Below, in pieces: positions 1 through 64,000 of a stretch of 64,000 bases of DNA. Source of the DNA: Tenacibaculum larymnensis (GTDB lineage: Bacteria > Bacteroidota > Bacteroidia > Flavobacteriales > Flavobacteriaceae). Each line of letters starts with the position of its first letter. Within the stretch, counting starts at the first letter, position 1. Below the pieces are notes generated by a model. The model was given only the letters and a program-made list of their open reading frames with translations. It was not told the DNA's origin and searched no databases. The translations under genes were made by a program, and so were the position numbers. Location of the stretch: contig NZ_JAIWJY010000012.1 of the NCBI RefSeq assembly GCF_028829235.1, positions 1 to 64,000 of the forward strand. The letters run 5' to 3'.

Positions 1-75
1 GCTCTATGTTTTAGAGATTATTATATCTCGTAGTTTTTAATCCTTTTCCCGTTATTTTTATAATTTTAAAAGAAG

Positions 76-83
76 TAATTTTG
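76..83 (+). promoter_or_regulatory. Candidate -7 box upstream of pta
   Basis: TAATTTTG matches the Bacteroidota -7 consensus TAnnTTTG and lies 17 bases before the pta start codon. I see no TTG at the expected -33 distance, so this is a half-match only. Confidence 0.35.
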
Positions 84-99
84 CTTCAAAAGCAAGAAT

Positions 100-2193
100 A
101 TGAATAAATCAATTTATATCGCTGCAAGTGATGCAAATTCAGGAAAGTCTATGTTGAGCTTGGGGTTGATGCAACTGTTACTTCGAAAAAAACCCAAAGT
201 AGGTTATTTCAGACCTATAATTGACAATCCAATAGGTAATAAGAGAGATAATCATATAAACACAGTTCTTAATTACTTCAATTTAAAAAGCAGTTATGAT
301 GATTGTTATGCTTTTACGAGGTCAGAGTTAATTAGAAATTTGAACGAGAATAAAGAGGATGAAATTATTAACAAAATCATTGAAAAGTATAAGAAGTTAG
401 AAGAGGAAAATGATTTTGTAATTATTGAAGGAACTGATTTTTCTGATCATGGAGCTGTGATTGAAATGGATTTAAATGTTCTTATAGCTAAAAATATTGG
501 AACACCTGTAATCATAGTATCAGGAGGTGTGAATAAAACACTTGAAGATTTTACTCAGAGTCTACGATTAACTTACGACTCTTTTGTGAATAAAGATGTA
601 CAGGTTATTGCAGTTGTAGCAAATAAAGTGCAAGAAAAGAATATTCCAATTATTGTAAAAGAAGTTGGTGGTAACTTACCAAAGTCAGTTTCTATAAATG
701 CTATTCCAATAGATCAAAAATTAAATAATCCAACAATCAAGGAATTTTTAATGGAGATTGAAGGAAAAGTTTTATTTGGTGAAAAGTTTTTAAATAATAC
801 TACAGGTGATATTAAAGTTGGTGCCATGCAATTATCTCATTTTTTACATCATTTAGGAGATGATAGTGTAGTGGTAACACCTGCCGATAGATCAGATATA
901 TTGTTAGGTACTTTGCAAGCCAATATCTCTAGTAATTATCCATCTGTAGCTGGGATTATTCTTACAGGAGGAATGGAATTAAATTCTTCTATAATAAAAC
1001 TAATTGAAGGATTAGAAAAAATAGTGCCAATTCTTTGGGTAAAAGATGGAACATTTAGTGTAGCATCAAGATTGGGAGCTGTACGTTCTCATATTTATGC
1101 TGAGAATGTTGATAAGATAAAAATGTCTATCAACATGTTTGAAAAATATGTTGATGTTACAAACTTGAATGAAAAGCTAGTTAGCTATAGAGGATCAGAA
1201 GCACTCACACCGAGAATGTTTCAATATAATTTATTAAAAAAAGCAAAAGAGACTCGTAAACATATTGTGTTACCTGAAGGGAATGATGATAGAATATTAA
1301 TTGCAGCTTCTCAATTACAAAAGACTGATGTTGTTAAGTTAACAATATTGGGGAAAAGAGTAAATGTAGAAGCTTCAGTTAAGCGATTAAATATCCCTTT
1401 TGATTTTGAAAAAACAGAAATTATCAATCCTATAGAATCTGAATACTTTGCAGATTTTTCTAATACATTATATGAACTAAGAAAACATAAAGGTTTAAGT
1501 CCTGCAATGGCAGAAGATTTAATGGGAGATGTTTCTTATTTTGGAACGATGATGGTGTATAAAGGAATTGCAGATGGTATGGTTTCTGGAGCAGCACATA
1601 CTACGCAACATACTATAAAACCAGCGTTACAGTTTGTAAAAACCAAACCAGGGTTTTCAGTAGTTTCTTCAATTTTCTTTATGTGTTTGGAAGATAGAGT
1701 GTCTGTATTTGGTGATTGTGCCATTAATCCAAACCCGACAGCTGAAGAATTGGCTGAAATCGCAATTTCTTCGGCAGATTCAAGCATTGCTTTTGGCATA
1801 GATCCTAAAATAGCTATGTTGTCTTATTCATCAGGTACTTCTGGAAAAGGAGAAGATGTAGAGACCGTTAGAAGAGCCACTGAAATAGTGAAAGAAAAAC
1901 GTCCAGATTTAAAAGTAGAGGGGCCTATTCAGTATGATGCAGCAGTTGATCCTTCAGTAGGAAAAAAGAAATTACCTAATTCGGAAGTTGCAGGTCAAGC
2001 AAATGTGTTAATTTTTCCAGATTTAAATACAGGGAATAATACTTATAAAGCTGTGCAACGTGAAACAGGGGCTTTGGCTATCGGACCAATGTTACAAGGG
2101 TTGAATAAACCAGTAAACGATTTAAGTAGAGGTTGTACTGTTGATGATATTTTTAATACTGTAATTTTAACTGCAATTCAAGCGCAAGAATAA
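100..2193 (+). CDS. pta: Phosphate acetyltransferase (long, three-domain form)
   Basis: Interconverts acetyl-CoA and acetyl phosphate in the cytoplasm and is the first step of the Pta-Ack acetate pathway. The 697-residue length is that of the long Pta form. An N-terminal BioD-like P-loop domain begins with ASDANSGKS near residue 8. A DRTGG-type regulatory region covers roughly residues 200-330, and the catalytic PTA_PTB domain runs from about residue 370 to the end (HIVLPEGND, SYSSGTSGKG, PNSEVAGQAN). ackA follows 21 bases downstream on the same strand, which confirms the pathway assignment and points to one operon. I see no truncation or missing motif. Confidence 0.96.
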   Translation: MNKSIYIAASDANSGKSMLSLGLMQLLLRKKPKVGYFRPIIDNPIGNKRDNHINTVLNYFNLKSSYDDCYAFTRSELIRNLNENKEDEIINKIIEKYKKLEEENDFVIIEGTDFSDHGAVIEMDLNVLIAKNIGTPVIIVSGGVNKTLEDFTQSLRLTYDSFVNKDVQVIAVVANKVQEKNIPIIVKEVGGNLPKSVSINAIPIDQKLNNPTIKEFLMEIEGKVLFGEKFLNNTTGDIKVGAMQLSHFLHHLGDDSVVVTPADRSDILLGTLQANISSNYPSVAGIILTGGMELNSSIIKLIEGLEKIVPILWVKDGTFSVASRLGAVRSHIYAENVDKIKMSINMFEKYVDVTNLNEKLVSYRGSEALTPRMFQYNLLKKAKETRKHIVLPEGNDDRILIAASQLQKTDVVKLTILGKRVNVEASVKRLNIPFDFEKTEIINPIESEYFADFSNTLYELRKHKGLSPAMAEDLMGDVSYFGTMMVYKGIADGMVSGAAHTTQHTIKPALQFVKTKPGFSVVSSIFFMCLEDRVSVFGDCAINPNPTAEELAEIAISSADSSIAFGIDPKIAMLSYSSGTSGKGEDVETVRRATEIVKEKRPDLKVEGPIQYDAAVDPSVGKKKLPNSEVAGQANVLIFPDLNTGNNTYKAVQRETGALAIGPMLQGLNKPVNDLSRGCTVDDIFNTVILTAIQAQE

Positions 2194-2214
2194 CTTGCTT
2201 ATCAATATAAAATA

Positions 2215-3396
2215 ATGAAAGTTTTAGTAATTAACTCAGGAAGTTCCTCTATAAAATATCAATTGTTTGAAATGCCTCAACAAGAAGTACTTTGTTCGGG
2301 TATGATAGAAAGAATTGGTTTAGAAATTGGAAAAGTTCACTATAAATCAAACAATGATAAAATTGAAGAAGAAGTAGTAATTAAAGATCATAAATCAGGT
2401 TTAGAGAGAGTGGTTGATTTATTATTGGATGAAAAAGTAGGAGTAATCTCTTCTACCAATGAAATTAAAGTTGTAGGACATAGAGTCGTACATGGTGGAA
2501 GCACATTTACAAAAACTGCTATAGTTACTGATGAAGTTAAAAAGAAAATAGAGTCATTGTTTTCGTTAGCTCCTCTACATAATCCAGCAAACTTAGAAGG
2601 GATAACAGTATCTGAATCCATTTTTAAAAATGCACAACAAGTAGCTGTTTTTGATACAGCATTTCATCAAACCATACCTGTTGAAGCTTACAAATATGCA
2701 ATTCCTAATAAATTTTTAGATGAACATAGAATTCGTTTATATGGATTTCATGGAACTAGCCATAAATATGTATCGGAAAAAGCGAATGAATATCTTCAAA
2801 AAGAAAATTCAAAAATTATTACCATTCATTTAGGAAATGGGTGTAGTATGACTGCAATAAAAAACGGAAAAAGTATTGATCATAGTTTAGGGTTTGGTCC
2901 AGTTACAGGTTTAATCATGGGGACACGTTCTGGAGATATTGATCATTCTTTGATTTTCTATTTGATAAACAACTTAGGATATGATGCTGATTATGTAAAC
3001 AACATGTTACAAAAAGAAAGTGGAATGTTAGGCTTAACAGGTTTTAGTGATTTACGAGATATTGAAGCTGCCGCAGCAAAAGGAGATAAAAACTGCCAGT
3101 TAGCGTTGGATATGAACGCTTACAGAATAAAAAAATACATAGGTTCGTACGTTGCGGCGATGAATGGTTTAGATGCGATTGTATTTACGGCTGGAATTGG
3201 TGAAAATTCTGACGTAATTAGAAAATTAGTTTGTACAGATATGGAGTATTTGGGAATTGAGTTAGATACAGAAAAGAATGCTATCCGAGCTAAACAGTTC
3301 ACTGAAATACATAAAGATACTTCAAAAGTAAAAGTGTTGGTAATTCCAACAAATGAAGAGTTAGAAATAGCAAAACAATCATACGAGTTATTATAG
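2215..3396 (+). CDS. ackA: Acetate kinase
   Basis: Transfers phosphate between acetyl phosphate and ADP, giving ATP and acetate, and works with the Pta encoded just upstream. The 393-residue protein has the usual family length. Acetate/propionate kinase signatures are all present: VLVINSGSSSIKY at residues 3-15, HRVVHGG, DTAFHQT, GFHGTSHKYV, the phosphate loop HLGNGCSMTAIKNG, and FTAGIGENS near the C-terminus. The gene is followed after one base by a pseudouridine synthase gene, so the three probably share a transcript. Confidence 0.97.
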   Translation: MKVLVINSGSSSIKYQLFEMPQQEVLCSGMIERIGLEIGKVHYKSNNDKIEEEVVIKDHKSGLERVVDLLLDEKVGVISSTNEIKVVGHRVVHGGSTFTKTAIVTDEVKKKIESLFSLAPLHNPANLEGITVSESIFKNAQQVAVFDTAFHQTIPVEAYKYAIPNKFLDEHRIRLYGFHGTSHKYVSEKANEYLQKENSKIITIHLGNGCSMTAIKNGKSIDHSLGFGPVTGLIMGTRSGDIDHSLIFYLINNLGYDADYVNNMLQKESGMLGLTGFSDLRDIEAAAAKGDKNCQLALDMNAYRIKKYIGSYVAAMNGLDAIVFTAGIGENSDVIRKLVCTDMEYLGIELDTEKNAIRAKQFTEIHKDTSKVKVLVIPTNEELEIAKQSYELL

Positions 3397-3397
3397 T

Positions 3398-4192
3398 ATG
3401 AATTATAACTACGCGTATTTAGTCCAGTTTCAGTATTTGGGGTTTCGTTTACACGGTTGGCAAAAACAACCTAATTTAAAAACAGTTCATTTTTTTGTTG
3501 ATAAAACATTAAAGTTCGTGTGTAAAGGAATTCGATGCAAGTCGATAGGAGTTGGGAGAACAGATGCAAAAGTATCATCTACCGATTATTATTTTCAGTT
3601 GTTTATTGACGAAAAATTAGATGAACTTTTTTTTATTGAAGATTTCAATAGGAATTCGCCTTCAGACATTCGAGTGTTAGCTCTAGAGCAACTTCATGAT
3701 GAAGAGTTTAATATTATTCAACATCCGAAAGTTAAGGAATATCGTTATTACTTTTCTTTTGGAGAGAAAAACCATCCTTATTGTGCTCCTTTTTTAACAG
3801 GGTATTTAGATAAATTAGATATAGAGTTAATGAAAGAAGGCGCACAACTTTTTGAAGGTTTTCATAATTTTAAGCATTATTGTACAAAACCTTCACCAGA
3901 AACGAAACTAGAACGTACGATTGATGTTTGTAGAATTGAAGAGAATACAGAATTGTTAGCCTCTTTTTTTCCTGAGAAAAGCTATGTTTTAATCATTAGA
4001 GGGAGCGGGTTTTTACGTAATCAAATCCGTTTAATTATGGGAGCTTTAGCTGAATTAGGTAAAGGTAACTACGACTTAGAGTTCATCAAGAAAAGTTTGA
4101 GTCCTGAAAATAGTGATATAGACTTTATGAAAACTATAGCACCAGCTTCTGGTTTGCATTTACATGGGATTGAATTTAAAAATGAAGAGTAA
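3398..4192 (+). CDS. TruA-family tRNA pseudouridine synthase paralogue
   Basis: Belongs to the TruA family, whose founding member isomerises uridines in the tRNA anticodon arm. The catalytic aspartate sits in GVGRTDAKVSS, where canonical TruA usually has GRTDAGVHA, so the loop after the Asp is unusual. Other TruA-like segments are FQYLGFRLHGWQKQ at the N-terminus, the central KEYRYYFSFG, and RGSGFLRNQIRLIMGAL near residue 215, which resembles the family's GxGFLxxMVR motif. Length (264 residues) fits. It starts one base after the ackA stop and was probably recruited into that operon. It may be a second, specialised TruA; a canonical truA is not in this window. Target uridine unknown. Confidence 0.82.
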   Translation: MNYNYAYLVQFQYLGFRLHGWQKQPNLKTVHFFVDKTLKFVCKGIRCKSIGVGRTDAKVSSTDYYFQLFIDEKLDELFFIEDFNRNSPSDIRVLALEQLHDEEFNIIQHPKVKEYRYYFSFGEKNHPYCAPFLTGYLDKLDIELMKEGAQLFEGFHNFKHYCTKPSPETKLERTIDVCRIEENTELLASFFPEKSYVLIIRGSGFLRNQIRLIMGALAELGKGNYDLEFIKKSLSPENSDIDFMKTIAPASGLHLHGIEFKNEE

Positions 4193-4198
4193 ATTTCA

Positions 4199-5848
4199 CT
4201 AAGATTTTTTGGAAGCTATTTTTAATAAGTACGCATCACCTAACTTAGAATCTCTCGTTTTAGGGTTTAGAAATTTTAAGCTAAGTCTAGTTACTCTAAA
4301 ATGATCAACTCTGTGTTTTTCTTTAATGATAAAACCATCTTCTTCAACTTTTTCAAGAGGAATATTTCGAATAACAATCCAAACGTCTTTATTAATGTTT
4401 TTGAGTTCTTCCTTTGTAATATGGGGAGTATTTCTTTCGGTATAAAAATCTAAAGGCCAAGAGTAATCATTTTCATAAAAATATACGTCTTCAATGTTTA
4501 TGGAATCGTTTTGGTTAACAATGGTAGCTAGTTTTATCCCTCCTTGATATTGTAGCAATTCAGGATAGAAGTAAGTATTAAGTACTACATTGATAAACAC
4601 CATTAAGAGAACAGAATTAATAACTATTTTTTTACTAAGATTCTCCTTCTGAATTAAAGAAAATAGTAATACTAAAAATAAAATACAACTAATTATAAAA
4701 GTTAAGATAGATGGAGTATTAAAAGTAAAGCATAAAATTAAAACAACAGCAATGGTTAATACAATTGTCATAAAGTAAACGAAGCCTACAAATATTTTTA
4801 ATGTTTTTTGTTGATTGTCTTTTTGTAGGTTATACAAAACCCCTGCTGTAAAAACCGAGAATAAAGCTAATAATGGATTTAAATAATGAGGTAATTTAAA
4901 TTTCGAAAAACTAATAATAAGTAAAGTAATTAATACTCCTCCTAGGGTTAATAGTTCTATGTCTTGTACAGACTTAAATTTATTTTTAACCAATTTTTTG
5001 ATCTGATAAAATAAACCGTAGTACATTAAAAAAGCCCAAGGTAAAAAAGTCCAAAGTAGAGAATGGAAAAAGAAAAAGTAATCAGGACTATTCTGTTTAA
5101 AACCAGTAGCAGTTATTCTCTCAACATTTTGACTCCATAAAATAAAATTTACACCATCCATTCCAAATTGAACATAGTAGGCATATACTACAGGTGTAAT
5201 AGAAAGGAAGAAAGCAAACAAACCAATAAGGACCTTGTAGGAAAATATTACATTAAACTTTTTAGTGTAAATTATATGAGAAAATATAGCAAAACAAATA
5301 ATTCCTACTCCATAAAATCCTTTAGTAGAAAATGATATTCCCATACCAATGGCCCCTAGAATAATTGAAATTAGTTTTTTTGTTGAGACATATTCAAACA
5401 ATTGCCAAATGGCAAAAATTGTAGCTCCAGTTAATACAGCATCGGTACGAACATCGTGATTAGCTAAAATTATAGACTGGCTAGTTAAAAAGATAAGCGA
5501 ACCAAAATGAGCTACACTTTTACTATATAGCTTTTTTGTTAATTGATAAACAGAATATGCTCCTAAAATAGTAAATAATAAAGCTGGAAGTCGATAAGCC
5601 CATTCATGTAAACCAAAAATTTTAAATGAAATAGCTGATAACCAAAAATGCATATGTGGTTTATCTAAATAAGGGTTAGGGCCTTTTAGTAATTCAAAAA
5701 AATTATCACTTAAATACATGCGCATTGACATTGTAGCATGTTGCGCAGAATCATTGGCCATTAAAGGAATAAACAATCCTATAACATAAACCACTGCAAC
5801 TAAAAAATAGAGATATTTAATGTTTTTTTGTTGGTAAAAAAAGTCCAT
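4199..5848 (-). CDS. ArnT-like GT-C glycosyltransferase (GT83/PMT_2)
   Basis: A polytopic membrane glycosyltransferase of the ArnT/dolichyl-phosphate-mannose transferase superfamily, expected to move a sugar from a polyprenyl-phosphate donor to an acceptor on the periplasmic side. The 549 residues contain a first membrane helix, then a periplasmic loop with the acidic ANDSAQHATMSMRMY motif (the position of the ArnT DE motif), KPHMHFWL, and about ten further hydrophobic segments, ending in a soluble C-terminal domain. It is the last gene of a three-gene minus-strand unit after a polyprenyl-phosphate GT2 and an LPG-synthase-like membrane protein. Together these suggest modification of a lipid, glycan or protein in the envelope. 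Acceptor and sugar cannot be read from sequence. Confidence 0.85.
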   Translation of the reverse strand: MDFFYQQKNIKYLYFLVAVVYVIGLFIPLMANDSAQHATMSMRMYLSDNFFELLKGPNPYLDKPHMHFWLSAISFKIFGLHEWAYRLPALLFTILGAYSVYQLTKKLYSKSVAHFGSLIFLTSQSIILANHDVRTDAVLTGATIFAIWQLFEYVSTKKLISIILGAIGMGISFSTKGFYGVGIICFAIFSHIIYTKKFNVIFSYKVLIGLFAFFLSITPVVYAYYVQFGMDGVNFILWSQNVERITATGFKQNSPDYFFFFHSLLWTFLPWAFLMYYGLFYQIKKLVKNKFKSVQDIELLTLGGVLITLLIISFSKFKLPHYLNPLLALFSVFTAGVLYNLQKDNQQKTLKIFVGFVYFMTIVLTIAVVLILCFTFNTPSILTFIISCILFLVLLFSLIQKENLSKKIVINSVLLMVFINVVLNTYFYPELLQYQGGIKLATIVNQNDSINIEDVYFYENDYSWPLDFYTERNTPHITKEELKNINKDVWIVIRNIPLEKVEEDGFIIKEKHRVDHFRVTRLSLKFLNPKTRDSKLGDAYLLKIASKKS

Positions 5849-5851
5849 AAA

Positions 5852-6718
5852 TTATTTATTGTATGAAACAGCTGTTAGCTGTACTTTGTTTATAATGAAA
5901 ACTAATCCAATTAATGAAATTAAAGCAGTAATAATATTAAATGAAAGTCCAATACTTGTGGCAATTGTATCTTTGGTGTTTAAAAAAGTAGAAGCTTTTA
6001 AAAAGATATACTCCCTTGCCCCAAAACCTGCAAAAGAAACTATTGAAAGTACTGAAGAAATTAAAAAAACAAAACAGTAACTAATAATTCCAGTTACTTT
6101 TAACTGAAAGGCTTTAATAATACAAACAATAACACCAACTTGTAATAATTGAATTACTATTGAATAACCAAAGCTATAAGTATAATAAGTGTTACTATTT
6201 TTAAAAATTCGCGCTAATGCAAATTTTGCTATAAAAAAAGTAACAAAAGAAAGAACAATACTTATCAAAAGTAGTATTGAACTTGAAAAAAATAAATAAC
6301 CTCCCATTAAAATTAATAGAGAGAAAATAGCCAATAAGCCAATAAGCCTATCTATAAATACACATTTAGTTAGCTGCTTTGGCTTCCATCCAAACTGCTT
6401 ATTTAATATATATACTTTATAGGCGTCTCCACCTACACCTCCTGGAATAAAGAAGTTGTAAAACATTCCAATAAAATACAATTTTAAATTACTAACTTGA
6501 CTTAGTGTAAACTGATTTTGATGAAAAATATAATTTAATCGTAAGGATGAAACAAACTGTGAAATAATAAATAAAACAATAGCCAATACTAAATAAAAAG
6601 GATTGGAGGTCTCATATAATTTAATGACTTGATTAAAGTCAATTTTAGTAAAAACTAAGTATAAGAGTAAGATACTTACACCTATTTTAGCGAGTGTTTT
6701 AACAATTTTATTATTCAC
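5852..6718 (-). CDS. LPG-synthase-like integral membrane protein (PF03706/UPF0104)
   Basis: A 288-residue protein with about seven or eight hydrophobic helices and the GVGGDAYKVYIL segment near residue 100, typical of the lysylphosphatidylglycerol-synthase membrane-domain family without the catalytic cytoplasmic domain. Stand-alone members are commonly encoded next to polyprenyl-phosphate glycosyltransferases and are often guessed to translocate or accommodate lipid-linked substrates; that role is inference. It overlaps the upstream GT2 gene by 8 bases and is 3 bases from the downstream ArnT-like gene, so the three are almost certainly cotranscribed. Confidence 0.8.
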   Translation of the reverse strand: MNNKIVKTLAKIGVSILLLYLVFTKIDFNQVIKLYETSNPFYLVLAIVLFIISQFVSSLRLNYIFHQNQFTLSQVSNLKLYFIGMFYNFFIPGGVGGDAYKVYILNKQFGWKPKQLTKCVFIDRLIGLLAIFSLLILMGGYLFFSSSILLLISIVLSFVTFFIAKFALARIFKNSNTYYTYSFGYSIVIQLLQVGVIVCIIKAFQLKVTGIISYCFVFLISSVLSIVSFAGFGAREYIFLKASTFLNTKDTIATSIGLSFNIITALISLIGLVFIINKVQLTAVSYNK

Positions 6719-7661
6719 TTACATGAATTTTTCTAATAGTATAAGGACGTTTTTTTTGTGATTCGTAATAAGTTCTCATTAATAAATCTGTAATAATCCC
6801 CACAGTAAAGAATTGTAAACTAATAATAACTAACATTACACCGACAATCAATAAAGGTCTTCCCCAAATATCTTGTCCTAATAACTTTAAAATTAGTAGA
6901 TAAAAATTGATAGCTAATCCGAAGAACATAAAAAACAACCCGAAGTTACCAAAAAGATGAACTGGACGCTGCATATACTTTCTTTGGAAGATTATTAAAA
7001 TAATATCATTAATAACCTTTACAGTTCTACCTAAACCATATTTTGATTGCCCATGTATTCTAGGGTGGTGTTTTACTGGTATTTGCGTAATTCTAGCACC
7101 ATTTAAATGCGCCAAAAGATTAATAAATCGGTGCATTTCACCATATAAATTTAAATCTTTAGCTATATCTTTTTTAAATACTTTTATAGCACACCCTTGA
7201 TCTTTTAAATCTAAACGAGTAGCTCTTCTAATTAAAAAATTGGCAATTTTAGAAGGAATAGTACGAATAAAAGAGTCTTTTCTTTTAGCTCTAATTCCAG
7301 TAACAACATCCCAATCTTCTGTTTCTGCTTTTTCAATCATGTGTGGGATATCTGACGGGTCATTCTGCATGTCTCCATCAAGCGTAACTATATAATCACC
7401 TTTTGCCTGATCAAACCCAGCAGCTAATGCTAAACTCTGACCATAATTTTTACGTAGCTCAACCAAAATAACTCTAGGGTTATTCATGTTAACAACATTT
7501 TTCTTTGTGTTATCGGTTGAAAAATCATCAACATAAATGATTTCGTAATCAAATCCTTCTAAACTATCATCAATTTGTTGAGTTAACGGAACTACATTGT
7601 CTTCTTCATTATAAACAGGAACAATTACAGATATAAATCCGTAGGATTTTTTATTTGACAT
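6711..7661 (-). CDS. GT2 polyprenyl-phosphate sugar transferase (ArnC/GtrB/DPM1-like)
   Basis: Likely transfers a sugar from a nucleotide donor to undecaprenyl phosphate at the cytoplasmic face. The GT2 fold is shown by IVPVYNEEDN near the N-terminus, YVDDFSTDNT, the metal-binding LDGDMQNDP (DxD), KDQGCAIKVFKK, and HPRIHGQSKYGLGR. Two C-terminal membrane helices follow (from about residue 235), as in GtrB and ArnC. At 316 residues the length fits that group. It is the first gene of the minus-strand unit and probably makes the lipid-linked donor used by the GT-C enzyme at the end of the unit. Confidence 0.88.
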   Translation of the reverse strand: MSNKKSYGFISVIVPVYNEEDNVVPLTQQIDDSLEGFDYEIIYVDDFSTDNTKKNVVNMNNPRVILVELRKNYGQSLALAAGFDQAKGDYIVTLDGDMQNDPSDIPHMIEKAETEDWDVVTGIRAKRKDSFIRTIPSKIANFLIRRATRLDLKDQGCAIKVFKKDIAKDLNLYGEMHRFINLLAHLNGARITQIPVKHHPRIHGQSKYGLGRTVKVINDIILIIFQRKYMQRPVHLFGNFGLFFMFFGLAINFYLLILKLLGQDIWGRPLLIVGVMLVIISLQFFTVGIITDLLMRTYYESQKKRPYTIRKIHVSE

Positions 7662-7698
7662 AAGTGATTATTTATTGGGCAAAGTTACTATAAAGAAT

Positions 7699-7739
7699 TT
7701 AAAAAAGTAAAAGCTCATTTTTAAAATGAGCTTTTACTT
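7699..7739 (-). terminator. Rho-independent terminator of the acyl-CoA dehydrogenase gene
   Basis: Inverted repeat with arms 7705-7721 and 7723-7739 (AAGTAAAAGCTCATTTT and its complement; the innermost bases form the loop). Read on the minus strand, the stem is followed by a run of six Ts. It separates the dehydrogenase gene from the glycosyltransferase unit. Confidence 0.8.
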
Positions 7740-7764
7740 ATATATAGATATGAAAGAGAAATAA

Positions 7765-8907
7765 TTAATCTCTTAATACACTTCTTGAAATTACAATTTT
7801 TTGAATTTCAGAAGTTCCTTCGTAAATTTGAGTAATTTTAGCATCACGCATTAAACGCTCAACGTGGTATTCTTTAACGAATCCATTACCTCCGTGAATT
7901 TGAACAGCTTCAACAGTTTGTTCCATAGCTACTTTAGAAGCATATAATTTAGCCATAGCACCTTCGCGATCGTAGTTTTCACCAGCATCTTTCTTGCAAG
8001 CAGCAGCCATTACTAAGTGACGAGCAGCAGCAATTTCAGTATACATATCAGCTAATTTGAATGCGATAGCTTGGTGGTTGCAGATTTCAGTACCGAAAGC
8101 TTTACGCTCTTTAGAGTATTTTAACGCTAACTCATATGCTCCAGCAGCAATACCTAATGCTTGAGCAGCAATACCGATACGTCCACCAGATAAAGTTTTC
8201 ATTGCAAACTTAAACCCGAATCCATCTTCACCAATGCGGTTTTCTTTAGGAACTTTTACATCGTTAAACTGTAACGTGTGAGTATCAGAACCACGGATTC
8301 CTAGTTTATCTTCTTTAGGACCAACGTGGAAACCTTCCATTCCCTTTTCAACAATAAAAGCATTGATTCCTCTATGACCTTTAGCTCTATCAGTTTGTGC
8401 AATAACTAAATAGGTATCAGCACGTCCACCGTTGGTAATCCAGTTTTTAGTACCATTTAATAAATAGTAATCTCCTTTGTCTTCAGCAGTAGTTGCTTGT
8501 GAAGTAGCATCAGAACCAGCTTCTGGCTCACTTAAACAAAAAGCTCCTATTTGCTCACCAGTAGCTAATTTCGTTAAGTATTTTTGTTTTTGTTCTTCAG
8601 TACCATAAGCTTCTAAGCCATAACAGACTAATGAATTGTTTACAGAAACCATTACTGAAGCAGAAGCATCAATTTTTGATAATTCTTCCATAATTAATAC
8701 GTAAGAAACAGCATCCATTCCGCTTCCTCCATATTTAGGATCTACCATTACTCCCATAAATCCTAACTCACCCATTTTGCGAACTAGTTCATTAGGAAAC
8801 TCTTGTTTTTCATCTCTTTCTATAACTCCTGGCAATAATTCGGTTTGAGCAAAATCACGTGCAGCATCACGAATCATTAAATGCTCTTCTGTAAGGTTAA
8901 AATCCAT
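7765..8907 (-). CDS. Acyl-CoA dehydrogenase (short/medium-chain type)
   Basis: FAD-dependent alpha,beta-dehydrogenation of acyl-CoA in fatty-acid or branched-chain amino-acid breakdown. The 380-residue protein is complete. FAD and substrate motifs include GAFCLSEPEAGSDA and WITNGG. The C-terminal QIHGGNGFVKEYHVER and IYEGTSEIQ carry the catalytic glutamate at residue 363, the position used by short- and medium-chain enzymes. Monocistronic, with its own promoter and terminator. Chain-length preference cannot be fixed by eye; butyryl-CoA dehydrogenase-like is the best guess. Confidence 0.93.
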   Translation of the reverse strand: MDFNLTEEHLMIRDAARDFAQTELLPGVIERDEKQEFPNELVRKMGELGFMGVMVDPKYGGSGMDAVSYVLIMEELSKIDASASVMVSVNNSLVCYGLEAYGTEEQKQKYLTKLATGEQIGAFCLSEPEAGSDATSQATTAEDKGDYYLLNGTKNWITNGGRADTYLVIAQTDRAKGHRGINAFIVEKGMEGFHVGPKEDKLGIRGSDTHTLQFNDVKVPKENRIGEDGFGFKFAMKTLSGGRIGIAAQALGIAAGAYELALKYSKERKAFGTEICNHQAIAFKLADMYTEIAAARHLVMAAACKKDAGENYDREGAMAKLYASKVAMEQTVEAVQIHGGNGFVKEYHVERLMRDAKITQIYEGTSEIQKIVISRSVLRD

Positions 8908-8947
8908 TATCTATTTTATATTTTGTTAAATTCGTAAAAAATGTGCT

Positions 8948-8978
8948 CAAAGATACTTTTTTAATAGCAATTTTTCAA
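8948..8978 (-). promoter_or_regulatory. Bacteroidota-type promoter for the acyl-CoA dehydrogenase gene
   Basis: On the minus strand TTG (8978-8976) is followed after 20 bases by TATCTTTG (8955-8948). Both elements and the spacing fit TTG-N(17-23)-TAnnTTTG. The start codon is 41 bases beyond the -7 box. Confidence 0.6.
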
Positions 8979-8999
8979 TAGACTTGCTATTTTTACTTT

Positions 9000-10064
9000 A
9001 TGCAAGACAACTATATTTATTGTATTGGATTAATGTCAGGAACTTCTTTAGATGGAATAGATTTGGCATATATAAAAATACACGAAAAGTTATACGAAGA
9101 TTTTAGAATTATACAGGCAAAGACAGTATCATATTCTAATGAATGGAAGAATATACTGCAAGAAGCTATTAACTATGGCGAGAAAGATTTACAAATTTTA
9201 GATGTTAATTATGGTGAATTTCTGGGGAGTATATTGAATAACTTTATAAGAGAACATCGTATTTCTAAATTAGACTTTATAGCGTCTCACGGACATACAA
9301 TTTTGCATCAACCAGAAAACGGAATTACCTTACAAATAGGAAATGGGCAAGTCATAGCAAATATTACTCAGCAAAAAGTAGTATGTGATTTTAGAACTCA
9401 AGATGTAGCGTTAGGAGGACAAGGAGCTCCTTTAGTACCTATTGGAGATAGGCTATTATTTACTGATTATGATTACTGTTTAAACTTAGGAGGGTTTGCT
9501 AACATTTCTTATGAAGGAAATAAGCAAAGGATAGCTTTTGATATTTGTCCTGTGAATATTGTACTAAACCATTATACACGTAAAATAGGTTTAGAATATG
9601 ATAATGAAGGGGAAATAGCTTCAGAAGGAAAAATTAATATTGAATTATTGAGGCGATTGAATGAGCTTCCTTTTTATCAAGACATTCCTCCAAAATCGTT
9701 GGGGCTGGAATGGGTACAGTCAACTATTTTTCCTTTAATAGATAAAGAGGAGTCAGATATACCGACTATTCTAAGAACTTTTGTAGAGCATGTAGCGATG
9801 CAAATAGGTAATGTTGTTAAAAATGATGCTACTATTTTAGTAACAGGAGGAGGAGCATTCAATACGTTTTTAATGAAGAGAATAGAATTTTTTGCACAGA
9901 CAAAAATTAAGCAAGTAACTACTGAACTTATCGATTATAAAGAAGCCTTGATTTTTGCGTTGTTAGGAGTGTTAAAGCTTCAAAATAAAGTAAACTGTTT
10001 ACAGTCAGTTACAGGGGCCAAGAAAGATCATTCTTCAGGTAATATTTTTTATCCGCAGAAATAA
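9000..10064 (+). CDS. anmK: Anhydro-N-acetylmuramic acid kinase
   Basis: Phosphorylates and hydrolyses 1,6-anhydro-MurNAc to MurNAc-6-phosphate in peptidoglycan recycling. The family signature GLMSGTSLDGIDLAYIK lies at residues 10-26. ASHGHT, FRTQDVALGGQGAPLVP and LNLGGFANIS follow in order, and VTGGGAFNTFLMKR marks the C-terminal ATPase half. The 354 residues are close to typical length. It is divergently oriented from the acyl-CoA dehydrogenase gene with a gap of about 90 bases. The partners MurQ and NagZ are not in the window. Confidence 0.95.
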   Translation: MQDNYIYCIGLMSGTSLDGIDLAYIKIHEKLYEDFRIIQAKTVSYSNEWKNILQEAINYGEKDLQILDVNYGEFLGSILNNFIREHRISKLDFIASHGHTILHQPENGITLQIGNGQVIANITQQKVVCDFRTQDVALGGQGAPLVPIGDRLLFTDYDYCLNLGGFANISYEGNKQRIAFDICPVNIVLNHYTRKIGLEYDNEGEIASEGKINIELLRRLNELPFYQDIPPKSLGLEWVQSTIFPLIDKEESDIPTILRTFVEHVAMQIGNVVKNDATILVTGGGAFNTFLMKRIEFFAQTKIKQVTTELIDYKEALIFALLGVLKLQNKVNCLQSVTGAKKDHSSGNIFYPQK

Positions 10065-10074
10065 TTTAAAGTAT

Positions 10075-10105
10075 TTGAGTAATGTTGTTTTTTATGATAA
10101 ATTTG
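10075..10105 (+). promoter_or_regulatory. Promoter of the Glu/Leu/Phe/Val dehydrogenase gene
   Basis: TTG (10075-10077), 20 bases, then TAAATTTG (10098-10105): a full match to the Bacteroidota consensus. A start near 10112 would give an untranslated leader of about 130 bases before the start codon at 10245. Confidence 0.65.
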
Positions 10106-10156
10106 TTCGGTAACAACCACACATTAAAACCTATATTATAATGAATCAACTTTAGC

Positions 10157-10171
10157 TTCCCCACAGGGGAA
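10157..10171 (+). promoter_or_regulatory. GC-rich leader hairpin upstream of the amino-acid dehydrogenase
   Basis: TTCCCC-ACA-GGGGAA forms a compact six-base-pair stem inside the otherwise AT-rich leader between the promoter and the start codon. No T-run follows, so it is not a standard terminator. Whether it has a regulatory role is unknown. Confidence 0.4.
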
Positions 10172-10194
10172 TAATTACAACGAATTTTTTGAAT

Positions 10195-10248
10195 ATGAAA
10201 AAGAAACAGGTAAAGTTGAAAATCATCTATTATAACATTAAACAATGA
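10195..10248 (+). CDS. Possible 17-codon upstream ORF overlapping the dehydrogenase start
   Basis: ATG at 10195 opens a lysine-rich 17-residue peptide (MKKKQVKLKIIYYNIKQ). Its TGA stop (10246-10248) overlaps the downstream ATG as ATGA. This is the arrangement expected for translational coupling or a leader peptide, but short ORFs arise easily in AT-rich DNA and there is no codon evidence. Listed as a candidate only. Confidence 0.25.
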   Translation: MKKKQVKLKIIYYNIKQ

Positions 10249-11471
10249 AAGAATTATTAAAGCAATACGAAGAAAAACAACCAGAAATAGTATTTAATTG
10301 GAAAGACCCTGAAACAGAAGCTGAGGGTTGGACTGTAATAAACTCATTAAGAGGAGGTGCTGCTGGAGGTGGTACACGTATGCGTAAAGGGTTAGATAAA
10401 TATGAAGTAATGTCACTTGCTAAAACAATGGAAGTGAAGTTTACTGTATCGGGACCTGCAATTGGAGGAGCAAAATCAGGAATTAATTTTGATCCTCAAG
10501 ACCCTCGTAAAAAAGGAGTTTTAGAGCGTTGGTATAAAGCAGTTGCTCCATTATTGAAAAACTATTATGGAACAGGAGGAGACTTAAACGTTGATGAAAT
10601 CCACGAAGTAATTCCTATCACAGAAGATAGTGGAGTTTGGCATCCACAAGAAGGTGTTTTTAATGGACACTTTAAGCCTACTGAAGCTGATAAAATTAAT
10701 CGTATTGGTCAGTTACGTCATGGAGTTATCAAGGTGTTAGAAGATGAAAACCTATCGCCAGATATTTCCAGAAAATATACAGTAGCTGATATGATTACAG
10801 GGTATGGTGTTGCTGAAGCAGTTCGTCATTACTATGATATTTATGGAGGAACAGTAGAAGGAAAGCGAGCAGTAGTACAAGGTTTTGGTAATGTAGGTTC
10901 AGCAGCAGCTTATTATTTAGCGCAAATGGGGGCTAAAGTTGTGGGTATAATTGATCGTGTTGGGGGAGTCATTAAAGAAGAAGGATTCTCTTTTGAAGAA
11001 ATTCAAGAAATGTTCTTAAACAAAGACGGTAATACTTTAGTTTCTGAAAACATGATTCCTTTTGAAGAAATTAACGAACGTATTTGGGACTTGCCATGTG
11101 AAATTTTTGCACCATGTGCAGCTTCAAGGCTAGTTACTCAAGACCAAATTAATAGCATGATTAACTCAGGGTTAGAAGTTATCTCATGTGGAGCAAATGT
11201 TCCGTTTGCAGATAAAGAAATTTTCTTTGGTTCTATTATGGAGGACACGGATAAGAAAGTAAGTTTAATTCCAGACTTTATTTCAAACTGTGGTATGGCA
11301 AGGGTATTTGCTTACTTTATGGAGCGTAGAGTAGAAATGACAGATCAAGCTATTTTTGAAGATACTTCAAATACTATTAAAAAAGCTTTACAAAGAACAC
11401 ATGCTAAAAGTGCGGCAAAAACTCAAATAAGTGAAACAGCTTTTGAAATTGCATTAAAAGAACTAGTATAA
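10245..11471 (+). CDS. Glu/Leu/Phe/Val dehydrogenase
   Basis: NAD(P)-dependent oxidative deamination of an amino acid (glutamate or a branched-chain amino acid) to the 2-oxo acid. The N-terminal dimerisation/substrate domain has IGGAKSGINFDP with the family's catalytic-region lysine, and GTGGDLNVDEIHEV. A Rossmann domain begins at AVVQGFGNVGSAAAYYLAQ near residue 207. The 408 residues are complete. Preceded by a long leader with a hairpin and a possible short upstream ORF, and followed by a strong terminator, so it is its own transcription unit. Substrate cannot be fixed by sight: the AKSGI loop differs from both the usual glutamate and leucine dehydrogenase versions. Confidence 0.9.
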   Translation: MKELLKQYEEKQPEIVFNWKDPETEAEGWTVINSLRGGAAGGGTRMRKGLDKYEVMSLAKTMEVKFTVSGPAIGGAKSGINFDPQDPRKKGVLERWYKAVAPLLKNYYGTGGDLNVDEIHEVIPITEDSGVWHPQEGVFNGHFKPTEADKINRIGQLRHGVIKVLEDENLSPDISRKYTVADMITGYGVAEAVRHYYDIYGGTVEGKRAVVQGFGNVGSAAAYYLAQMGAKVVGIIDRVGGVIKEEGFSFEEIQEMFLNKDGNTLVSENMIPFEEINERIWDLPCEIFAPCAASRLVTQDQINSMINSGLEVISCGANVPFADKEIFFGSIMEDTDKKVSLIPDFISNCGMARVFAYFMERRVEMTDQAIFEDTSNTIKKALQRTHAKSAAKTQISETAFEIALKELV

Positions 11472-11531
11472 ACCTATTAGTTTTTATGATTACAAAAGTG
11501 TTGTTTTTGATTAATCAAGTATAATAAAAGT

Positions 11532-11576
11532 AAAAGTCTTCCTTCATTGTTAAAAGTAAGGAAGACTTTTTATATC
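11532..11576 (+). terminator. Rho-independent terminator of the amino-acid dehydrogenase gene
   Basis: Perfect 13-base arms AAAAGTCTTCCTT (11532-11544) and AAGGAAGACTTTT (11558-11570) with a 13-base loop, followed by T-rich sequence on the plus strand. Confidence 0.85.
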
Positions 11577-11646
11577 AAACAATTTTAAATAAATGAAATC
11601 GTTAGTTAAATAGCGAAAACATAATATAAATCCTAATTTAGTATTC

Positions 11647-12330
11647 ATGCTATTATTTCAAGAAACTCAGGAGTTAGTAGAGGAAGTACCTCAAGAAAAA
11701 ACTTTATCAATCTATAATTTAATTATGGATGGAGGTGTAGGCGGTCAAATCATTATTGCTTTGTTATTCGTTTTATTAGCCGTAGCTCTTTATATTTATT
11801 TTGAACGTTTTTTTGCTATTAAAGAAGCATCAAAAGTTGATGTTAATTTCATGGATCAAATTAGAGACCATGTAACTAATGGAAGAATAGATAGTGCTCA
11901 ATCACTTTGTGATAATACAGTAACACCAACGGCTAGACTAATAGGAAAAGGAATATCTAGAATAGGAAAACCTTTAGAAGATATTAATACAGCAATAGAA
12001 AATGCAGGGAAACTTGAAGTGTATAAGTTAGAAAGAAATGTTTCAGTTTTAGCAACAATTGCAGGTGCCGCTCCAATGATAGGTTTTTTAGGAACTGTAA
12101 TTGGAATGATTGTTGCGATTCATGAAATAGCAAATTCAGGAGGACAAATTGATATTAAGATGTTATCAGACGGTTTGTATACAGCTATGACAACTACTGT
12201 AGCAGGATTAATAGTTGGAATTATAGCATACATTGCTTACAACCATTTAGTAGTTCGTACAGATAAGGTAGTTTATCAAATGGAAGCAAAGTCTGTTGAG
12301 TTTTTAGACTTATTAAACGAGCCAGTATAA
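11647..12330 (+). CDS. exbB: MotA/TolQ/ExbB proton channel protein
   Basis: Inner-membrane proton channel subunit that energises TonB (or a TolA-like partner). The 227-residue protein has a first hydrophobic helix near residues 35-58 and two more at about 135-160 and 185-205. The typical ATIAGAAPMIGFLGTVIGM segment before the second helix is present. It overlaps exbD by one base and heads an exbB-exbD-tonB operon. TolQ is an alternative name, but the tonB-type gene downstream favours ExbB. Confidence 0.93.
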   Translation: MLLFQETQELVEEVPQEKTLSIYNLIMDGGVGGQIIIALLFVLLAVALYIYFERFFAIKEASKVDVNFMDQIRDHVTNGRIDSAQSLCDNTVTPTARLIGKGISRIGKPLEDINTAIENAGKLEVYKLERNVSVLATIAGAAPMIGFLGTVIGMIVAIHEIANSGGQIDIKMLSDGLYTAMTTTVAGLIVGIIAYIAYNHLVVRTDKVVYQMEAKSVEFLDLLNEPV

Positions 12331-12722
12331 TGAATTTACGAGGAAGAAATAAAGTCAATCCAAATTTCAATATGTCATCAATGACTGATATTGTTTTTTT
12401 GTTATTGATATTTTTTATGTTAACATCTACACTTGTAACAGTGAGTGCAATTGATGTTTTGTTGCCAAAAGCTGGAGGTAAAACAGAAAACAATACATCA
12501 GTAGCAGTAACCATAACAAATGATGCGTCATTTTATATAGATAAAACAAAAGTAAGCAACGTAAATTTAGAAAGGGAGCTGTTAACTAAAGTAGGTGTTG
12601 ATAAAAAGAAAACAGTAGTTATTCGTGGTGATCAAAATGTGCAGTATAAAAATGTAATGCAGGTAATTGATATTGCTAATAGAAACAAGTTAAAAATGAT
12701 TTTGGCTGTTAAAGGTAAATAA
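12330..12722 (+). CDS. exbD: ExbD/TolR-family biopolymer transport protein
   Basis: Single-pass inner-membrane partner of ExbB. The 130 residues start with a short cytoplasmic stretch, then NMSSMTDIVFLLLIFFMLTS, which includes the conserved membrane aspartate needed for proton use. A periplasmic domain follows (VVIRGDQNVQYKNVMQVID). Its ATG shares the last base of the exbB stop, and tonB starts immediately after its own stop, with no gap. Confidence 0.94.
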   Translation: MNLRGRNKVNPNFNMSSMTDIVFLLLIFFMLTSTLVTVSAIDVLLPKAGGKTENNTSVAVTITNDASFYIDKTKVSNVNLERELLTKVGVDKKKTVVIRGDQNVQYKNVMQVIDIANRNKLKMILAVKGK

Positions 12723-13535
12723 ATGACAGTTTTAGATACACAACATAAACGTAAATCAGCTGTGATAACAGCAATTATTCTGATATTATTAATAATCGGG
12801 ATATTCAATTACGGAATGAAATATCTCGATCCGCCTATTGAATATGGTTTAGCGATTAATTTTGGTACTTCTGAAGTAGGAAGTGGTGAGCCTGTTGAAA
12901 AAACAAAATCGCAAGCTACTCCAAAGCAAGAAGAAATTGTTGAAGAGTTGGTAGAAGAAGCTCCAGAGGAAACCATCAAAGAAGAAATTATTACAGATGA
13001 CACAGCGGAAGAGGTTCCAGTGATTGAAAAAAAAGTAGAAAAGAAAGAAGCTGTAAAAGAGACTCCAAAAGAAGTAAAGCCTAAAGAGAAGCCAAAACCA
13101 TCAAAAGAAACAACTGATGCTTTAAATAGTTTGTTAAATGGAACATCAAAAGATGGAGCAAACTCTGGTGAAGGAGATGATAAACAATCGGGAGTTAAAG
13201 GAAATGAAAATGGAGATCCAAATTCAGATAAATATTATGGGAATTCAGGAAGTGGTTCAGGAGGTAATTATAACCTTGCAGGAAGAAAAGCTTTGTCAAA
13301 ACCTATTCAAAAACCTGACTGTCAAGAAGAAGGTACAGTAGTGGTAAGTATTGAAGTAAATCAAAGTGGACAAGTAACTAAAGCAACTCCAGGAGCTCGA
13401 GGAACTACAAATTCAGCATCATGTTTATACGATGCGGCAAAAAAGGCAGCATTGAAAACAAAATGGAATGCTGATGGAAATGCGCCATCAAAACAAAGAG
13501 GAACAATTATCTACAAGTTTTCTCTTTCAAAGTAA
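12723..13535 (+). CDS. tonB: TonB-type energy transducer
   Basis: Spans the periplasm and couples the ExbB-ExbD proton channel to outer-membrane TonB-dependent receptors. The 270 residues show an N-terminal membrane helix (about residues 12-32), a Glu/Lys/Pro-rich spacer (about 55-130), a Gly/Ser/Asn-rich linker (about 135-185), and a C-terminal TonB-like domain with a conserved beta segment (GTVVVSIEVNQSGQVTKA). Start codon directly abuts the exbD stop, so it is cotranscribed. The linker composition is unusual but common in Bacteroidota. Confidence 0.88.
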   Translation: MTVLDTQHKRKSAVITAIILILLIIGIFNYGMKYLDPPIEYGLAINFGTSEVGSGEPVEKTKSQATPKQEEIVEELVEEAPEETIKEEIITDDTAEEVPVIEKKVEKKEAVKETPKEVKPKEKPKPSKETTDALNSLLNGTSKDGANSGEGDDKQSGVKGNENGDPNSDKYYGNSGSGSGGNYNLAGRKALSKPIQKPDCQEEGTVVVSIEVNQSGQVTKATPGARGTTNSASCLYDAAKKAALKTKWNADGNAPSKQRGTIIYKFSLSK

Positions 13536-13566
13536 ATACATCTATTTTTTACACTAAGACATAAAA

Positions 13567-14775
13567 ATGACTTATCAACAAGTATTAGATTGGATGTTTG
13601 CCCAGTTACCAATGTATCAACGTCAGGGGCAAACAGCATTAAAAAAAGATTTAACCAATATCGTTGCACTATGTGAAAAGCTTGATAATCCACAAAAAAA
13701 AATTAAGACGATTCATGTTGGAGGAACTAATGGGAAAGGGTCTACGAGTCACATGATAGCTTCTATATTGCAAGAAGCGGGGTGTAAAGTAGGTTTGTAT
13801 ACGTCACCACATTTAAAAAACTTTACAGAGCGTATTCGAATTAATGGAGAAGAAATTTCAAGAGAAGCTGTAATTGAGTTTATAGAAAAAAATAAAAACT
13901 TTCTAGAAAAACAAGGATTGTCTTTTTTTGAAATGACTGTTGGTATGGCATTTGAAGAGTTTGCGAATCAAAAAGTAGATATCGCAGTTATAGAAGTTGG
14001 TTTAGGAGGAAGATTAGATTCGACAAATATTATTATACCAGAAGTTTCGGTAATAACCAATATAGGATTAGATCATACACAGTTTTTAGGAGAGACTTTA
14101 CCAGAAATAGCTTTTGAAAAAGCAGGGATTATTAAAAAAGGTGTTCCTGTGGTTATTGGTGAACGTCAAAAAGAAATAGAAAACGTTTTTATTGCTAAAG
14201 CGGAAAAATGTAGCTCTTCAATTATTTTCGCTTCGGATGAAGAGCAATATTATACAACTGATTTATTGGGTGATTATCAAAAAAATAATGTAAAAACAGC
14301 AGTAAAAGCCATTCAGCAACTAAAAGGGGTTGCTATCTCTGAAGAAAATATAAAAAACGGATTATCGAAGGTGGTAAAAAACACCAATTTAAAAGGGCGT
14401 TGGCAGGTGTTACAAGAACATCCGAAAATAATTTTTGATACCGCACATAATAAAGAAGGATTGTTTTATACATTACAACAGTTAAAAAAGGAAAAATATA
14501 AGCAGTTGCATATTGTTTTAGGAGTTGTTTCAGATAAGAATTTGAGTGAAATTTTACCAATGTTTCCTCAAAAAGCAAAATATTATTTCTGTAAACCAAA
14601 TATTCCTCGCGGATTATCTGCAAGCGAATTACTAGAGGAAGCAAGTGTGTTTAGTTTAAAAGGAGAGATGTTTAGTTCTGTAAATCAGGCTTTTGAAAAA
14701 TCAAAGGTAAATGCTTCAAAAGAAGATGTGATTTATGTAGGTGGAAGTACATTTGTGGTTGCAGAAATTTTATAG
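13567..14775 (+). CDS. folC: Bifunctional folylpolyglutamate/dihydrofolate synthase
   Basis: ATP-dependent addition of glutamate to dihydropteroate and folates. It belongs to the Mur ligase family: P-loop HVGGTNGKGSTSHMIASIL near residue 50, TSPHLKNFTERIRING, the FolC signature GLGGRLDSTN, ITNIGLDHTQFLG, and DTAHNKEG in the C-terminal domain. The 402 residues are complete. It follows the exbB-exbD-tonB operon by 31 bases and may be read through from it. No terminator is visible after it; a tRNA promoter begins 20 bases past the stop. Confidence 0.95.
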   Translation: MTYQQVLDWMFAQLPMYQRQGQTALKKDLTNIVALCEKLDNPQKKIKTIHVGGTNGKGSTSHMIASILQEAGCKVGLYTSPHLKNFTERIRINGEEISREAVIEFIEKNKNFLEKQGLSFFEMTVGMAFEEFANQKVDIAVIEVGLGGRLDSTNIIIPEVSVITNIGLDHTQFLGETLPEIAFEKAGIIKKGVPVVIGERQKEIENVFIAKAEKCSSSIIFASDEEQYYTTDLLGDYQKNNVKTAVKAIQQLKGVAISEENIKNGLSKVVKNTNLKGRWQVLQEHPKIIFDTAHNKEGLFYTLQQLKKEKYKQLHIVLGVVSDKNLSEILPMFPQKAKYYFCKPNIPRGLSASELLEEASVFSLKGEMFSSVNQAFEKSKVNASKEDVIYVGGSTFVVAEIL

Positions 14776-14795
14776 AAAAAAATAAAAAAAAGTTA

Positions 14796-14825
14796 TTGTT
14801 AATTTATAAAACTGTTATATATTTG
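14796..14825 (+). promoter_or_regulatory. Promoter of the tRNA-Val pair
   Basis: TTG (14796-14798), 19 bases, TATATTTG (14818-14825): an exact match to the Bacteroidota housekeeping promoter with ideal spacing. The first tRNA begins 21 bases beyond the -7 box. Confidence 0.8.
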
Positions 14826-14845
14826 CACCCGCAATTAACAAGTAA

Positions 14846-14920
14846 GGGCGCGTAGCTCAGTTGGTTCAGAGCACTTGGTTTACACCCAAGGGGTCAGGGG
14901 TTCGAATCCCTTCGCGCCCA
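14846..14920 (+). tRNA. tRNA-Val (anticodon TAC), copy 1
   Basis: A full cloverleaf can be drawn: acceptor GGGCGCG pairs with CGCGCCC, D-arm GCTC/GAGC, anticodon stem CTTGG/CCAAG with loop TTTACAC (anticodon TAC, reading GTA), T-arm AGGGG/CCCTT around TTCGAAT, and A as discriminator. CCA is not encoded. It is identical to the copy 28 bases downstream. Confidence 0.95.
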
Positions 14921-14948
14921 CAACTCTTACAAAGGTTTAATTGCAAAA

Positions 14949-15023
14949 GGGCGCGTAGCTCAGTTGGTTCAGAGCACTTGGTTTACACCCAAGGGGTCAG
15001 GGGTTCGAATCCCTTCGCGCCCA
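14949..15023 (+). tRNA. tRNA-Val (anticodon TAC), copy 2
   Basis: Base-for-base identical to the tRNA at 14846-14920, at a period of 103 bases, and followed by a terminator. The two are presumably cut from one transcript. CCA is not encoded. Confidence 0.95.
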
Positions 15024-15029
15024 CTGTTA

Positions 15030-15057
15030 AGTCTCATCTTTTTAGATGAGACTTTTT
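15030..15057 (+). terminator. Terminator of the tRNA-Val transcript
   Basis: Perfect ten-base stem AGTCTCATCT/AGATGAGACT (15030-15039 and 15044-15053) with loop TTTT, followed by a T-run. Confidence 0.88.
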
Positions 15058-15071
15058 TGTTTTATAAGCTT

Positions 15072-15098
15072 TTGTTCGTACTATTTTTTGTAGTTTTG
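15072..15098 (+). promoter_or_regulatory. Candidate promoter of the polysaccharide locus
   Basis: TTG (15072-15074), 16 bases, TAGTTTTG (15091-15098). The -7 element matches TAnnTTTG; the spacing is one base shorter than the usual 17-23. It lies after the tRNA terminator and 31 bases before the first gene of the locus, where a promoter is expected. Confidence 0.5.
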
Positions 15099-15129
15099 TG
15101 AACTTGAAAAATCTTTAAAGGACTACGTA

Positions 15130-16410
15130 TTGGATAAGAAAATAGCAATAATAGGGTTAGGGTATGTAGGGTTGCCATTAGCGAGGTTGTTTGCTACAAA
15201 ATATTCTGTAGTTGGATTTGATATAAACAAAAAAAGAGTACAAGAGCTAAATAAAAGCATAGATGTTACTAAGGAGGTAGATTCCGAAGTATTGTTGTCT
15301 GTCATACGAAGCAAAGAGACTAAAAAAAATGGGCTGTTTTGTACATCTGAAGTTGATGATATTAAAGATTGTACTGTTTTCATAGTAACAGTCCCTACAC
15401 CTGTAGATAAAAATAATAGAGCAGTACTGACACCTTTAATACATGCAAGTGAAACTGTAGGGAGAGCTTTGAAGAAGAATGATGTTGTTATTTATGAATC
15501 AACAGTATATCCTGGGGTTACAGAAGAAGTTTGTGTACCTGTTTTAGAAAAAACATCTAGACTAAAATTTAATAAAGACTTTTTTGCAGGCTATTCTCCA
15601 GAGCGAATAAATCCAGGAGATAAAAAGAATACTATAGAGAATATTTTAAAGGTAACGTCAGGTTCAACTCCTGAAGTAGCTAATTTTGTTGATGAATTAT
15701 ATAGTTCAGTTGTTACAGCAGGGACTCATTTGGTTTCTAGTATAAAAGTAGCAGAAGCTTCAAAAGTAATTGAAAATTCGCAACGAGATATTAATATAGC
15801 TTTTGTGAATGAATTAGCGAAGATTTTTGGGTTTATGAATATTAATACTCAAGAAGTATTAGAGGCGGCAGGAACCAAATGGAACTTTTTGCCATTTAAA
15901 CCAGGACTAGTAGGAGGGCATTGTATAGGAGTAGATCCATATTATTTGGTACAGAGAGCGGAAGAATTAGGGTATCATCCAGGGATTATTTTTGCAGGTA
16001 GAAGAATGAATGATGGAATGGGAGAGTATGTGGCTTCTCAAGTAATCAAGTTAATGATAAGTCGTGATGTCAAAATAAAAAATGCCGATGTCTTAGTTTT
16101 AGGTATTACGTTTAAAGAGAACTGCCCAGATGTTCGCAATACCAAAGTGGTGGATGTTGTTCGTTCATTAAAAGAGTATGGAGCAAATGTGATAATTTAT
16201 GATCCATGGGCAAATGTTGATGAGGTTGAAAAAGAATATGGATTGCAATCAACAAAGGAATTACCAGCAGAAAAGTATGATGCTATTGTGTTAACAGTAG
16301 CACATAATGAATATAAAGAGTTAGATATTATTTCTTTAAAAAAGGAAGAGTCTGTGGTGTATGATGTGAAAGGAGTATTGTCAAAAAAAATAGTAGATAA
16401 AAGTTTATAG
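15130..16410 (+). CDS. UDP-N-acetylhexosamine 6-dehydrogenase family protein (WecC/WbpA/TviB type), copy 1
   Basis: NAD-dependent oxidation of a UDP-HexNAc to the uronic acid. Rossmann start IAIIGLGYVGLPLARLFA, VPTPVD, ESTVYPGVTEEVCVP, SPERINPGDKKNTI, and the catalytic cysteine (residue 265) in GLVGGHCIGVDPYYL. The 426 residues are complete. It begins with TTG at 15130; no better in-frame ATG precedes the Rossmann strand, and AAAGGA lies upstream. The next gene's GTG overlaps its stop by one base, so this pair is a tight unit (dehydrogenase plus Gfo/Idh oxidoreductase, as in wbpA-wbpB). A paralogue lies at 23319-24590. WbpA-like (UDP-GlcNAc) is more likely than WecC because of the neighbour; not certain. 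Confidence 0.88.
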   Translation: MDKKIAIIGLGYVGLPLARLFATKYSVVGFDINKKRVQELNKSIDVTKEVDSEVLLSVIRSKETKKNGLFCTSEVDDIKDCTVFIVTVPTPVDKNNRAVLTPLIHASETVGRALKKNDVVIYESTVYPGVTEEVCVPVLEKTSRLKFNKDFFAGYSPERINPGDKKNTIENILKVTSGSTPEVANFVDELYSSVVTAGTHLVSSIKVAEASKVIENSQRDINIAFVNELAKIFGFMNINTQEVLEAAGTKWNFLPFKPGLVGGHCIGVDPYYLVQRAEELGYHPGIIFAGRRMNDGMGEYVASQVIKLMISRDVKIKNADVLVLGITFKENCPDVRNTKVVDVVRSLKEYGANVIIYDPWANVDEVEKEYGLQSTKELPAEKYDAIVLTVAHNEYKELDIISLKKEESVVYDVKGVLSKKIVDKSL

Positions 16411-17342
16411 TGAAAAATTTTGCACTCATAGGGGCAGCGGGTTATATAGCTCCCCGTCATTTAAAAGCGATTAAGGATACAAATAATGTTCTAATAGCTG
16501 CTTTGGATAAAAATGATAGCGTTGGTATTATGGATAGTTACTTTCCTAAAGCTGATTTTTTTGTGGAATTTGAACGTTTCGATCGTCATATAGAGAAACT
16601 AAAAAGACAACAAAATATTCAACTAGATTATGTGAGTATATGTACTCCGAATTACCTACACGATTCTCATATTCGAATGGCACTCCGTAGAGGAGCTGAT
16701 GCGATCTGTGAAAAACCGTTGGTTTTAAACCCTTGGAATGTAGACGCTTTAGAAGCGATAGAGAAAGAATCAGGGAATCAAATTCATACAATACTTCAGT
16801 TGCGATTACACCCAAGTATTATTGCGCTTAAAAACAAAATAGATAAAGAAAATAAGAAGGAGAAATATGAGGTGGATTTAACCTATATTACTTCACGAGG
16901 AAATTGGTATGATATTTCTTGGAAAGGTAATGAGAGTAAGTCAGGAGGAATCGCAACCAACATTGGGGTTCATTTTTTTGATATGCTTTCTTGGATTTTT
17001 GGAAGTGTTCAAGAGAATAAAGTACATCTCAGAGAAAAACATAAAGCGTCAGGTTATTTAGAGTTTGAAAATGCACGTGTACGTTGGTTTTTGTCAATTG
17101 ATGAAGCTACCTTACCAAAACAAATTCAAGAAAAAGGGCAACGAACTTATCGTTCTATTACAGTAAACGGAGAAGAAATTGAATTTAGTTCAGGTTTTAC
17201 AGATCTTCATACTATAAGTTATCAAGAGATATTAAAAGGTAATGGTTTTGGTTTGCAAGAAGCAAGACAATCAATAGAAATAGTCCATGACATTCGTAAT
17301 TCTGAGTTAATAAATACGGGAGAGAAGCATTATCTTTTGTAA
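16410..17342 (+). CDS. Gfo/Idh/MocA oxidoreductase, WlbA/WbpB-like
   Basis: Probable 3-dehydrogenase of UDP-N-acetylglucosaminuronate, the step before 3-amination in diacetylated aminouronic acid synthesis. Nucleotide-binding start NFALIGAAGYIAPRHLKAI, the family motif CEKPLVLNPWNV near residue 100, and GGIATNIGVHFFDMLSWIFG near residue 180, all typical of WlbA/WbpB. The 310-residue protein starts with GTG sharing the last base of the upstream stop. The 3-aminotransferase, N-acetyltransferase and 2-epimerase that complete the WbpABDEI pathway are not next to it. A decayed homologue lies at about 24592-24985. Substrate is inferred from family and context. Confidence 0.85.
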   Translation: MKNFALIGAAGYIAPRHLKAIKDTNNVLIAALDKNDSVGIMDSYFPKADFFVEFERFDRHIEKLKRQQNIQLDYVSICTPNYLHDSHIRMALRRGADAICEKPLVLNPWNVDALEAIEKESGNQIHTILQLRLHPSIIALKNKIDKENKKEKYEVDLTYITSRGNWYDISWKGNESKSGGIATNIGVHFFDMLSWIFGSVQENKVHLREKHKASGYLEFENARVRWFLSIDEATLPKQIQEKGQRTYRSITVNGEEIEFSSGFTDLHTISYQEILKGNGFGLQEARQSIEIVHDIRNSELINTGEKHYLL

Positions 17343-17346
17343 TATA

Positions 17347-17354
17347 TATATTTG
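17347..17354 (+). promoter_or_regulatory. Candidate -7 box upstream of ugd
   Basis: TATATTTG, an exact TAnnTTTG match, 25 bases before the ugd ATG and just after the previous stop codon. No TTG at a suitable distance, so this may be an internal promoter of the locus or chance. Confidence 0.4.
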
Positions 17355-17379
17355 CATAAAAATAAAACAGTAAAAAGAA

Positions 17380-18705
17380 ATGAAGGTAACTGTTATTGGA
17401 ACAGGATATGTAGGGTTAGTGTCGGGAACTTGTTTTTCAGAAATGGGGAATAAGGTGACTTGTGTTGATATTAATCAAGAAAAAATAAATAAACTTCATC
17501 AAGGAATTATTCCTATCTACGAACCAGGTTTAGAAAAAATGGTGTTAAAAAATGTAGAAAAGCAGAATCTATTCTTTACTACTAAATTAGAAGAAGCAAT
17601 CGAAGAATCTGAAATTGTTTTTATAGCAGTTGGAACTCCAATGGGTGAAGATGGATCAGCTGATTTACAATATGTGTTAGCAGTAGCTAAAGAGATTGGT
17701 CAGAAGATGAATGACAGATTGATTGTTGTTGATAAATCTACTGTACCAATAGGAACAGCGGATAAAGTAAAAGCGACAATACAAGGAGAATTAGATAAAA
17801 GAAACGCAACGATTAAATTTGATGTAGTGTCGAATCCTGAATTTTTAAAAGAAGGAGATGCAATCAATGATTTTATGAAACCTGATAGAGTGGTAATAGG
17901 AGCAGAATCTGATTACGCTTTTGACAAAATGCGTGAATTGTATACGCCTTTTACGATGTCGCATGAACGTTTTATTGCTATGGATGTTCGCTCAGCGGAA
18001 ATGACTAAGTATGCAGCAAATGCAATGCTAGCAACAAAAATATCATTCATGAATGAAATGGCAAATATTTGTGAGCGAGTAGGAGCTGATGTAAATAATG
18101 TTAGAGCAGGAATTGGCTCAGATTCAAGAATTGGTTATAGTTTTATTTACCCTGGAGCAGGATATGGAGGGTCTTGTTTCCCTAAGGATGTAAAAGCACT
18201 GAAGAAAATAGCGGAAGAAAACGGGTATGATGCACAGTTAATTAAGTCGGTAGAAGACGTGAACAACCGTCAGAAGTTTGTGATAGCTGATAAAGTCATC
18301 AATAAATTTGGCGAAGATTTATCAGGGAAAACATTTGGTCTTTGGGGGTTAGCGTTCAAGCCAGGAACGGATGATATGCGTGAAGCACCAGCAATTTATG
18401 TAGTAAAAGAACTAGTAAAAAGAGGGGCTAAAGTACAAGCATATGATCCTAAGGCTATGGAAGAGGCACAGCACTTTTATTTAAAAGATGTAGAGAATAT
18501 TGATTATAAAAATGCAAAATACGAGGTGCTAGATAATGCGGATGCGTTGATCTTACTGACGGAATGGAAAGAGTTCCGTTCTCCAGATTTCTCTGAGATT
18601 GAAAAACAACTGAAAACACCAGTTATTTTTGATGGAAGAAATCAATATACTACCTATGGATTGGAAGAAAAAGGATTTGAATATTATCAAATAGGAAAAA
18701 ACTAA
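17380..18705 (+). CDS. ugd: UDP-glucose 6-dehydrogenase
   Basis: Two-step NAD-dependent oxidation of UDP-glucose to UDP-glucuronate in the cytoplasm. Rossmann start [46 protein letters not shown], catalytic cysteine 266 in [13 protein letters not shown], and [16 protein letters not shown]. The 441 residues match the family. The next gene, a UDP-glucuronate epimerase, shares the last base of its stop codon, so the two enzymes probably feed UDP-GlcA and UDP-GalA into the polymer. Confidence 0.95.
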
Positions 18706-19721
18706 TGAAAATTTTAGTTACAGGAGCAGCAGGCTTTATTGGATTTCATTTAAGTCAAAAACTATTAGAATTAGGACACGTAGTTGTAGGAATAGATAAT
18801 ATCAACGATTATTATGATGTCAATTTAAAATATGCTCGATTAAAAGAGTTAGGAGTTGAAAGAAAAAGCGTTGAGGTATACTACAAAGAAATAATTAGTA
18901 GTACTAATGAAAAATTCAAGTTTATCAGACTAAACTTAGAAGATAAAAAAGAATTGTTTCAGTTATTTACTATTGAGAGCTTTGATGTTGTATGTAATCT
19001 AGCAGCACAAGCTGGGGTTCGTTATAGTATTGAAAACCCTGATGCATATATTCAAAGTAACATTGTTGGTTTCCTGAATATTTTAGAATGTTGTAGACAT
19101 CATGAGATTAAACATTTAGTATATGCAAGTAGTTCAAGCGTTTATGGAATAAATAAAAATGTGCCTTTTTCAGAAGAAGATATAGTTGATAACCCTGTAA
19201 GTTTGTATGCTGCAACAAAAAAGAGTAACGAATTGATGGCACATACTTACAGTCATTTATATAAAATACCAACAACAGGATTACGTTTTTTTACAGTATA
19301 CGGACCATGGGGAAGACCAGATATGGCACCGATACTATTTGCCGATGCCATTTCAAATGATCGTCCAATCAAAGTGTTTAATAATGGAGATATGGAGCGC
19401 GATTTTACTTATATAGATGATATTGTAGAAGGAGTAAAAAGAGTAATTGAGAAGCCTGTTGAAGAAAGAGACTTGTATAAAATCTACAACATAGGGAATA
19501 ATGATTCTATAAAGTTGCTAGATTTTATTACTCAGATTGAAATGAGTATAGAAAAAGAAGCTACCAAAGAAATGTTACCCATGCAGATGGGAGATGTGAA
19601 AAAAACTTGGGCAAATGTTGAGGGATTAATTAAAGATTATAATTATAGTCCTAATACAAGTTTAAGTACAGGAATAAAAGAGTTTATTAATTGGTTTAAA
19701 GATTTTTACATTGAAAGTTAA
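18705..19721 (+). CDS. UDP-glucuronate 4-epimerase-like SDR
   Basis: NAD-dependent extended short-chain dehydrogenase/reductase expected to turn UDP-GlcA into UDP-GalA. N-terminal ILVTGAAGFIGFHLSQKLLE, IDNINDYYDVNLKYARL (the DN-x-NDYYD segment is characteristic of this epimerase group), AAQAGVRYSIENP, the catalytic Tyr-Lys pair in SLYAATKKSNE, and FFTVYGPWGRPDMAP. The 338 residues are complete. It directly follows ugd, which supplies the expected substrate. Confidence 0.9.
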   Translation: MKILVTGAAGFIGFHLSQKLLELGHVVVGIDNINDYYDVNLKYARLKELGVERKSVEVYYKEIISSTNEKFKFIRLNLEDKKELFQLFTIESFDVVCNLAAQAGVRYSIENPDAYIQSNIVGFLNILECCRHHEIKHLVYASSSSVYGINKNVPFSEEDIVDNPVSLYAATKKSNELMAHTYSHLYKIPTTGLRFFTVYGPWGRPDMAPILFADAISNDRPIKVFNNGDMERDFTYIDDIVEGVKRVIEKPVEERDLYKIYNIGNNDSIKLLDFITQIEMSIEKEATKEMLPMQMGDVKKTWANVEGLIKDYNYSPNTSLSTGIKEFINWFKDFYIES

Positions 19722-19722
19722 A

Positions 19723-22167
19723 ATGTTATTTAAAAGAGTTTTACTGCAAATATTTCTAGCTACTTTTTTGGTGTTAGCTAGTACTGAGGGACAAGCCCAA
19801 AATATTCAGAATCAAATGAGTCAAATTGAAGTTGATGATTTATCTGATGAGCAAGTAGCTAAATATTGGGAAAAAATAAAACAAGAAGGATACACTTTAG
19901 ATCAAGCTTTAGCAATAGCAAAAACTAGAGGAATGTCCGAATTACAAGCTCAAAAGCTTAGAGAAAGAATAGAGACGCTTAAAAATAAACCATTAAATAA
20001 AGAGGAGGAAAGTCAAGATGATAGTTTAGAAGAAGGTGATAGTACCCAACTTCTTTTTGGATTAACAGGAGAAGAAAAAAAAGAAGAAAAAGAGGAAGAA
20101 CTCTTTGGGTATGGTTTTTTTAATAATCCAAATATTTCGTTTACACCAAATTTAAATATAGCTACCCCAGAAAACTACATAATAGGTACGGGAGATGTTA
20201 TTTCAATTGATCTTTGGGGAGCCGCAGAGGTAAATTATGAGAAAAAAGTAAACAAACAGGGAGCAATAAATGTGGAAGGTGTTGGTTATATTCAATTAAT
20301 TGGATTACCAGTTAGTGCTGCAAAATCTAAAATTAAAAATTATTTAAAAAGAATCTATGCGGGAATAGGAGCTTCTTCAAATAGTTATAATAAGGTTAAT
20401 ATTGCTGTTTCTATAAAAGAAGTAAGAAATGTACAAGTAAATATTGTAGGAGAAGTAAAGGTTCCTGGATCATATTCAGTTAGTGCTTTATCCACAGTAT
20501 TAAATGCCTTGTATGCAGCAGGAGGACCAACAAAGAATGGTACTTTTAGAAGAATTCAACTTTTTAGAAGAGGGGTGAAGGAAGCTGATTTTGATTTTTA
20601 TCAGTTTCTAGTTAATGGTTCAGAAGAAGGAAATATAACGGTTCAAGATCAAGATGTCATAATAGTAAGACCATATGAAAGTAAAATTACTATTGAAGGA
20701 GCTATTAAAAGACCGGGTATTTTTGAGATGAAAACAGAAGAAAGTGTAAAAGATTTATTAAATTATTGTAGTGGCTTCACCTCAAATGCGTATAGACAAA
20801 AAATTGTCATAGAGAGAATTAAAGGGGTTCAAAAAGAGATTGTGGAGGTTTCACAAGATAATTTTGATTCAGTGAAAATAAAAGATGGAGATTATATCAA
20901 AGTAAACGAAATAGTAGATGAGTTCTTGAATAGAGTAAGTGTTGGAGGGGCTGTTTTTCAACCCGGTAACTACGAATATAAAGAAGGAATGACGGCTTCT
21001 AATTTGTTGTTAAAAGCTGAAGGGGTGACTAAAGAAGCTTTTTTAGATAGAGGGATTATTGTAAGAACACACGATAAAAGTGATAAGGAAACATTATCTT
21101 TCTCTCCGAGAAAAGCAATGGAAAATAGAGAGCATATACTATTAAAAGAAAGTGATAGTATTTATATTTTTACAAAAGAAGAATTAAAAGAGAAAGAGTT
21201 TATTACTATTAATGGAGCAGTGAATAAAGAAGGAGAGTTTGATTTCATGAAAGGAATGCGTGTTGAGGATTTAATAGTGTTGGCAGGAGGATTGAAAGAT
21301 GGAGCGGATGCAAGTATGATTGATGTATCTAGAAGATTGAAAGATGGAAGTTTTGAAACTGTTAGTGAAAACTTTGATTTAAGAGCAAGTAAGAATCTAG
21401 GTACTGATCATTTAAATGATTTTGTGTTAAAACCATTTGATATTGTTTCTGTAAGATATTTAAAAGGGTATACTGAACAAAAAAGAGTAACTATTACAGG
21501 AGAAGTTAATTTTGAAGGAGAGTATTCAATCGGTCAAAAAAATCAAAGAATTTCTGATTTAATTGAACAAGCTGGAGGTTTAACAAAATATGCTTATGAA
21601 GAAGGTGCCTTTTTAACCAGAAAGAATAACGAAGAGGAAGATGAAAAGCAATCAGATTTTATAGCTGACTTTGCCCAAAGAGATTCTTTATCGGGCAATG
21701 TTGAAGAACGTATAAAAAAGAAGAAAGATTTTAAGATTGGAATAGAATTACAAAAAATATTAGCTTCGGGAGGAAAAAAATCAAAGTATGATATAATTTT
21801 AGAAGAAGGAGATGAGTTATTTATCCCCTCTGAAAGACAAACGGTAAAGGTTGAAGGAGAGGTTTTGTCACCATCATTGGTTAGATATGAAAAAGGTAAG
21901 TCATTCAAACATTATATAGAAAATTCCGGAGGCTTTTCTGATAATGCAAAAAAGAGTAGAGCATATGTAGTGTATGCAAATGGAGATATAAAAACAACCA
22001 AAAGGTTTTTGTTTTTTAAATCATACCCAGATATAAAACCAGGCTCAGTTATTTTAGTGCCCAAAAAACCAGAGGTAACAAATAAAGTTACAACTCAACA
22101 AGTGATAGCTATAACTACTGGTTTGGCTACCTTAGGAGTATTGGTGAAATCATTGACAGATAAATAA
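19723..22167 (+). CDS. Wza-like polysaccharide export outer-membrane protein with repeated SLBB domains
   Basis: Outer-membrane or periplasmic export channel component for the polysaccharide. I start at the ATG at 19723, just after the upstream stop, because it begins directly with a signal peptide (MLFKRVLLQIFLATFLVLAS, cleavage near GQAQ); a TTG at 19711 is also in frame. A helical region rich in Glu/Lys/Gln follows, then the export domain (ENYIIGTGDVISIDLWG), then about six SLBB-type repeats, e.g. VNIVGEVKVPGSY, TIEGAIKRPGIFE, VSVGGAVFQPGNY, ITINGAVNKEGEF, VTITGEVNFEGEY, VKVEGEVLSP. A short C-terminal hydrophobic helix ends the protein. It is much longer than E. coli Wza, as is usual in Bacteroidota. 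The wzz-like gene follows after 13 bases. Confidence 0.9.
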   Translation: MLFKRVLLQIFLATFLVLASTEGQAQNIQNQMSQIEVDDLSDEQVAKYWEKIKQEGYTLDQALAIAKTRGMSELQAQKLRERIETLKNKPLNKEEESQDDSLEEGDSTQLLFGLTGEEKKEEKEEELFGYGFFNNPNISFTPNLNIATPENYIIGTGDVISIDLWGAAEVNYEKKVNKQGAINVEGVGYIQLIGLPVSAAKSKIKNYLKRIYAGIGASSNSYNKVNIAVSIKEVRNVQVNIVGEVKVPGSYSVSALSTVLNALYAAGGPTKNGTFRRIQLFRRGVKEADFDFYQFLVNGSEEGNITVQDQDVIIVRPYESKITIEGAIKRPGIFEMKTEESVKDLLNYCSGFTSNAYRQKIVIERIKGVQKEIVEVSQDNFDSVKIKDGDYIKVNEIVDEFLNRVSVGGAVFQPGNYEYKEGMTASNLLLKAEGVTKEAFLDRGIIVRTHDKSDKETLSFSPRKAMENREHILLKESDSIYIFTKEELKEKEFITINGAVNKEGEFDFMKGMRVEDLIVLAGGLKDGADASMIDVSRRLKDGSFETVSENFDLRASKNLGTDHLNDFVLKPFDIVSVRYLKGYTEQKRVTITGEVNFEGEYSIGQKNQRISDLIEQAGGLTKYAYEEGAFLTRKNNEEEDEKQSDFIADFAQRDSLSGNVEERIKKKKDFKIGIELQKILASGGKKSKYDIILEEGDELFIPSERQTVKVEGEVLSPSLVRYEKGKSFKHYIENSGGFSDNAKKSRAYVVYANGDIKTTKRFLFFKSYPDIKPGSVILVPKKPEVTNKVTTQQVIAITTGLATLGVLVKSLTDK

Positions 22168-22180
22168 CTTTATAAAAGAT

Positions 22181-23272
22181 ATGGAAAATAAAGTTAAAAA
22201 AGATTCTCAAGAGGATATAGATTTATTAGAGTTATTTAATACCATATGGGAGGCTCGAAAAACAGTTGTCAAATTCCTTGTCGTTTTTGGATTATTAGGG
22301 GTGTTCATAGCAGTTTTTTCGGCTAAAGAATATACGGCATCTACAATAGTAGTACCGCAAATAGGAGGCTCAAAAGTCGGGGGAAATTTAGGAGGTTTAG
22401 CAGCAATGGCAGGAATCAATTTAGGTGGAGGAGCTACAGAAGGTATCCCTCCTACTTTATATCCCAAGATCGCAGAAAGTGTCCCTTTTCAGAGAGAACT
22501 TTCACAAGCATTCTTAAAATTTTCAAATATCGAAAAGGAGGTAACTTATCAAGAGTACTATGATAAATACACAAAATTTAATTTACTTGCCGCTATTAAA
22601 GAATATACCATAGGTTTACCAGGGAAGATTATCAAGCTTTTAAAAAGTGATAAAGGAGCTGTTGTTACAGAGGTAAGTAACGATTCAATCTACCGAATTA
22701 CTAAAAATGAACATAAGTTATTTAAGAAAATTCAAGAACAATTAATAATTGAAAACAATATGAAAGATGGTTTTGTTAAAATATCGTTTTCAATGCCAGA
22801 ACCTTTAGCTGCTGCTCAAATGACAAAAAAAGCGCAAACGATCTTGCAAAAAGCCATCACAAACTTTAAAATAGAAAAAGCCCAACAAGAATTGAATTTT
22901 ATGCAGCAGCGTTATAATGAAGTCAAATTAGATTTTGAAAAAAAACAAGCTAGATTGGCTAGTTATAGAGATAGAAATCAGGGGTTAATTACCTCACGTT
23001 CTCAAACGTATCTAAAAGGAATAGAATCGGAGTATAATTTAGCGTTCAGTTTGTACTCTGAACTAGCAAAGCAATTAGAGACTCAAAAAATTAAAGTTAA
23101 GGAGAATACACCAGTGTTTACTGTTATAGAGCCTGTGAGTGTGCCAGTAGGTAAATCGAAACCCAAAAGAGGAATGATTATTGTAGTTTGGGTGTTTTTT
23201 GGGGCTGTTTTAAGCTTGTTTTTTATTTTAGGTAAAAAATGGATTAGTAATTTGAATACTGGCGGAAAATAA
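22181..23272 (+). CDS. Wzz-type polysaccharide co-polymerase
   Basis: Inner-membrane protein that sets chain length in Wzx/Wzy pathways. 363 residues: a cytoplasmic start (DSQEDIDLLELFNTIWEARK), first membrane helix at about residues 32-50, the Wzz signature KEYTASTIVVPQIGG, a Gly-rich stretch near residues 65-85, a long helical periplasmic region (about 215-300), the proline-rich PVSVPVGKSKPKRG, and a second membrane helix near the end. There is no C-terminal tyrosine-kinase domain, and no separate BY-kinase or matching phosphatase gene in the window. Its place right after the Wza-like gene fits an export-assembly role. Confidence 0.88.
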   Translation: MENKVKKDSQEDIDLLELFNTIWEARKTVVKFLVVFGLLGVFIAVFSAKEYTASTIVVPQIGGSKVGGNLGGLAAMAGINLGGGATEGIPPTLYPKIAESVPFQRELSQAFLKFSNIEKEVTYQEYYDKYTKFNLLAAIKEYTIGLPGKIIKLLKSDKGAVVTEVSNDSIYRITKNEHKLFKKIQEQLIIENNMKDGFVKISFSMPEPLAAAQMTKKAQTILQKAITNFKIEKAQQELNFMQQRYNEVKLDFEKKQARLASYRDRNQGLITSRSQTYLKGIESEYNLAFSLYSELAKQLETQKIKVKENTPVFTVIEPVSVPVGKSKPKRGMIIVVWVFFGAVLSLFFILGKKWISNLNTGGK

Positions 23273-23318
23273 GCGTAAGATTTGAAAAAGATAGTATATA
23301 ACTTATCAAATAATTAAA

Positions 23319-24590
23319 ATGAATAAAAAAATATGTGTGGTTGGGCTTGGTTATGTAGGATTACCTTTAGCACACGCATTTGCAGCAAAGAAATTTAAAG
23401 TTGTAGGTTTCGATATTAATGAAAGAAGAATAAATGAATTAAAGTTAGATTATGATAGAACTTTGGAGGTGGAAAAAAATCAGTTAGATGATATTAAAGA
23501 ATGTATAAAATATACATCAAACATAAAGGAAACCATAGATTGTTCAATTTTTATAGTAACAGTTCCTACGCCGATTGATAGTAACAATCGTCCTGACTTA
23601 ACACCTCTAATAAACTCTTCTGGACTAGTAGCAAGTGTTTTAAAGAAAGGAGATATTGTGATTTATGAATCAACTGTTTATCCTGGAGTAACTGAAGAAG
23701 TATGTGTACCAGAACTTGAAAAGTATTCAAAGTTAAAGTTTAATGAAGATTTTTTCTGTGGTTATAGCCCTGAAAGGATAAACCCAGGAGATAAAGAGCA
23801 TACAGTAACAAAAATACTTAAAGTAACTTCGGGGTCAACGCCAGAAGTGGCTACTGAAGTTGATGAACTATACAAGTCAATAATTGTAGCAGGTACACAC
23901 AAAGCGTCAAGTATTAAAGTAGCAGAGGCAAGTAAAGTTATCGAAAATACCCAAAGAGATGTTAATATAGCTTTAATTAATGAACTTGCATTGATTTTTG
24001 ATGCAATGAAAATTGATACAAATGAAGTTTTAGAAGCTGCAGCAACAAAATGGAACTTTATAAAACTATCACCAGGCCTTGTGGGGGGACATTGCATAGG
24101 TGTAGATCCTTATTATTTAACATTTAAAGCAGAAGAATTAGGATACAAACCAAACCTTATTTTAGATGCTCGACAAATTAATAATGGAATGGGAAAATAC
24201 ATTGCTGAGAATACGGTAAAAGTAATGATAGCCAATGATAAGAAGATTAATAAATCAGATGTTTTGGTTTTAGGACTAACCTTTAAGGAAGATTGTCCAG
24301 ATATGAGAAACACAAAGGTTGTAGATATTATAAAAGAATTACAGACTTATGGATGTAATGTAGACGTGTATGATCCTTGGGTAGAACCTAGTGGAAATAA
24401 TAGTAATTATAATTACGAGGTAATTGAAAATCCCTTTAAGTCAATAAAAAAATATGATTCTATAATTGTTGCAGTTGCTCATAAACAGTTTAAGGAGTTA
24501 ACTGAAGATGATTATAAAAAAATATCAAAAGAGAGCCCTGTTATTATGGATATAAAAGGAATTGTAAAGAATCCAAATTGGAGGTTGTAA
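23319..24590 (+). CDS. UDP-N-acetylhexosamine 6-dehydrogenase family protein, copy 2
   Basis: Paralogue of the gene at 15130-16410: same order of motifs (VVGLGYVGLPLAHAFA, VPTPIDSNNRP, ESTVYPGVTEEVCVPELEK, SPERINPGDKEHTV, catalytic Cys259 in GLVGGHCIGVDPYYL, LTFKEDCPDMRNTKVVDI). 423 residues, intact. The gene that once followed it, a Gfo/Idh oxidoreductase, is decayed, so this enzyme now supplies the uronic acid without its old partner or is redundant with copy 1. WecC-like (UDP-ManNAc) and WbpO/TviB-like activities cannot be told apart by eye. Confidence 0.88.
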   Translation: MNKKICVVGLGYVGLPLAHAFAAKKFKVVGFDINERRINELKLDYDRTLEVEKNQLDDIKECIKYTSNIKETIDCSIFIVTVPTPIDSNNRPDLTPLINSSGLVASVLKKGDIVIYESTVYPGVTEEVCVPELEKYSKLKFNEDFFCGYSPERINPGDKEHTVTKILKVTSGSTPEVATEVDELYKSIIVAGTHKASSIKVAEASKVIENTQRDVNIALINELALIFDAMKIDTNEVLEAAATKWNFIKLSPGLVGGHCIGVDPYYLTFKAEELGYKPNLILDARQINNGMGKYIAENTVKVMIANDKKINKSDVLVLGLTFKEDCPDMRNTKVVDIIKELQTYGCNVDVYDPWVEPSGNNSNYNYEVIENPFKSIKKYDSIIVAVAHKQFKELTEDDYKKISKESPVIMDIKGIVKNPNWRL

Positions 24591-24591
24591 A

Positions 24592-24985
24592 CGAAAAATT
24601 TTATATTCATAGGATATAAGATAGGGGTAATTGTTTTTTGAGAAAACTGATACATTATGTTGGATTTTGTAATATAGGAAAGTAAGGTGTATCTTAGAGA
24701 AAACACAAAGTTTCAGGTTAATTAGAATTTAAAGTATGTGAGTTCATTAATTTTTATCAATTGATGAAACGACCTCACCAAAAACAATTCAAGAATAGAC
24801 CGCGTATATATCGTTTTATTATAATAAATAGAGAAGAAACTAGATTTAATGTATTACAAACGAAAAGTTATTAAAGAGGCCATAAAAGCAATTGGGTTTG
24901 GCTTGCAATAAGAAAGATAATCGATCGAAATTGTACAGGATATATGTAATGTCAAGGTAATAAAAGGACCAATAAGGTCTTAATG
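24592..24985 (+). pseudogene. Decayed Gfo/Idh oxidoreductase (WlbA/WbpB-like remnant)
   Basis: This 440-base gap is not empty. GAAAAATTTTATATTCATAG at its start resembles the first codons of the intact oxidoreductase at 16410 (KNFALIG), but the start codon is gone (ACG). From about 24658 it aligns with the later part of that gene: TGTTGGATTTTG (SWIF), CTTAGAGAAAA (LREK), TTTTTATCAATTGATGAAAC (FLSIDEA), CCAAAAACAATTCAAGAA (PKQIQE), and GGGTTTGGCTTGCAA (GFGLQ), in the same order. About 180 codons in between are missing, and several stops and frameshifts occur. The position right after a dehydrogenase gene mirrors the intact pair at 15130-17342. The 3' edge is approximate. Confidence 0.82.
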
Positions 24986-25032
24986 CTATAAAAGTGAGTT
25001 AACAGTATATATAAATTAAGAGGCAAAAAGGA

Positions 25033-26079
25033 ATGAAGCATTTATTAATCACCGGAGGAGCAGGTTTTATAGGGAGTCATGTTGTAAGACGTTTTGTAAA
25101 ACAATACCCAAATTATCATATTTATAATTTGGATGCTTTAACTTATGCAGGTAATTTAGAGAATTTAAGAGATATAGAGGAATCTCCAAACTATACTTTT
25201 TTACATGGTGATATTACAGATGAAACTTTTGTTGACAAAATTTTTACAAGGTACAAGTTTGATGGGGTTATTCACTTAGCAGCAGAATCACATGTAGATC
25301 GTTCAATTACTGACCCGTTGGCTTTTGCGAAAACGAATATTTTAGGGACAATGATTTTGTTAAATGCATTTAAAAACTTATGGCAAAATAATTGGGAGGA
25401 TAAACGTTTTTACCATGTAAGTACAGATGAAGTGTATGGCTCATTAGGAGAAACAGGCTTGTTTAAAGAAAGTACTTCATACGATCCCAATTCTCCTTAT
25501 TCAGCTTCTAAAGCAAGTTCAGACCATTTTGTAAGAGCATATGGGGAAACCTATGGTATGCCATTTGTAATTTCTAATTGTTCTAATAATTATGGACCCA
25601 ATCATTTTCCAGAGAAGTTAATTCCTCTATTTATCAATAACATTATTAATAAGAAGCCATTGCCTGTGTATGGCGATGGAAATTACACAAGAGATTGGTT
25701 GTATGTTATAGATCATGCGATAGCGATTGATTTGGTATTCCACAAAGGTATAAATCATGAAACCTATAATATTGGCGGTTTTAATGAGTGGAAAAATATC
25801 GATTTAGTAAAACTACTTTGCAAACAAATGGATGAGAAACTGGGAAGGTTAGAAGGAGAAAGTGAAAAACTAATTACCTATGTTAAAGACCGTCCAGGAC
25901 ACGATTTACGATATGCAATTGATGCTTCTAAAATAAACGAAGAACTGGGTTGGTTTCCAACAGTTACATTTGAAGAAGGCTTAGCAAAAACAATTGATTG
26001 GTTTTTAAAAAACAAAGAATGGATGGAAAATGTAACAAGTGGAGTATACCAAGAGTATTATCAAAAACAATATAAATAA
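25033..26079 (+). CDS. rfbB: dTDP-glucose 4,6-dehydratase
   Basis: Converts dTDP-glucose to dTDP-4-keto-6-deoxyglucose. Extended [22 protein letters not shown] at the start, [11 protein letters not shown], the [14 protein letters not shown] motif with the catalytic Thr-Asp-Glu, [20 protein letters not shown] with the Tyr-Lys pair, and [18 protein letters not shown]. The 348 residues are complete. rfbA follows after 7 bases. The product can go to rhamnose or to 4-amino sugars; the VioA-like aminotransferase at 28412 and the lack of rfbD in the window point to the latter, at least in part. A dead tail of a second rfbB lies at 40846-41052. Confidence 0.96.
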
Positions 26080-26086
26080 AAAAAGG

Positions 26087-26956
26087 ATGAAAGGAATAAT
26101 ATTAGCAGGAGGTTCAGGAACAAGGTTGCACCCATTAACTTTAGCAGTTAGTAAGCAATTACTACCTATTTATGATAAACCAATGATTTATTACCCTTTG
26201 TCGGTATTAATGCTAGCGGGGATAAAAGAAATTTTAATTATTTCGACGCCTCACGATTTGCCAAATTTTAAGCGTTTATTAGGAGATGGTTCCCAGTTAG
26301 GAATTGCGTTGAGTTATGCAGAGCAACCAAGTCCTGATGGTTTGGCACAAGCTTTTATTATAGGGGAAGATTTTATTGGAGATGAAGATGTTTGTTTAGT
26401 GTTGGGAGATAATATTTTTTACGGAGCAGGTTTACAAAAATTATTAAGTGAAGCTGTACAGACGGTAAAAGATGAGCAAAAAGCAGTTGTTTTTGGTAAT
26501 TATGTAAACGATCCAGAACGTTATGGCGTAGCTGAATTTGATGCCGATCAAAATGTGATAAGTATAGAAGAAAAGCCAAAAGAACCAAAATCGAATTTTG
26601 CGGTGGTTGGTTTGTACTTTTATCCAAACTCTGTAATTAATATAGCAAAGAAAGTAAAACCTTCTCATCGAGGGGAGTTAGAAATTACTTCAGTAAATCA
26701 AGCCTATTTAGGGCGAGAAGAACTTAAAATGCAAATTTTAAGTAGGGGATTTGCATGGTTAGACACTGGAACCCATGAAGCCTTAACCGAAGCTACTGAG
26801 TTTGTAAAAGCGGTAGAAAAACGTACAGGGCTTAAAATAGCTTGTTTAGAGGAGATTGCATTACACTACAAATGGATTACAAGAACACAATTACAACAAC
26901 AAGTAGAAGGCATGAAAGGTGATTACTTTGAGTACCTGAAACGAATTTGTAAATAG
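26087..26956 (+). CDS. rfbA: Glucose-1-phosphate thymidylyltransferase
   Basis: Makes dTDP-glucose from dTTP and glucose-1-phosphate. I choose the ATG at 26087, after the rfbB stop and preceded by AAAAGG: it gives 289 residues starting [20 protein letters not shown], the exact family start; an upstream in-frame ATG inside rfbB would add an unrelated tail. Further motifs: [45 protein letters not shown], and [13 protein letters not shown]. It pairs with rfbB directly upstream. Confidence 0.96.
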
Positions 26957-26967
26957 TAGCACATTTA

Positions 26968-28410
26968 ATGACTAGTTCTTTAAAAAAGAAGACTTTCGCT
27001 GGATTCTTATGGACATTCCTCGATGTTTTTGTAATAAGAGGAAGTGTTTTTATTGCAATGATTGTTTTGGCACGATTATTAGGGCCAGAAGATTTTGGTT
27101 TGGTAGGTATGATAGCTGTATTTATTGCTATTGGGAAGTCATTGACTGATAGTGGTATGTCGCATTCGTTAATTCGTGCAACTAGACCGGGGCAAAAAGA
27201 TTTTTCAACAGTTTTTTATATAAACTTAGTTATGAGTCTTATTGTATATGCATTAATATACATCTTAGCCCCATTTATTGCAGACTTCTTTGGATATCAA
27301 GTGTTAATAAATCTTGTACGAACTTACTGCGTTATCTTTATTATAATAGCTTTTTCTGCTGTGCAATTAGCCATATTAACCCGGAACATGAAGTTTAGAG
27401 CTATTGCTTTATATAATATTCCAAGTAACCTTATAGGGGTTTTAATAGGAATTAGCTTAGGGTATTTAGGGTATGGAGTATGGAGTATTATATGGATGTA
27501 TTTAGCGATAGAGATTGTAAGAACTATACTGTTATGGGTTTTTTCCGATTGGAAACCTAAGCTTATATTTTCATGGAGGAAATTCAGAGAGCATTATGGT
27601 TTTGGGTATAAATTAATGTTGTCAGGATTACTAAATACACTTTTTCAGAATATTTATAATGTATTAATAGGGAAGTTTTACTCTGCTCAATCTTTAGGGT
27701 ATTATGAACGTTCTAAGCAATTTACAACTTATCCTTCATCAACTTTAACAGGGGTAATCTCTAAGGTAACTTATCCCATGCTTTCTAGTATAATAAATGA
27801 TAAAGAACGTTTAGAAAAAACATACCGTAATTTATTAAAAAGCTCATTTTTTATTATTGCACCCATAATGTTAGCAACAGCAGCTGTGGCAGAACCCTTA
27901 TTTATATTAGTTTTGGGTGAAGAATGGCTGCCTGCAGTTATTTACTTTCAGATTTTAAGTTTAGCCATGATGCTTCATCCAGTACATTCGTTTAATTTAA
28001 ATATTCTAAAAGTATTTGGAAGAAGTGATTTATTTTTAAAAATAGAAGTTATAAAAAAAATAATTACTGTTTTAGTTGTTTTAGTTGCTTTTCAGTTTGG
28101 TGTTATAGGATTAGTTTGGAGTAGTGTATTTACTTCATTTTCATCTTTGTATGTAAATATGCATTATTCAAGCAATTTAATTAACTATCCGGTCAAGCAA
28201 CAAATTATCGATTTGGCAATAACACTCTTAATAACCTTAGGCATTGCAGTTTTGATAAACTTATTAGTACAAGCAATGGAAGATTTTCATACCATATACC
28301 AAATAATAATACCTATAGGGGTTGGAACTTTATGCTATTTAAGTATAAATTATATATATAAGTCGAGTCCTATCCATACCATTATAAACCTTATAAAGAA
28401 TAGAAAATAA
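26968..28410 (+). CDS. Wzx-type polysaccharide flippase (MOP superfamily)
   Basis: Flips undecaprenyl-linked repeat units across the inner membrane. The 480 residues contain about 12-14 hydrophobic helices; the N-terminal segment with VLARLLGPEDFGLVGM is typical of the WzxC/polysaccharide-synthesis group. RSKQFTTYPSSTLTGVISKV in the centre is also characteristic. It starts 11 bases after rfbA and ends one base before the aminotransferase gene. The presence of Wzy and Wzz-like proteins supports a Wzx/Wzy pathway. Confidence 0.9.
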   Translation: MTSSLKKKTFAGFLWTFLDVFVIRGSVFIAMIVLARLLGPEDFGLVGMIAVFIAIGKSLTDSGMSHSLIRATRPGQKDFSTVFYINLVMSLIVYALIYILAPFIADFFGYQVLINLVRTYCVIFIIIAFSAVQLAILTRNMKFRAIALYNIPSNLIGVLIGISLGYLGYGVWSIIWMYLAIEIVRTILLWVFSDWKPKLIFSWRKFREHYGFGYKLMLSGLLNTLFQNIYNVLIGKFYSAQSLGYYERSKQFTTYPSSTLTGVISKVTYPMLSSIINDKERLEKTYRNLLKSSFFIIAPIMLATAAVAEPLFILVLGEEWLPAVIYFQILSLAMMLHPVHSFNLNILKVFGRSDLFLKIEVIKKIITVLVVLVAFQFGVIGLVWSSVFTSFSSLYVNMHYSSNLINYPVKQQIIDLAITLLITLGIAVLINLLVQAMEDFHTIYQIIIPIGVGTLCYLSINYIYKSSPIHTIINLIKNRK

Positions 28411-28411
28411 T

Positions 28412-29491
28412 ATGATTCCTGTAACCAAACCCTTTTTACCTCCTAAAAAAGAGTATTCAACCTTATTAGATAAGGTATGGAGTTCACAGTGGTTGACCAA
28501 TATGGGGCCGCTATCAAAAAAACTTGAAGCAGAAATAGCAAATTATCTTCAAGTAAAAGAAACACTTTTTGTAACCAATGGCACAATAGCCTTACAAATG
28601 GCGTTAAAAGCTTTAGATGTTACAGCTGAGGTTATTACAACACCATTTTCTTTTATAGCAACAACAAGTAGTGTTGTGTGGGAAGGTTGTAAACCTGTTT
28701 TTGTAGATATTGATGAGCAAAGTTTTAATATAGATGCCAATAAAATTGAAGCAGCCATTACGCCTAATACACAGGCAATTTTGGCAACACATGTTTATGG
28801 TAACCCGTGTGATGTTGAAAAAATACAGGTTATTGCAGATAAGTATAAATTAAAAGTAATTTATGATGCTGCGCATGCCTTTGGAGTAAAGGTAGGTGGG
28901 AAATCGATATTTGGATATGGAGATGTTAGTACTTGTAGTTTACACGCCACAAAATTATACCATAGTATAGAAGGAGGCTTGGTGTTTGCAAATAATGAGC
29001 AAGTATTTAGAAAATTAGCATCTATGCGTAACTTTGGTTTTGCAGGCCCAGAGGCATTTTCAGAGTTAGGGATAAATGGAAAAAATTCAGAATTTCATGC
29101 AGCAATGGGGCTCGTTAATTTGAAATATATTGAAGATATACATAAAAAACGAAAAACGTTAACTGAGTTGTATGATGAAAAATTGCTTGGAACAACAAAA
29201 ATAACAAAGCCTATATGGCATCAACAAGCCAATTTAAATTATGCCTATTACCCTATATTGTTAGCTACAGAAGCACATTTATTAAAGGTATTAGAAAACC
29301 TAAACAAAAATAATATCCAAGCACGACGTTATTTTTACCCATCTTTGGCCAATAGTACGCCCTATTTGCCTAAACAAAATTTTAGCATAACAGACAGTGT
29401 AGCAAAACGCGTACTGTGTTTACCTTTGTACTATGATTTAACAGCGGTAGAGGTAAATAAGATTATAGCAACCATATTAAATAGTTTGTAA
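28412..29491 (+). CDS. DegT/DnrJ/EryC1/StrS sugar aminotransferase (VioA-like)
   Basis: PLP-dependent aminotransferase, likely acting on the dTDP-4-keto-6-deoxyglucose made by RfbAB to give a 4-amino-4,6-dideoxy sugar. The active-site lysine is residue 181 in CSLHATKLYHSIEGG, a version of the motif seen in VioA-type enzymes rather than in PglE/WecE types. Also present: TNGTIALQMALKALD, TTPFSFIATTSSVVWEGC, and YDAAHAFGV. 359 residues, complete. It abuts the next gene (WbqC family) with no gap. VioA-like is a judgement from motifs; a 3-aminotransferase is possible. Confidence 0.85.
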   Translation: MIPVTKPFLPPKKEYSTLLDKVWSSQWLTNMGPLSKKLEAEIANYLQVKETLFVTNGTIALQMALKALDVTAEVITTPFSFIATTSSVVWEGCKPVFVDIDEQSFNIDANKIEAAITPNTQAILATHVYGNPCDVEKIQVIADKYKLKVIYDAAHAFGVKVGGKSIFGYGDVSTCSLHATKLYHSIEGGLVFANNEQVFRKLASMRNFGFAGPEAFSELGINGKNSEFHAAMGLVNLKYIEDIHKKRKTLTELYDEKLLGTTKITKPIWHQQANLNYAYYPILLATEAHLLKVLENLNKNNIQARRYFYPSLANSTPYLPKQNFSITDSVAKRVLCLPLYYDLTAVEVNKIIATILNSL

Positions 29492-30193
29492 ATGAAAGTA
29501 GCGATAATGCAACCTTATATTTTCCCCTATTTAGGATATTTTCAATTAATAAAATCGGTTGATGTATTTGTTTTTTATGATGATGTAAACTTTATTAAAA
29601 GAGGATGGGTAAATAGAAACAAAATATTAGTTAATAATAAAGAAAAATTGATAAGTTTCCCTTGTATAGCGGCGAGTCAAAATAAATTAATTAATGAGGT
29701 GACAGTAGACCTAAACGATAAACAGTATGTAAAATTATTACAAACTATAAAGCAAGCTTATGTTAAGGCTCCTTATTACTCTCAGGTGTACCCAGTTATA
29801 GAGGAGGTTTTTTTTAGCTCGGCTACAACTATAGCAGAACTGGCTATAATAAGTATAAAAGCAATAACAGCGTATTTAAATTTAGATACTATCTTTTATA
29901 ATTCTTCTGCATCATTCTCAAGTTCTAAAGGGGTTGATAAGGCAGACCGCTTAATTACTATAACAAAACAATTAGGTGCAGATACATATATAAACGCAAT
30001 TGGAGGAACAGAGATTTATACAAAAGATTATTTTAAAGAAAATAAAGTGAGCTTGTATTTTTTAGAACCAGAATTATTCAATTATAAACAGTTTAATGAA
30101 GAGTGTATTAAAGGGCTTTCCATTATAGATATACTAATGTTTAATGATAAAGAACAAGTAAATGAAATGTTAAAAAATTATGATTTAGTATAA
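29492..30193 (+). CDS. WbqC-family protein
   Basis: A 233-residue protein of the WbqC family, found in many O-antigen and capsule loci beside aminotransferases. The family start KVAIMQPYIFPYLGYFQLIK (residues 2-21) and the VFVFYDDVNFIKRGWVNRNKI segment are unmistakable. The biochemical function of this family is not firmly known to me; its constant pairing with 4-aminotransferases suggests it modifies the amino group. The ATG follows the aminotransferase stop directly, and its own stop overlaps the ATP-grasp gene by one base. Confidence 0.88.
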   Translation: MKVAIMQPYIFPYLGYFQLIKSVDVFVFYDDVNFIKRGWVNRNKILVNNKEKLISFPCIAASQNKLINEVTVDLNDKQYVKLLQTIKQAYVKAPYYSQVYPVIEEVFFSSATTIAELAIISIKAITAYLNLDTIFYNSSASFSSSKGVDKADRLITITKQLGADTYINAIGGTEIYTKDYFKENKVSLYFLEPELFNYKQFNEECIKGLSIIDILMFNDKEQVNEMLKNYDLV

Positions 30194-31470
30194 TGAAGAA
30201 AAATATATTGATATATCCTTGTGGGACAGATAATGCTATAGAAATATATGAGTCACTAAAGTATAGTGTTCATTTAAATGTTTATGGAGGAAACTCTAAA
30301 AATAGTATTGCTGATTTAATTTATGAAAATGATATTATAAGAATACCTAACATTAATGAGAATGAGTTTATAGAACAATTAAATGAAGTGATTCGGAAGT
30401 ATGATATAAAATTGATATTTCCCACACATGATGATGTAGTCTATTTCTTTTCTCAGAATAAAAATAAAATCAATACTCAATTAGTTGGGGCAGGTACTTT
30501 AATTAATGAAGTTTCAAGACATAAAAGTAAAACCTATAATTTTTTTAAAGAAAATGATTTTGTTCCTAAAGTATATCATGACTTAAGCGAAATAAAATCA
30601 TTTCCTGTTTTTTGTAAACCAGATAAAGGGCACGGAAGCATTGGTGCTTTTAAAATAAATACGGAGTCTGAATTAAAAGATACATTTTTTAGTACCAATG
30701 TAATAACCGAGTTTTTGCCAGGAGCAGAATATACGGTAGATTGTTTTTCAGATAAAAAAAATAATTTATTATATGCCTTCCCTAGAAAGCGTCATTTAAT
30801 ACGCAATGGTGTTTCACATATCAATATAGAGCCAGAACAAGGGGTAATTGACAAATGTTTTGAAATAGGAAAAGAAATTAATCAAAAATTAAATTTCAAA
30901 GGACTTTGGTTTTTTCAAGTAAAACAAGATAAAAATGGAAACCTTAAGTTACTGGAGGTTTGTCCGAGAATGGCAACAACGATGGCTTTTGATAGATATA
31001 AAGGTGTAAACCTACCTTTATTGTCTGTTTTTGCATATTTAGATATGGATGTTGAAATCAACGTTATTCATGAAAATATAGAGCTATATCGATACTCTTT
31101 AACCAAAGCAAGGTATAGATTTGAGTATGAAAATGTATATATTGATTTTGATGATACTATTATTATAAATGGAAAGGTTTGTATTGATGCAATTGCATTT
31201 ATATATCAGGCAAAAAATCAAAATAAAAAAGTCTATTTGATAACCAAGCATGAGTTTGACTTAAAAGAAACTTTAAACAAATATCATATATCATCTCATT
31301 TATTTGATGAAATCATTCATTTAAATATGGATGATTTAAAATACAATTTTATGACAAAGCCTTCATCTATTTTTATAGATAATTTCTATAAAGAAAGAAA
31401 AGAGGTCTTTGAAAATACCCAGATACCAGTTTTTGATGTGGATGGTATTAAATCTTTAATTAAAAATTAA
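30193..31470 (+). CDS. ATP-grasp ligase fused to a HAD-like domain
   Basis: Two domains in 425 residues. Residues 1-310 form a PylC/carbamoyl-phosphate-synthase-like ATP-grasp unit: PVFCKPDKGHGSIGAFKI with the ATP-binding lysine at 142, TEFLPGAEYTVD (about 172-183), and LLEVCPRMATT (253-263), with Glu and Arg where metal and phosphate ligands are expected. Residues 315-425 look like a HAD hydrolase: VYIDFDDTI (motif I, 315-323), LITKHEFDL and IFIDNFYKERKEV (motif IV). Such enzymes usually join a carboxylate to an amine. Its one-base overlap with wbqC and the aminotransferase upstream suggest it ligates an amino acid or other acid to the new amino sugar or makes that acyl group. Substrates are unknown. 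Confidence 0.82.
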   Translation: MKKNILIYPCGTDNAIEIYESLKYSVHLNVYGGNSKNSIADLIYENDIIRIPNINENEFIEQLNEVIRKYDIKLIFPTHDDVVYFFSQNKNKINTQLVGAGTLINEVSRHKSKTYNFFKENDFVPKVYHDLSEIKSFPVFCKPDKGHGSIGAFKINTESELKDTFFSTNVITEFLPGAEYTVDCFSDKKNNLLYAFPRKRHLIRNGVSHINIEPEQGVIDKCFEIGKEINQKLNFKGLWFFQVKQDKNGNLKLLEVCPRMATTMAFDRYKGVNLPLLSVFAYLDMDVEINVIHENIELYRYSLTKARYRFEYENVYIDFDDTIIINGKVCIDAIAFIYQAKNQNKKVYLITKHEFDLKETLNKYHISSHLFDEIIHLNMDDLKYNFMTKPSSIFIDNFYKERKEVFENTQIPVFDVDGIKSLIKN

Positions 31471-31475
31471 TAACG

Positions 31476-32591
31476 ATGAAAATAGCATTTTTCTCATTTG
31501 CAGATATAGATAATTTTGGTGATATTCTTTTTTCACATATTTTCAAAATGGAGTTAGAAAAGAGAGTTAACAATTTATCTATTGATTTTTATACGCCTAC
31601 AGATTATAGTGTGGAAGGTATTGATTATATAGCTTATACGAGAGAAAAAATTGAAAAAGGGAAATATGATGCACTGATTGTTTTTGGGGGAGAAGTAATT
31701 CATTTGTTTGATGAAAGAACTTGGAAACCTATTTATAAGAAGAACAATCAAATGTTAGAAACTGAACTACCTTCGGATGTAATTTTTGATTGGACTGATA
31801 TGTCTGAACCTTTTAAAGCTTGGATATCAGTAGGTGTTAGACCCATTGAGAACGAAGCGGATTACAATAAGATACAAAAAGCAATAGAAGATTTAGATTA
31901 TGTATCGGCTAGAGGAAATTTGTCCAAAAAAATATTAGAAAATCAAAAACTTCAGGTTAATAATTCAAAAATTGAAATAACACCTGATATGGGCTGGTTA
32001 TTTCCTAACCTGTTGGATTATACCAATACAAGAAATACATTTTATAAAAAATATATTAAGGAAGAGAAATACTTGGTTTTTCAGATTAATAATATTACTA
32101 AAGAAGAAGCCAAAGAAATTGCAGATTATTTATATGAGTTTTATGAAAAAGAAGGACTAAAAATAGTTTTATTACCTGTTATTAGACCCTGGGAAGATTA
32201 TAAATATCTTAACATGATTTATGATGAATATCCTTCTCACTTTTTGCTTTTAGATAACAATTTATCAATTTTGGAAATTGCTGATATATTGATTCATGCA
32301 GATTTGGTATTAACATCTTCTTTGCATGCAAATATTACGGCCCTGTCTGCCGGTATTCCTGGTGGAATAATAAACAAATGGCAAGGAACTAAATTACAAG
32401 ATCTGTATGGACATCAATTTAGGTTGAACATGTTAAAACATAACTTATCCGAAATACCAAGTTTGCTTCAAGATTTGGAAAAAGAAAAACAAACGCAATC
32501 ACTGAAATTATACGCGGAATTTATGAAGCAATCTCTTGTTATTGTTTTTGATAATCTAATAGAGAACATGAAAAATAAAAGAAATGGATAA
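31476..32591 (+). CDS. Polysaccharide pyruvyl transferase family protein
   Basis: Likely adds a pyruvate ketal to a sugar of the repeat unit (CsaB-like family, PF04230). Typical points: an N-terminal strand FFSFADIDNFGDILFSHIF, IVFGGEVIHLF near residue 70, and the C-terminal LTSSLHANITALSAGIPGG near residue 290. 371 residues, complete. It overlaps the following GT2 gene by 8 bases. Some family members have other roles, so the pyruvyl donor (phosphoenolpyruvate) is by family only. Confidence 0.82.
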   Translation: MKIAFFSFADIDNFGDILFSHIFKMELEKRVNNLSIDFYTPTDYSVEGIDYIAYTREKIEKGKYDALIVFGGEVIHLFDERTWKPIYKKNNQMLETELPSDVIFDWTDMSEPFKAWISVGVRPIENEADYNKIQKAIEDLDYVSARGNLSKKILENQKLQVNNSKIEITPDMGWLFPNLLDYTNTRNTFYKKYIKEEKYLVFQINNITKEEAKEIADYLYEFYEKEGLKIVLLPVIRPWEDYKYLNMIYDEYPSHFLLLDNNLSILEIADILIHADLVLTSSLHANITALSAGIPGGIINKWQGTKLQDLYGHQFRLNMLKHNLSEIPSLLQDLEKEKQTQSLKLYAEFMKQSLVIVFDNLIENMKNKRNG

Positions 32592-33471
32592 TATTGTTGT
32601 ATCGATTTGTTGTATTACATATAATCACGCATCTTTTATAAGAGAATGTTTAGATGGTTTTTTAATGCAAGAATGTGAATTTGGTTTTGAGGTACTGATT
32701 CATGATGATGCTTCTACTGATGGTACAGCAGATATCATCCGAGAGTATCAAGAAAAATATCCTTATATTATTAAGCCTGTTATTCAAAAGGAAAATCAAT
32801 ATTCAAAAGGAGTAAGAAACATTAATTCAAAATATAATTTTTCTAGGGCAAAAGGAAGATATATTGCTATGTGCGAAGGAGATGATTATTGGACAGACCC
32901 TCATAAATTACAAAAGCAAGTAAACTTCATGGAAGGGCATTTGGACGTTGTACTAACATTTCATGATAGAAGTATCATAAATGATAAAGATGAAGTTAAA
33001 GAGGTTAAATTGTTTAATATAAAAGATACTGACAAAACTATAGTTAAAAATATTATACATCAATTTACGCCTACATTGACCATGATGTTTAAGACATCTG
33101 CTCTACAAGACTATTTTAACATTAACTTAGTAAAGGCGAAAGTATTTGGAGGAGATGCATTTTTAAGAGCTTATTTATCAACAAAAGGAAAAATAGTGTA
33201 TTTAAATTTTAATGGAGCAGTATACAGAATGCATGGAGGAGGTGTTCACAATTCACTAAGCTTAATTTCTAAAAAAGAAAAGGCAATAGAAACAAGATTG
33301 TCTGTAATAAAATATATTGAAGGAGTCAACAAAAGAGATGTTTATAAATCTATCCTGAAATTTTGTTTTGTGATTATGAGAGACTCGTTAAAAGAAAGTC
33401 AGTATGGTGTTTGTTTTAAATATTTAATTAAAACAATAAATTTTAGTTTTAAATATATATTTATAATTTAA
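32584..33471 (+). CDS. Glycosyltransferase family 2
   Basis: Cytoplasmic GT-A enzyme adding one sugar of the repeat unit. Motifs: VVSICCITYNHASFIRECLD at residues 4-23, LIHDDASTDGTADII, and the metal-binding EGDDYWTDPHKLQKQ near residue 98. 295 residues. The ending contains a hydrophobic stretch that may touch the membrane. It overlaps the pyruvyl transferase gene by 8 bases and its stop shares a base with the wzy start. Donor unknown. Confidence 0.88.
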   Translation: MDNIVVSICCITYNHASFIRECLDGFLMQECEFGFEVLIHDDASTDGTADIIREYQEKYPYIIKPVIQKENQYSKGVRNINSKYNFSRAKGRYIAMCEGDDYWTDPHKLQKQVNFMEGHLDVVLTFHDRSIINDKDEVKEVKLFNIKDTDKTIVKNIIHQFTPTLTMMFKTSALQDYFNINLVKAKVFGGDAFLRAYLSTKGKIVYLNFNGAVYRMHGGGVHNSLSLISKKEKAIETRLSVIKYIEGVNKRDVYKSILKFCFVIMRDSLKESQYGVCFKYLIKTINFSFKYIFII

Positions 33472-34682
33472 TGATAACTAATTTAAAGATAAGACTACAA
33501 AATTATTATATTATAATAATTATAGTTGGTTTTCTAGCATCTAGTATAATACCTTCTATTTTTGGTATTGGTATTAATTTAAATATAATATATAGAGCTT
33601 GTATCGTTTTTTTCTCTTCTATGATTATATTAATTAATTTATCTTCATTATCTTTAAAAAAACAATTTTTATTACTCCTGCTTTTTCTGTTATTGTATTT
33701 ATTATCAGTTGTTTTTGACTTATATATAAATCAAATTAGGCTTTGGCCTACAAGAACTCCATTATATTATTTACAGTATTTAATAGGAGCTGTAATTTTT
33801 CCTGTTTTAGCATTAGTAAGTATAGATTATAAGGTTATAAATTTCGACTTTATTCTTAATGGTATTTATATTATACTATTTATTTTGTTATTGTTATCTA
33901 TAAATTTAAGAATAGAATCATCTAGCGGAGGAAGAGATGTGGGGGATTTGGATATAGGAGTTTTATTATATGGACAATATGGTGCTACAATGTGTATACT
34001 TTCTATGTATCAGTTTTTTACAACAAGTAGAGTACTAACGAAGTTACTTTATAGTATTGGCTATTTAGTAGGTTTTTTAGCTATTTTTATATCAGCGAGT
34101 CGTAGTCCTTTGCTTGCATTGTTTTTGGTTACTATAGTATTTGTTTTAACAAGAACAGGAAAAACAAAAGCACTTTTTTTTATAAGTTTTTTAGGCTTAC
34201 TTATCTACTTTTTTTTCATAGATATCTTATCTTTTATTGGAACTTATATTAATAGTAATTTTTTAGATCGTATAATTTATGCCTTAGAAGGAGTAAGTAC
34301 AGGTCGACAATCATTATTTCAAACTGCATTTATGGAGTTTGTAGATGCTCCATTTCTTGGGAGTGCTTTTTTAATTCAAACAGGAAATGCAGTTGGTATA
34401 TATCCTCATAATTTAATAATAGAGGCTTTTATGGCTTTGGGGTTTATAGGAGGAACTCTGTTTTTAATAATAATATTAAAAAATATAAAAAAAGTATTTA
34501 TAATATTAAATGCCAAAAGTGATAAATATGTTTGGATAGGACTTTTATACTTACAGTTTTTAATATTTGGTATGTTTTCTGGAAGTTTATATACGAGTGA
34601 TTTCTTTTGGGTATATACAGTACTTATAGTAGGAGTTTCTATAAAGAAAGATAATTTAAAAATAAGTAAAAATGAAAACTAA
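33471..34682 (+). CDS. O-antigen/capsule polymerase (Wzy-like)
   Basis: A 403-residue polytopic membrane protein with about ten to eleven helices and one larger loop; FISASRSPLLALFL, ASLGR-like charged loop RIIYALEGVSTGRQSLFQ near residue 265, and IYPHNLIIEAFMALGFIGG match the O-antigen ligase/polymerase family. No other candidate polymerase is in the locus, so I call it Wzy; WaaL ligase is the alternative. It overlaps neighbours by 1 and 11 bases. The DNA is especially AT-rich, as is common for wzy. Confidence 0.85.
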   Translation: MITNLKIRLQNYYIIIIIVGFLASSIIPSIFGIGINLNIIYRACIVFFSSMIILINLSSLSLKKQFLLLLLFLLLYLLSVVFDLYINQIRLWPTRTPLYYLQYLIGAVIFPVLALVSIDYKVINFDFILNGIYIILFILLLLSINLRIESSSGGRDVGDLDIGVLLYGQYGATMCILSMYQFFTTSRVLTKLLYSIGYLVGFLAIFISASRSPLLALFLVTIVFVLTRTGKTKALFFISFLGLLIYFFFIDILSFIGTYINSNFLDRIIYALEGVSTGRQSLFQTAFMEFVDAPFLGSAFLIQTGNAVGIYPHNLIIEAFMALGFIGGTLFLIIILKNIKKVFIILNAKSDKYVWIGLLYLQFLIFGMFSGSLYTSDFFWVYTVLIVGVSIKKDNLKISKNEN

Positions 34683-35481
34683 GCTTATTTTTATTATGTT
34701 GTTGTATTCTATATGTTTTTTTTCGCAAGACATGAATGAGTTTTCTCTTGTGCTTCAAGAAGGGAGATATAAAGAAAAAACAATAAATAGAATAGCGAAT
34801 GTTATTAATACAAAGAAGTATTATTTTATAGGAAAGTACTACATAGATAGAAAAAATGAAGGAATTATAAATTTAAAAGACTTAGAAGTAGGTTTAAATA
34901 GAATAGTTCCAAAGGATACGGAAGGATTTTTGGTTTTAGATCTTGAAAATAAGCTATATCATGATTTAAAAAAAGATACTACTTCTACTTTATTTAAAAA
35001 AGCAGAAGTGGCTTTTATAGATATGATAAAGTACGTCAAAAAACACAGACCTAAAATTAAAATTTCAGTTTACGGAATCCCTTTTACAACCTATTGGGAC
35101 AAAGTGAAAACGAAAAAATACTATAAAATAGTTAGTAACTTAGACTTTATTTCACCTCATTTGTATATATATTATCCCAATGAACAATTTAAAAAAGAAA
35201 AGAATATTTTATATTTAAAAAAGAACTTATCATTGTTTTTAGATTATAAAAAAAAATTAGGTGTTGAGGTCTATCCTTTTATATGGTACAAAATACACCC
35301 CTCTAACAAGAAATATAAAGGTAAAATATTATCTAGTAATGAAATAAATGATATTCTTAAAGTTATAAGAAATGAAAACTATGAAGCCTGTAAAGTTAAT
35401 GGAGTTTTATGGTGGGAGCCCATGTTACGAAAACCTTTTGATATTGATGGAAAACTAATTTCAACCTTTATTATAAACTAA
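34672..35481 (+). CDS. Secreted protein of unknown function, possible TIM-barrel glycan hydrolase
   Basis: I do not recognise a family with certainty. The 269 residues start with a signal peptide (MKTKLIFIMLLYSICFFSQ). Regularly spaced strands end in acidic or aromatic residues: EGFLVLDLENKLYHDL (84-99, with Asp90 and Glu92), ISVYGIPFTTYW (131-142), LDFISPHLYIYYPN (157-170), VEVYPFIWYKIHP (198-210), and VLWWEPM (245-251). This layout resembles a TIM-barrel glycoside hydrolase, with the DLE position recalling the catalytic acidic pair of GH56-type enzymes; this is inference. The gene overlaps wzy by 11 bases and sits one base before a GT4 gene, so it belongs to the operon and may trim or depolymerise the polymer. 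Confidence 0.6.
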   Translation: MKTKLIFIMLLYSICFFSQDMNEFSLVLQEGRYKEKTINRIANVINTKKYYFIGKYYIDRKNEGIINLKDLEVGLNRIVPKDTEGFLVLDLENKLYHDLKKDTTSTLFKKAEVAFIDMIKYVKKHRPKIKISVYGIPFTTYWDKVKTKKYYKIVSNLDFISPHLYIYYPNEQFKKEKNILYLKKNLSLFLDYKKKLGVEVYPFIWYKIHPSNKKYKGKILSSNEINDILKVIRNENYEACKVNGVLWWEPMLRKPFDIDGKLISTFIIN

Positions 35482-35482
35482 C

Positions 35483-36613
35483 ATGCTACTACATATTACA
35501 AATGATTTTTCAGGGTCAAAAGTTTACAAAAGTTTAATGAAACAGCTTGATCAATTAGAACTTCCTCAAGCTATATATACAGCCGTAAGGAGAGAGGATT
35601 TAATAGGGAAAAATCATATAGATTTTAAACAAACAAGCTCAAGTATTATTTATCGTAATATTTTAAAAAAAACTGATAAACTTCGATACTTTCACAAGAT
35701 TAATAAAGTTACTGAAGATGTAGAAGCTTATGTAGATTTAACCAAAATAACGTTGATTCACGCACACACATGGTATAGTGATGGCGGCGTAGCTTATGAA
35801 CTATATAAAAAACATAATATTCCCTATATAATAACCGTAAGGAATACCGATTTAAATTTGTTTTATAAATATGGGTATCACTTACGTAAACGAGCAAAAA
35901 ATATTATTGAAAATGCCAGTAAGGTGTTTTTTATCTCTCCGAGTTATCATAAGCGTTTTTTTAATTTAAAACCCTTTGTAAACAAAAAAGTGCTTATTGA
36001 AAAAAGTGAGGTAATCCCTAATGGGATCGATGATTTTTGGATAAAAAATTATAAAGCTCCAAAGCAGAACCCCCAGAAACTACCCGTTGTTTTGTATATA
36101 GGTAAATTTGCTAAAGGAAAAAATGTGCTAAAATTAATAAATGCAATAACGATCCTTAATGCTATTGGTGTTCCTTGTCAATTAAACTTAGTAGGAGGGG
36201 GTGGAAGTGAAGAAAAAAAAATATTAGAAAAAGTTAAACGTAGTGAGTCTATTAACTTTCAGGGAAAGATTACCGATAAAAAATTACTTCAACAGCAGTT
36301 TACGAAAGCAGATATTTTTGCCATGCCTTCTAAAGGAGAAACCTTTGGATTAGTTTATATAGAGGCAATTTCTCAAGGCTTACCTATAATATACACACAA
36401 AAAGAAGGAATAGATGGGTATTATGAAAATATAGGAGTGGCAGTAGAGCCCAATAACGAGGAAAGTATAATAAATGCGGTTAAACAAATACTTGAAAATT
36501 ATAACCCGTTACAGAATTTAGAGGCAGAGATAACAGCTAATCATGATTGGTCTAATATTGCTAAAAAACATAAGGAAATATATGCTAATATTACAAAAAA
36601 TAATAAGAAATAA
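35483..36613 (+). CDS. Glycosyltransferase family 4
   Basis: Retaining GT-B glycosyltransferase. Motifs: HAHTWYSDGGVAYELYKK in the N-terminal domain, VIPNGIDDFWI at the hinge, VVLYIGKFAKGKNVLKLINA, and the donor-binding SKGETFGLVYIEAISQGLP with the EX7E pair near residue 295. 376 residues, complete. Stop and next start share a base. Donor and acceptor unknown. Confidence 0.9.
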   Translation: MLLHITNDFSGSKVYKSLMKQLDQLELPQAIYTAVRREDLIGKNHIDFKQTSSSIIYRNILKKTDKLRYFHKINKVTEDVEAYVDLTKITLIHAHTWYSDGGVAYELYKKHNIPYIITVRNTDLNLFYKYGYHLRKRAKNIIENASKVFFISPSYHKRFFNLKPFVNKKVLIEKSEVIPNGIDDFWIKNYKAPKQNPQKLPVVLYIGKFAKGKNVLKLINAITILNAIGVPCQLNLVGGGGSEEKKILEKVKRSESINFQGKITDKKLLQQQFTKADIFAMPSKGETFGLVYIEAISQGLPIIYTQKEGIDGYYENIGVAVEPNNEESIINAVKQILENYNPLQNLEAEITANHDWSNIAKKHKEIYANITKNNKK

Positions 36614-37809
36614 TGCACATTTTATATATACACCAATATTTTAAAATACCAAGTGAGCCAGGAGGGACGCGTTCATACTGGGTAGCAAAACGCTTTATAG
36701 AAGAAGGGCATAAGGTAACGATGCTTACAACCTCTTCTAGTATTCAGGAAAAAATTGTGCATAAAACAATTGATGGCGTCGAGGTAATCTATCTAAAAGT
36801 ACCCTATAATCAGAATATGTCTATCATGGCACGTGTAAAATCATTCGTCAATTTTATGATAAAATCGACACGTTTAGCATTAAAAGTAAAAAATGTCGAT
36901 TTAGCACTTGCTACTTCAACTCCTTTAACGGTAGGTTTTCCCGCCTTAGTATTAAAGAAGTTACGAAAAATTCCTTTTATTTTTGAAGTACGAGATTTAT
37001 GGCCAGAAGTACCCATCCAAATGGGAGGGCTAAATAACAAGCTGCTTCAAAAATTAGCAGTTAGTTTTGAAAAAAGTATTTACAAAAATGCCAAGCATAT
37101 TGTAGCTTTATCTCCAGGTATGGCAGCGGGGGTACTCAAATATGAACCTAAGGAAAAAGTTAGTATGATTCCTAATATGGCTAAAATAGATGCCTTTTGG
37201 CCAAGAGAGAAAAACGAACAATTGCAAACGGAGTTAGGGCTTCGAACAGACAGTTTTAAATTAATCCACTTCGGGGCATTGGGTATAGCTAATGGAGCAA
37301 TGAGCATAATAAGAGGAGCAGAGGAGCTAAAAGAAGATACCAGTATTGAATTTATTTTTATAGGTGGAGGTTCTACAGAAGAAGAATTAAAGAACTATTG
37401 TCAAAAACATCAATTAAAACAAGTACATTTTTTAGGAAGGTTTCCAATGGAAGAAACCTCAGAGATTGTTAACCTCTGTGATGTATCGATGGTTAGCTTT
37501 AAAGACTTACCAATACTCTATACCAATTCACCTAATAAACTATTTGATTCTCTATCAGCAGGTAAACCTATTATCGTAAATTCTGCGGGATGGACAAAAG
37601 ATATGGTGGAGAAGCATAATTGCGGATTTTATGTCAATCCTAATGTGGCACAAGAACTAGTTGATAAAATTTTGTTGTTAAAAAGAAATCCAGAAATAGT
37701 GAAAGAAATGGGACGAAAATCTCGAACTTTGGCTGAAACAGTTTATGATAAATCTATTTTATGTAAACAATTTGTGGAAACAGTTGAAAATACATATAAA
37801 AATCTTTAA
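36613..37809 (+). CDS. Glycosyltransferase family 4 (WbuB/WcaI-like)
   Basis: GT-B enzyme with the N-terminal signature MHILYIHQYFKIPSEPGGTR of the WbuB/WcaI group, EVRDLWPEVPIQMG near residue 125, and IPNMAKIDAFWP at the hinge. 398 residues. Placed directly before the PglC-like initiating transferase, as WbuB-type genes commonly are, which suggests it adds the second sugar to the lipid-linked first sugar. The sugar cannot be assigned. Confidence 0.9.
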   Translation: MHILYIHQYFKIPSEPGGTRSYWVAKRFIEEGHKVTMLTTSSSIQEKIVHKTIDGVEVIYLKVPYNQNMSIMARVKSFVNFMIKSTRLALKVKNVDLALATSTPLTVGFPALVLKKLRKIPFIFEVRDLWPEVPIQMGGLNNKLLQKLAVSFEKSIYKNAKHIVALSPGMAAGVLKYEPKEKVSMIPNMAKIDAFWPREKNEQLQTELGLRTDSFKLIHFGALGIANGAMSIIRGAEELKEDTSIEFIFIGGGSTEEELKNYCQKHQLKQVHFLGRFPMEETSEIVNLCDVSMVSFKDLPILYTNSPNKLFDSLSAGKPIIVNSAGWTKDMVEKHNCGFYVNPNVAQELVDKILLLKRNPEIVKEMGRKSRTLAETVYDKSILCKQFVETVENTYKNL

Positions 37810-37812
37810 GTT

Positions 37813-38418
37813 ATGTATAAAAACTATATCAAACGTATCTTAGATTTTATTGTAGCTTTTTTAGGATTACTGATTTTAAGTCCTATTTTTTTTATAGTTA
37901 CTATTGGACTATTTTTAGCAAATCAAGGAAAACCATTTTTCTTTCAAAAACGTCCAGGAAAAAATCAAAAGATTTTTAAAATCATCAAGTTTAAATCAAT
38001 GAATGATAAAACAGATGAAAATGGAAACCTTTTGCCTGATGCAGACCGCTTAACAAAAATGGGAAGCTTTGTTCGTAAAACATCTTTAGATGAGATTCCA
38101 CAACTACTAAATGTGTTAAGAGGAGACATGTCGATTATTGGCCCTAGACCATTAAGAACTTATTATTTACCTTTGTATAGTAAGGAGCAAAAAAACAGGC
38201 ATAATGTTCGTCCAGGAATTACGGGATGGGCTCAAGTAAATGGTAGAAATGCAATTTCATGGACTAAAAAGTTTGAATTGGATGTGTACTATGTTAATAA
38301 CATTAGCTTTGGTCTAGATTTAAAAATATTTTTTCTTACTGTTAAAAAGGTTTTTGTAAGAGAAGGAATTAATCAAGAAGGTAAAGTGACTGTGGATAAG
38401 TTTAATGGTACTAATTAG
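37813..38418 (+). CDS. Initiating phosphoglycosyltransferase (PglC-like)
   Basis: Small monotopic enzyme that moves a phospho-sugar from a UDP-sugar to undecaprenyl phosphate, starting the repeat unit. One N-terminal re-entrant hydrophobic helix (about residues 10-33), then the bacterial sugar transferase core: [40 protein letters not shown] with the Asp-Glu pair, IIGPRPLR, and [14 protein letters not shown]. At 201 residues it is the PglC size class, without the extra helices of WcaJ/WbaP. The pglD- and pglE-like genes next to it suggest UDP-diacetylbacillosamine or a related 4-amino sugar as donor. Confidence 0.92.
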
Positions 38419-38422
38419 AGGT

Positions 38423-39049
38423 ATGGAAAATTGTATAATAGTTGGGGCTGGTACGTATGGGGAAGTATATGCTGAGTACTTAAAAGAAGAATATAATATA
38501 TTAGGTTTTATAGACGACAACCCTAACATAGTCAAAAATAAAGGGCTTAATGTTTTGGGAGACTTTAACTTCCTGTTGAACAACATAGAGAGATCAACTA
38601 ATGTATTTATCCCTATAGGAAATAATGAAGTCCGTTATAATCTTTTAAATAAAGTAATTAAAGCCGGGTTTAAAACACCTAGTTTTATTCATAGAAACAC
38701 CAATATACATGCTTCAGTAGAAATTGGAAAGTGTGTTTATATTTTATCAGGCGTGAATATTATGCCTTTAACTAAACTTAAAGATTTTGTGTTAATAAGT
38801 ATGGGGGTTAATATCGCTCATCATGCAGTCATTGATGAAGGCTGTTTTATTTCTCAAGGTTCTAATATAGGAGCTTCGGTTTATATGGAAAAAAAAGTCT
38901 TTTGCGGAATAGCTTCAACAATTATGACAGGAGTAAAAAATGTAGGAGAGAACTCTTTAATAGGGGCTGGAGCAGTTATAATCAGAGATGTGCCTGATAA
39001 CGCTGTAGTTGTAGGAAACCCTGGAAAAGTGATAAAATACAATAAATAA
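38423..39049 (+). CDS. PglD-like sugar O/N-acyltransferase (left-handed beta helix)
   Basis: Acetylates the 4-amino group of a UDP-amino-sugar. I start at ATG 38423 (MENCIIVGAGTYGEVYAEYL), 4 bases after the previous stop; an ATG at 38405 lies inside that gene. Residues 1-85 form the small Rossmann-like PglD N-domain (GFIDDNP), and 90-208 the hexapeptide-repeat domain with GVNIAHHAVIDEGCFISQGS (catalytic-type His) and GENSLIGAGAVIIRDVPDNA. 208 residues, usual length. pglE-like follows after 3 bases. Confidence 0.9.
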   Translation: MENCIIVGAGTYGEVYAEYLKEEYNILGFIDDNPNIVKNKGLNVLGDFNFLLNNIERSTNVFIPIGNNEVRYNLLNKVIKAGFKTPSFIHRNTNIHASVEIGKCVYILSGVNIMPLTKLKDFVLISMGVNIAHHAVIDEGCFISQGSNIGASVYMEKKVFCGIASTIMTGVKNVGENSLIGAGAVIIRDVPDNAVVVGNPGKVIKYNK

Positions 39050-39052
39050 GTT

Positions 39053-40189
39053 ATGTTAGAAAAAATATGGTTATCCTCTCCACACATGGGAGGTAGCGAA
39101 CAAAAATATGTACAAGAAGCTTTTGACACCAATTGGGTAGCTCCATTAGGACCCAATGTAAATGGTTTTGAACAAGATTTAGAAGGGTATGTTGGAGAAA
39201 ACTCAAAAGTAGCTTGTTTAGCTTCTGGTACTTCTGCTTTACATTTAGCCCTAATATTAGCTGGAGTAAGCAATGGAGATGAGGTGTTGTGTCAAAGTAT
39301 GACCTTTTCCGCTTCTGCAAACCCAATAACGTACCAAGGGGCTATTCCTGTCTTTGTAGATAGTGAAGAAGAAACTTGGAATATGTGTCCAAAAGCGTTA
39401 GAGGAAGCTATCAAAGAAGGTATGGCTAAGGGGAAAAAACCAAAAGCAATCATAGTGGTACATTTATATGGGATGCCTGCTAAAATGGATGAAATTGTAG
39501 CGATTTCTAAAAAATACGGTATAACCTTAATAGAAGATGCGGCGGAAGCATTAGGTTCAACCTACAAAGGACAAAAATGTGGTACGTTTGGTGATTTCGG
39601 AATTTTATCATTTAACGGAAATAAAATAATCACAACTTCTGGTGGAGGTGCTCTGGTATGTAAGAATGAAGAAGATAAACAAAAAGTCATTTTTTTAGCA
39701 ACCCAAGCACGTGATAATACCCCTCATTACCAACATTCACACATAGGATATAACTATCGTATGAGTAATATTGTGGCAGGTATAGGTCGTGGTCAAATGG
39801 AGGTGTTAGATAAACACATTGGTTTTAGAAGAGCTAATAATCAGTTTTATCAAGAAGTATTCAAAAATGTAGATGGAATAAGAGTTTTAACAGAACCAAC
39901 ATCAGAATATTTCTCTAATCACTGGTTAAGTGCTGTAGTTATAGAGGAAAGTATAACGGGTTTTTCAAGAGAAGAGCTACGTTTAGCTTTAGAAAAAGAG
40001 AATATTGAATCTCGTCCCTTATGGAAACCAATGCATTTACAACCTGTTTTTAAAGATTGCAAATATTACGGAGCTAACATCTCAGAAAAATTGTTTGAAG
40101 AAGGATTATGTTTACCATCAGGTTCCAATCTCATAGACGAAGATAGAGTACGAATAAAAGGAGCGATTCAAAAACTAATAAACTTATAA
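39053..40189 (+). CDS. UDP-4-keto sugar aminotransferase (PglE-like, DegT/DnrJ/EryC1/StrS)
   Basis: PLP enzyme expected to aminate UDP-4-keto-6-deoxy-GlcNAc. N-terminal WLSSPHMGGSEQKYVQEAF and AFDTNWVAPLGPN are the PglE group hallmark; LASGTSALHLALILAGV binds PLP phosphate; active-site lysine 191 is in SFNGNKIITTSGGG. 378 residues, complete. With PglD- and PglC-like genes upstream, and the PglF/WbpM-type 4,6-dehydratase at 51880-53784, a full UDP-diNAcBac branch is present in the window though split in two places. Confidence 0.9.
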   Translation: MLEKIWLSSPHMGGSEQKYVQEAFDTNWVAPLGPNVNGFEQDLEGYVGENSKVACLASGTSALHLALILAGVSNGDEVLCQSMTFSASANPITYQGAIPVFVDSEEETWNMCPKALEEAIKEGMAKGKKPKAIIVVHLYGMPAKMDEIVAISKKYGITLIEDAAEALGSTYKGQKCGTFGDFGILSFNGNKIITTSGGGALVCKNEEDKQKVIFLATQARDNTPHYQHSHIGYNYRMSNIVAGIGRGQMEVLDKHIGFRRANNQFYQEVFKNVDGIRVLTEPTSEYFSNHWLSAVVIEESITGFSREELRLALEKENIESRPLWKPMHLQPVFKDCKYYGANISEKLFEEGLCLPSGSNLIDEDRVRIKGAIQKLINL

Positions 40190-40255
40190 TTCTGAATTCA
40201 GGTTTTCCTGAGCCTTAATTTTTCAATACATTAGTATAATATCAAAAAAGCTATC

Positions 40256-40810
40256 ATGATTTTTAAACAAACAGATATTCCTGAAGTTGTAGTTATTGAG
40301 CCCAAGGTTTTTGGAGATCAAAGAGGGTATTTTTTTGAATCTTTTAATCAAAAAGAGTTTGAAGAAAATATTGGACGAATAAATTTTGTTCAGGATAACG
40401 AATCCAAATCAGTTTTTGGAGCATTACGAGGATTACATTTTCAGAAGCCTCCATTTGCACAAGCTAAGTTAGTGAGATGTATTCAGGGTAAGATATTAGA
40501 TATTACGGTTGATATTCGAAAGAACTCACCTACTTATGGGGGATGTTTTTCAGTAGAGTTATCCGAAGAAAATAAAAAACAATTATTTATACCGAGGGGA
40601 TTTGCACATGGATTTGTAACTTTATCTAAAGAAGCTATTTTTGCATATAAAGTGGATAATTGGTATGCACCAGAATACGACTCTGGAATTATTTGGAATG
40701 ATCCTACTTTGAATATTGATTGGAAAATTAATTCAGAAGAGGTAATACTTTCTCCAAAAGACCAACAACTTTTAACTTTTAAAGAGCTAGAAACTCCATT
40801 TATTTATTAG
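40256..40810 (+). CDS. rfbC: dTDP-4-dehydrorhamnose 3,5-epimerase
   Basis: Epimerises dTDP-4-keto-6-deoxyglucose at C3 and C5. Cupin fold: VFGDQRGYFFESFNQKEF near residue 19, the catalytic-region GALRGLHFQKPPFAQAKLVR with the active His, DITVDIRKNSPTYG, and FIPRGFAHGFVTLS. The 184 residues are typical. It stands 15 kb from rfbAB, separated by 66 bases from the pglE-like gene, and is followed by the dead tail of another rfbB. rfbD, needed for rhamnose, is not in the window. Confidence 0.94.
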   Translation: MIFKQTDIPEVVVIEPKVFGDQRGYFFESFNQKEFEENIGRINFVQDNESKSVFGALRGLHFQKPPFAQAKLVRCIQGKILDITVDIRKNSPTYGGCFSVELSEENKKQLFIPRGFAHGFVTLSKEAIFAYKVDNWYAPEYDSGIIWNDPTLNIDWKINSEEVILSPKDQQLLTFKELETPFIY

Positions 40811-40845
40811 TAGCTTTGAAAAGTTTATATAGTAAATTTTTATGA

Positions 40846-41052
40846 GGAACATATGTAACTAATAGAGTTAGACATGATTATAGGTATGCTATAGATTCAT
40901 CAAAACTCAAAAATGAATTAGGCTGGGAACCGTCTTTACAATTCGAGGAAGGAATAGAAAAAACAGTAAAATGATATTTGGAAAATAATGAATGGATTGA
41001 CCATATAACAAGTGGAGAGTACCAAAAATATTATAAAGAAATGTATGAATAA
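40846..41052 (+). pseudogene. 3' remnant of a second rfbB (dTDP-glucose 4,6-dehydratase)
   Basis: Reading from 40846 in one frame gives 69 codons that match the last part of the intact RfbB at 25033-26079 codon for codon without gaps: RHDYRYAIDSSKLKNELGWE against [29 protein letters not shown] against [26 protein letters not shown] against [21 protein letters not shown] at 40972-40974 replaces the TGG (Trp) codon. The rest of the gene (about 80 percent) is absent, and the frame is closed upstream by TGA at 40843. The DNA is clearly divergent from the intact copy, so this is the tail of a different rfbB allele rather than a fresh duplication. Confidence 0.9.
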
Positions 41053-41053
41053 T

Positions 41054-41086
41054 AAAAAAGCCAAAACTTTTAGTTTTGGCTTTTTT
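41054..41086. terminator. Bidirectional terminator between the polysaccharide locus and the LysM gene
   Basis: Arms AAAAAAGCCAAAAC (41054-41067) and GTTTTGGCTTTTTT (41073-41086) are perfect complements around TTTTA. T-runs exist in both directions, so it can end both the plus-strand locus and the minus-strand LysM gene. It begins just after the stop codon of the rfbB remnant, which suggests it was originally the terminator of that gene. Confidence 0.88.
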
Positions 41087-41104
41087 ATTATATTAGATTA
41101 AGGT

Positions 41105-42940
41105 TTACCTAAGTCTACTTAAGCTTAAATCATTATTGTATTTAACAATAAATAATCCTTGATTTCCGCTACTTCCAAACATTTTTTTATGGTAGTCAAA
41201 TTTATTTTCAACACGTAAAGAAACTCCTTTTTTAAAGGTTTCTGTAAGCTCATTTCCTGAAGCCAAACGCATTAAAACATCATATGTAATATCAAACCCT
41301 TTAATAGCATAGTCTGAAGGAATAGTATTATTTTTTTGTAAATATTTGTTATTGAAATCTTTCGTTTCTAAGGCGTCTTCGTCTGAATAAGTGTTAGAAA
41401 CGTAAGTAAAATTGATGCTGGAAAGCTTATTATTATCAATCTTATCATAAGCGTTACCTTTGCTAGTAGCAAATACTTGAACTTTAGTTTCATCAGGTAA
41501 GCTAATCATACTATTTAAAGCATCAGCAACAACTACATTATCTTCTGAAGCAAAGATTACCCAGTTATGTCTTTTAGAAGACATCTTACTTGTAAAACGC
41601 TCTCTTTTTATATAACCTTTTTCTGGTTTTAAAACATGTATATTATTAATACTATCATGTTTTTTTAGTTCAGAAATAATTTTAGAAACCCTCGTGTTCG
41701 TTTCTTTTTGATTATCACTAACAATAAAAATTTCTTGATCTTTATAGCTGTCTTTTAAATAAGAAGCTAAATAACTCACATAATTATCTTTTTCAGGTGA
41801 AGTTTTAACTAATTTAGAAGAAGAGAATTTACTTTGTTTACTAGAGTAATGAGGAAAAACTACAGGTGCATTTACATCGCGAGCAACAACTTCAGCTTTA
41901 TCAGAGTAAAAAGGACCAATAACTACATCAGTATTTTCTAGTTTTTTGTCTTTTAATATAGTTGCTATATTTTTTCCTCTGTTTCCTGTATCGAAAACAT
42001 TAACTTTTACTTGTACTCCTTGCTTTTTAATAGAGTCAATAGCTATCTCTGCTCCAAGATAAAAGTCAGTAACCATATTTGCTAATTGGTTTCCTTCAAA
42101 AATATCTTTACTTGATTGAGAGTTATACTCGTCAGCTTTAAATGGAAGTAAAATAGCAAGGTTTATAGAAGTATCTGTTTGAACAGAATCTTTATAAAAA
42201 GTATAATTCTCTTTTTTACTTACTTCTTCAATAGGTTTAATTTTTAATAATTGACCTATTGATAATTTATTATCAACTAAACCTGGATATTCAGGGTTTA
42301 AACGTAATAAATCTTCTTTGGATACATTGTAGAAACGAGTTAAACTATACATAGTTTCTTTACTCTTTACAGTATGTGTTAAGAACTTTTCTAAAACTTT
42401 TTCTTTATCAATAGTAATAGTTTTCTTAACTTCCTTAACCTTTAATACCTGACCTATACTTAAATTATTACCTTGAATATTAGTGTATTCAGGATTAAAT
42501 TTAATTAAGTCATCTTTGGTAATACCGTATTGTTTTGTAATACGATACACAGTTTCTCCTTTTTTAACTTCGTGAGTCTCATATTCAACAATTGTTTGTT
42601 TAAAAACAGTATCATCTTCATTAGTTTCAGGAGTTGTATCCTCAACATCATTAGTATCAGTAGTATCTACAGTTTCTTCTTCAGGAGAAGAAGTAGTAGA
42701 TGAAGAAGTATTCTTTTTAATTTTAGGATTAGGTATTACAATTACCGTGTTAGCATCTGGACGTCTTCCAACATCTGGATTTAAACGTAATAAATCTTTT
42801 GTTTTCATGTCCAAGCGATCTGCAACGTCTCGCATCGTTTCTCCTTCTTGGATTTTGTAAGATACGTAACGCTTTTGCTGCCCGCATGAAACGGTAATAG
42901 TTAAAATACAAACTAATAGTAAAAACTGTAATTTCTTCAT
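41105..42940 (-). CDS. LysM lipoprotein with periplasmic-binding (type 1) domain
   Basis: Likely a cell-envelope lipoprotein that binds peptidoglycan. Lipobox with Cys19 after a signal peptide (LQFLLLVCILTITVSC). Three LysM repeats: YKIQEGETMRDVADRLDM (about residue 27), HEVKKGETVYRITKQYGI (about 128) and HTVKSKETMYSLTRFYNV (about 190). Between the first and second is a Ser/Thr/Glu/Asp-rich linker. Residues from about 258 to the end resemble a type 1 periplasmic-binding fold (NLAILLPF, VIGPFYSDKAEVVARDVNAP), as in LpoA-like and branched-chain amino-acid binding proteins. 611 residues. It lies 31 bases after guaA and probably shares its transcript. Confidence 0.85.
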   Translation of the reverse strand: MKKLQFLLLVCILTITVSCGQQKRYVSYKIQEGETMRDVADRLDMKTKDLLRLNPDVGRRPDANTVIVIPNPKIKKNTSSSTTSSPEEETVDTTDTNDVEDTTPETNEDDTVFKQTIVEYETHEVKKGETVYRITKQYGITKDDLIKFNPEYTNIQGNNLSIGQVLKVKEVKKTITIDKEKVLEKFLTHTVKSKETMYSLTRFYNVSKEDLLRLNPEYPGLVDNKLSIGQLLKIKPIEEVSKKENYTFYKDSVQTDTSINLAILLPFKADEYNSQSSKDIFEGNQLANMVTDFYLGAEIAIDSIKKQGVQVKVNVFDTGNRGKNIATILKDKKLENTDVVIGPFYSDKAEVVARDVNAPVVFPHYSSKQSKFSSSKLVKTSPEKDNYVSYLASYLKDSYKDQEIFIVSDNQKETNTRVSKIISELKKHDSINNIHVLKPEKGYIKRERFTSKMSSKRHNWVIFASEDNVVVADALNSMISLPDETKVQVFATSKGNAYDKIDNNKLSSINFTYVSNTYSDEDALETKDFNNKYLQKNNTIPSDYAIKGFDITYDVLMRLASGNELTETFKKGVSLRVENKFDYHKKMFGSSGNQGLFIVKYNNDLSLSRLR

Positions 42941-42971
42941 CTACTCTTTTTTTGAAATTAATAATGGATTT

Positions 42972-44507
42972 TTATTCCCATTCAATTGTTGCTGGTGGTT
43001 TAGAGCTAATATCATATACAACTCTATTTACACCTTTTACATTATTTATTATTTTATTTGATGTTTTTTGTAAAAACTCATAAGGTAAATTAACCCAATC
43101 TGCTGTCATACCATCTGTACTTTCTACAGCTCTTAAAGCAACTACTTTTTCGTAGGTTCTTTCATCTCCCATAACACCAACAGAGTTTACTGGTAATAAA
43201 ATAGCACCTGCTTGCCATACTTTATCGTACAATCCGCTTTCTTTTAACCCGTTAATGAATACAGCATCTACCTCTTGCAAAATACGAACTTTTTCAGCGG
43301 TAATATCACCCAAGATTCTGATAGCTAAACCAGGTCCTGGAAATGGATGACGACCTAATAATTCTTTATCAATTCCCATAGAAGCACCAACTCTACGTAC
43401 TTCATCTTTAAAAATCATACGTAAAGGCTCAACAACTTTCAATTTCATAAAATCAGGTAAACCGCCTACATTATGATGACTTTTAATAGTAGCTGAAGGA
43501 CCTCCATTAACTGAAACTGATTCAATTACATCGGGATAAATTGTTCCCTGTGCTAGCCATTTGGCATCTTCTATTTGGTGTGCTTCATCATCAAAAACAT
43601 CAATAAAAACCTTACCAATAGCTTTACGTTTTGCTTCTGGGTCACTTAATCCAGCTAGTTCATCCAAAAAACGTGCCGAAGCATCGACCCCTTTAACGTT
43701 TAACCCCATACCTTCGTATTGTTTTAATACGTCGGTAAACTCATTTTTACGTAACAATCCGTTGTTTACGAAAATACAGTGCAAATTACTTCCAATAGCT
43801 TTGTGTAGTAAAACTGCAGCTACGGTAGAATCTACTCCTCCAGATAAACCTAAAACAACTTTGTCATTACCTATCTTAGCTTTTAATTCAGCTACAGTTT
43901 CGTCAACAAATGAATCTGGTGTCCATGTTTGAGCTACCCCAGCTATATTAACTAAAAAGTTTTGTAATAATTGTTTACCATCTGTAGAATGATATACTTC
44001 TGGGTGAAATTGGATCGCATAAGTAGTCTCTCCATCAATCTTGTATGCTGCATTTTGTACATCATGAGTACTTGCTAATAATGTTCCTCCAGTAGGTAAC
44101 TCTTTAATTGTGTCTGAATGACTCATCCAAACTTGACTTCCTTCAGAAATATCTTTAAAGAATTCTTCTCCTTCTTTAATAAAAGATAAGTTAGCTCTAC
44201 CGTACTCACGAGTATTAGAAGGAGCTACTAAACCACCTGAAAAATGAGCTAAATATTGAGCTCCATAGCATACAGCTAATAAAGGTTTTTTACCTCTAAT
44301 CTCAGATAAATCAGGATGTGGAGCTTCTTCTGAACGAACTGAAGATGGGCTTCCTGAAAGGATTACAGCTTTAAAATCGTTTAAATTTTGTGGTATTTTG
44401 TTGTAAGGGTGAATTTCACAATAAATATTTAATTCTCTTACACGGCGCGCAATTAACTGTGTGTATTGCGATCCGAAATCTAATATAAGTACGTTGTGTT
44501 GTTGCAT
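42972..44507 (-). CDS. guaA: GMP synthase (glutamine-hydrolysing)
   Basis: Makes GMP from XMP, ATP and glutamine. GATase class I domain at the N-terminus: [34 protein letters not shown] with the catalytic Cys, and FHPEVYHS. The PP-loop ATP pyrophosphatase domain has [17 protein letters not shown], and the dimerisation domain ends in [10 protein letters not shown] start at ATG 44507 ([12 protein letters not shown], 511 residues); a TTG six bases upstream is in frame but lies in the -7 box. The promoter's position implies little or no 5' leader. Confidence 0.97.
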
Positions 44508-44510
44508 GCG

Positions 44511-44518
44511 CAAAAATA
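44511..44518 (-). promoter_or_regulatory. Candidate -7 box at the guaA start codon
   Basis: On the minus strand TATTTTTG (44518-44511) matches TAnnTTTG and ends three bases before the guaA ATG. A transcript starting the usual few bases downstream would begin at or near the ATG. No clear TTG at -33. Confidence 0.4.
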
Positions 44519-44578
44519 GTACTTAGATTTTATATTTGCGAGAATATTTAGTAAGAAATTAAAGAGTTTTTTAAACTA

Positions 44579-45643
44579 TTAAATTTTATAAACTATGGCA
44601 TTAATATTCATGCCAGCACCTACTGATGCTAAAATAATAACATCTCCTTTTTTTACTTCTTGGTTTTCAATATTTCCTTTTAAAACTAAATCGAGTAGGG
44701 TAGGTACGGTTGCTACTGAACTATTTCCTAATTTGTGAATACTCATGGGCATTATACCTTCAGGAATTGGTTTTTTGTACAAACGATAAAAACGTTTAAT
44801 AATAGCTTCATCCATTTTTTCATTGGCTTGATGGATAAATATTTTTTTTACGTCATCAATGCTTACACCACTTTTATCTAAAGCAGTTTGCATTGCTTTA
44901 GGTACATTAGTTAAAGCAAACTCATAAATTTTTCGCCCGTGCATTTTAATGTAACGAACATCTTTGTCTTTACTCTTGTCATTTGAGTTGCCAAAAAATA
45001 AATAATAGGCTTCATCTTTAGTAAAAGTTTGCGAAGCATGGCTAAGAATACCACTATCGTTTTTGTCTGTAGCTTCCACGATACAAGCGCCAGCGCCATC
45101 ACTATAAATCATGGAGTCACGATCGTTCATATCTATAACCCTTGATAGTGTTTCACCTCCAATAACTAAACATTTCTTTGCAATGCCAGCCTTTATAAAA
45201 GCCTGTGCTTGAATAACACCTTCAATCCAACCAGGACAGCCAAATAGAATATCATATGCTACACAATTTGGGTTTTCAATTTGTAGTAAATGTTTTACAC
45301 GAGTTGCTAAACTTGGAAGAATGTCACTTTGAATAGCGTCTTTTTTTACATCTCCAAAATTATGAGCAAAAATGATATAATCTAATTCTTCTGGATTAAT
45401 ATTAGCATCTTCAATTGCCTTTTTTGCCGCAAAAAAACCAAGATCTGAAGCTTTATATTCTGGTTTAGCGTATCGACGCTCTTCAATACCCGTTATCGAT
45501 TTAAACTTTTCAATAATCACAGGGTTAGAATTGTCAAAGGAAGTTCCATCAGCATTTAAAAAGAAACTGTCATTAAACTTACTATTTTCTTTTTTTATTG
45601 AAGGAATAAAGGCTCCTGTTCCTGTAATTACAGATAATTTCAT
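44579..45643 (-). CDS. 3-oxoacyl-ACP synthase III family protein (FabH-like)
   Basis: Decarboxylating condensing enzyme of the KAS III group. The Cys-His-Asn triad is visible: Cys in AYDILFGCPGWIEGVIQAQ, His in KIFIHQANEKMDEAII, and Asn in HKLGNSSVATVPTLL. The 354 residues are slightly longer than E. coli FabH, with an insert near residues 210-230 (SNDKSKDKD). It sits between cdd and guaA on the minus strand. Not necessarily the fatty-acid initiation FabH; such paralogues can take other acyl donors. The main fabH is not in this window. Confidence 0.88.
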   Translation of the reverse strand: MKLSVITGTGAFIPSIKKENSKFNDSFFLNADGTSFDNSNPVIIEKFKSITGIEERRYAKPEYKASDLGFFAAKKAIEDANINPEELDYIIFAHNFGDVKKDAIQSDILPSLATRVKHLLQIENPNCVAYDILFGCPGWIEGVIQAQAFIKAGIAKKCLVIGGETLSRVIDMNDRDSMIYSDGAGACIVEATDKNDSGILSHASQTFTKDEAYYLFFGNSNDKSKDKDVRYIKMHGRKIYEFALTNVPKAMQTALDKSGVSIDDVKKIFIHQANEKMDEAIIKRFYRLYKKPIPEGIMPMSIHKLGNSSVATVPTLLDLVLKGNIENQEVKKGDVIILASVGAGMNINAIVYKI

Positions 45644-45816
45644 TCGAGATACTAATTTTTAAATGTTGAGTAGTTACAAATAAAGCATTTTTATTGACGA
45701 TAACCACTTTATATACAGTCAATTTTTTAGAATTATGATATTCTTAAAAAATGAAGTGTGTTTTGTTTTTTTATAAAAAACAAATAGGCTTTTTTAAGAT
45801 TTTAATGCTATAGGTG
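45644..45816. other. Intergenic region between cdd and the FabH-like gene
   Basis: 173 AT-rich bases. I see no tRNA, no clear inverted repeat with a T-run, and no complete promoter; a weak box (TTTATTTG on the minus strand) departs from TAnnTTTG at one base. Confidence 0.4.
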
Positions 45817-46299
45817 TTATAAATAGGAGCTATCAAAAGAAAAAGGCAGTAAAGATAGTAACGACTCAGTTTTCACAATTTTACCAACTTCTCCCATAAA
45901 AATAATCTCTATAGGTTGTTGTTGATTTATTTCATATTCTGATAATGTTTGACGGCATGCACCGCAAGGCCCAACAGGTTTATCTACTGTTGAGTTTTCA
46001 GAGGCTGCAGTTATAGCTATTTTTTCGACCTTCATATCAGGAAATTCAGAACCAGCTTTCCAAATAGCAACACGTTCTGCACACATACCAGAAGGGTATG
46101 CAGCACTCTCTTGATTATTACCTAAAACAATTTCACCATTATCAAGTAATATAGCAGCACCAACATTAAACTTTGAATAAGGGGCATAAGCTTTCTGTCT
46201 TGCTTCAACAGCTTTTTCCATTAAAAAGGCATCTTCGGTTGATAATTGTGAAATATTATCAAATAAAGTAGCAGTAGTGGTTACATCAATTTTTTCCAT
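45817..46299 (-). CDS. cdd: Cytidine deaminase
   Basis: Zinc-dependent deamination of cytidine and deoxycytidine in pyrimidine salvage. Zinc and catalytic residues: CAERVAIW (Cys-Ala-Glu) and PCGACRQTLSEY (two Cys). KAYAPYSKFNVGAAIL and GNNQESAAYPSGMCAE bind substrate. I choose ATG 46299 (160 residues); an in-frame ATG at 46317 would put the start inside the porV terminator. Downstream of porV on the same strand, as is common in flavobacteria. Confidence 0.94.
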   Translation of the reverse strand: MEKIDVTTTATLFDNISQLSTEDAFLMEKAVEARQKAYAPYSKFNVGAAILLDNGEIVLGNNQESAAYPSGMCAERVAIWKAGSEFPDMKVEKIAITAASENSTVDKPVGPCGACRQTLSEYEINQQQPIEIIFMGEVGKIVKTESLLSLLPFSFDSSYL

Positions 46300-46315
46300 C
46301 GTAAATAAATTAGTC

Positions 46316-46342
46316 AAAAAAAGCAGTCGGTGAGACTGCTTT
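46316..46342 (-). terminator. Terminator of porV
   Basis: Stem AAAGCAGTC/GACTGCTTT (46320-46328 and 46334-46342) with loop GGTGA. On the minus strand it is followed by seven Ts, 39 bases after the porV stop. Confidence 0.78.
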
Positions 46343-46380
46343 TGTATTCTGATACGAATTTATAAAAAAAATACTGTTTT

Positions 46381-47475
46381 TTAATAAACTTCATACAGTT
46401 CTCCTAAATCAAAAGATAAAGAAAAACGTAAAGTATTTTCTAAAGGATTATTAACTGCTGCTGTGTTTACTAAATATGATAAATCTAGAGTAAAAGCTCT
46501 TGCAGTAAACCCGGTACCTAAAGTAAAGTACTGGCGTTGTCCTTTTTCTTCACTCTCATGAAAATAACCAGCTCTAAGAGCAAAGGCGTTGTTGTATAAA
46601 TATTCAGCTCCTAAAGCCCAAGTAGTTTCTTGTAATTCTTCACTAAAGCTTCTGTCTCCTAAAGAAGTAAACATTCCTTCAAACCAACCTCTTTCAGAGT
46701 TAGGGCTTGATGGGACTAATAATTTTGTGAACTCTAAGTTAAGCCCTAAAATATTTTTGTCATCAAAAATGAAGTCAAAACCACCACCAACTTTAGCGTT
46801 TGTAGGAATAAAGTTAGGAACACCAGGGCTGTATTCAACTTTTGGACCTATGTTAGATATGTTAAAACCTAACCTGTAGCGTCCGTTAAAGCTTCCATAG
46901 TTATCTTCTTTAGATTGATAATAACCAGAAACATCAACAGCAAAAGAATTAACGGCATCTAAATTAGAGTCGTTACTTCTTATTTTGTAGTTTGAATGGA
47001 TGTACTTTAAACCAATTCCCATAGAAAAAGTTTCACTTAGCTTTAATGAATAAATTCCTGTGATAGCTAATTCATTAGGATTTTCTATCCCATTAGAAGT
47101 ACCACTGTCATTTGTTAAAGCTACTTCTCCAAGAGAAAAATACTTTAAATCAACTCCCCAAGCTGATTTTTCGCTATACCTATTAACATAAGAACCTCCA
47201 CCAACAAAAATATCATCAGTTAAGTTTCTAAGCCAAGGAGTATAATTAAGTCCTATGCTTATTTTGTTTTGATTAAATGCAGTTTTTGCAGGGTTATGAA
47301 AGATAGAAAAGGCATCTGAAGATGTTGCAACTCCAATATCCCCCATACCACCAGCACGAGCATCAGGTGTAATCAATAAAAAAGGCATTGCCGTTGTATT
47401 TATTGATGTTTGGGCTTGCGCTTTATTTTGAAGGGTAAAGCACACAAAAAATAATACGATTGATAATTTTTTCAT
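46381..47475 (-). CDS. porV: Type IX secretion system outer-membrane protein PorV
   Basis: PorV (LptO) is a FadL-like beta-barrel that carries type IX cargo from the translocon to the PorU attachment complex. Signal peptide MKKLSIVLFFVCFTLQNKAQ; the hallmark AMPFLLITPDARAGGMGDIG near residue 30; SDAFSIFHNPAKTAF; then alternating beta-strand segments to a C-terminal aromatic end (LRFSLSFDLGELYEVY). 364 residues, usual length. It is divergent from gldJ. In Flavobacterium johnsoniae, as I recall, porU lies between these two genes; here there are only 374 non-coding bases. Confidence 0.93.
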   Translation of the reverse strand: MKKLSIVLFFVCFTLQNKAQAQTSINTTAMPFLLITPDARAGGMGDIGVATSSDAFSIFHNPAKTAFNQNKISIGLNYTPWLRNLTDDIFVGGGSYVNRYSEKSAWGVDLKYFSLGEVALTNDSGTSNGIENPNELAITGIYSLKLSETFSMGIGLKYIHSNYKIRSNDSNLDAVNSFAVDVSGYYQSKEDNYGSFNGRYRLGFNISNIGPKVEYSPGVPNFIPTNAKVGGGFDFIFDDKNILGLNLEFTKLLVPSSPNSERGWFEGMFTSLGDRSFSEELQETTWALGAEYLYNNAFALRAGYFHESEEKGQRQYFTLGTGFTARAFTLDLSYLVNTAAVNNPLENTLRFSLSFDLGELYEVY

Positions 47476-47498
47476 GTAAAATTTGATTAATTGTTTAG

Positions 47499-47531
47499 CA
47501 AATATATAATTTTTCTTGGGGGAGTATACAA
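47499..47531 (-). promoter_or_regulatory. Promoter of porV
   Basis: On the minus strand TTG (47531-47529), 22 bases, then TATATTTG (47506-47499). Full match to the Bacteroidota consensus; the porV ATG is 24 bases beyond the -7 box. Confidence 0.65.
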
Positions 47532-47849
47532 CTAATAACTTTTTTTGGACTTCTTGTAATACTTAGCTTAAAAGTTTATTTATTAGTTTAATAACGTAAC
47601 GTGATTACTAACATAATATTATATGTGTTGTTAGATTTAAGAGAAAAATTATTTTTTACCGTTAAAAATATTAAACTTTAACAGCCTATATTTTAATCTT
47701 TTTCTTAGATTCGTAATACTAAAGTATAAAAACTGTCGTTTGTAATCTTGCATAGACAAGGTTACTAAATGTGAATTTATAGATAAATTAGTTGTAAGAA
47801 ATTAGAAATATTGTAAATTGCGACACCCTTAAAAAACAGTTAAAAATAC
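47532..47849. other. Intergenic region between porV and gldJ
   Basis: 318 AT-rich bases without an open frame of note on either strand and without recognisable porU fragments. A near-match -7 element TAATCTTG occurs at 47743-47750 for gldJ, with one mismatch and no -33 TTG. The gldJ leader would then be about 90 bases. Confidence 0.45.
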
Positions 47850-49550
47850 ATGAAAAGTACGTTGAAATTATTTAGTTTATTAGCGATCACTGGTTTATTA
47901 ATTACTTCTTGTAAGAGTAATGGAGCTAGATCGGGTAAGTCTTCATTAACTGGTTGGAACTTTAATGATCCTAATTATGGAGGTTATTTGAAGGGAGAGT
48001 ACAAAGAAGGTAAAAATGTGCCGCCAGGGATGGTTCATATTGAAGGAGGTACCTTTACTATGGGATTAGTTCAAGATGATGTTATGTTTGATTGGAATAC
48101 AACTCCTCAAAAAATGCACGTTCGTACTTTCTATATGGATGAAACAGAGGTGACTAATGCAGAATATGGGTTGTTTATGCAATACACTAAAGATGTATTC
48201 CCTCCTGAAGATCCGCAGTTTAAAGATATTTATCCATCAATATTACCAGATACATTAGTATGGAGAAAAGGTTTAGGTAATACAAACTTATTATCTGAAA
48301 GTTATTTAAGACATCCTTCGTATGCAGAATATCCTGTTGTTGGGGTTAGCTGGATACAAGCCAATAAATATTGTAAGTGGCGTACTAATGCTGTTAACTT
48401 AAAGATATTAATGGATAAAGGAGTTATAAAAAACATCTTTAAGGAAGATTCAATAAGCTTTAAAGGAGAAAATAACTTTGACACAGATACATATTTAACA
48501 GACCCTTATGCCATTTTTGATGGAGATTCTACAATCTATAAAAAAGGTATCCCAGTACCAAGATCTAAAGGAGAACCTAAACCAGAAAAAGGAGCTTTTA
48601 CGGGAAGACAAGTAACTTCTTCTGATGGTATATTATCTCAGAAATTTAGATTACCAACAGAGGTAGAGTGGGAATATGCAGCAAAGTCTATTTTTGAAAA
48701 CCGTGAGTATAATAATATTAGAGGTAGAAAGAAGTATGCTTGGAGTGGAAAATATACTCGTGATAGAGATAAAAGAAGAAGAGGAGATCAGTTAGCTAAC
48801 TTTAAACAAGGTAAAGGAGACTATAGTGGTATTGCTGGTTGGAGTAGTGATGGATCAGATATTCCTAACGCTGTTAAAAGTTATCCTCCTAATGCCTTTG
48901 GTTTATATGATATGTCTGGTAACGTATCTGAATGGGTACAAGATGTATATCGACCAATTATTGATTCAGAAGCAAATGATTTCAACTACTTTAGAGGTAA
49001 TATTTTTACTAAAAAATTAATTAATGAAGATGGTAAAGTTGTTATTGTTGGTGATGGAGAAGTAGAATATGATACTCTAGAAAACGGTAGAATTGTACCT
49101 AAAGATTTACCTGGAAGTGTTAAGTATATTCCAATTACTAAAGAAGATACTTACATGAGAAGAAACTATAACTTAGCTAATAACTCTAGTTTAGGTGATG
49201 GAGACCAAGCTTCTTCTAAGTTCTACGGATTAGATAAAGATCAATTAGACCGTACTACAAGAATGTATAATTCTCCACAAAAGCCAGAAGCAGAAGTAGA
49301 TACTTTAGGAAACGTTGTAAACAACTATAAGTATGACGATAAGAGAAGAACTACATTAATAAGTGATAAATCTAGAGTTTATAAAGGTGGTTCTTGGGCT
49401 GATAGAGAATATTGGTTAGATCCAGCACAAAGAAGATATTTCCCAGAATATATGGCAACGAACTATATAGGGTTTAGATGTGCTACTGATAAAATGGGAC
49501 CAATGGTTTTAAACAAAAGAAAAACCGCTACACCAGATAAAGTGAAATAA
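47850..49550 (+). CDS. gldJ: Gliding motility lipoprotein GldJ
   Basis: Outer-membrane-associated lipoprotein required for gliding and for stability of the GldK ring in the type IX secretion system. Lipobox with Cys21 (LLITSC). The protein has the formylglycine-generating-enzyme/sulfatase-modifying fold also seen in GldK: MVHIEGGTFTMG near residue 56, FYMDETEVTNAEYGLFMQYT, FRLPTEVEWEYAAKS near residue 268, FGLYDMSGNVSEWVQDVY near residue 350, and YKGGSWADREYWLDPAQRRY to GFRCATD at the end. 566 residues. murF follows after a terminator. Confidence 0.95.
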   Translation: MKSTLKLFSLLAITGLLITSCKSNGARSGKSSLTGWNFNDPNYGGYLKGEYKEGKNVPPGMVHIEGGTFTMGLVQDDVMFDWNTTPQKMHVRTFYMDETEVTNAEYGLFMQYTKDVFPPEDPQFKDIYPSILPDTLVWRKGLGNTNLLSESYLRHPSYAEYPVVGVSWIQANKYCKWRTNAVNLKILMDKGVIKNIFKEDSISFKGENNFDTDTYLTDPYAIFDGDSTIYKKGIPVPRSKGEPKPEKGAFTGRQVTSSDGILSQKFRLPTEVEWEYAAKSIFENREYNNIRGRKKYAWSGKYTRDRDKRRRGDQLANFKQGKGDYSGIAGWSSDGSDIPNAVKSYPPNAFGLYDMSGNVSEWVQDVYRPIIDSEANDFNYFRGNIFTKKLINEDGKVVIVGDGEVEYDTLENGRIVPKDLPGSVKYIPITKEDTYMRRNYNLANNSSLGDGDQASSKFYGLDKDQLDRTTRMYNSPQKPEAEVDTLGNVVNNYKYDDKRRTTLISDKSRVYKGGSWADREYWLDPAQRRYFPEYMATNYIGFRCATDKMGPMVLNKRKTATPDKVK

Positions 49551-49574
49551 TATTTGAACCTAAAATTATATAAG

Positions 49575-49604
49575 AACCTCATTGAATCTCAATGAGGTTT
49601 TTTT
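49575..49604 (+). terminator. Terminator of gldJ
   Basis: Stem AACCTCATTGA (49575-49585), loop ATC, TCAATGAGGTT (49589-49599), followed by T-rich sequence on the plus strand. The murF ATG at 49616 lies directly behind it. Confidence 0.85.
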
Positions 49605-49615
49605 ATTTTTACAAT

Positions 49616-50869
49616 ATGAAGATAGAAGATTTATACAAGCTGTATATCACTCATGGTTTAGTAGATACAGATACTAGAAATATTAGAAAAAACACACTTT
49701 TTTTTGCTTTAAAAGGAGAAAACTTTAATGGAAATAAGTTTGCTGAAGAAGCGATTAATAAAGGAGCTAGTTATGCAATAATTGATGAAGTTGAGTATAA
49801 AACTTCAGAAAAACTAATTTTGGTTAAAGATGTTCTAGAAACACTTCAAGAACTAGCAAATTATCATAGAAATCAATTGAGTGCTCCTATAATTGCTTTA
49901 ACAGGAAGTAATGGAAAAACAACTACAAAAGAACTAATAAATGCAGTTCTTTCAACAAAGTATAAAACAACAGCTACTTTAGGTAATTTAAACAATCATA
50001 TTGGTGTACCATTAACCTTATTGTCAATGAATAAAAATACAGAGATAGGTATTGTTGAAATGGGAGCCAATCATGCAAAAGAAATTGATTTTTTATCAAG
50101 AATTGCTAATCCTGATTATGGTTATATAACAAATTTTGGGAGTGCACATTTAGAAGGGTTTGGTTCTTTAGAAGGTGTGGTAAAAGCTAAATCTGAATTG
50201 TATGATTTTTTAAGAACTCATAATAAAAAAGTTTTTGTCAATCCTACAGATGAAAAGCAATTGGAAAGAACAGAAGGTACAGAGGTAATTGCTTTTGAAG
50301 AAAGCATAAAATTTATAGAAGCAAATCCGTTTGTAAGGTTATCTTATAAAGATACTGATGTTTCAAGTAATTTAATAGGAGCATATAATTTTGCTAATAT
50401 ATCAGCAGCAATAACTATAGGAAACTACTTTAACGTATCATTAGAGCAAATAAAAAAAGCTATAGAGAACTATGTTCCGTCTAATAATAGGTCTCAAGTA
50501 ATAAATACTGATACTAATAAAGTAATTCTAGATGCATATAATGCTAACCCTACAAGTATGAAAGCTGCTTTAGAAAGTTTTAGTAAACTACATGGTAATA
50601 ATAAAACAATAATTTTAGGAGATATGTTTGAGCTTGGAGAGTATAGTTCAAAAGAGCACCAGAACATAGCAGATATGATTGAAAAACTAGATTTAAAAAA
50701 AGCTTTTCTTATAGGGGATAATTTTTATGAGACAATTACCGAGTGTAAAAAGTTTAAGAACTTTTATGAGTTTGAGGATTATATAAAGAATAACCCAATA
50801 GAAAATAGTACAATTTTAGTTAAGGGGTCAAGAGGGATGGCTCTTGAAAGAATTGTAGAGTCTTTTTAA
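49616..50869 (+). CDS. murF: UDP-N-acetylmuramoyl-tripeptide--D-alanyl-D-alanine ligase
   Basis: Adds D-Ala-D-Ala to the peptidoglycan precursor. Mur ligase motifs: FALKGENFNGNKF in the N-domain, the P-loop ALTGSNGKTTTKELINAVL near residue 98, EMGANHAKEID, TNFGSAHLEGFGS, and DAYNANPTSMKAALE in the C-domain. I start at ATG 49616 (MKIEDLYKLY, 417 residues); the in-frame ATG at 49592 overlaps the gldJ terminator. Next to gldJ, as in other flavobacteria. Convergent with the downstream gene, overlapping by 4 bases. Confidence 0.95.
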   Translation: MKIEDLYKLYITHGLVDTDTRNIRKNTLFFALKGENFNGNKFAEEAINKGASYAIIDEVEYKTSEKLILVKDVLETLQELANYHRNQLSAPIIALTGSNGKTTTKELINAVLSTKYKTTATLGNLNNHIGVPLTLLSMNKNTEIGIVEMGANHAKEIDFLSRIANPDYGYITNFGSAHLEGFGSLEGVVKAKSELYDFLRTHNKKVFVNPTDEKQLERTEGTEVIAFEESIKFIEANPFVRLSYKDTDVSSNLIGAYNFANISAAITIGNYFNVSLEQIKKAIENYVPSNNRSQVINTDTNKVILDAYNANPTSMKAALESFSKLHGNNKTIILGDMFELGEYSSKEHQNIADMIEKLDLKKAFLIGDNFYETITECKKFKNFYEFEDYIKNNPIENSTILVKGSRGMALERIVESF

Positions 50870-51717
50870 AATGAATGATTTCGATGAAAGTCAACTAAAT
50901 TATCAATTGGGCGTTGAATAACATCTGTAACGATTAAGTTATTTTTTAAAGCAACTTTTTCTAATATATCCTGAAAGTAATAAGCTATTGATCCGATAAA
51001 GTAAATTGGGGTATGTTTGTCTTTTTCAAACGGAAGAATACGATACTTAAAAAATTCTTGAACCCCTTTTTTAATCATTTTTCTGATATACTTTTCATCT
51101 TTATATTCTAGCATAAATTTAGCAAAAGAAGCCAAGTACATATTTGGGTAAGGCCTTCTATAAAGATTCATTTTTACGGTATCTGTATCAAGTTCGAAAG
51201 AAGTTTTGAAAGCCGAAGCAATTTTTTTAGGCATTTTATCGTAATAGAAATCACGTAATAATTGTTTGCCAAAATAATTTCCACTAGCTTCATCCATAAT
51301 AGTATAACCTAATGAAGGAGCTGTAGTAGTTATGTTTTTGCCATCGTAATAACAACTATTTGATCCAGTTCCTAAAATGCAAACAATTCCAGGTTTGTCA
51401 CCTGTACTAGCATAAACAGCGGCTAAAGTATCTTCTGAAACAAATACTGTAGCTTTTTTGAAAATGAATTTTAGAACATCTTGTAAACTTTTAGCAGCTT
51501 TAGGGCTTCCACAACCAGCTCCATAAAAATGAATCTGTAAAGTATCGTTTTGTACTTTTAATAGGTCAACAGCATTACTGATTGTATTAAGCATTTCATC
51601 CTCTGTAAGAACCGATGGATTTAAGCCAAGAGTAGTTGTTCTAAAAACTTCTTTTTTAGTATTGTCAAGAGCTATCCAATCAGCTTTAGTAGAACCACCA
51701 TCGGCAATTAAAATCAT
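50866..51717 (-). CDS. BadF/BadG-family ATPase, N-acetylglucosamine kinase-like
   Basis: Probable sugar kinase of the ASKHA fold, in the group of human NAGK-like proteins. Phosphate-1 loop LIADGGSTKADWIALD at residues 3-18, GLNPSVLTEDEM, VCILGTGSNSCYYDGK, and DEASGNYFGKQLLRD. 283 residues, complete. Its closeness to murF and anmK-type recycling enzymes elsewhere in the window fits a role in amino-sugar salvage, but the substrate is not proved. Confidence 0.83.
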   Translation of the reverse strand: MILIADGGSTKADWIALDNTKKEVFRTTTLGLNPSVLTEDEMLNTISNAVDLLKVQNDTLQIHFYGAGCGSPKAAKSLQDVLKFIFKKATVFVSEDTLAAVYASTGDKPGIVCILGTGSNSCYYDGKNITTTAPSLGYTIMDEASGNYFGKQLLRDFYYDKMPKKIASAFKTSFELDTDTVKMNLYRRPYPNMYLASFAKFMLEYKDEKYIRKMIKKGVQEFFKYRILPFEKDKHTPIYFIGSIAYYFQDILEKVALKNNLIVTDVIQRPIDNLVDFHRNHSF

Positions 51718-51879
51718 ATGTAGTTATTAATTAATTTAAATGCAATTAGATAAGTTTTGCGTTCCGTATCGTTATATAATTCATTCTTTGTAGAATACAA
51801 GAAAAATCTTATTATAGTATTAGTATCGTTAAAACAATTCTTAAAAGCTTGAGTAATTATTTTTTTCAAACGTTAGAAC
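51718..51879. other. Intergenic region upstream of the BadF-type kinase gene
   Basis: 162 AT-rich bases between two minus-strand genes. I see no convincing promoter, hairpin or small gene. Confidence 0.35.
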
Positions 51880-53784
51880 TTAATTTTTAGCGGCATTGTC
51901 TAACTTTTCGTAAACTGAATTATTTGATTTATACTCAGGAACGATTTCTTTTATTAGTTGAACCGTTTGATAATTGTTGTGATTTTTGTTTGATAAACAA
52001 AGTTCTTTAATTTTTGTTTCAACAATGGTATAATCGATTAATTGATTCTTTGCTATCATAATCTTTTCATGATATGTGGGGCTAGTATTTTCACCATCAG
52101 CTAAGAGTTCTTCATACAGCTTTTCTCCAGGTCGTAAACCGGTAATTTTTATATCTATATCATCAGGAAAGTTTAAGCCTGATAAATGAATCATTCTTTT
52201 AGCAATATCATATATCTTTACAGATTTCCCCATGTCAAAAATATAAATCTCACCACCATTTCCCATTGTTCCAGCTTCTAAAACTAATCTACAGGCTTCA
52301 GGGATAGTCATAAAATACCGGGTAATGTCTTTATGAGTAACAGTTAATGGCCCTCCATTTTCTATTTGACGTTTAAAAAGAGGTATAACCGATCCATTAG
52401 AACCTAATACGTTACCAAAACGAGTAGTTGTAAATTTTGTTGTATGGTTATCAGAGTTACTTAAACAGCTTATATACATTTCAGCAACACGTTTTGTAGC
52501 TCCCATAACATTTGTCGGGTTTACAGCTTTATCGGTAGAAACCATTACAAAACGATCAACATTGTATTTTGTTGATAAATCGGCAATGTTTTTTGTTCCC
52601 CCGATATTTATTTTTACAGCTTCATAAGGACTCATTTCCATTAAAGGAACGTGCTTATAAGCAGCTGCATGAAATACTTTTTGAGGTTTAAACTCTTCAA
52701 ATATCTCGTTCATTCTTTTTTTATCTCTTACGTCAGCAACTATAGAAGTGAAATTTTTACGCCCTTTTTGAATTAGTTCTTGTTGAAGATCATAGAGAGG
52801 AGATTCAGCTTGATCTATTAGTACTAAATGTTTGTGATTATAAATACTTAATTGACGAGAAATTTCAGAGCCAATTGAACCAGCAGCACCTGTGACTAAA
52901 ATAATTTTATTGTTGACTTCTCTTTTAACAATAGGGTTGTCAATAGAAATAGGTTTTCTATCTAGTAAATCCTCAATTTTAATTTGTTTAATTTGATTCG
53001 CTTCTAAATCACCATCAATCCATTTTGATAATGGAGGAACAATTTTTACGTCAACACTTAAAGCTAATAAGTTATCAGTAAGGTATAATAGTTTTTCTGA
53101 TTTAATATTTTGAATAGAAATAATTACTTCGTCAATTTTTTTTTCTTTAACAAAGTTCTTGTCTATTCTTTTTCCATCGTAAATCTTAATTCGATCTAAC
53201 TTTTTGCCTACCTTTTTGTGGTCATCATCAATGAAGCCTACAACTTCATACTTGTTTTTTGTGTCTCTATTTAAAGCACCATAAGTAATCAAGCCAGAGT
53301 CTCCAGCACCATATATTAAAACATTCGTAATAGACTTAAGTTCTGTAGAAACAATTTCATAAAAAGCCTTAAAAATAAAACGACTAATTACTAGAACAAG
53401 TACAGAAATCAAATAATGAATAATAATTATTGATTTAGGAATTGTAAAATTAGGAAATATATTTAAAGCACTGTTAAATAAAACAATACATGTAGTAATA
53501 AATGAAAGTAAAGTAACACCTACAAATACATTAAAAGCATCTCTTGTTCCTGTGTGTCTAACTATACCTTTATATGAACCAACAATTAGAAAGCTAATAA
53601 GGGCTATAGTAGCTATAAATGGAAGTTGTTTGTATAAGTTGTTAACATCAAAGTTTAAACTAGCATTGAAACGGACAGTGTAGGCTAAAATGAATGATAT
53701 ACAAACTAAGACGATATCTATAATTAAAACAAGCCATCTTGAAGCGTACTTATCAAAAGCTTTTAAAAACAAACCTCTAATCAT
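51880..53784 (-). CDS. UDP-GlcNAc 4,6-dehydratase, membrane type (PglF/WbpM/CapD-like)
   Basis: Likely makes UDP-4-keto-6-deoxy-GlcNAc, the first step toward diacetylbacillosamine or FucNAc/QuiNAc. N-terminal four-helix membrane region (about residues 12-130), a CoA-binding-like Rossmann domain (NVLIYGAGDSGLITYGAL), then the catalytic SDR domain: ILVTGAAGSIGSEISRQLS near residue 295, FHAAAYKHVPLME, and STDKAVNPTNVMGATKR, where Met replaces the usual SDR Tyr, as in PglF. 634 residues. It lies 11 kb from the pglCDE-like genes but is the obvious partner of that branch. Confidence 0.92.
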   Translation of the reverse strand: MIRGLFLKAFDKYASRWLVLIIDIVLVCISFILAYTVRFNASLNFDVNNLYKQLPFIATIALISFLIVGSYKGIVRHTGTRDAFNVFVGVTLLSFITTCIVLFNSALNIFPNFTIPKSIIIIHYLISVLVLVISRFIFKAFYEIVSTELKSITNVLIYGAGDSGLITYGALNRDTKNKYEVVGFIDDDHKKVGKKLDRIKIYDGKRIDKNFVKEKKIDEVIISIQNIKSEKLLYLTDNLLALSVDVKIVPPLSKWIDGDLEANQIKQIKIEDLLDRKPISIDNPIVKREVNNKIILVTGAAGSIGSEISRQLSIYNHKHLVLIDQAESPLYDLQQELIQKGRKNFTSIVADVRDKKRMNEIFEEFKPQKVFHAAAYKHVPLMEMSPYEAVKINIGGTKNIADLSTKYNVDRFVMVSTDKAVNPTNVMGATKRVAEMYISCLSNSDNHTTKFTTTRFGNVLGSNGSVIPLFKRQIENGGPLTVTHKDITRYFMTIPEACRLVLEAGTMGNGGEIYIFDMGKSVKIYDIAKRMIHLSGLNFPDDIDIKITGLRPGEKLYEELLADGENTSPTYHEKIMIAKNQLIDYTIVETKIKELCLSNKNHNNYQTVQLIKEIVPEYKSNNSVYEKLDNAAKN

Positions 53785-53842
53785 TGATGATTTTTGTTAG
53801 TAAGTAAAATTACGAAATATATAATAAAAACTTAAAAAAATG

Positions 53843-54358
53843 TTAAATCTTCTTCATTTGTTGCTTCATCATTTGCATTTGCTCTTTAAGCATTCCATGT
53901 TTATCTAGCTTTTTAGCTTCTGCCATTAAGTTCGTAGCTTCTCTCTTTCTGCGTTTAGTCATTGCTATACCAGCTAACTGTAATTTAGCCATAGCTAAAT
54001 CATGATCCATAGCTAAACCTAATTTAACAGCTTTCTTTAAATATTTTTCAGCTTGAGTTATGTTCGTTTGAGACAACATAATTCCGTGTAAGTAGTTATA
54101 GTAACCTTCTTGCTTTTTCGTTAAAGCAGCAGAAGGATTTTTAATATATCCTAACCATTTTTGAGCTCCAGCAAAGTTTTGTTTACGTAGCTGTAAAAAG
54201 GCCAAAAGAATAAATTCGTTTTTAAAATAAAATAAAATAAACAGCCCAGCAAGTAGAAGTATAGATATACCGTTCATGATGTGCCCTTGTGTAAATTCAT
54301 ACACTGACCATACAGTTATTAAGGCAGCTAATACTAATTTTATATTTTTATTGAACAT
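53843..54358 (-). CDS. Small membrane protein with TPR-like helices
   Basis: Not recognised as a named family. 171 residues: two hydrophobic helices (about 8-22 and 30-48), then a soluble part made of helix pairs that resemble tetratricopeptide repeats (YYNYLHGIMLSQTNITQAEK, AEKYLKKAVKLGLAMDHDLA), ending in a Met/Lys/Gln-rich tail. It lies 61 bases downstream of ccsBA on the same strand, but has its own promoter signal. A scaffold role in the inner membrane is a guess. Confidence 0.75.
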   Translation of the reverse strand: MFNKNIKLVLAALITVWSVYEFTQGHIMNGISILLLAGLFILFYFKNEFILLAFLQLRKQNFAGAQKWLGYIKNPSAALTKKQEGYYNYLHGIMLSQTNITQAEKYLKKAVKLGLAMDHDLAMAKLQLAGIAMTKRRKREATNLMAEAKKLDKHGMLKEQMQMMKQQMKKI

Positions 54359-54384
54359 AATTGTTTTTTCTTTTTATCGGTTTG

Positions 54385-54418
54385 CAAAAATACATTTTTT
54401 TAACAGAAAAACTGCCAA
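54385..54418 (-). promoter_or_regulatory. Candidate promoter of the small membrane protein gene
   Basis: On the minus strand TTG (54418-54416), 23 bases, TATTTTTG (54392-54385). Fits the consensus at the upper spacing limit; 26 bases before the start codon. Confidence 0.5.
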
Positions 54419-54419
54419 G

Positions 54420-57400
54420 TTACTTCTTGTAATACTTTTTATTCTTTACCCAAGCTAGAACTCCTATGATACTAACAAAAGCTATAGAGTAATATACTGA
54501 AGTAGGGGTGATTACTTTATCACCACTAGCATACGAATGTAGTCCTGATAAATAGAAGTTTACCCCAAAGTAAGTCATCATAATAGAAGCAAAAGCTATA
54601 ATTGACCATAAGTTGAAGGTATATCTTCCTCGTAAACCTGGAATTAACCTCATGTGTAAAACAAAGGCATATACCATAATTGAAATTAAAGCCCAAGTTT
54701 CTTTAGGGTCCCAACCCCAGTAGCGTCCCCAACTCTCGTTAGCCCACATACCTCCTAAAAAGTTACCAATGGTAAGCATTACTAGGCCTACGGTTAATGC
54801 CATTTCATTAATAACAGTTAATTCTTTAATATGTAGATCCATTTTCTTTTTATTCTTTTCATTAGTGAAAATGATTAAGAATAAAGAAAAGATTCCTAAA
54901 ATCATTCCCATAGCAAATGGACCATAACTAGCTACAATTACAGAAACGTGAACATATAGCCACCAAGAGTTTAATACAGGTTGAAGGTTGGCAATCTCAG
55001 GGTCTAACCAGTTTTGATGCGCAAACATCAAAATAACTGAAACTAAAAATGTGGTAGCAGCAATAGTTAATGAAGATTTCTTTCCTAGGATCAATCCAAA
55101 TAACATGGTTGCTAAGCCAACAAAAATAATGGACTCATAAGCATTACTCCAAGGAGCATTTCCACTTATGTACCAACGGGCAGTTAACCCTAAAACGTGA
55201 AAGACAAATAAGAAAATTACAATACCTATTAATACTTTTACTACACTGTTAACCCAAGGTTTATTGTTGAAAATTTGTAAGAAAACAAATACAATTAAAA
55301 CTAAACTTACATATCCGTAAGATTTAGAAAGTTTAACAAAAATGTTTAGTTTGTTATAAGCTATTTCTAAATCGATTTTATCTTTTGCAGGGATAACTTC
55401 AGAACCAAATTTTTGTTGAAACTTCTTAATTCCGTTTAGAACTTTGTTAGTTTCAGTGTAATTTCCTGACTTTTTTGAAGCTTGTAATAATTGTAAATAA
55501 ACAGGTAATGATTGACGTACAAAAACAGAGTCTGTTCCTTTAAAGTTAGCTTTTAGCGTTTCTGGTTGAGATACCCATTTGTTGTTTTCATCATTTGGAA
55601 TAGGGTAGATGCGTAACATACCACCTCCTAAAGCCTGAGATAGTAACCAAACTCTTCGTTCAATCTTTATAATATCTTTTTCAAACTTATTTTGAATTTT
55701 TTTCTTTTCAGCTTCAACTACTAATTTGCTAATTTTTGAAGAGCCATCTTTATTATAGAAATCAATAAAACGAGCATATTCAGCATCTTCAGGTACACCT
55801 AAAATTTCTCTAATTTGTGTGTTCCCTTTTTCTAGATATACAAAAGGAACATTAAGCCAAAGCATTGGGTTTTCAGTAATAGAAAGTAAAATTTGGCTTG
55901 GGTCTAAATCTTTAAATTTATCAACATGCGCTACTTTCCTCACTAATTCAGAAGCAAAAGTATGAGCAGGTTTCATGCGTCCACCAGCATCTTGAATAAC
56001 TAAAGAACTAAACAAAGCAGCGTGTTTGTCATCTACTTTATTAGTTGTTAAAATAGAATCAATTTGAGCTTCAGTAATTTGTTTTGGCTCATGTGTTTGG
56101 TGTTGACCAAAACTAACTAAAGAAAATAACAAAGCAATAACAGATAGTTTAGCTTTTTTATTTCGGATTTTTACTAATGATTGTTTTAAATCATCAAAGC
56201 GAGTGTTTTTGACAAACAACGAAGCTACCAACCCGAAGAATAATAAAAAGTATCCGATATAGGTAATCCATGTACCCCAGAAATCGTGGTTTACCGATAA
56301 ATGTGTTTGTTCGTGCTCTCCCTCAATTTTATAACTCGATTGGAAGAACTTATAACCTCCGTAATCTAAAATATGATTCATAAAAATTCTATAATCGAAA
56401 GTTTCATTAGGTGCTATTACGGTAATTTCACTAGCATAAGCAGCAGCACTTTCCGAACCAGGATACTTTTCTAACTGAAAGTCATTTAGTTTTATACTAA
56501 AAGGAGTTTGTAGTAATTTAGCACCATACCAAGCTCTAAAGTTTAATTCACCAATACTAAATTGTTGTTGGTTATCAACATTAAACTTTCCACCGTAAAA
56601 CTCAACACGCTTAGTTTCTCCGTTAGCAGTAACATCAAAAATTACAGTGTCATATTTTTTATCGTCTTTTTTACCTCTTACAGTTTTTATTTCTCCTTTC
56701 TCTGGAGATTTAGGAACTACAAATTGTAGACCATTTACATTATGAAGTGTTAGCAGTTGAAAGTGTTGCGCACTATCTTTAACTATTAAACCTTTTTTCT
56801 GGTCAGCCATTCTAAACCAATCACCATCATTTTTAGAAAGCATTTTTAAGCTACCATCTTCATAAAAGAAGTTAATTGAAGCCGCTTCTTTATTAGGAGC
56901 TTCAAAACCTACTAAAATGTTATGAATGTTCTCTATAGTTCCTTTTTTAATGTAGTGTTCATGTCTACTTCCGTCAGAACTTTCTACAAAAAACAAGTGT
57001 TCAGTTCCGTTTTCATCTAAAACCATTTTTGTTTCAGACCAAGGAATATAGTCCACTAAATTAAAAATAACTTCATGTTTTTTTCCTCCTTTTTCAGGTT
57101 GGAAGTTTTCTTTAAAGTTTACCGAGTTATCTCCCCAAGCAGATAAAAGTAACTTGTTAGCAGTGGTTTTTTGAAACTCGCTATTATCAATTATTACATT
57201 TAAATATGTGTGTTCTGAATAAAATTGGTTGGTTGTTTCTCCTTCGTCAATAACCATTAAACCTTCATAACTAATATAACGAGTAATACCAGCTCCAATT
57301 AAGATTAAAAGAAAAGAAACGTGAAATAACAATACTGACCATTTTTCTTTTTTATATAACCTGTACCTAAAAATGTTTCCGAAAAAATTGATAACAAAAA

Positions 57401-57566
57401 ACACCATTATTAACTCAAACCACCAAGTGTTGTAGATTAGTGCTTTAGAAGTTTGTGTTCCGTAATCGTTTTCAATAAAAGTTGCAACTCCCATGGCAAT
57501 GGCAAAAGCAAAAAATAAAACGGCCATTAAACGGGTAGAGTAGAGGGTATCTAAGATTTTTTTCAT
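54420..57566 (-). CDS. ccsBA: Fused cytochrome c biogenesis protein CcsBA (ResB-CcsA)
   Basis: System II cytochrome c synthetase: carries haem across the inner membrane and attaches it to apocytochrome c. The N-terminal half (about 1-470) is ResB/CcsB-like: early helices (LMAVLFFAFAIAMGVATFIE), a large periplasmic domain, and a later helix near residue 435. A linker with LSVIALLFSLVSFGQ follows, then a second periplasmic stretch. The C-terminal half (about 760-1048) is CcsA with the tryptophan-rich haem-handling motif NESWGRYWGWDPKETWAL near residue 945, and conserved His residues in nearby loops. 1048 residues, as in other Bacteroidota fusions. Confidence 0.94.
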   Translation of the reverse strand: MKKILDTLYSTRLMAVLFFAFAIAMGVATFIENDYGTQTSKALIYNTWWFELIMVFFVINFFGNIFRYRLYKKEKWSVLLFHVSFLLILIGAGITRYISYEGLMVIDEGETTNQFYSEHTYLNVIIDNSEFQKTTANKLLLSAWGDNSVNFKENFQPEKGGKKHEVIFNLVDYIPWSETKMVLDENGTEHLFFVESSDGSRHEHYIKKGTIENIHNILVGFEAPNKEAASINFFYEDGSLKMLSKNDGDWFRMADQKKGLIVKDSAQHFQLLTLHNVNGLQFVVPKSPEKGEIKTVRGKKDDKKYDTVIFDVTANGETKRVEFYGGKFNVDNQQQFSIGELNFRAWYGAKLLQTPFSIKLNDFQLEKYPGSESAAAYASEITVIAPNETFDYRIFMNHILDYGGYKFFQSSYKIEGEHEQTHLSVNHDFWGTWITYIGYFLLFFGLVASLFVKNTRFDDLKQSLVKIRNKKAKLSVIALLFSLVSFGQHQTHEPKQITEAQIDSILTTNKVDDKHAALFSSLVIQDAGGRMKPAHTFASELVRKVAHVDKFKDLDPSQILLSITENPMLWLNVPFVYLEKGNTQIREILGVPEDAEYARFIDFYNKDGSSKISKLVVEAEKKKIQNKFEKDIIKIERRVWLLSQALGGGMLRIYPIPNDENNKWVSQPETLKANFKGTDSVFVRQSLPVYLQLLQASKKSGNYTETNKVLNGIKKFQQKFGSEVIPAKDKIDLEIAYNKLNIFVKLSKSYGYVSLVLIVFVFLQIFNNKPWVNSVVKVLIGIVIFLFVFHVLGLTARWYISGNAPWSNAYESIIFVGLATMLFGLILGKKSSLTIAATTFLVSVILMFAHQNWLDPEIANLQPVLNSWWLYVHVSVIVASYGPFAMGMILGIFSLFLIIFTNEKNKKKMDLHIKELTVINEMALTVGLVMLTIGNFLGGMWANESWGRYWGWDPKETWALISIMVYAFVLHMRLIPGLRGRYTFNLWSIIAFASIMMTYFGVNFYLSGLHSYASGDKVITPTSVYYSIAFVSIIGVLAWVKNKKYYKK

Positions 57567-57671
57567 CAGTAAATCTGCTAAGTATAAAACGACGCAAATT
57601 TACGGATTAAAGCTTTAATCGCCTTATGAAATCAATCATTTTTAAAAGGTAAAATGTTAAATTTATGAAGG

Positions 57672-58550
57672 TTAATTTCCAATTCGTTCTCCCATTTTAA
57701 CAAAGGTTTCCATTCTGTTTTTAGTGTTAGCTAAAATATCTTCGTCAATAGTGATTTTTGAGCTATCAACCAATAATACAATAGTAGACCCTCCAAAAGC
57801 AAAATATCCCATCTCATCACCTTTTTTAACCTCCGTATTTGGGGTGTAGGTTTCTATGATGCTTCCAACCATCGTAGCGCCCACAGGGGCAATGATAATA
57901 TCTCCTTTGTTGTGTGTTTTTAAAGTGCAGAATTCTCTTTTGTTTTCACAGAATACTCTGGTGAAGTTAGCAGCTAGGGCATAAGGTGATACTGAAAAAT
58001 AACGTCCTTTAATTTTTGTTACATTAGAAGGAATTCCGTCGTAAGGGAAATGGTAACGATGATAATCATTAGGAGCCAATCGAAGTATAATTAAAGAATC
58101 GTCTTTATGCTTTGTGGCTAGTTCTTTGTTGTCTAAAAATTCTTCTAAGGTGAATTTTCTCCCTTTAACAAAGAAGTTTTGAATATCTGAAATATTTTTA
58201 AAGGCTAACATTTTTCCGTCACCAGGAGAAACAAAACCTTCTTCAATAGGGCGAGCGTCAGATTTTAACTTTCGATAGAAAAAATCATTAAAAGAAATAT
58301 AATCTTCTGAAGGTCTTTCAGCTTCGCTCATGTCAATTTGAAGCTCTCTAACAAAACTGTTTATTTTGTTAATAGAGTTGGGTTTGTTCATGAGTTTACC
58401 GTACCACGATGATAAAAATTTACGTTTAACCAATGGCAATAAAGCCATTTTACCAAACGGATTGTTGTATAGCAATTTTAAGTACCCTTCACCAGGAGGG
58501 TTTTCGGTAATTATTTTACCTGTTTTTCTATCAATGAATTTTATTTTCAT
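57672..58550 (-). CDS. psd: Phosphatidylserine decarboxylase proenzyme
   Basis: Makes phosphatidylethanolamine. The proenzyme self-cleaves at Gly254-Ser255 in FGGSTIVLL to form the pyruvoyl group. Other typical stretches: SFNDFFYRKLK, VSPGDGKMLAF, LRLAPNDYHRYHFP (metal/His region), and FCENKREFCTLKT. 292 residues, as in the longer type II-like enzymes. It starts 5 bases after the mutB stop and is probably the last gene of the udk-ftsB/divIC-mutA-mutB-psd unit. No clear terminator follows. Confidence 0.94.
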   Translation of the reverse strand: MKIKFIDRKTGKIITENPPGEGYLKLLYNNPFGKMALLPLVKRKFLSSWYGKLMNKPNSINKINSFVRELQIDMSEAERPSEDYISFNDFFYRKLKSDARPIEEGFVSPGDGKMLAFKNISDIQNFFVKGRKFTLEEFLDNKELATKHKDDSLIILRLAPNDYHRYHFPYDGIPSNVTKIKGRYFSVSPYALAANFTRVFCENKREFCTLKTHNKGDIIIAPVGATMVGSIIETYTPNTEVKKGDEMGYFAFGGSTIVLLVDSSKITIDEDILANTKNRMETFVKMGERIGN

Positions 58551-58555
58551 AACCG

Positions 58556-60619
58556 TTATTCTTCGGTACTATCAATTAAAATAGTTAACATGTCAATAGC
58601 AGCTTGTGCAATTTTAGTTCCTGGGCCAAAAACACCTACGGCACCAGCATCAAACAAGAATTGGTAGTCTTGTGCAGGGATTACACCACCAACAATAACC
58701 ATAATATCTTCACGGCCATATTTTTTAAGTTCAGCAATAACCTGAGGAACTAAGGTTTTGTGTCCTGCAGCTAATGATGAAATTCCTAAAATATGGACAT
58801 CATTTTCTATAGCTTGTTTGGTAGCTTCTTGCGGAGTTTGGAATAAAGGGCCTATATCTACATCAAAACCTAAGTCGGCATATCCTGTAGCTACTACTTT
58901 AGCTCCACGATCGTGACCGTCTTGTCCTAATTTAGCAATCATAATACGTGGACGACGTCCTTCTAACTCAGCAAATTTATCAGCTAGTTCAGTAGCCTTT
59001 TTAAATAACTCGTCATCTTTTATTTCTTTACTATACACGCCAGATATGGTTTTATGTACTGCTTTATGACGTCCGAAAATAGTTTCAAGGGCGTCAGAAA
59101 TTTCACCTAATGTAGCTCTGTTTCTCGCAGCTTTTACTGCTAAATCTAATAAATTTCCTTCACCTGTTTTAGCAGATTCAGTTAAATCGCTCAATGTTTT
59201 ATCAACTTCAGCTTGATTTCGCTTCGATTTTAAATTGTTTAGTCTATCAATTTGAGATTGACGAACAGCTTCGTTATCAACTTCTAAAATATGTAAAGGA
59301 TCTTCTTGTTCTAGTTGATATTTATTAACACCAACAATAACATCTTGACTACTGTCAATTTTGGCTTGTTTTATGGCAGCAGCTTCTTCAATACGCATTT
59401 TAGGAATCCCTTTTTCAATAGCTTTGGTCATTCCTCCTAATTCTTCAACTTCTTGAATTAATTCCCAAGCTTTGTTGGCAATTTCTTCGGTAAGTTTTTC
59501 AACATGATAACTACCAGCCCAAGGATCAACCGTTTTTGTAATATGGGTTTCTTGTTGTAGATATATTTGTGTGTTACGAGCAATACGGGCTGAAAAATCG
59601 GTAGGTAAGGCAATTGCTTCGTCTAAAGCGTTGGTATGTAAACTTTGTGTACCTCCGAATGCAGCAGCCATAGCTTCAATTGCGGTACGGGCCACATTGT
59701 TAAAAGGATCTTGCTCAGTTAAACTCCATCCACTAGTTTGACAGTGAGTTCTTAATGCTAGCGATTTTGGGTTTTTAGGGTTGAATTGTTTTACCAATTT
59801 AGCCCATAACATTCTACCTGCACGCATTTTGGCAATTTCCATAAAATGATTCATTCCGATAGCCCAGAAAAAAGATAGGCGAGGAGCAAAGGTGTCGATA
59901 TCCATTCCAGCTTCCAATCCTTTTTTTATGTATTCTAATCCGTCAGCTAAAGTGTATGCTAATTCAATTTCTGCTGTAGCACCAGCTTCTTGCATGTGGT
60001 AACCAGAAATAGAAATTGAATTAAACCTAGGCATATTTTCAGAAGTATATCTAAAAATATCAGCAATAATTTTCATTGAGGGAGTAGGTGGGTAAATGTA
60101 AGTGTTACGCACCATAAACTCTTTTAATATATCGTTTTGAATAGTTCCTGATAATAATTCAGGAGCTACACCTTGTTCTTCGGCTGCTACAATATAAAAT
60201 GCCAAAATTGGTAAAACGGCTCCGTTCATAGTCATAGAAACCGACATTTTATCTAGCGGAATCTGATCGAATAAGACTTTCATGTCTTCAACAGAATCAA
60301 TAGCAACCCCAGCTTTTCCAACATCACCTTGTACACGTTCATGGTCTGAGTCGTATCCTCGGTGCGTAGCTAAATCAAAAGCAACTGATAATCCTTTTTG
60401 ACCTGCAGCTAAATTTCTACGGTAAAAAGCATTACTTTCTTCTGCAGTAGAAAAACCTGCATATTGACGAATTGTCCAAGGTCTACGAACATACATAGTG
60501 GAGTATGGTCCACGTAAGTTAGGAGCGATACCTGCAACAAAATCTTCATGTTTAAAGCTTTTGTTTTGCTGTTCTTGGCTTTTGTCTATTTGTATGTTTG
60601 ATATATCTTTTCTACTCAT
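58556..60619 (-). CDS. mutB: Methylmalonyl-CoA mutase, large (catalytic) subunit
   Basis: B12-dependent interconversion of succinyl-CoA and methylmalonyl-CoA. Substrate barrel: [20 protein letters not shown] near residue 37, [20 protein letters not shown], and [20 protein letters not shown]. The C-terminal cobalamin domain has the DxHxxG motif in [12 protein letters not shown] (about residue 565), plus [11 protein letters not shown] and VIVGGVIP. 687 residues. Overlaps mutA by 8 bases, indicating translational coupling. Confidence 0.96.
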
Positions 60620-61958
60620 TTTCTAAACGTTCTTGTTCTAGCTTTTCGGCTAATCGTTTTTGGATAATAGGTTGAATTAGGGTTTTTTCATTACGAATTT
60701 TCAAGAAAGGAGAAACTTCTAAATCGTTTTTCATCTTATCTTCTTCGTTTTGAATTTTGTTTGTGCCAAGTAATACTAACTCTCCTGAATCGAATAATTG
60801 TTGTTCTTTATCCGCAGTTTCTTTTATTTTTCTTTGGATAACTCCTTCTTTTAGTTGTTTTAAAAAACCACCGCCTTTCTCTATTAACTTAAAGACTTCT
60901 AGTGCTTTTTGAGCAAGTTGTTGAGTGATTGTTTCGATATAATATGCACCGTCAGCAATATTTTGAGCTTCTGCTAACTCACTTTCTTGTTGTAAAATTA
61001 ATAGCTGATTTCTTGAAATACGTTCTCCAAATTCATTTGAATGATGAAAAATTTTATCATAGGAGCTATTGGCTACAGTATTTGCTCCTCCTAAAATAGC
61101 GCTCATACACTCTGAAGTTGTACGAAGCATATTTACATTATAGTCATATAAGGTTTTGTTACGTAAACTAGGTTGAGCAAAAATATGAGCAGTAGCTTTG
61201 GTGTTGTATTCGTTTAATAAAGAATCCCATAAAATCCTAAAAGCTCTTAGTTTGGCGATTTCAAAAAAGTAATTGCTACCTACTGAAAAATTAAAGTGAA
61301 TATTGTTAGCAATTGAACTTCCGAAATGATTCAAATATTCATTTGCATGTGCAAGTGTGTATGCTAATTGTTGAACAATCGAGGCTCCTGCATTTTGATA
61401 AGTAGAAGCGTTAACACAAATGGAATTTTGAGTTACTTTTGCTATTTCTTCTAATTGGGTATGGTCATTTTTAAGATTAGAATACCAATTTCCTGAGCTA
61501 GCTAAGTGTCCTATAATATCAATGTTAAAAAAGCAATTGTCTGAGTTTGTATAATCAGCTAGTTCTTTAACGAATTCTGATGATAAAAAATCAAAAGTAA
61601 AGTAAAGTGTAGTTTTTTGAGTGTCAATTCCTTTTAATAAGGCATTGTAGTCAAACTCTTTTTTAGCAATGAATTCAATAGCACTAGCTCCTCTTTTAAG
61701 AGAGTCGATAGCAAACGCATTTGCTTTTTCTTCATCTTCAATATTGATAGATTGGCAAATGGTAAAACCTTGCTTGGAAGTTTTTACTCTAATATTAGTT
61801 CTATCTTCTTTAGTGTAAAAAGGTTTTACAGTAATACTCTCTTCAGTTTTCCATAAAAGAGTGTCGTTATAATCGGCACCTTTAAGGTCTACTTGTATTT
61901 TTTGTTTCCATTCTGCAGGGGTAACACCTTGAAATTCGTCAAATAAATAGTTACTCAT
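60612..61958 (-). CDS. mutA: Methylmalonyl-CoA mutase, small subunit
   Basis: Non-catalytic partner of MutB. It has a mutase-type barrel ([38 protein letters not shown], and [20 protein letters not shown]) but stops at 448 residues, with no cobalamin-binding C-domain; small subunits of other bacteria usually keep a degenerate one, so this is a short version common in Bacteroidota. Its ATG overlaps the stop of the upstream ftsB/divIC-like gene by one base. Confidence 0.93.
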
Positions 61959-62275
61959 TACTTTTTTATGGTATCAAATTCAATAATATAAATATCTTCA
62001 TCTTCTTTCTTCATTAAGTACTTTTCTCTAGCATAGCGTTCTAGTTGAAGAGAGTCTTGTAGTTGTTGTATGGTTTTTTTGTCTTTCTTGATTTTTTTTT
62101 CATGATAATCAATCCAGCTTTTTAACTCATTAATTTCTTTATTAAACTCTCTATGTGTAAGGTAAGAATTTTCATCAAAAAAAAGCATCCATACCACAAA
62201 TACAGTAAGTATAATCACATAAATATTAGTGGCTATTTTAAAGGAAGGTTTGTTTTTTATTGATTTAAAACTCAT
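61958..62275 (-). CDS. FtsB/DivIC-family septum formation initiator
   Basis: Small bitopic cell-division protein: short cytoplasmic N-terminus, one membrane helix (IYVIILTVFVVWMLFFDE, about residues 18-35), then a coiled coil (about 42-80) and YAREKYLMKKEDEDIYIIEF, where the AREKYLMK stretch is typical of FtsB/DivIC. 105 residues. Between udk (one base upstream) and mutA (one-base overlap). Bacteroidota use this protein with FtsL and FtsQ at the septum. Confidence 0.9.
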   Translation of the reverse strand: MSFKSIKNKPSFKIATNIYVIILTVFVVWMLFFDENSYLTHREFNKEINELKSWIDYHEKKIKKDKKTIQQLQDSLQLERYAREKYLMKKEDEDIYIIEFDTIKK

Positions 62276-62276
62276 G

Positions 62277-62891
62277 TTATAAACGGTCGTTAATTACAGT
62301 TCTTACAATGTCTATAGCAACAGTATTATATCTGTCGTTAGGTATAATAATGTCAGCATAATTTTTAGTAGGCTCAATAAATTGTTGGTGCATTGGTTTT
62401 AAGGTGCTTTGGTAGCGGTTTAAAACTTCATCAACATCTCTACCTCGTTCTTTAATGTCTCTTCTTACACGTCTAATCAAGCGTTCGTCAGCATCAGCAT
62501 GAACAAAAACTTTAATGTCACACAAGTTACGAAGTTCTTTACTATTAAAAATCAAAATACCTTCAATAATAATAACTTTTCTAGGGTGTGTTTTTATAGT
62601 GTCTTTGGTTCTGTTGTGGGCAACGAATGAATATACAGGTTGTTCAATGATGCATCCGTTTTTTAATTCAGATAGATGATCTACCATTAAATCAAAATCG
62701 ATAGCTCTAGGATGATCAAAGTTTATCTTTGTTCGTTCTTCGTAAGTTAGGTTATCTGTTTGTTTGTAGTAAGAGTCTTGAGAGATAACGCATACTTCAT
62801 CGGCAGGAAGTTCGTTAATAATTTGGTTTACTACAGTGGTTTTTCCACTCCCTGTACCTCCAGCAATACCAATAACAAATATATTTTTCAT
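62277..62891 (-). CDS. udk: Uridine kinase
   Basis: Phosphorylates uridine and cytidine in pyrimidine salvage. P-loop IGIAGGTGSGKTTVVNQII at residues 7-25, SQDSYYKQ, FDHPRAIDFDLM, YSFVAHNRT, and RRVRRDIKERGRDVDEVL. 204 residues, complete. First gene of the minus-strand unit with ftsB/divIC-like, mutA, mutB and psd. A -7-like element TAAATTTG lies on the minus strand at 62926-62919, 28 bases before its ATG, with no -33 TTG. Confidence 0.96.
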   Translation of the reverse strand: MKNIFVIGIAGGTGSGKTTVVNQIINELPADEVCVISQDSYYKQTDNLTYEERTKINFDHPRAIDFDLMVDHLSELKNGCIIEQPVYSFVAHNRTKDTIKTHPRKVIIIEGILIFNSKELRNLCDIKVFVHADADERLIRRVRRDIKERGRDVDEVLNRYQSTLKPMHQQFIEPTKNYADIIIPNDRYNTVAIDIVRTVINDRL

Positions 62892-62941
62892 TAAGTTTTT
62901 GTAAAAATAGAGTTATGACAAATTTAGCAAATTAAGCGCAT

Positions 62942-62973
62942 AAAAAAAGCGCTAACTTTTTGTTAGCGCTTTT
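62942..62973 (-). terminator. Terminator of the tRNA-Thr gene
   Basis: Stem AAAAGCGCTAAC/GTTAGCGCTTTT (62945-62956 and 62962-62973), loop TTTTT. On the minus strand a T-run follows. It ends just before the mature tRNA 3' end. Confidence 0.85.
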
Positions 62974-62981
62974 AGTTTTTG

Positions 62982-63055
62982 AGCCGATGGAGGGACTCGA
63001 ACCCACGACCTGCTGATTACAAATCAGCTGCTCTAGCCAGCTGAGCTACATCGGC
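62982..63055 (-). tRNA. tRNA-Thr (anticodon TGT)
   Basis: Minus-strand cloverleaf: acceptor GCCGATG/CATCGGC, D-arm AGCTCAGCTGGCTAGAGC, anticodon stem CTGAT/ATCAG with loop TTGTA-type (TTTGTAA, anticodon TGT), T-arm GTGGGTTCGAGTCCC. Discriminator T; CCA not encoded. A -7 box TATATTTG lies on the minus strand at 63082-63075, about 20 bases upstream of the tRNA. Confidence 0.93.
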
Positions 63056-63227
63056 GTTTGCTTTAAAAGCGTGGCAAATATATAATGTTTTTTGAAACTG
63101 GAAAAACTTTTTTTAAAAATTTTTAATGCTTGTTTTTTGTAATGGTTTAGAGAGTTTTTTAAGTTGTTGAATTAGAGTTTGTTTTAACTTTTTTAGTGAG
63201 GTGATTTTTTTTTAAAAATAAAATAAG

Positions 63228-63302
63228 TCGGGATGAGTGGATTCGAACCACCGATCTCTGGTCCCCCAGACCAGCACTTTAACCGGACTAAGCTACATCC
63301 CG
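63228..63302 (-). tRNA. tRNA-Pro (anticodon GGG)
   Basis: Minus-strand cloverleaf: acceptor CGGGATG/CATCCCG, D-arm GCTTAGTCCGGTTAAAGT, anticodon stem CTGGT/ACCAG with loop CTGGGGG (anticodon GGG, reading CCC and CCU), T-arm GGTGGTTCGAATCCACT. Discriminator A; CCA not encoded. A TATATTTG box (minus strand, 63316-63309) lies only seven bases upstream, so a primary transcript would have almost no leader. Confidence 0.92.
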
Positions 63303-63318
63303 ATTTCACAAATATATT

Positions 63319-63357
63319 TAAAAAAGAAAAGTTCTAAGTAAATTTACTTAGAACTTT
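63319..63357 (-). terminator. Terminator of the small unknown gene
   Basis: A perfect 30-base palindrome (63328-63357; arms AAAGTTCTAAGTAAA and its complement). On the minus strand it is followed by T-rich sequence (complement of 63319-63327). It lies 91 bases after the small gene's stop. Confidence 0.78.
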
Positions 63358-63448
63358 ATCAAGAATAAATATTATAATGAGAGTGGTAGTTGATGAAACT
63401 ACTATTCTTATGTATATATCATAAACGAGCTTAAAGGTTGTTTATTGT

Positions 63449-63679
63449 TTAAGCTGTTAAAGGTTTTCCTTTTAAACGTTTTTCAATACGTTGTTTTACA
63501 GCTGTTAAACGCTTCATTAAGTCCATTAACGTGCTGTCTTTTGTTTGTTTATATACCTCATTAATCTCTAGAATCAGAGCTTTTGCTTCTCTAGAGGCTA
63601 GTATTCTATCACTAGTAGTAACAAATTTGAATTTTCTGTTTTCAAATTCTTCTGCCTTATTGATTAATTCTGAATTCAT
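63449..63679 (-). CDS. Small helical protein of unknown function
   Basis: 76 residues, highly charged and predicted helical throughout (NSELINKAEEFENRKFKFVT, ASREAKALILEINEVYKQTK, RLTAVKQRIEKRLKGKP), without a signal peptide or membrane helix. I do not recognise the family. A consensus promoter upstream and a perfect palindromic terminator downstream support it as a real gene. A cytoplasmic, possibly nucleic-acid-binding or regulatory protein is conceivable given the basic C-terminus, but that is a guess. Confidence 0.7.
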   Translation of the reverse strand: MNSELINKAEEFENRKFKFVTTSDRILASREAKALILEINEVYKQTKDSTLMDLMKRLTAVKQRIEKRLKGKPLTA

Positions 63680-63757
63680 AAATTTACCAATTTAATTTAA
63701 AATTTCTTTATTAGGTTTTGTCTGATAAAAGATATATGCCTAAAATAACTGGGGCGG

Positions 63758-63786
63758 CAAATATATGGGAAACTTTCTGTTTGCAA
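63758..63786 (-). promoter_or_regulatory. Promoter of the small unknown gene
   Basis: On the minus strand TTG (63786-63784), 18 bases, TATATTTG (63765-63758): exact consensus. The leader to the ATG would be about 70 bases. Confidence 0.65.
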
Positions 63787-64000
63787 AGAAACAAGCTCAT
63801 CAATTTGTTTTATTATTTAATAAGTTTTTCTTATAAGGTGAAAAAATCTTTTTTTACACTATCTTATATCAGTCATAAGTATTATCTATAAATATAAATG
63901 TAACGATTTTATTTTGTTATTTCAAATTATTAATAGAAAATTAACAGTTTTCACCTCTTTATTTAGCGATTTTTTAAGGAATGATGGTGTTTTGGTTGTA
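63787..64000. other. Non-coding right end of the window
   Basis: Very AT-rich, with no ORF, tRNA or clear hairpin that I can support. Probably the spacer to a gene beyond the window. Confidence 0.4.

Follow-up and report, generated by a model that had tools for sequence, protein, structure and literature searches.

The question raised by this locus is what three adjoining genes make together in a surface-polysaccharide locus of Tenacibaculum larymnensis. In the 64,000-nucleotide stretch of DNA that we analyzed (the window), genes for a VioA-like aminotransferase, a WbqC-family protein (PF08889) and a fusion of an ATP-grasp domain to a HAD-like domain adjoin one another at positions 28412-31470. 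A preliminary description had held that these genes are locked together and that RfbA and RfbB are encoded 5' of the aminotransferase, and the open reading frames bear out both points. In particular, the TAA codon that ends vioA (29489-29491) is followed without a gap by the ATG of wbqC at 29492, and wbqC and the fusion gene share one base in the sequence TAATG (30191-30195). Genes for RfbB, a dTDP-glucose 4,6-dehydratase (25033-26079; called from the open reading frame, its sequence character and a position like that in E. coli O116 and O123), and RfbA, a glucose-1-phosphate thymidylyltransferase (26084-26956; called from similarity, the open reading frame being listed from a GTG at 26039), would provide for substrate supply. 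A gene for a Wzx-type flippase (26968-28410) intervenes just 5' of vioA, in the slot it has in E. coli O7, O116 and O123. On the 3' side lie a polysaccharide pyruvyltransferase-family gene (31476-32591; PF04230, E = 6.1e-24), possibly a fourth member of the cassette, and a gene for a GT2 glycosyltransferase (32584-33471), a candidate, on Pfam and neighbourhood counts, for transfer of the decorated sugar. (All of these genes are on the plus strand.) The arrangement did not arise by chance, as Moheibacter lacus, whose fusion is 72% identical, has the order VioA-WbqC-ATP-grasp/HAD-PST-GT2 just as the window does. Moreover, a pyruvyltransferase-family gene adjoins the fusion not only in Moheibacter and the window but in two Sphingobacterium genomes and one alphaproteobacterial MAG, and in 16 of 81 loci the gene directly 3' of the fusion encodes a GT2 enzyme.

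The aminotransferase (28412-29491, 359 aa) belongs to the fold-type I PLP family, matching DegT_DnrJ_EryC1 (PF01041) in Pfam with an E-value of 1.8e-91. Its identity to VioA from E. coli O121, O123 and strain S3 is 42-46%, and the gene order rfbB-rfbA-wzx-vioA is common to the window, E. coli O116 and O123. From its sequence we predict that it is a dTDP-4-amino-4,6-dideoxy-D-glucose (dTDP-Qui4N) synthase. DegT enzymes are, however, hard to assign from sequence, no NCBIfam equivalog cut-off was reached by this one, and an RfbC gene at 40256 in the same locus makes an L-configured keto sugar a possible substrate of the aminotransferase. We therefore entertained the idea that the enzyme makes another 4-amino sugar (for example, from the keto sugar epimerised by RfbC) and that the cassette decorates that sugar instead, although the identity to the E. 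coli VioA proteins and the shared gene order make this quite improbable.

The fusion gene (30193-31470, 425 aa) encodes a predicted carboxylate-amine ligase of the ATP-grasp type (residues 1-307; 30193-31113), recognised by PF15632, PF02655 and its model, followed by a capless HAD-like half (residues 308-425; 31114-31470) with all four motifs. The fusion matches ATPgrasp_Ter (E = 7.2e-20) and ATP-grasp_3 (E = 7.2e-9) in Pfam, and PF15632 and PF02655 are matched by all 72 fusion relatives. In the predicted structure (pLDDT 95.2), the fold of residues 1-303 aligns with 2pn1 at a Z-score of 28.7 and with PylC at 27.9; the closest solved folds of this half are 2pn1, PylC and biotin carboxylase, and Foldseek also matched it to an L-amino acid ligase. 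The residues singled out earlier (Lys142, E255-V-C-P-R259 and D318-F-D-D-T322) are all present at those positions. In the 72 relatives K111, K142, E173, Q242, E255 and R259 of the ATP-grasp half are invariant, as are D318, D320 and D321 of the HAD half, whose motifs (DxD, S/T, K and D/DD) are complete in 72 of 72 (D318, D320, T/S351, K383 and D396). Position 257, usually the Mg-ligand Asn of ATP-grasp enzymes, is Ser, Ala, Cys or Gly in the 72 relatives, with the consequence that ATP-grasp catalysis is not assured. A profile search of solved structures (PDB) with the HAD half gave no match, and Pfam Hydrolase_3 was found in only one of the 72 relatives.

Using a five-sequence alignment we recovered 376 relatives of the fusion among the genomes of about 85,000 species (a scan with a two-sequence alignment gave none). 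Of 81 loci, 67 have a VioA-like gene no more than five genes from the fusion, and 72 of 83 have a VioA at 40% identity or above at a distance of no more than 10 kb. Within 1.5 kb, such a VioA is present at 38 of 72 fusion loci compared to one of 57 loci of single-domain ATP-grasp controls. WbqC, on the other hand, occurs in about a fifth of the fusion loci, and 48 of 81 have VioA but no WbqC. The expectation that fusion, WbqC and VioA genes would recur together was thus upheld for VioA and the fusion, which form the constant pair, whereas these locus counts led us to reject an obligate triad; WbqC is a frequent, non-obligate partner. Where it does occur it follows the fusion lineage: 15 of the 17 WbqC-bearing rows fall inside one fusion clade of 22 rows, and the WbqC label changes seven times compared to 15.4 when shuffled, with none of 500 shuffles as low. 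Fusions linked to WbqC span many phyla, and this combination of clustering in one clade with wide spread is expected of a mobile functional unit.

The same survey bears on whether the fusion acts on a sugar at all. Its product might instead be a small acid or dipeptide, made or activated for attachment by a different enzyme of the locus, with the HAD domain trimming a phosphorylated intermediate. Such a role would suit the full conservation of the HAD motifs and the nucleotidyltransferase-like gene that adjoins the fusion in Buttiauxella, but we regard it as improbable: the fusion is closely linked to VioA not only in bacteria but in archaea and candidate phyla, which points to the sugar itself as a substrate. 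(When E. coli was probed with the vioA-fusion stretch of Buttiauxella, vioA and flanking genes were matched and the ATP-grasp/HAD gene was not found.)

Which protein, then, would add an amino acid? The E. coli O-antigen clusters are informative here. The O121 cluster encodes VioA-WbqC-GNAT and that of O123 encodes VioA-WbqC-PLP protein-GNAT-MaoC, both without an ATP-grasp gene, and O7 (VioA and VioB) and O116 (VioA and an acyltransferase) lack WbqC. Qui4N is N-acetylglycylated in the O121 O-antigen (PMC3210612, reference 147 therein; the S. dysenteriae 7 counterpart is in PMC10609480), carries an N-[(S)-3-hydroxybutyryl]-D-alanyl group in O123, and is simply N-acetylated in O116. Presence of WbqC thus tracks aminoacylated Qui4N in E. 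coli O-antigens, with two WbqC-bearing clusters (O121 and O123) in the comparison; among organisms that carry the fusion we identified none whose polysaccharide structure has been solved. Aminoacyl-Qui4N is also known from V. cholerae O43 and from Providencia O4, O33 and O35. Because VioA-WbqC pairs such as these occur without the fusion, we rejected the idea that WbqC is a dedicated partner of the fusion; in fusion-less VioA-WbqC loci an N-acyltransferase gene comes right after WbqC in four of eight. These findings also weigh on the proposal that the fusion, in the manner of PylC or L-amino acid ligase, joins the amino acid to Qui4N and that WbqC is accessory, for example in transfer or substrate delivery. 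Loci with VioA and no WbqC and the nearest ATP-grasp folds both speak for it. We nonetheless think it rather unlikely, in that the O121 and O123 clusters, which have WbqC but lack an ATP-grasp gene, belong to O-antigens with aminoacyl-Qui4N, and the separate clade of WbqC-linked fusions suggests a different substrate beside WbqC.

WbqC itself (29492-30193, 233 aa) matches PF08889 over profile positions 1-217 of 218 (E = 7.4e-66; 222.5 bits against a cut-off of 21.3) and is 41% identical to both the O121 and the O123 WbqC. WbqC proteins are still called functionally uncharacterised (PMC5532660), and our search of the literature found no paper giving a function to WbqC or to the ATP-grasp/HAD fusion. 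Among sampled genomes of the window's phylum, 156 of 296 carry the family. (A second WbqC in the same genome, adjoining lepB, was treated as a separate subfamily.) Searches of solved structures with phmmer and profiles gave no relative, and Foldseek alone gave nothing with E < 0.1 for the WbqC model (AF2, pLDDT 96.4). A second-look aligner run after Foldseek was the only method to match the model to BshC (4wbd), with a VIA Z of 14.8 and an rmsd of 3.5 over 224 of 233 residues; the next family scored 7.9. Pfam matched the window's WbqC to PF08889 only and not to PF10079 (BshC), and HHalign comparisons with BshC, whether full, core-only or by segments, were not significant (probability below 1% against 53 BshC sequences), for which reason we do not claim homology. 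Nevertheless, the BshC-like fold and the aminoacyl-Qui4N of both WbqC-bearing E. coli serogroups suggest that WbqC is better read as an amino-acid-adding enzyme, acting in the window on Qui4N, than as the editing partner that had been offered as an alternative to a transferase.

Taken together, these observations make it somewhat more probable than the reverse that the window genes are a Qui4N acylation cassette in which VioA acts first, then WbqC, then the ATP-grasp/HAD protein. RfbA and RfbB would yield dTDP-4-keto-6-deoxyglucose, which VioA would convert to dTDP-4-amino-4,6-dideoxyglucose. WbqC would couple an amino acid to the 4-amino group of the sugar through an amide bond, as proposed for BshC. 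The ATP-grasp domain would then convert a second carboxylic acid to its acyl phosphate for ligation to a free amine (the alpha-amine of the amino acid if WbqC is present, N4 of the sugar if it is absent), the fusion filling the slot of the GNAT/NeuD N-acyltransferase that adjoins WbqC in other loci. A phosphate on the incoming acid or the product is probably removed by the HAD domain, and the completed nucleotide sugar would pass to a local glycosyltransferase. We infer all of these catalytic steps, the placing of WbqC before the ATP-grasp domain and the acid, and the part given to the HAD domain is the weakest. Thus, the earlier reading of a sugar N-acylation or N-aminoacylation pathway gains support from co-occurrence of VioA and the fusion, from the E. 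coli O-antigens and from the predicted fold of WbqC, and loses the obligate triad and the editing role.

A more specific proposal, possible but tentative, is that WbqC represents the BshC fold in minimal form and attaches aminoacyl groups to dTDP-amino sugars as amides, and that with a two-headed protein, ATP-grasp ligase and HAD phosphatase in one, it gives acyl-aminoacyl or dipeptidyl Qui4N. The aminoacyl donor could perhaps be aminoacyl-tRNA, as it is for the cyclodipeptide synthases, which belong to the same fold class. N-aminoacylated amino sugars are defining features of many surface antigens of bacteria, and if the proposal is true the two proteins constitute an undescribed route, spread by horizontal transfer, by which bacteria and archaea aminoacylate their surface sugars. 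Tying WbqC to an amino-acid-adding step would give an orphan family its first concrete, testable function, would link it to BshC, whose own mechanism is unresolved, and would place beside it an ATP-grasp/HAD fusion employed with VioA across bacteria and archaea.

How does the cassette compare with known systems? BshC of bacillithiol synthesis is a putative ligase of cysteine to glucosaminyl-malate whose activity in vitro has not been demonstrated, and at about 531 aa with a coiled-coil dimerisation domain it differs from WbqC, which lacks that architecture (PMC4360819). The core fold is shared in the predicted structure, and likeness in sequence is undetectable. MshC of mycothiol synthesis, a CysRS paralogue, resembles BshC and WbqC in the proposed type of reaction, amino acid onto amino sugar. 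PylC, the L-amino acid ligase BL00235 and 2pn1 have the fold of fusion residues 1-303 but match the ATP-grasp half only, and in the fusion the Mg-site Asn is replaced. The VioA-VioB pathway of O7, like its acyltransferase version in O116, resembles the window in having VioA directly after wzx and in acylating Qui4N, but performs simple acetylation without WbqC or ATP-grasp. E. coli O123/O186 shares the rfbB-rfbA-wzx-vioA-wbqC order (WbqC 41%, VioA 45% identity) and differs in its short PLP-like protein, GNAT and MaoC, with no ATP-grasp. Finally, E. coli O121/Shigella dysenteriae 7 has the same RfbB/RfbA/VioA/WbqC set as the window (WbqC 41%, VioA 42% identity), with a GNAT after WbqC in the slot where the window has the ATP-grasp/HAD fusion.

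Three genes on the plus strand lie head to tail: a VioA-like gene (28412-29491; DegT_DnrJ_EryC1), a WbqC gene (29492-30193; PF08889) and a gene for an ATP-grasp/HAD fusion (30193-31470; ATP-grasp matches PF15632 and PF02655), each called as an open reading frame with Pfam matches. No gap separates the first two, and the WbqC and fusion genes overlap by one base. The VioA-like protein is very likely the aminotransferase that forms dTDP-4-amino-4,6-dideoxy-D-glucose (dTDP-Qui4N). Immediately 5' of its gene are those for RfbB, RfbA and a Wzx-type flippase, and immediately 3' of the fusion gene Pfam identifies a polysaccharide pyruvyltransferase-family gene (31476-32591) and a GT2 glycosyltransferase gene. 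The pyruvyltransferase-family gene may also belong to the cassette: it directly follows the fusion gene in Moheibacter and two Sphingobacterium as well, and in an alphaproteobacterial MAG, where its reading frame is longer (798 aa). Also within the locus are a 269-aa open reading frame with a signal-peptide-like N-terminus and no Pfam or NCBIfam match (34672-35481), and consecutive genes for a sugar transferase, a NeuD/PglD-like acetyltransferase and a LegC/PglE-like aminotransferase (37813-40189), which probably provide the initiating diacetamido-trideoxyhexose of the polymer that the cassette serves.

Five aligned fusions served as the query for a scan covering one genome per species. It yielded 376 relatives of the fusion, from which 80 loci were retained that span Bacteroidota, Bacillota, Pseudomonadota, Elusimicrobiota, candidate phyla and Methanobrevibacter. 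ATP-grasp models match all 72 aligned members; the HAD half is recognized by Pfam in a single member, and its four motifs are complete in 72 of 72. Because these motifs are spaced by 33 and 32 residues, the HAD half would have no room for a cap domain. Every residue quoted in the preliminary description was correct. No catalytic residue varies among the 72 relatives, and K111, K142, E173, Q242, E255 and R259 are invariant. In the predicted structure of the fusion (pLDDT 95.2), residues 1-303 fit ATP-grasp ligases (2pn1, Z 28.7; PylC, 27.9; biotin carboxylase, about 27), and the Foldseek matches include an L-amino acid ligase. Note that the predicted ATP-grasp activity cannot be taken for granted because the usual metal-site Asn is replaced by Ser, Ala, Cys or Gly in this family.

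When five genes on each side were counted at 81 fusion loci, VioA-like genes were present at 67, WbqC at 18 and a short PLP-like protein (D313) at 18. A VioA of at least 40% identity lay no more than 10 kb from the fusion at 72 of 83 loci. At distances up to 1.5 kb, VioA accompanied 38 of 72 fusions compared to 1 of 57 single-domain ATP-grasp controls, and WbqC 14 of 72 compared to 1 of 57; these figures are approximate because the controls, retrieved by the same queries, all come from the window's phylum, as the fusions do not, and a few fusion loci are duplicates (L070/L079 and L071/L072). On the fusion tree, 15 of 17 WbqC-linked members fall inside a single clade of 22 members with a support of 99; the WbqC label changes 7 times compared to 15.4 when shuffled (0 of 500 shuffles that low). 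Thus, VioA is the main partner of the fusion, and one fusion subfamily travels with WbqC. D313, a divergent PLP-enzyme-like protein of 311-330 aa without a Pfam or NCBIfam match, is encoded between WbqC and the fusion at about a dozen loci from many phyla (for example L081:9061-10002 and L101:8803-9756) and is absent from the window; it adjoins WbqC in E. coli O123 (L240:11801-12775), where Qui4N bears D-alanine.

WbqC has been described as functionally uncharacterized (PMC5532660). Foldseek found no convincing match for its AlphaFold2 model (alignment with 46 relatives; pLDDT 96.4). A second-look aligner placed the model closest to BshC (4wbd; Z 14.8, rmsd 3.5, 224 of 233 residues), followed by tyrosyl-tRNA synthetases (Z 7.9) and, lower, other HUP-class enzymes, which suggests a BshC-like fold. 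BshC is a putative enzyme joining cysteine to GlcN-malate by an unknown mechanism (PMC4360819); MshC performs the equivalent step in the mycothiol pathway, and aminoacyl-tRNA is the substrate of cyclodipeptide synthases, which share this fold class (PMC2922099). Because a profile-profile comparison with 53 BshC sequences revealed no significant relationship, we classed WbqC as BshC-like and not as BshC. Within the clade of 28 members to which the WbqC proteins of the window and of the two E. coli clusters belong, the following residues never vary and are obvious targets for mutation: Q7, P8, Y9, P12, Y13, G15, Y16, D24, R42, N43, Y90, N168, G171, G172, Y198, Q200, S210 and D213. The same genome has a second, shorter WbqC-family gene (G000:C48:15578-16141; L002:1480-2100) directly 3' of a lepB-like signal peptidase gene; short WbqC proteins of a comparable subfamily are frequent in the phylum. 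It also encodes a true BshC (G000:C45:183855-184973), and the organism is therefore probably a bacillithiol maker. The open-access literature, outside which most subscription journals lie, yielded no description of the WbqC-BshC link or of the ATP-grasp/HAD-VioA association.

At fusion-less VioA-WbqC loci, a GNAT or NeuD-type N-acyltransferase comes right after WbqC in four of the eight Bacteroidota cases inspected manually. In both E. coli clusters such an enzyme is also encoded after WbqC, either next to it or one gene away. The fusion occupies this slot in the window. We propose that VioA would act first, that WbqC would then add an amino acid and that the fusion would add a second acid as an acyl phosphate, with the HAD half possibly stripping phosphate from the acid or the product, the least supported step. 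At loci without WbqC, which are the majority, the fusion would acylate Qui4N directly. WbqC is probably the amino-acid-adding enzyme, and we lean towards the fusion being an amide ligase of the same pathway; the exact order of steps is tentative.

Neighboring genes suggest other settings for the module. In Buttiauxella noackiae, VioA and the fusion are encoded together with a nucleotidyltransferase-like protein next to flagellar genes (L092:8884-11654), which suggests flagellin glycosylation and makes this a candidate flagellin-glycan island. The recurrent order RmlA-RmlB-TagF-like-fusion-VioA-GT2 in Bacillus and relatives (L124:5714-14257, L084:5925-14276) marks a candidate system for decorating a wall glycopolymer with acyl- or aminoacyl-Qui4N.

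Aminoacylated Qui4N is already known chemistry, and VioA-bearing E. coli clusters, read from RefSeq annotation, offer a calibration. WbqC is present in O121 (rfbB-rfbA-VioA-WbqC-GNAT) and O123/O186 (rfbB-rfbA-wzx-VioA-WbqC-D313-GNAT-MaoC), whereas O7 (vioA-vioB), which we take to carry Qui4NAc, and O116 (vioA-acyltransferase) are without it. WbqC from the window shares 41% identity with its O121 counterpart and likewise with that of O123, while VioA from the window shares 42-46% with the VioA proteins of E. coli. According to PMC3210612, Qui4N is N-acetylglycyl in the O121 polysaccharide (ref 147) and plain N-acetyl in O116 (ref 146); it is N-acetylglycyl in S. dysenteriae 7 and N-[(S)-3-hydroxybutyryl]-D-alanyl in O123 (PMC10609480). 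The published structures match cluster content, and an amino acid on N4 therefore goes together with WbqC; with two clusters on each side, this is a correlation and not proof. The GNAT after WbqC in the E. coli clusters would cap the amine of that amino acid.
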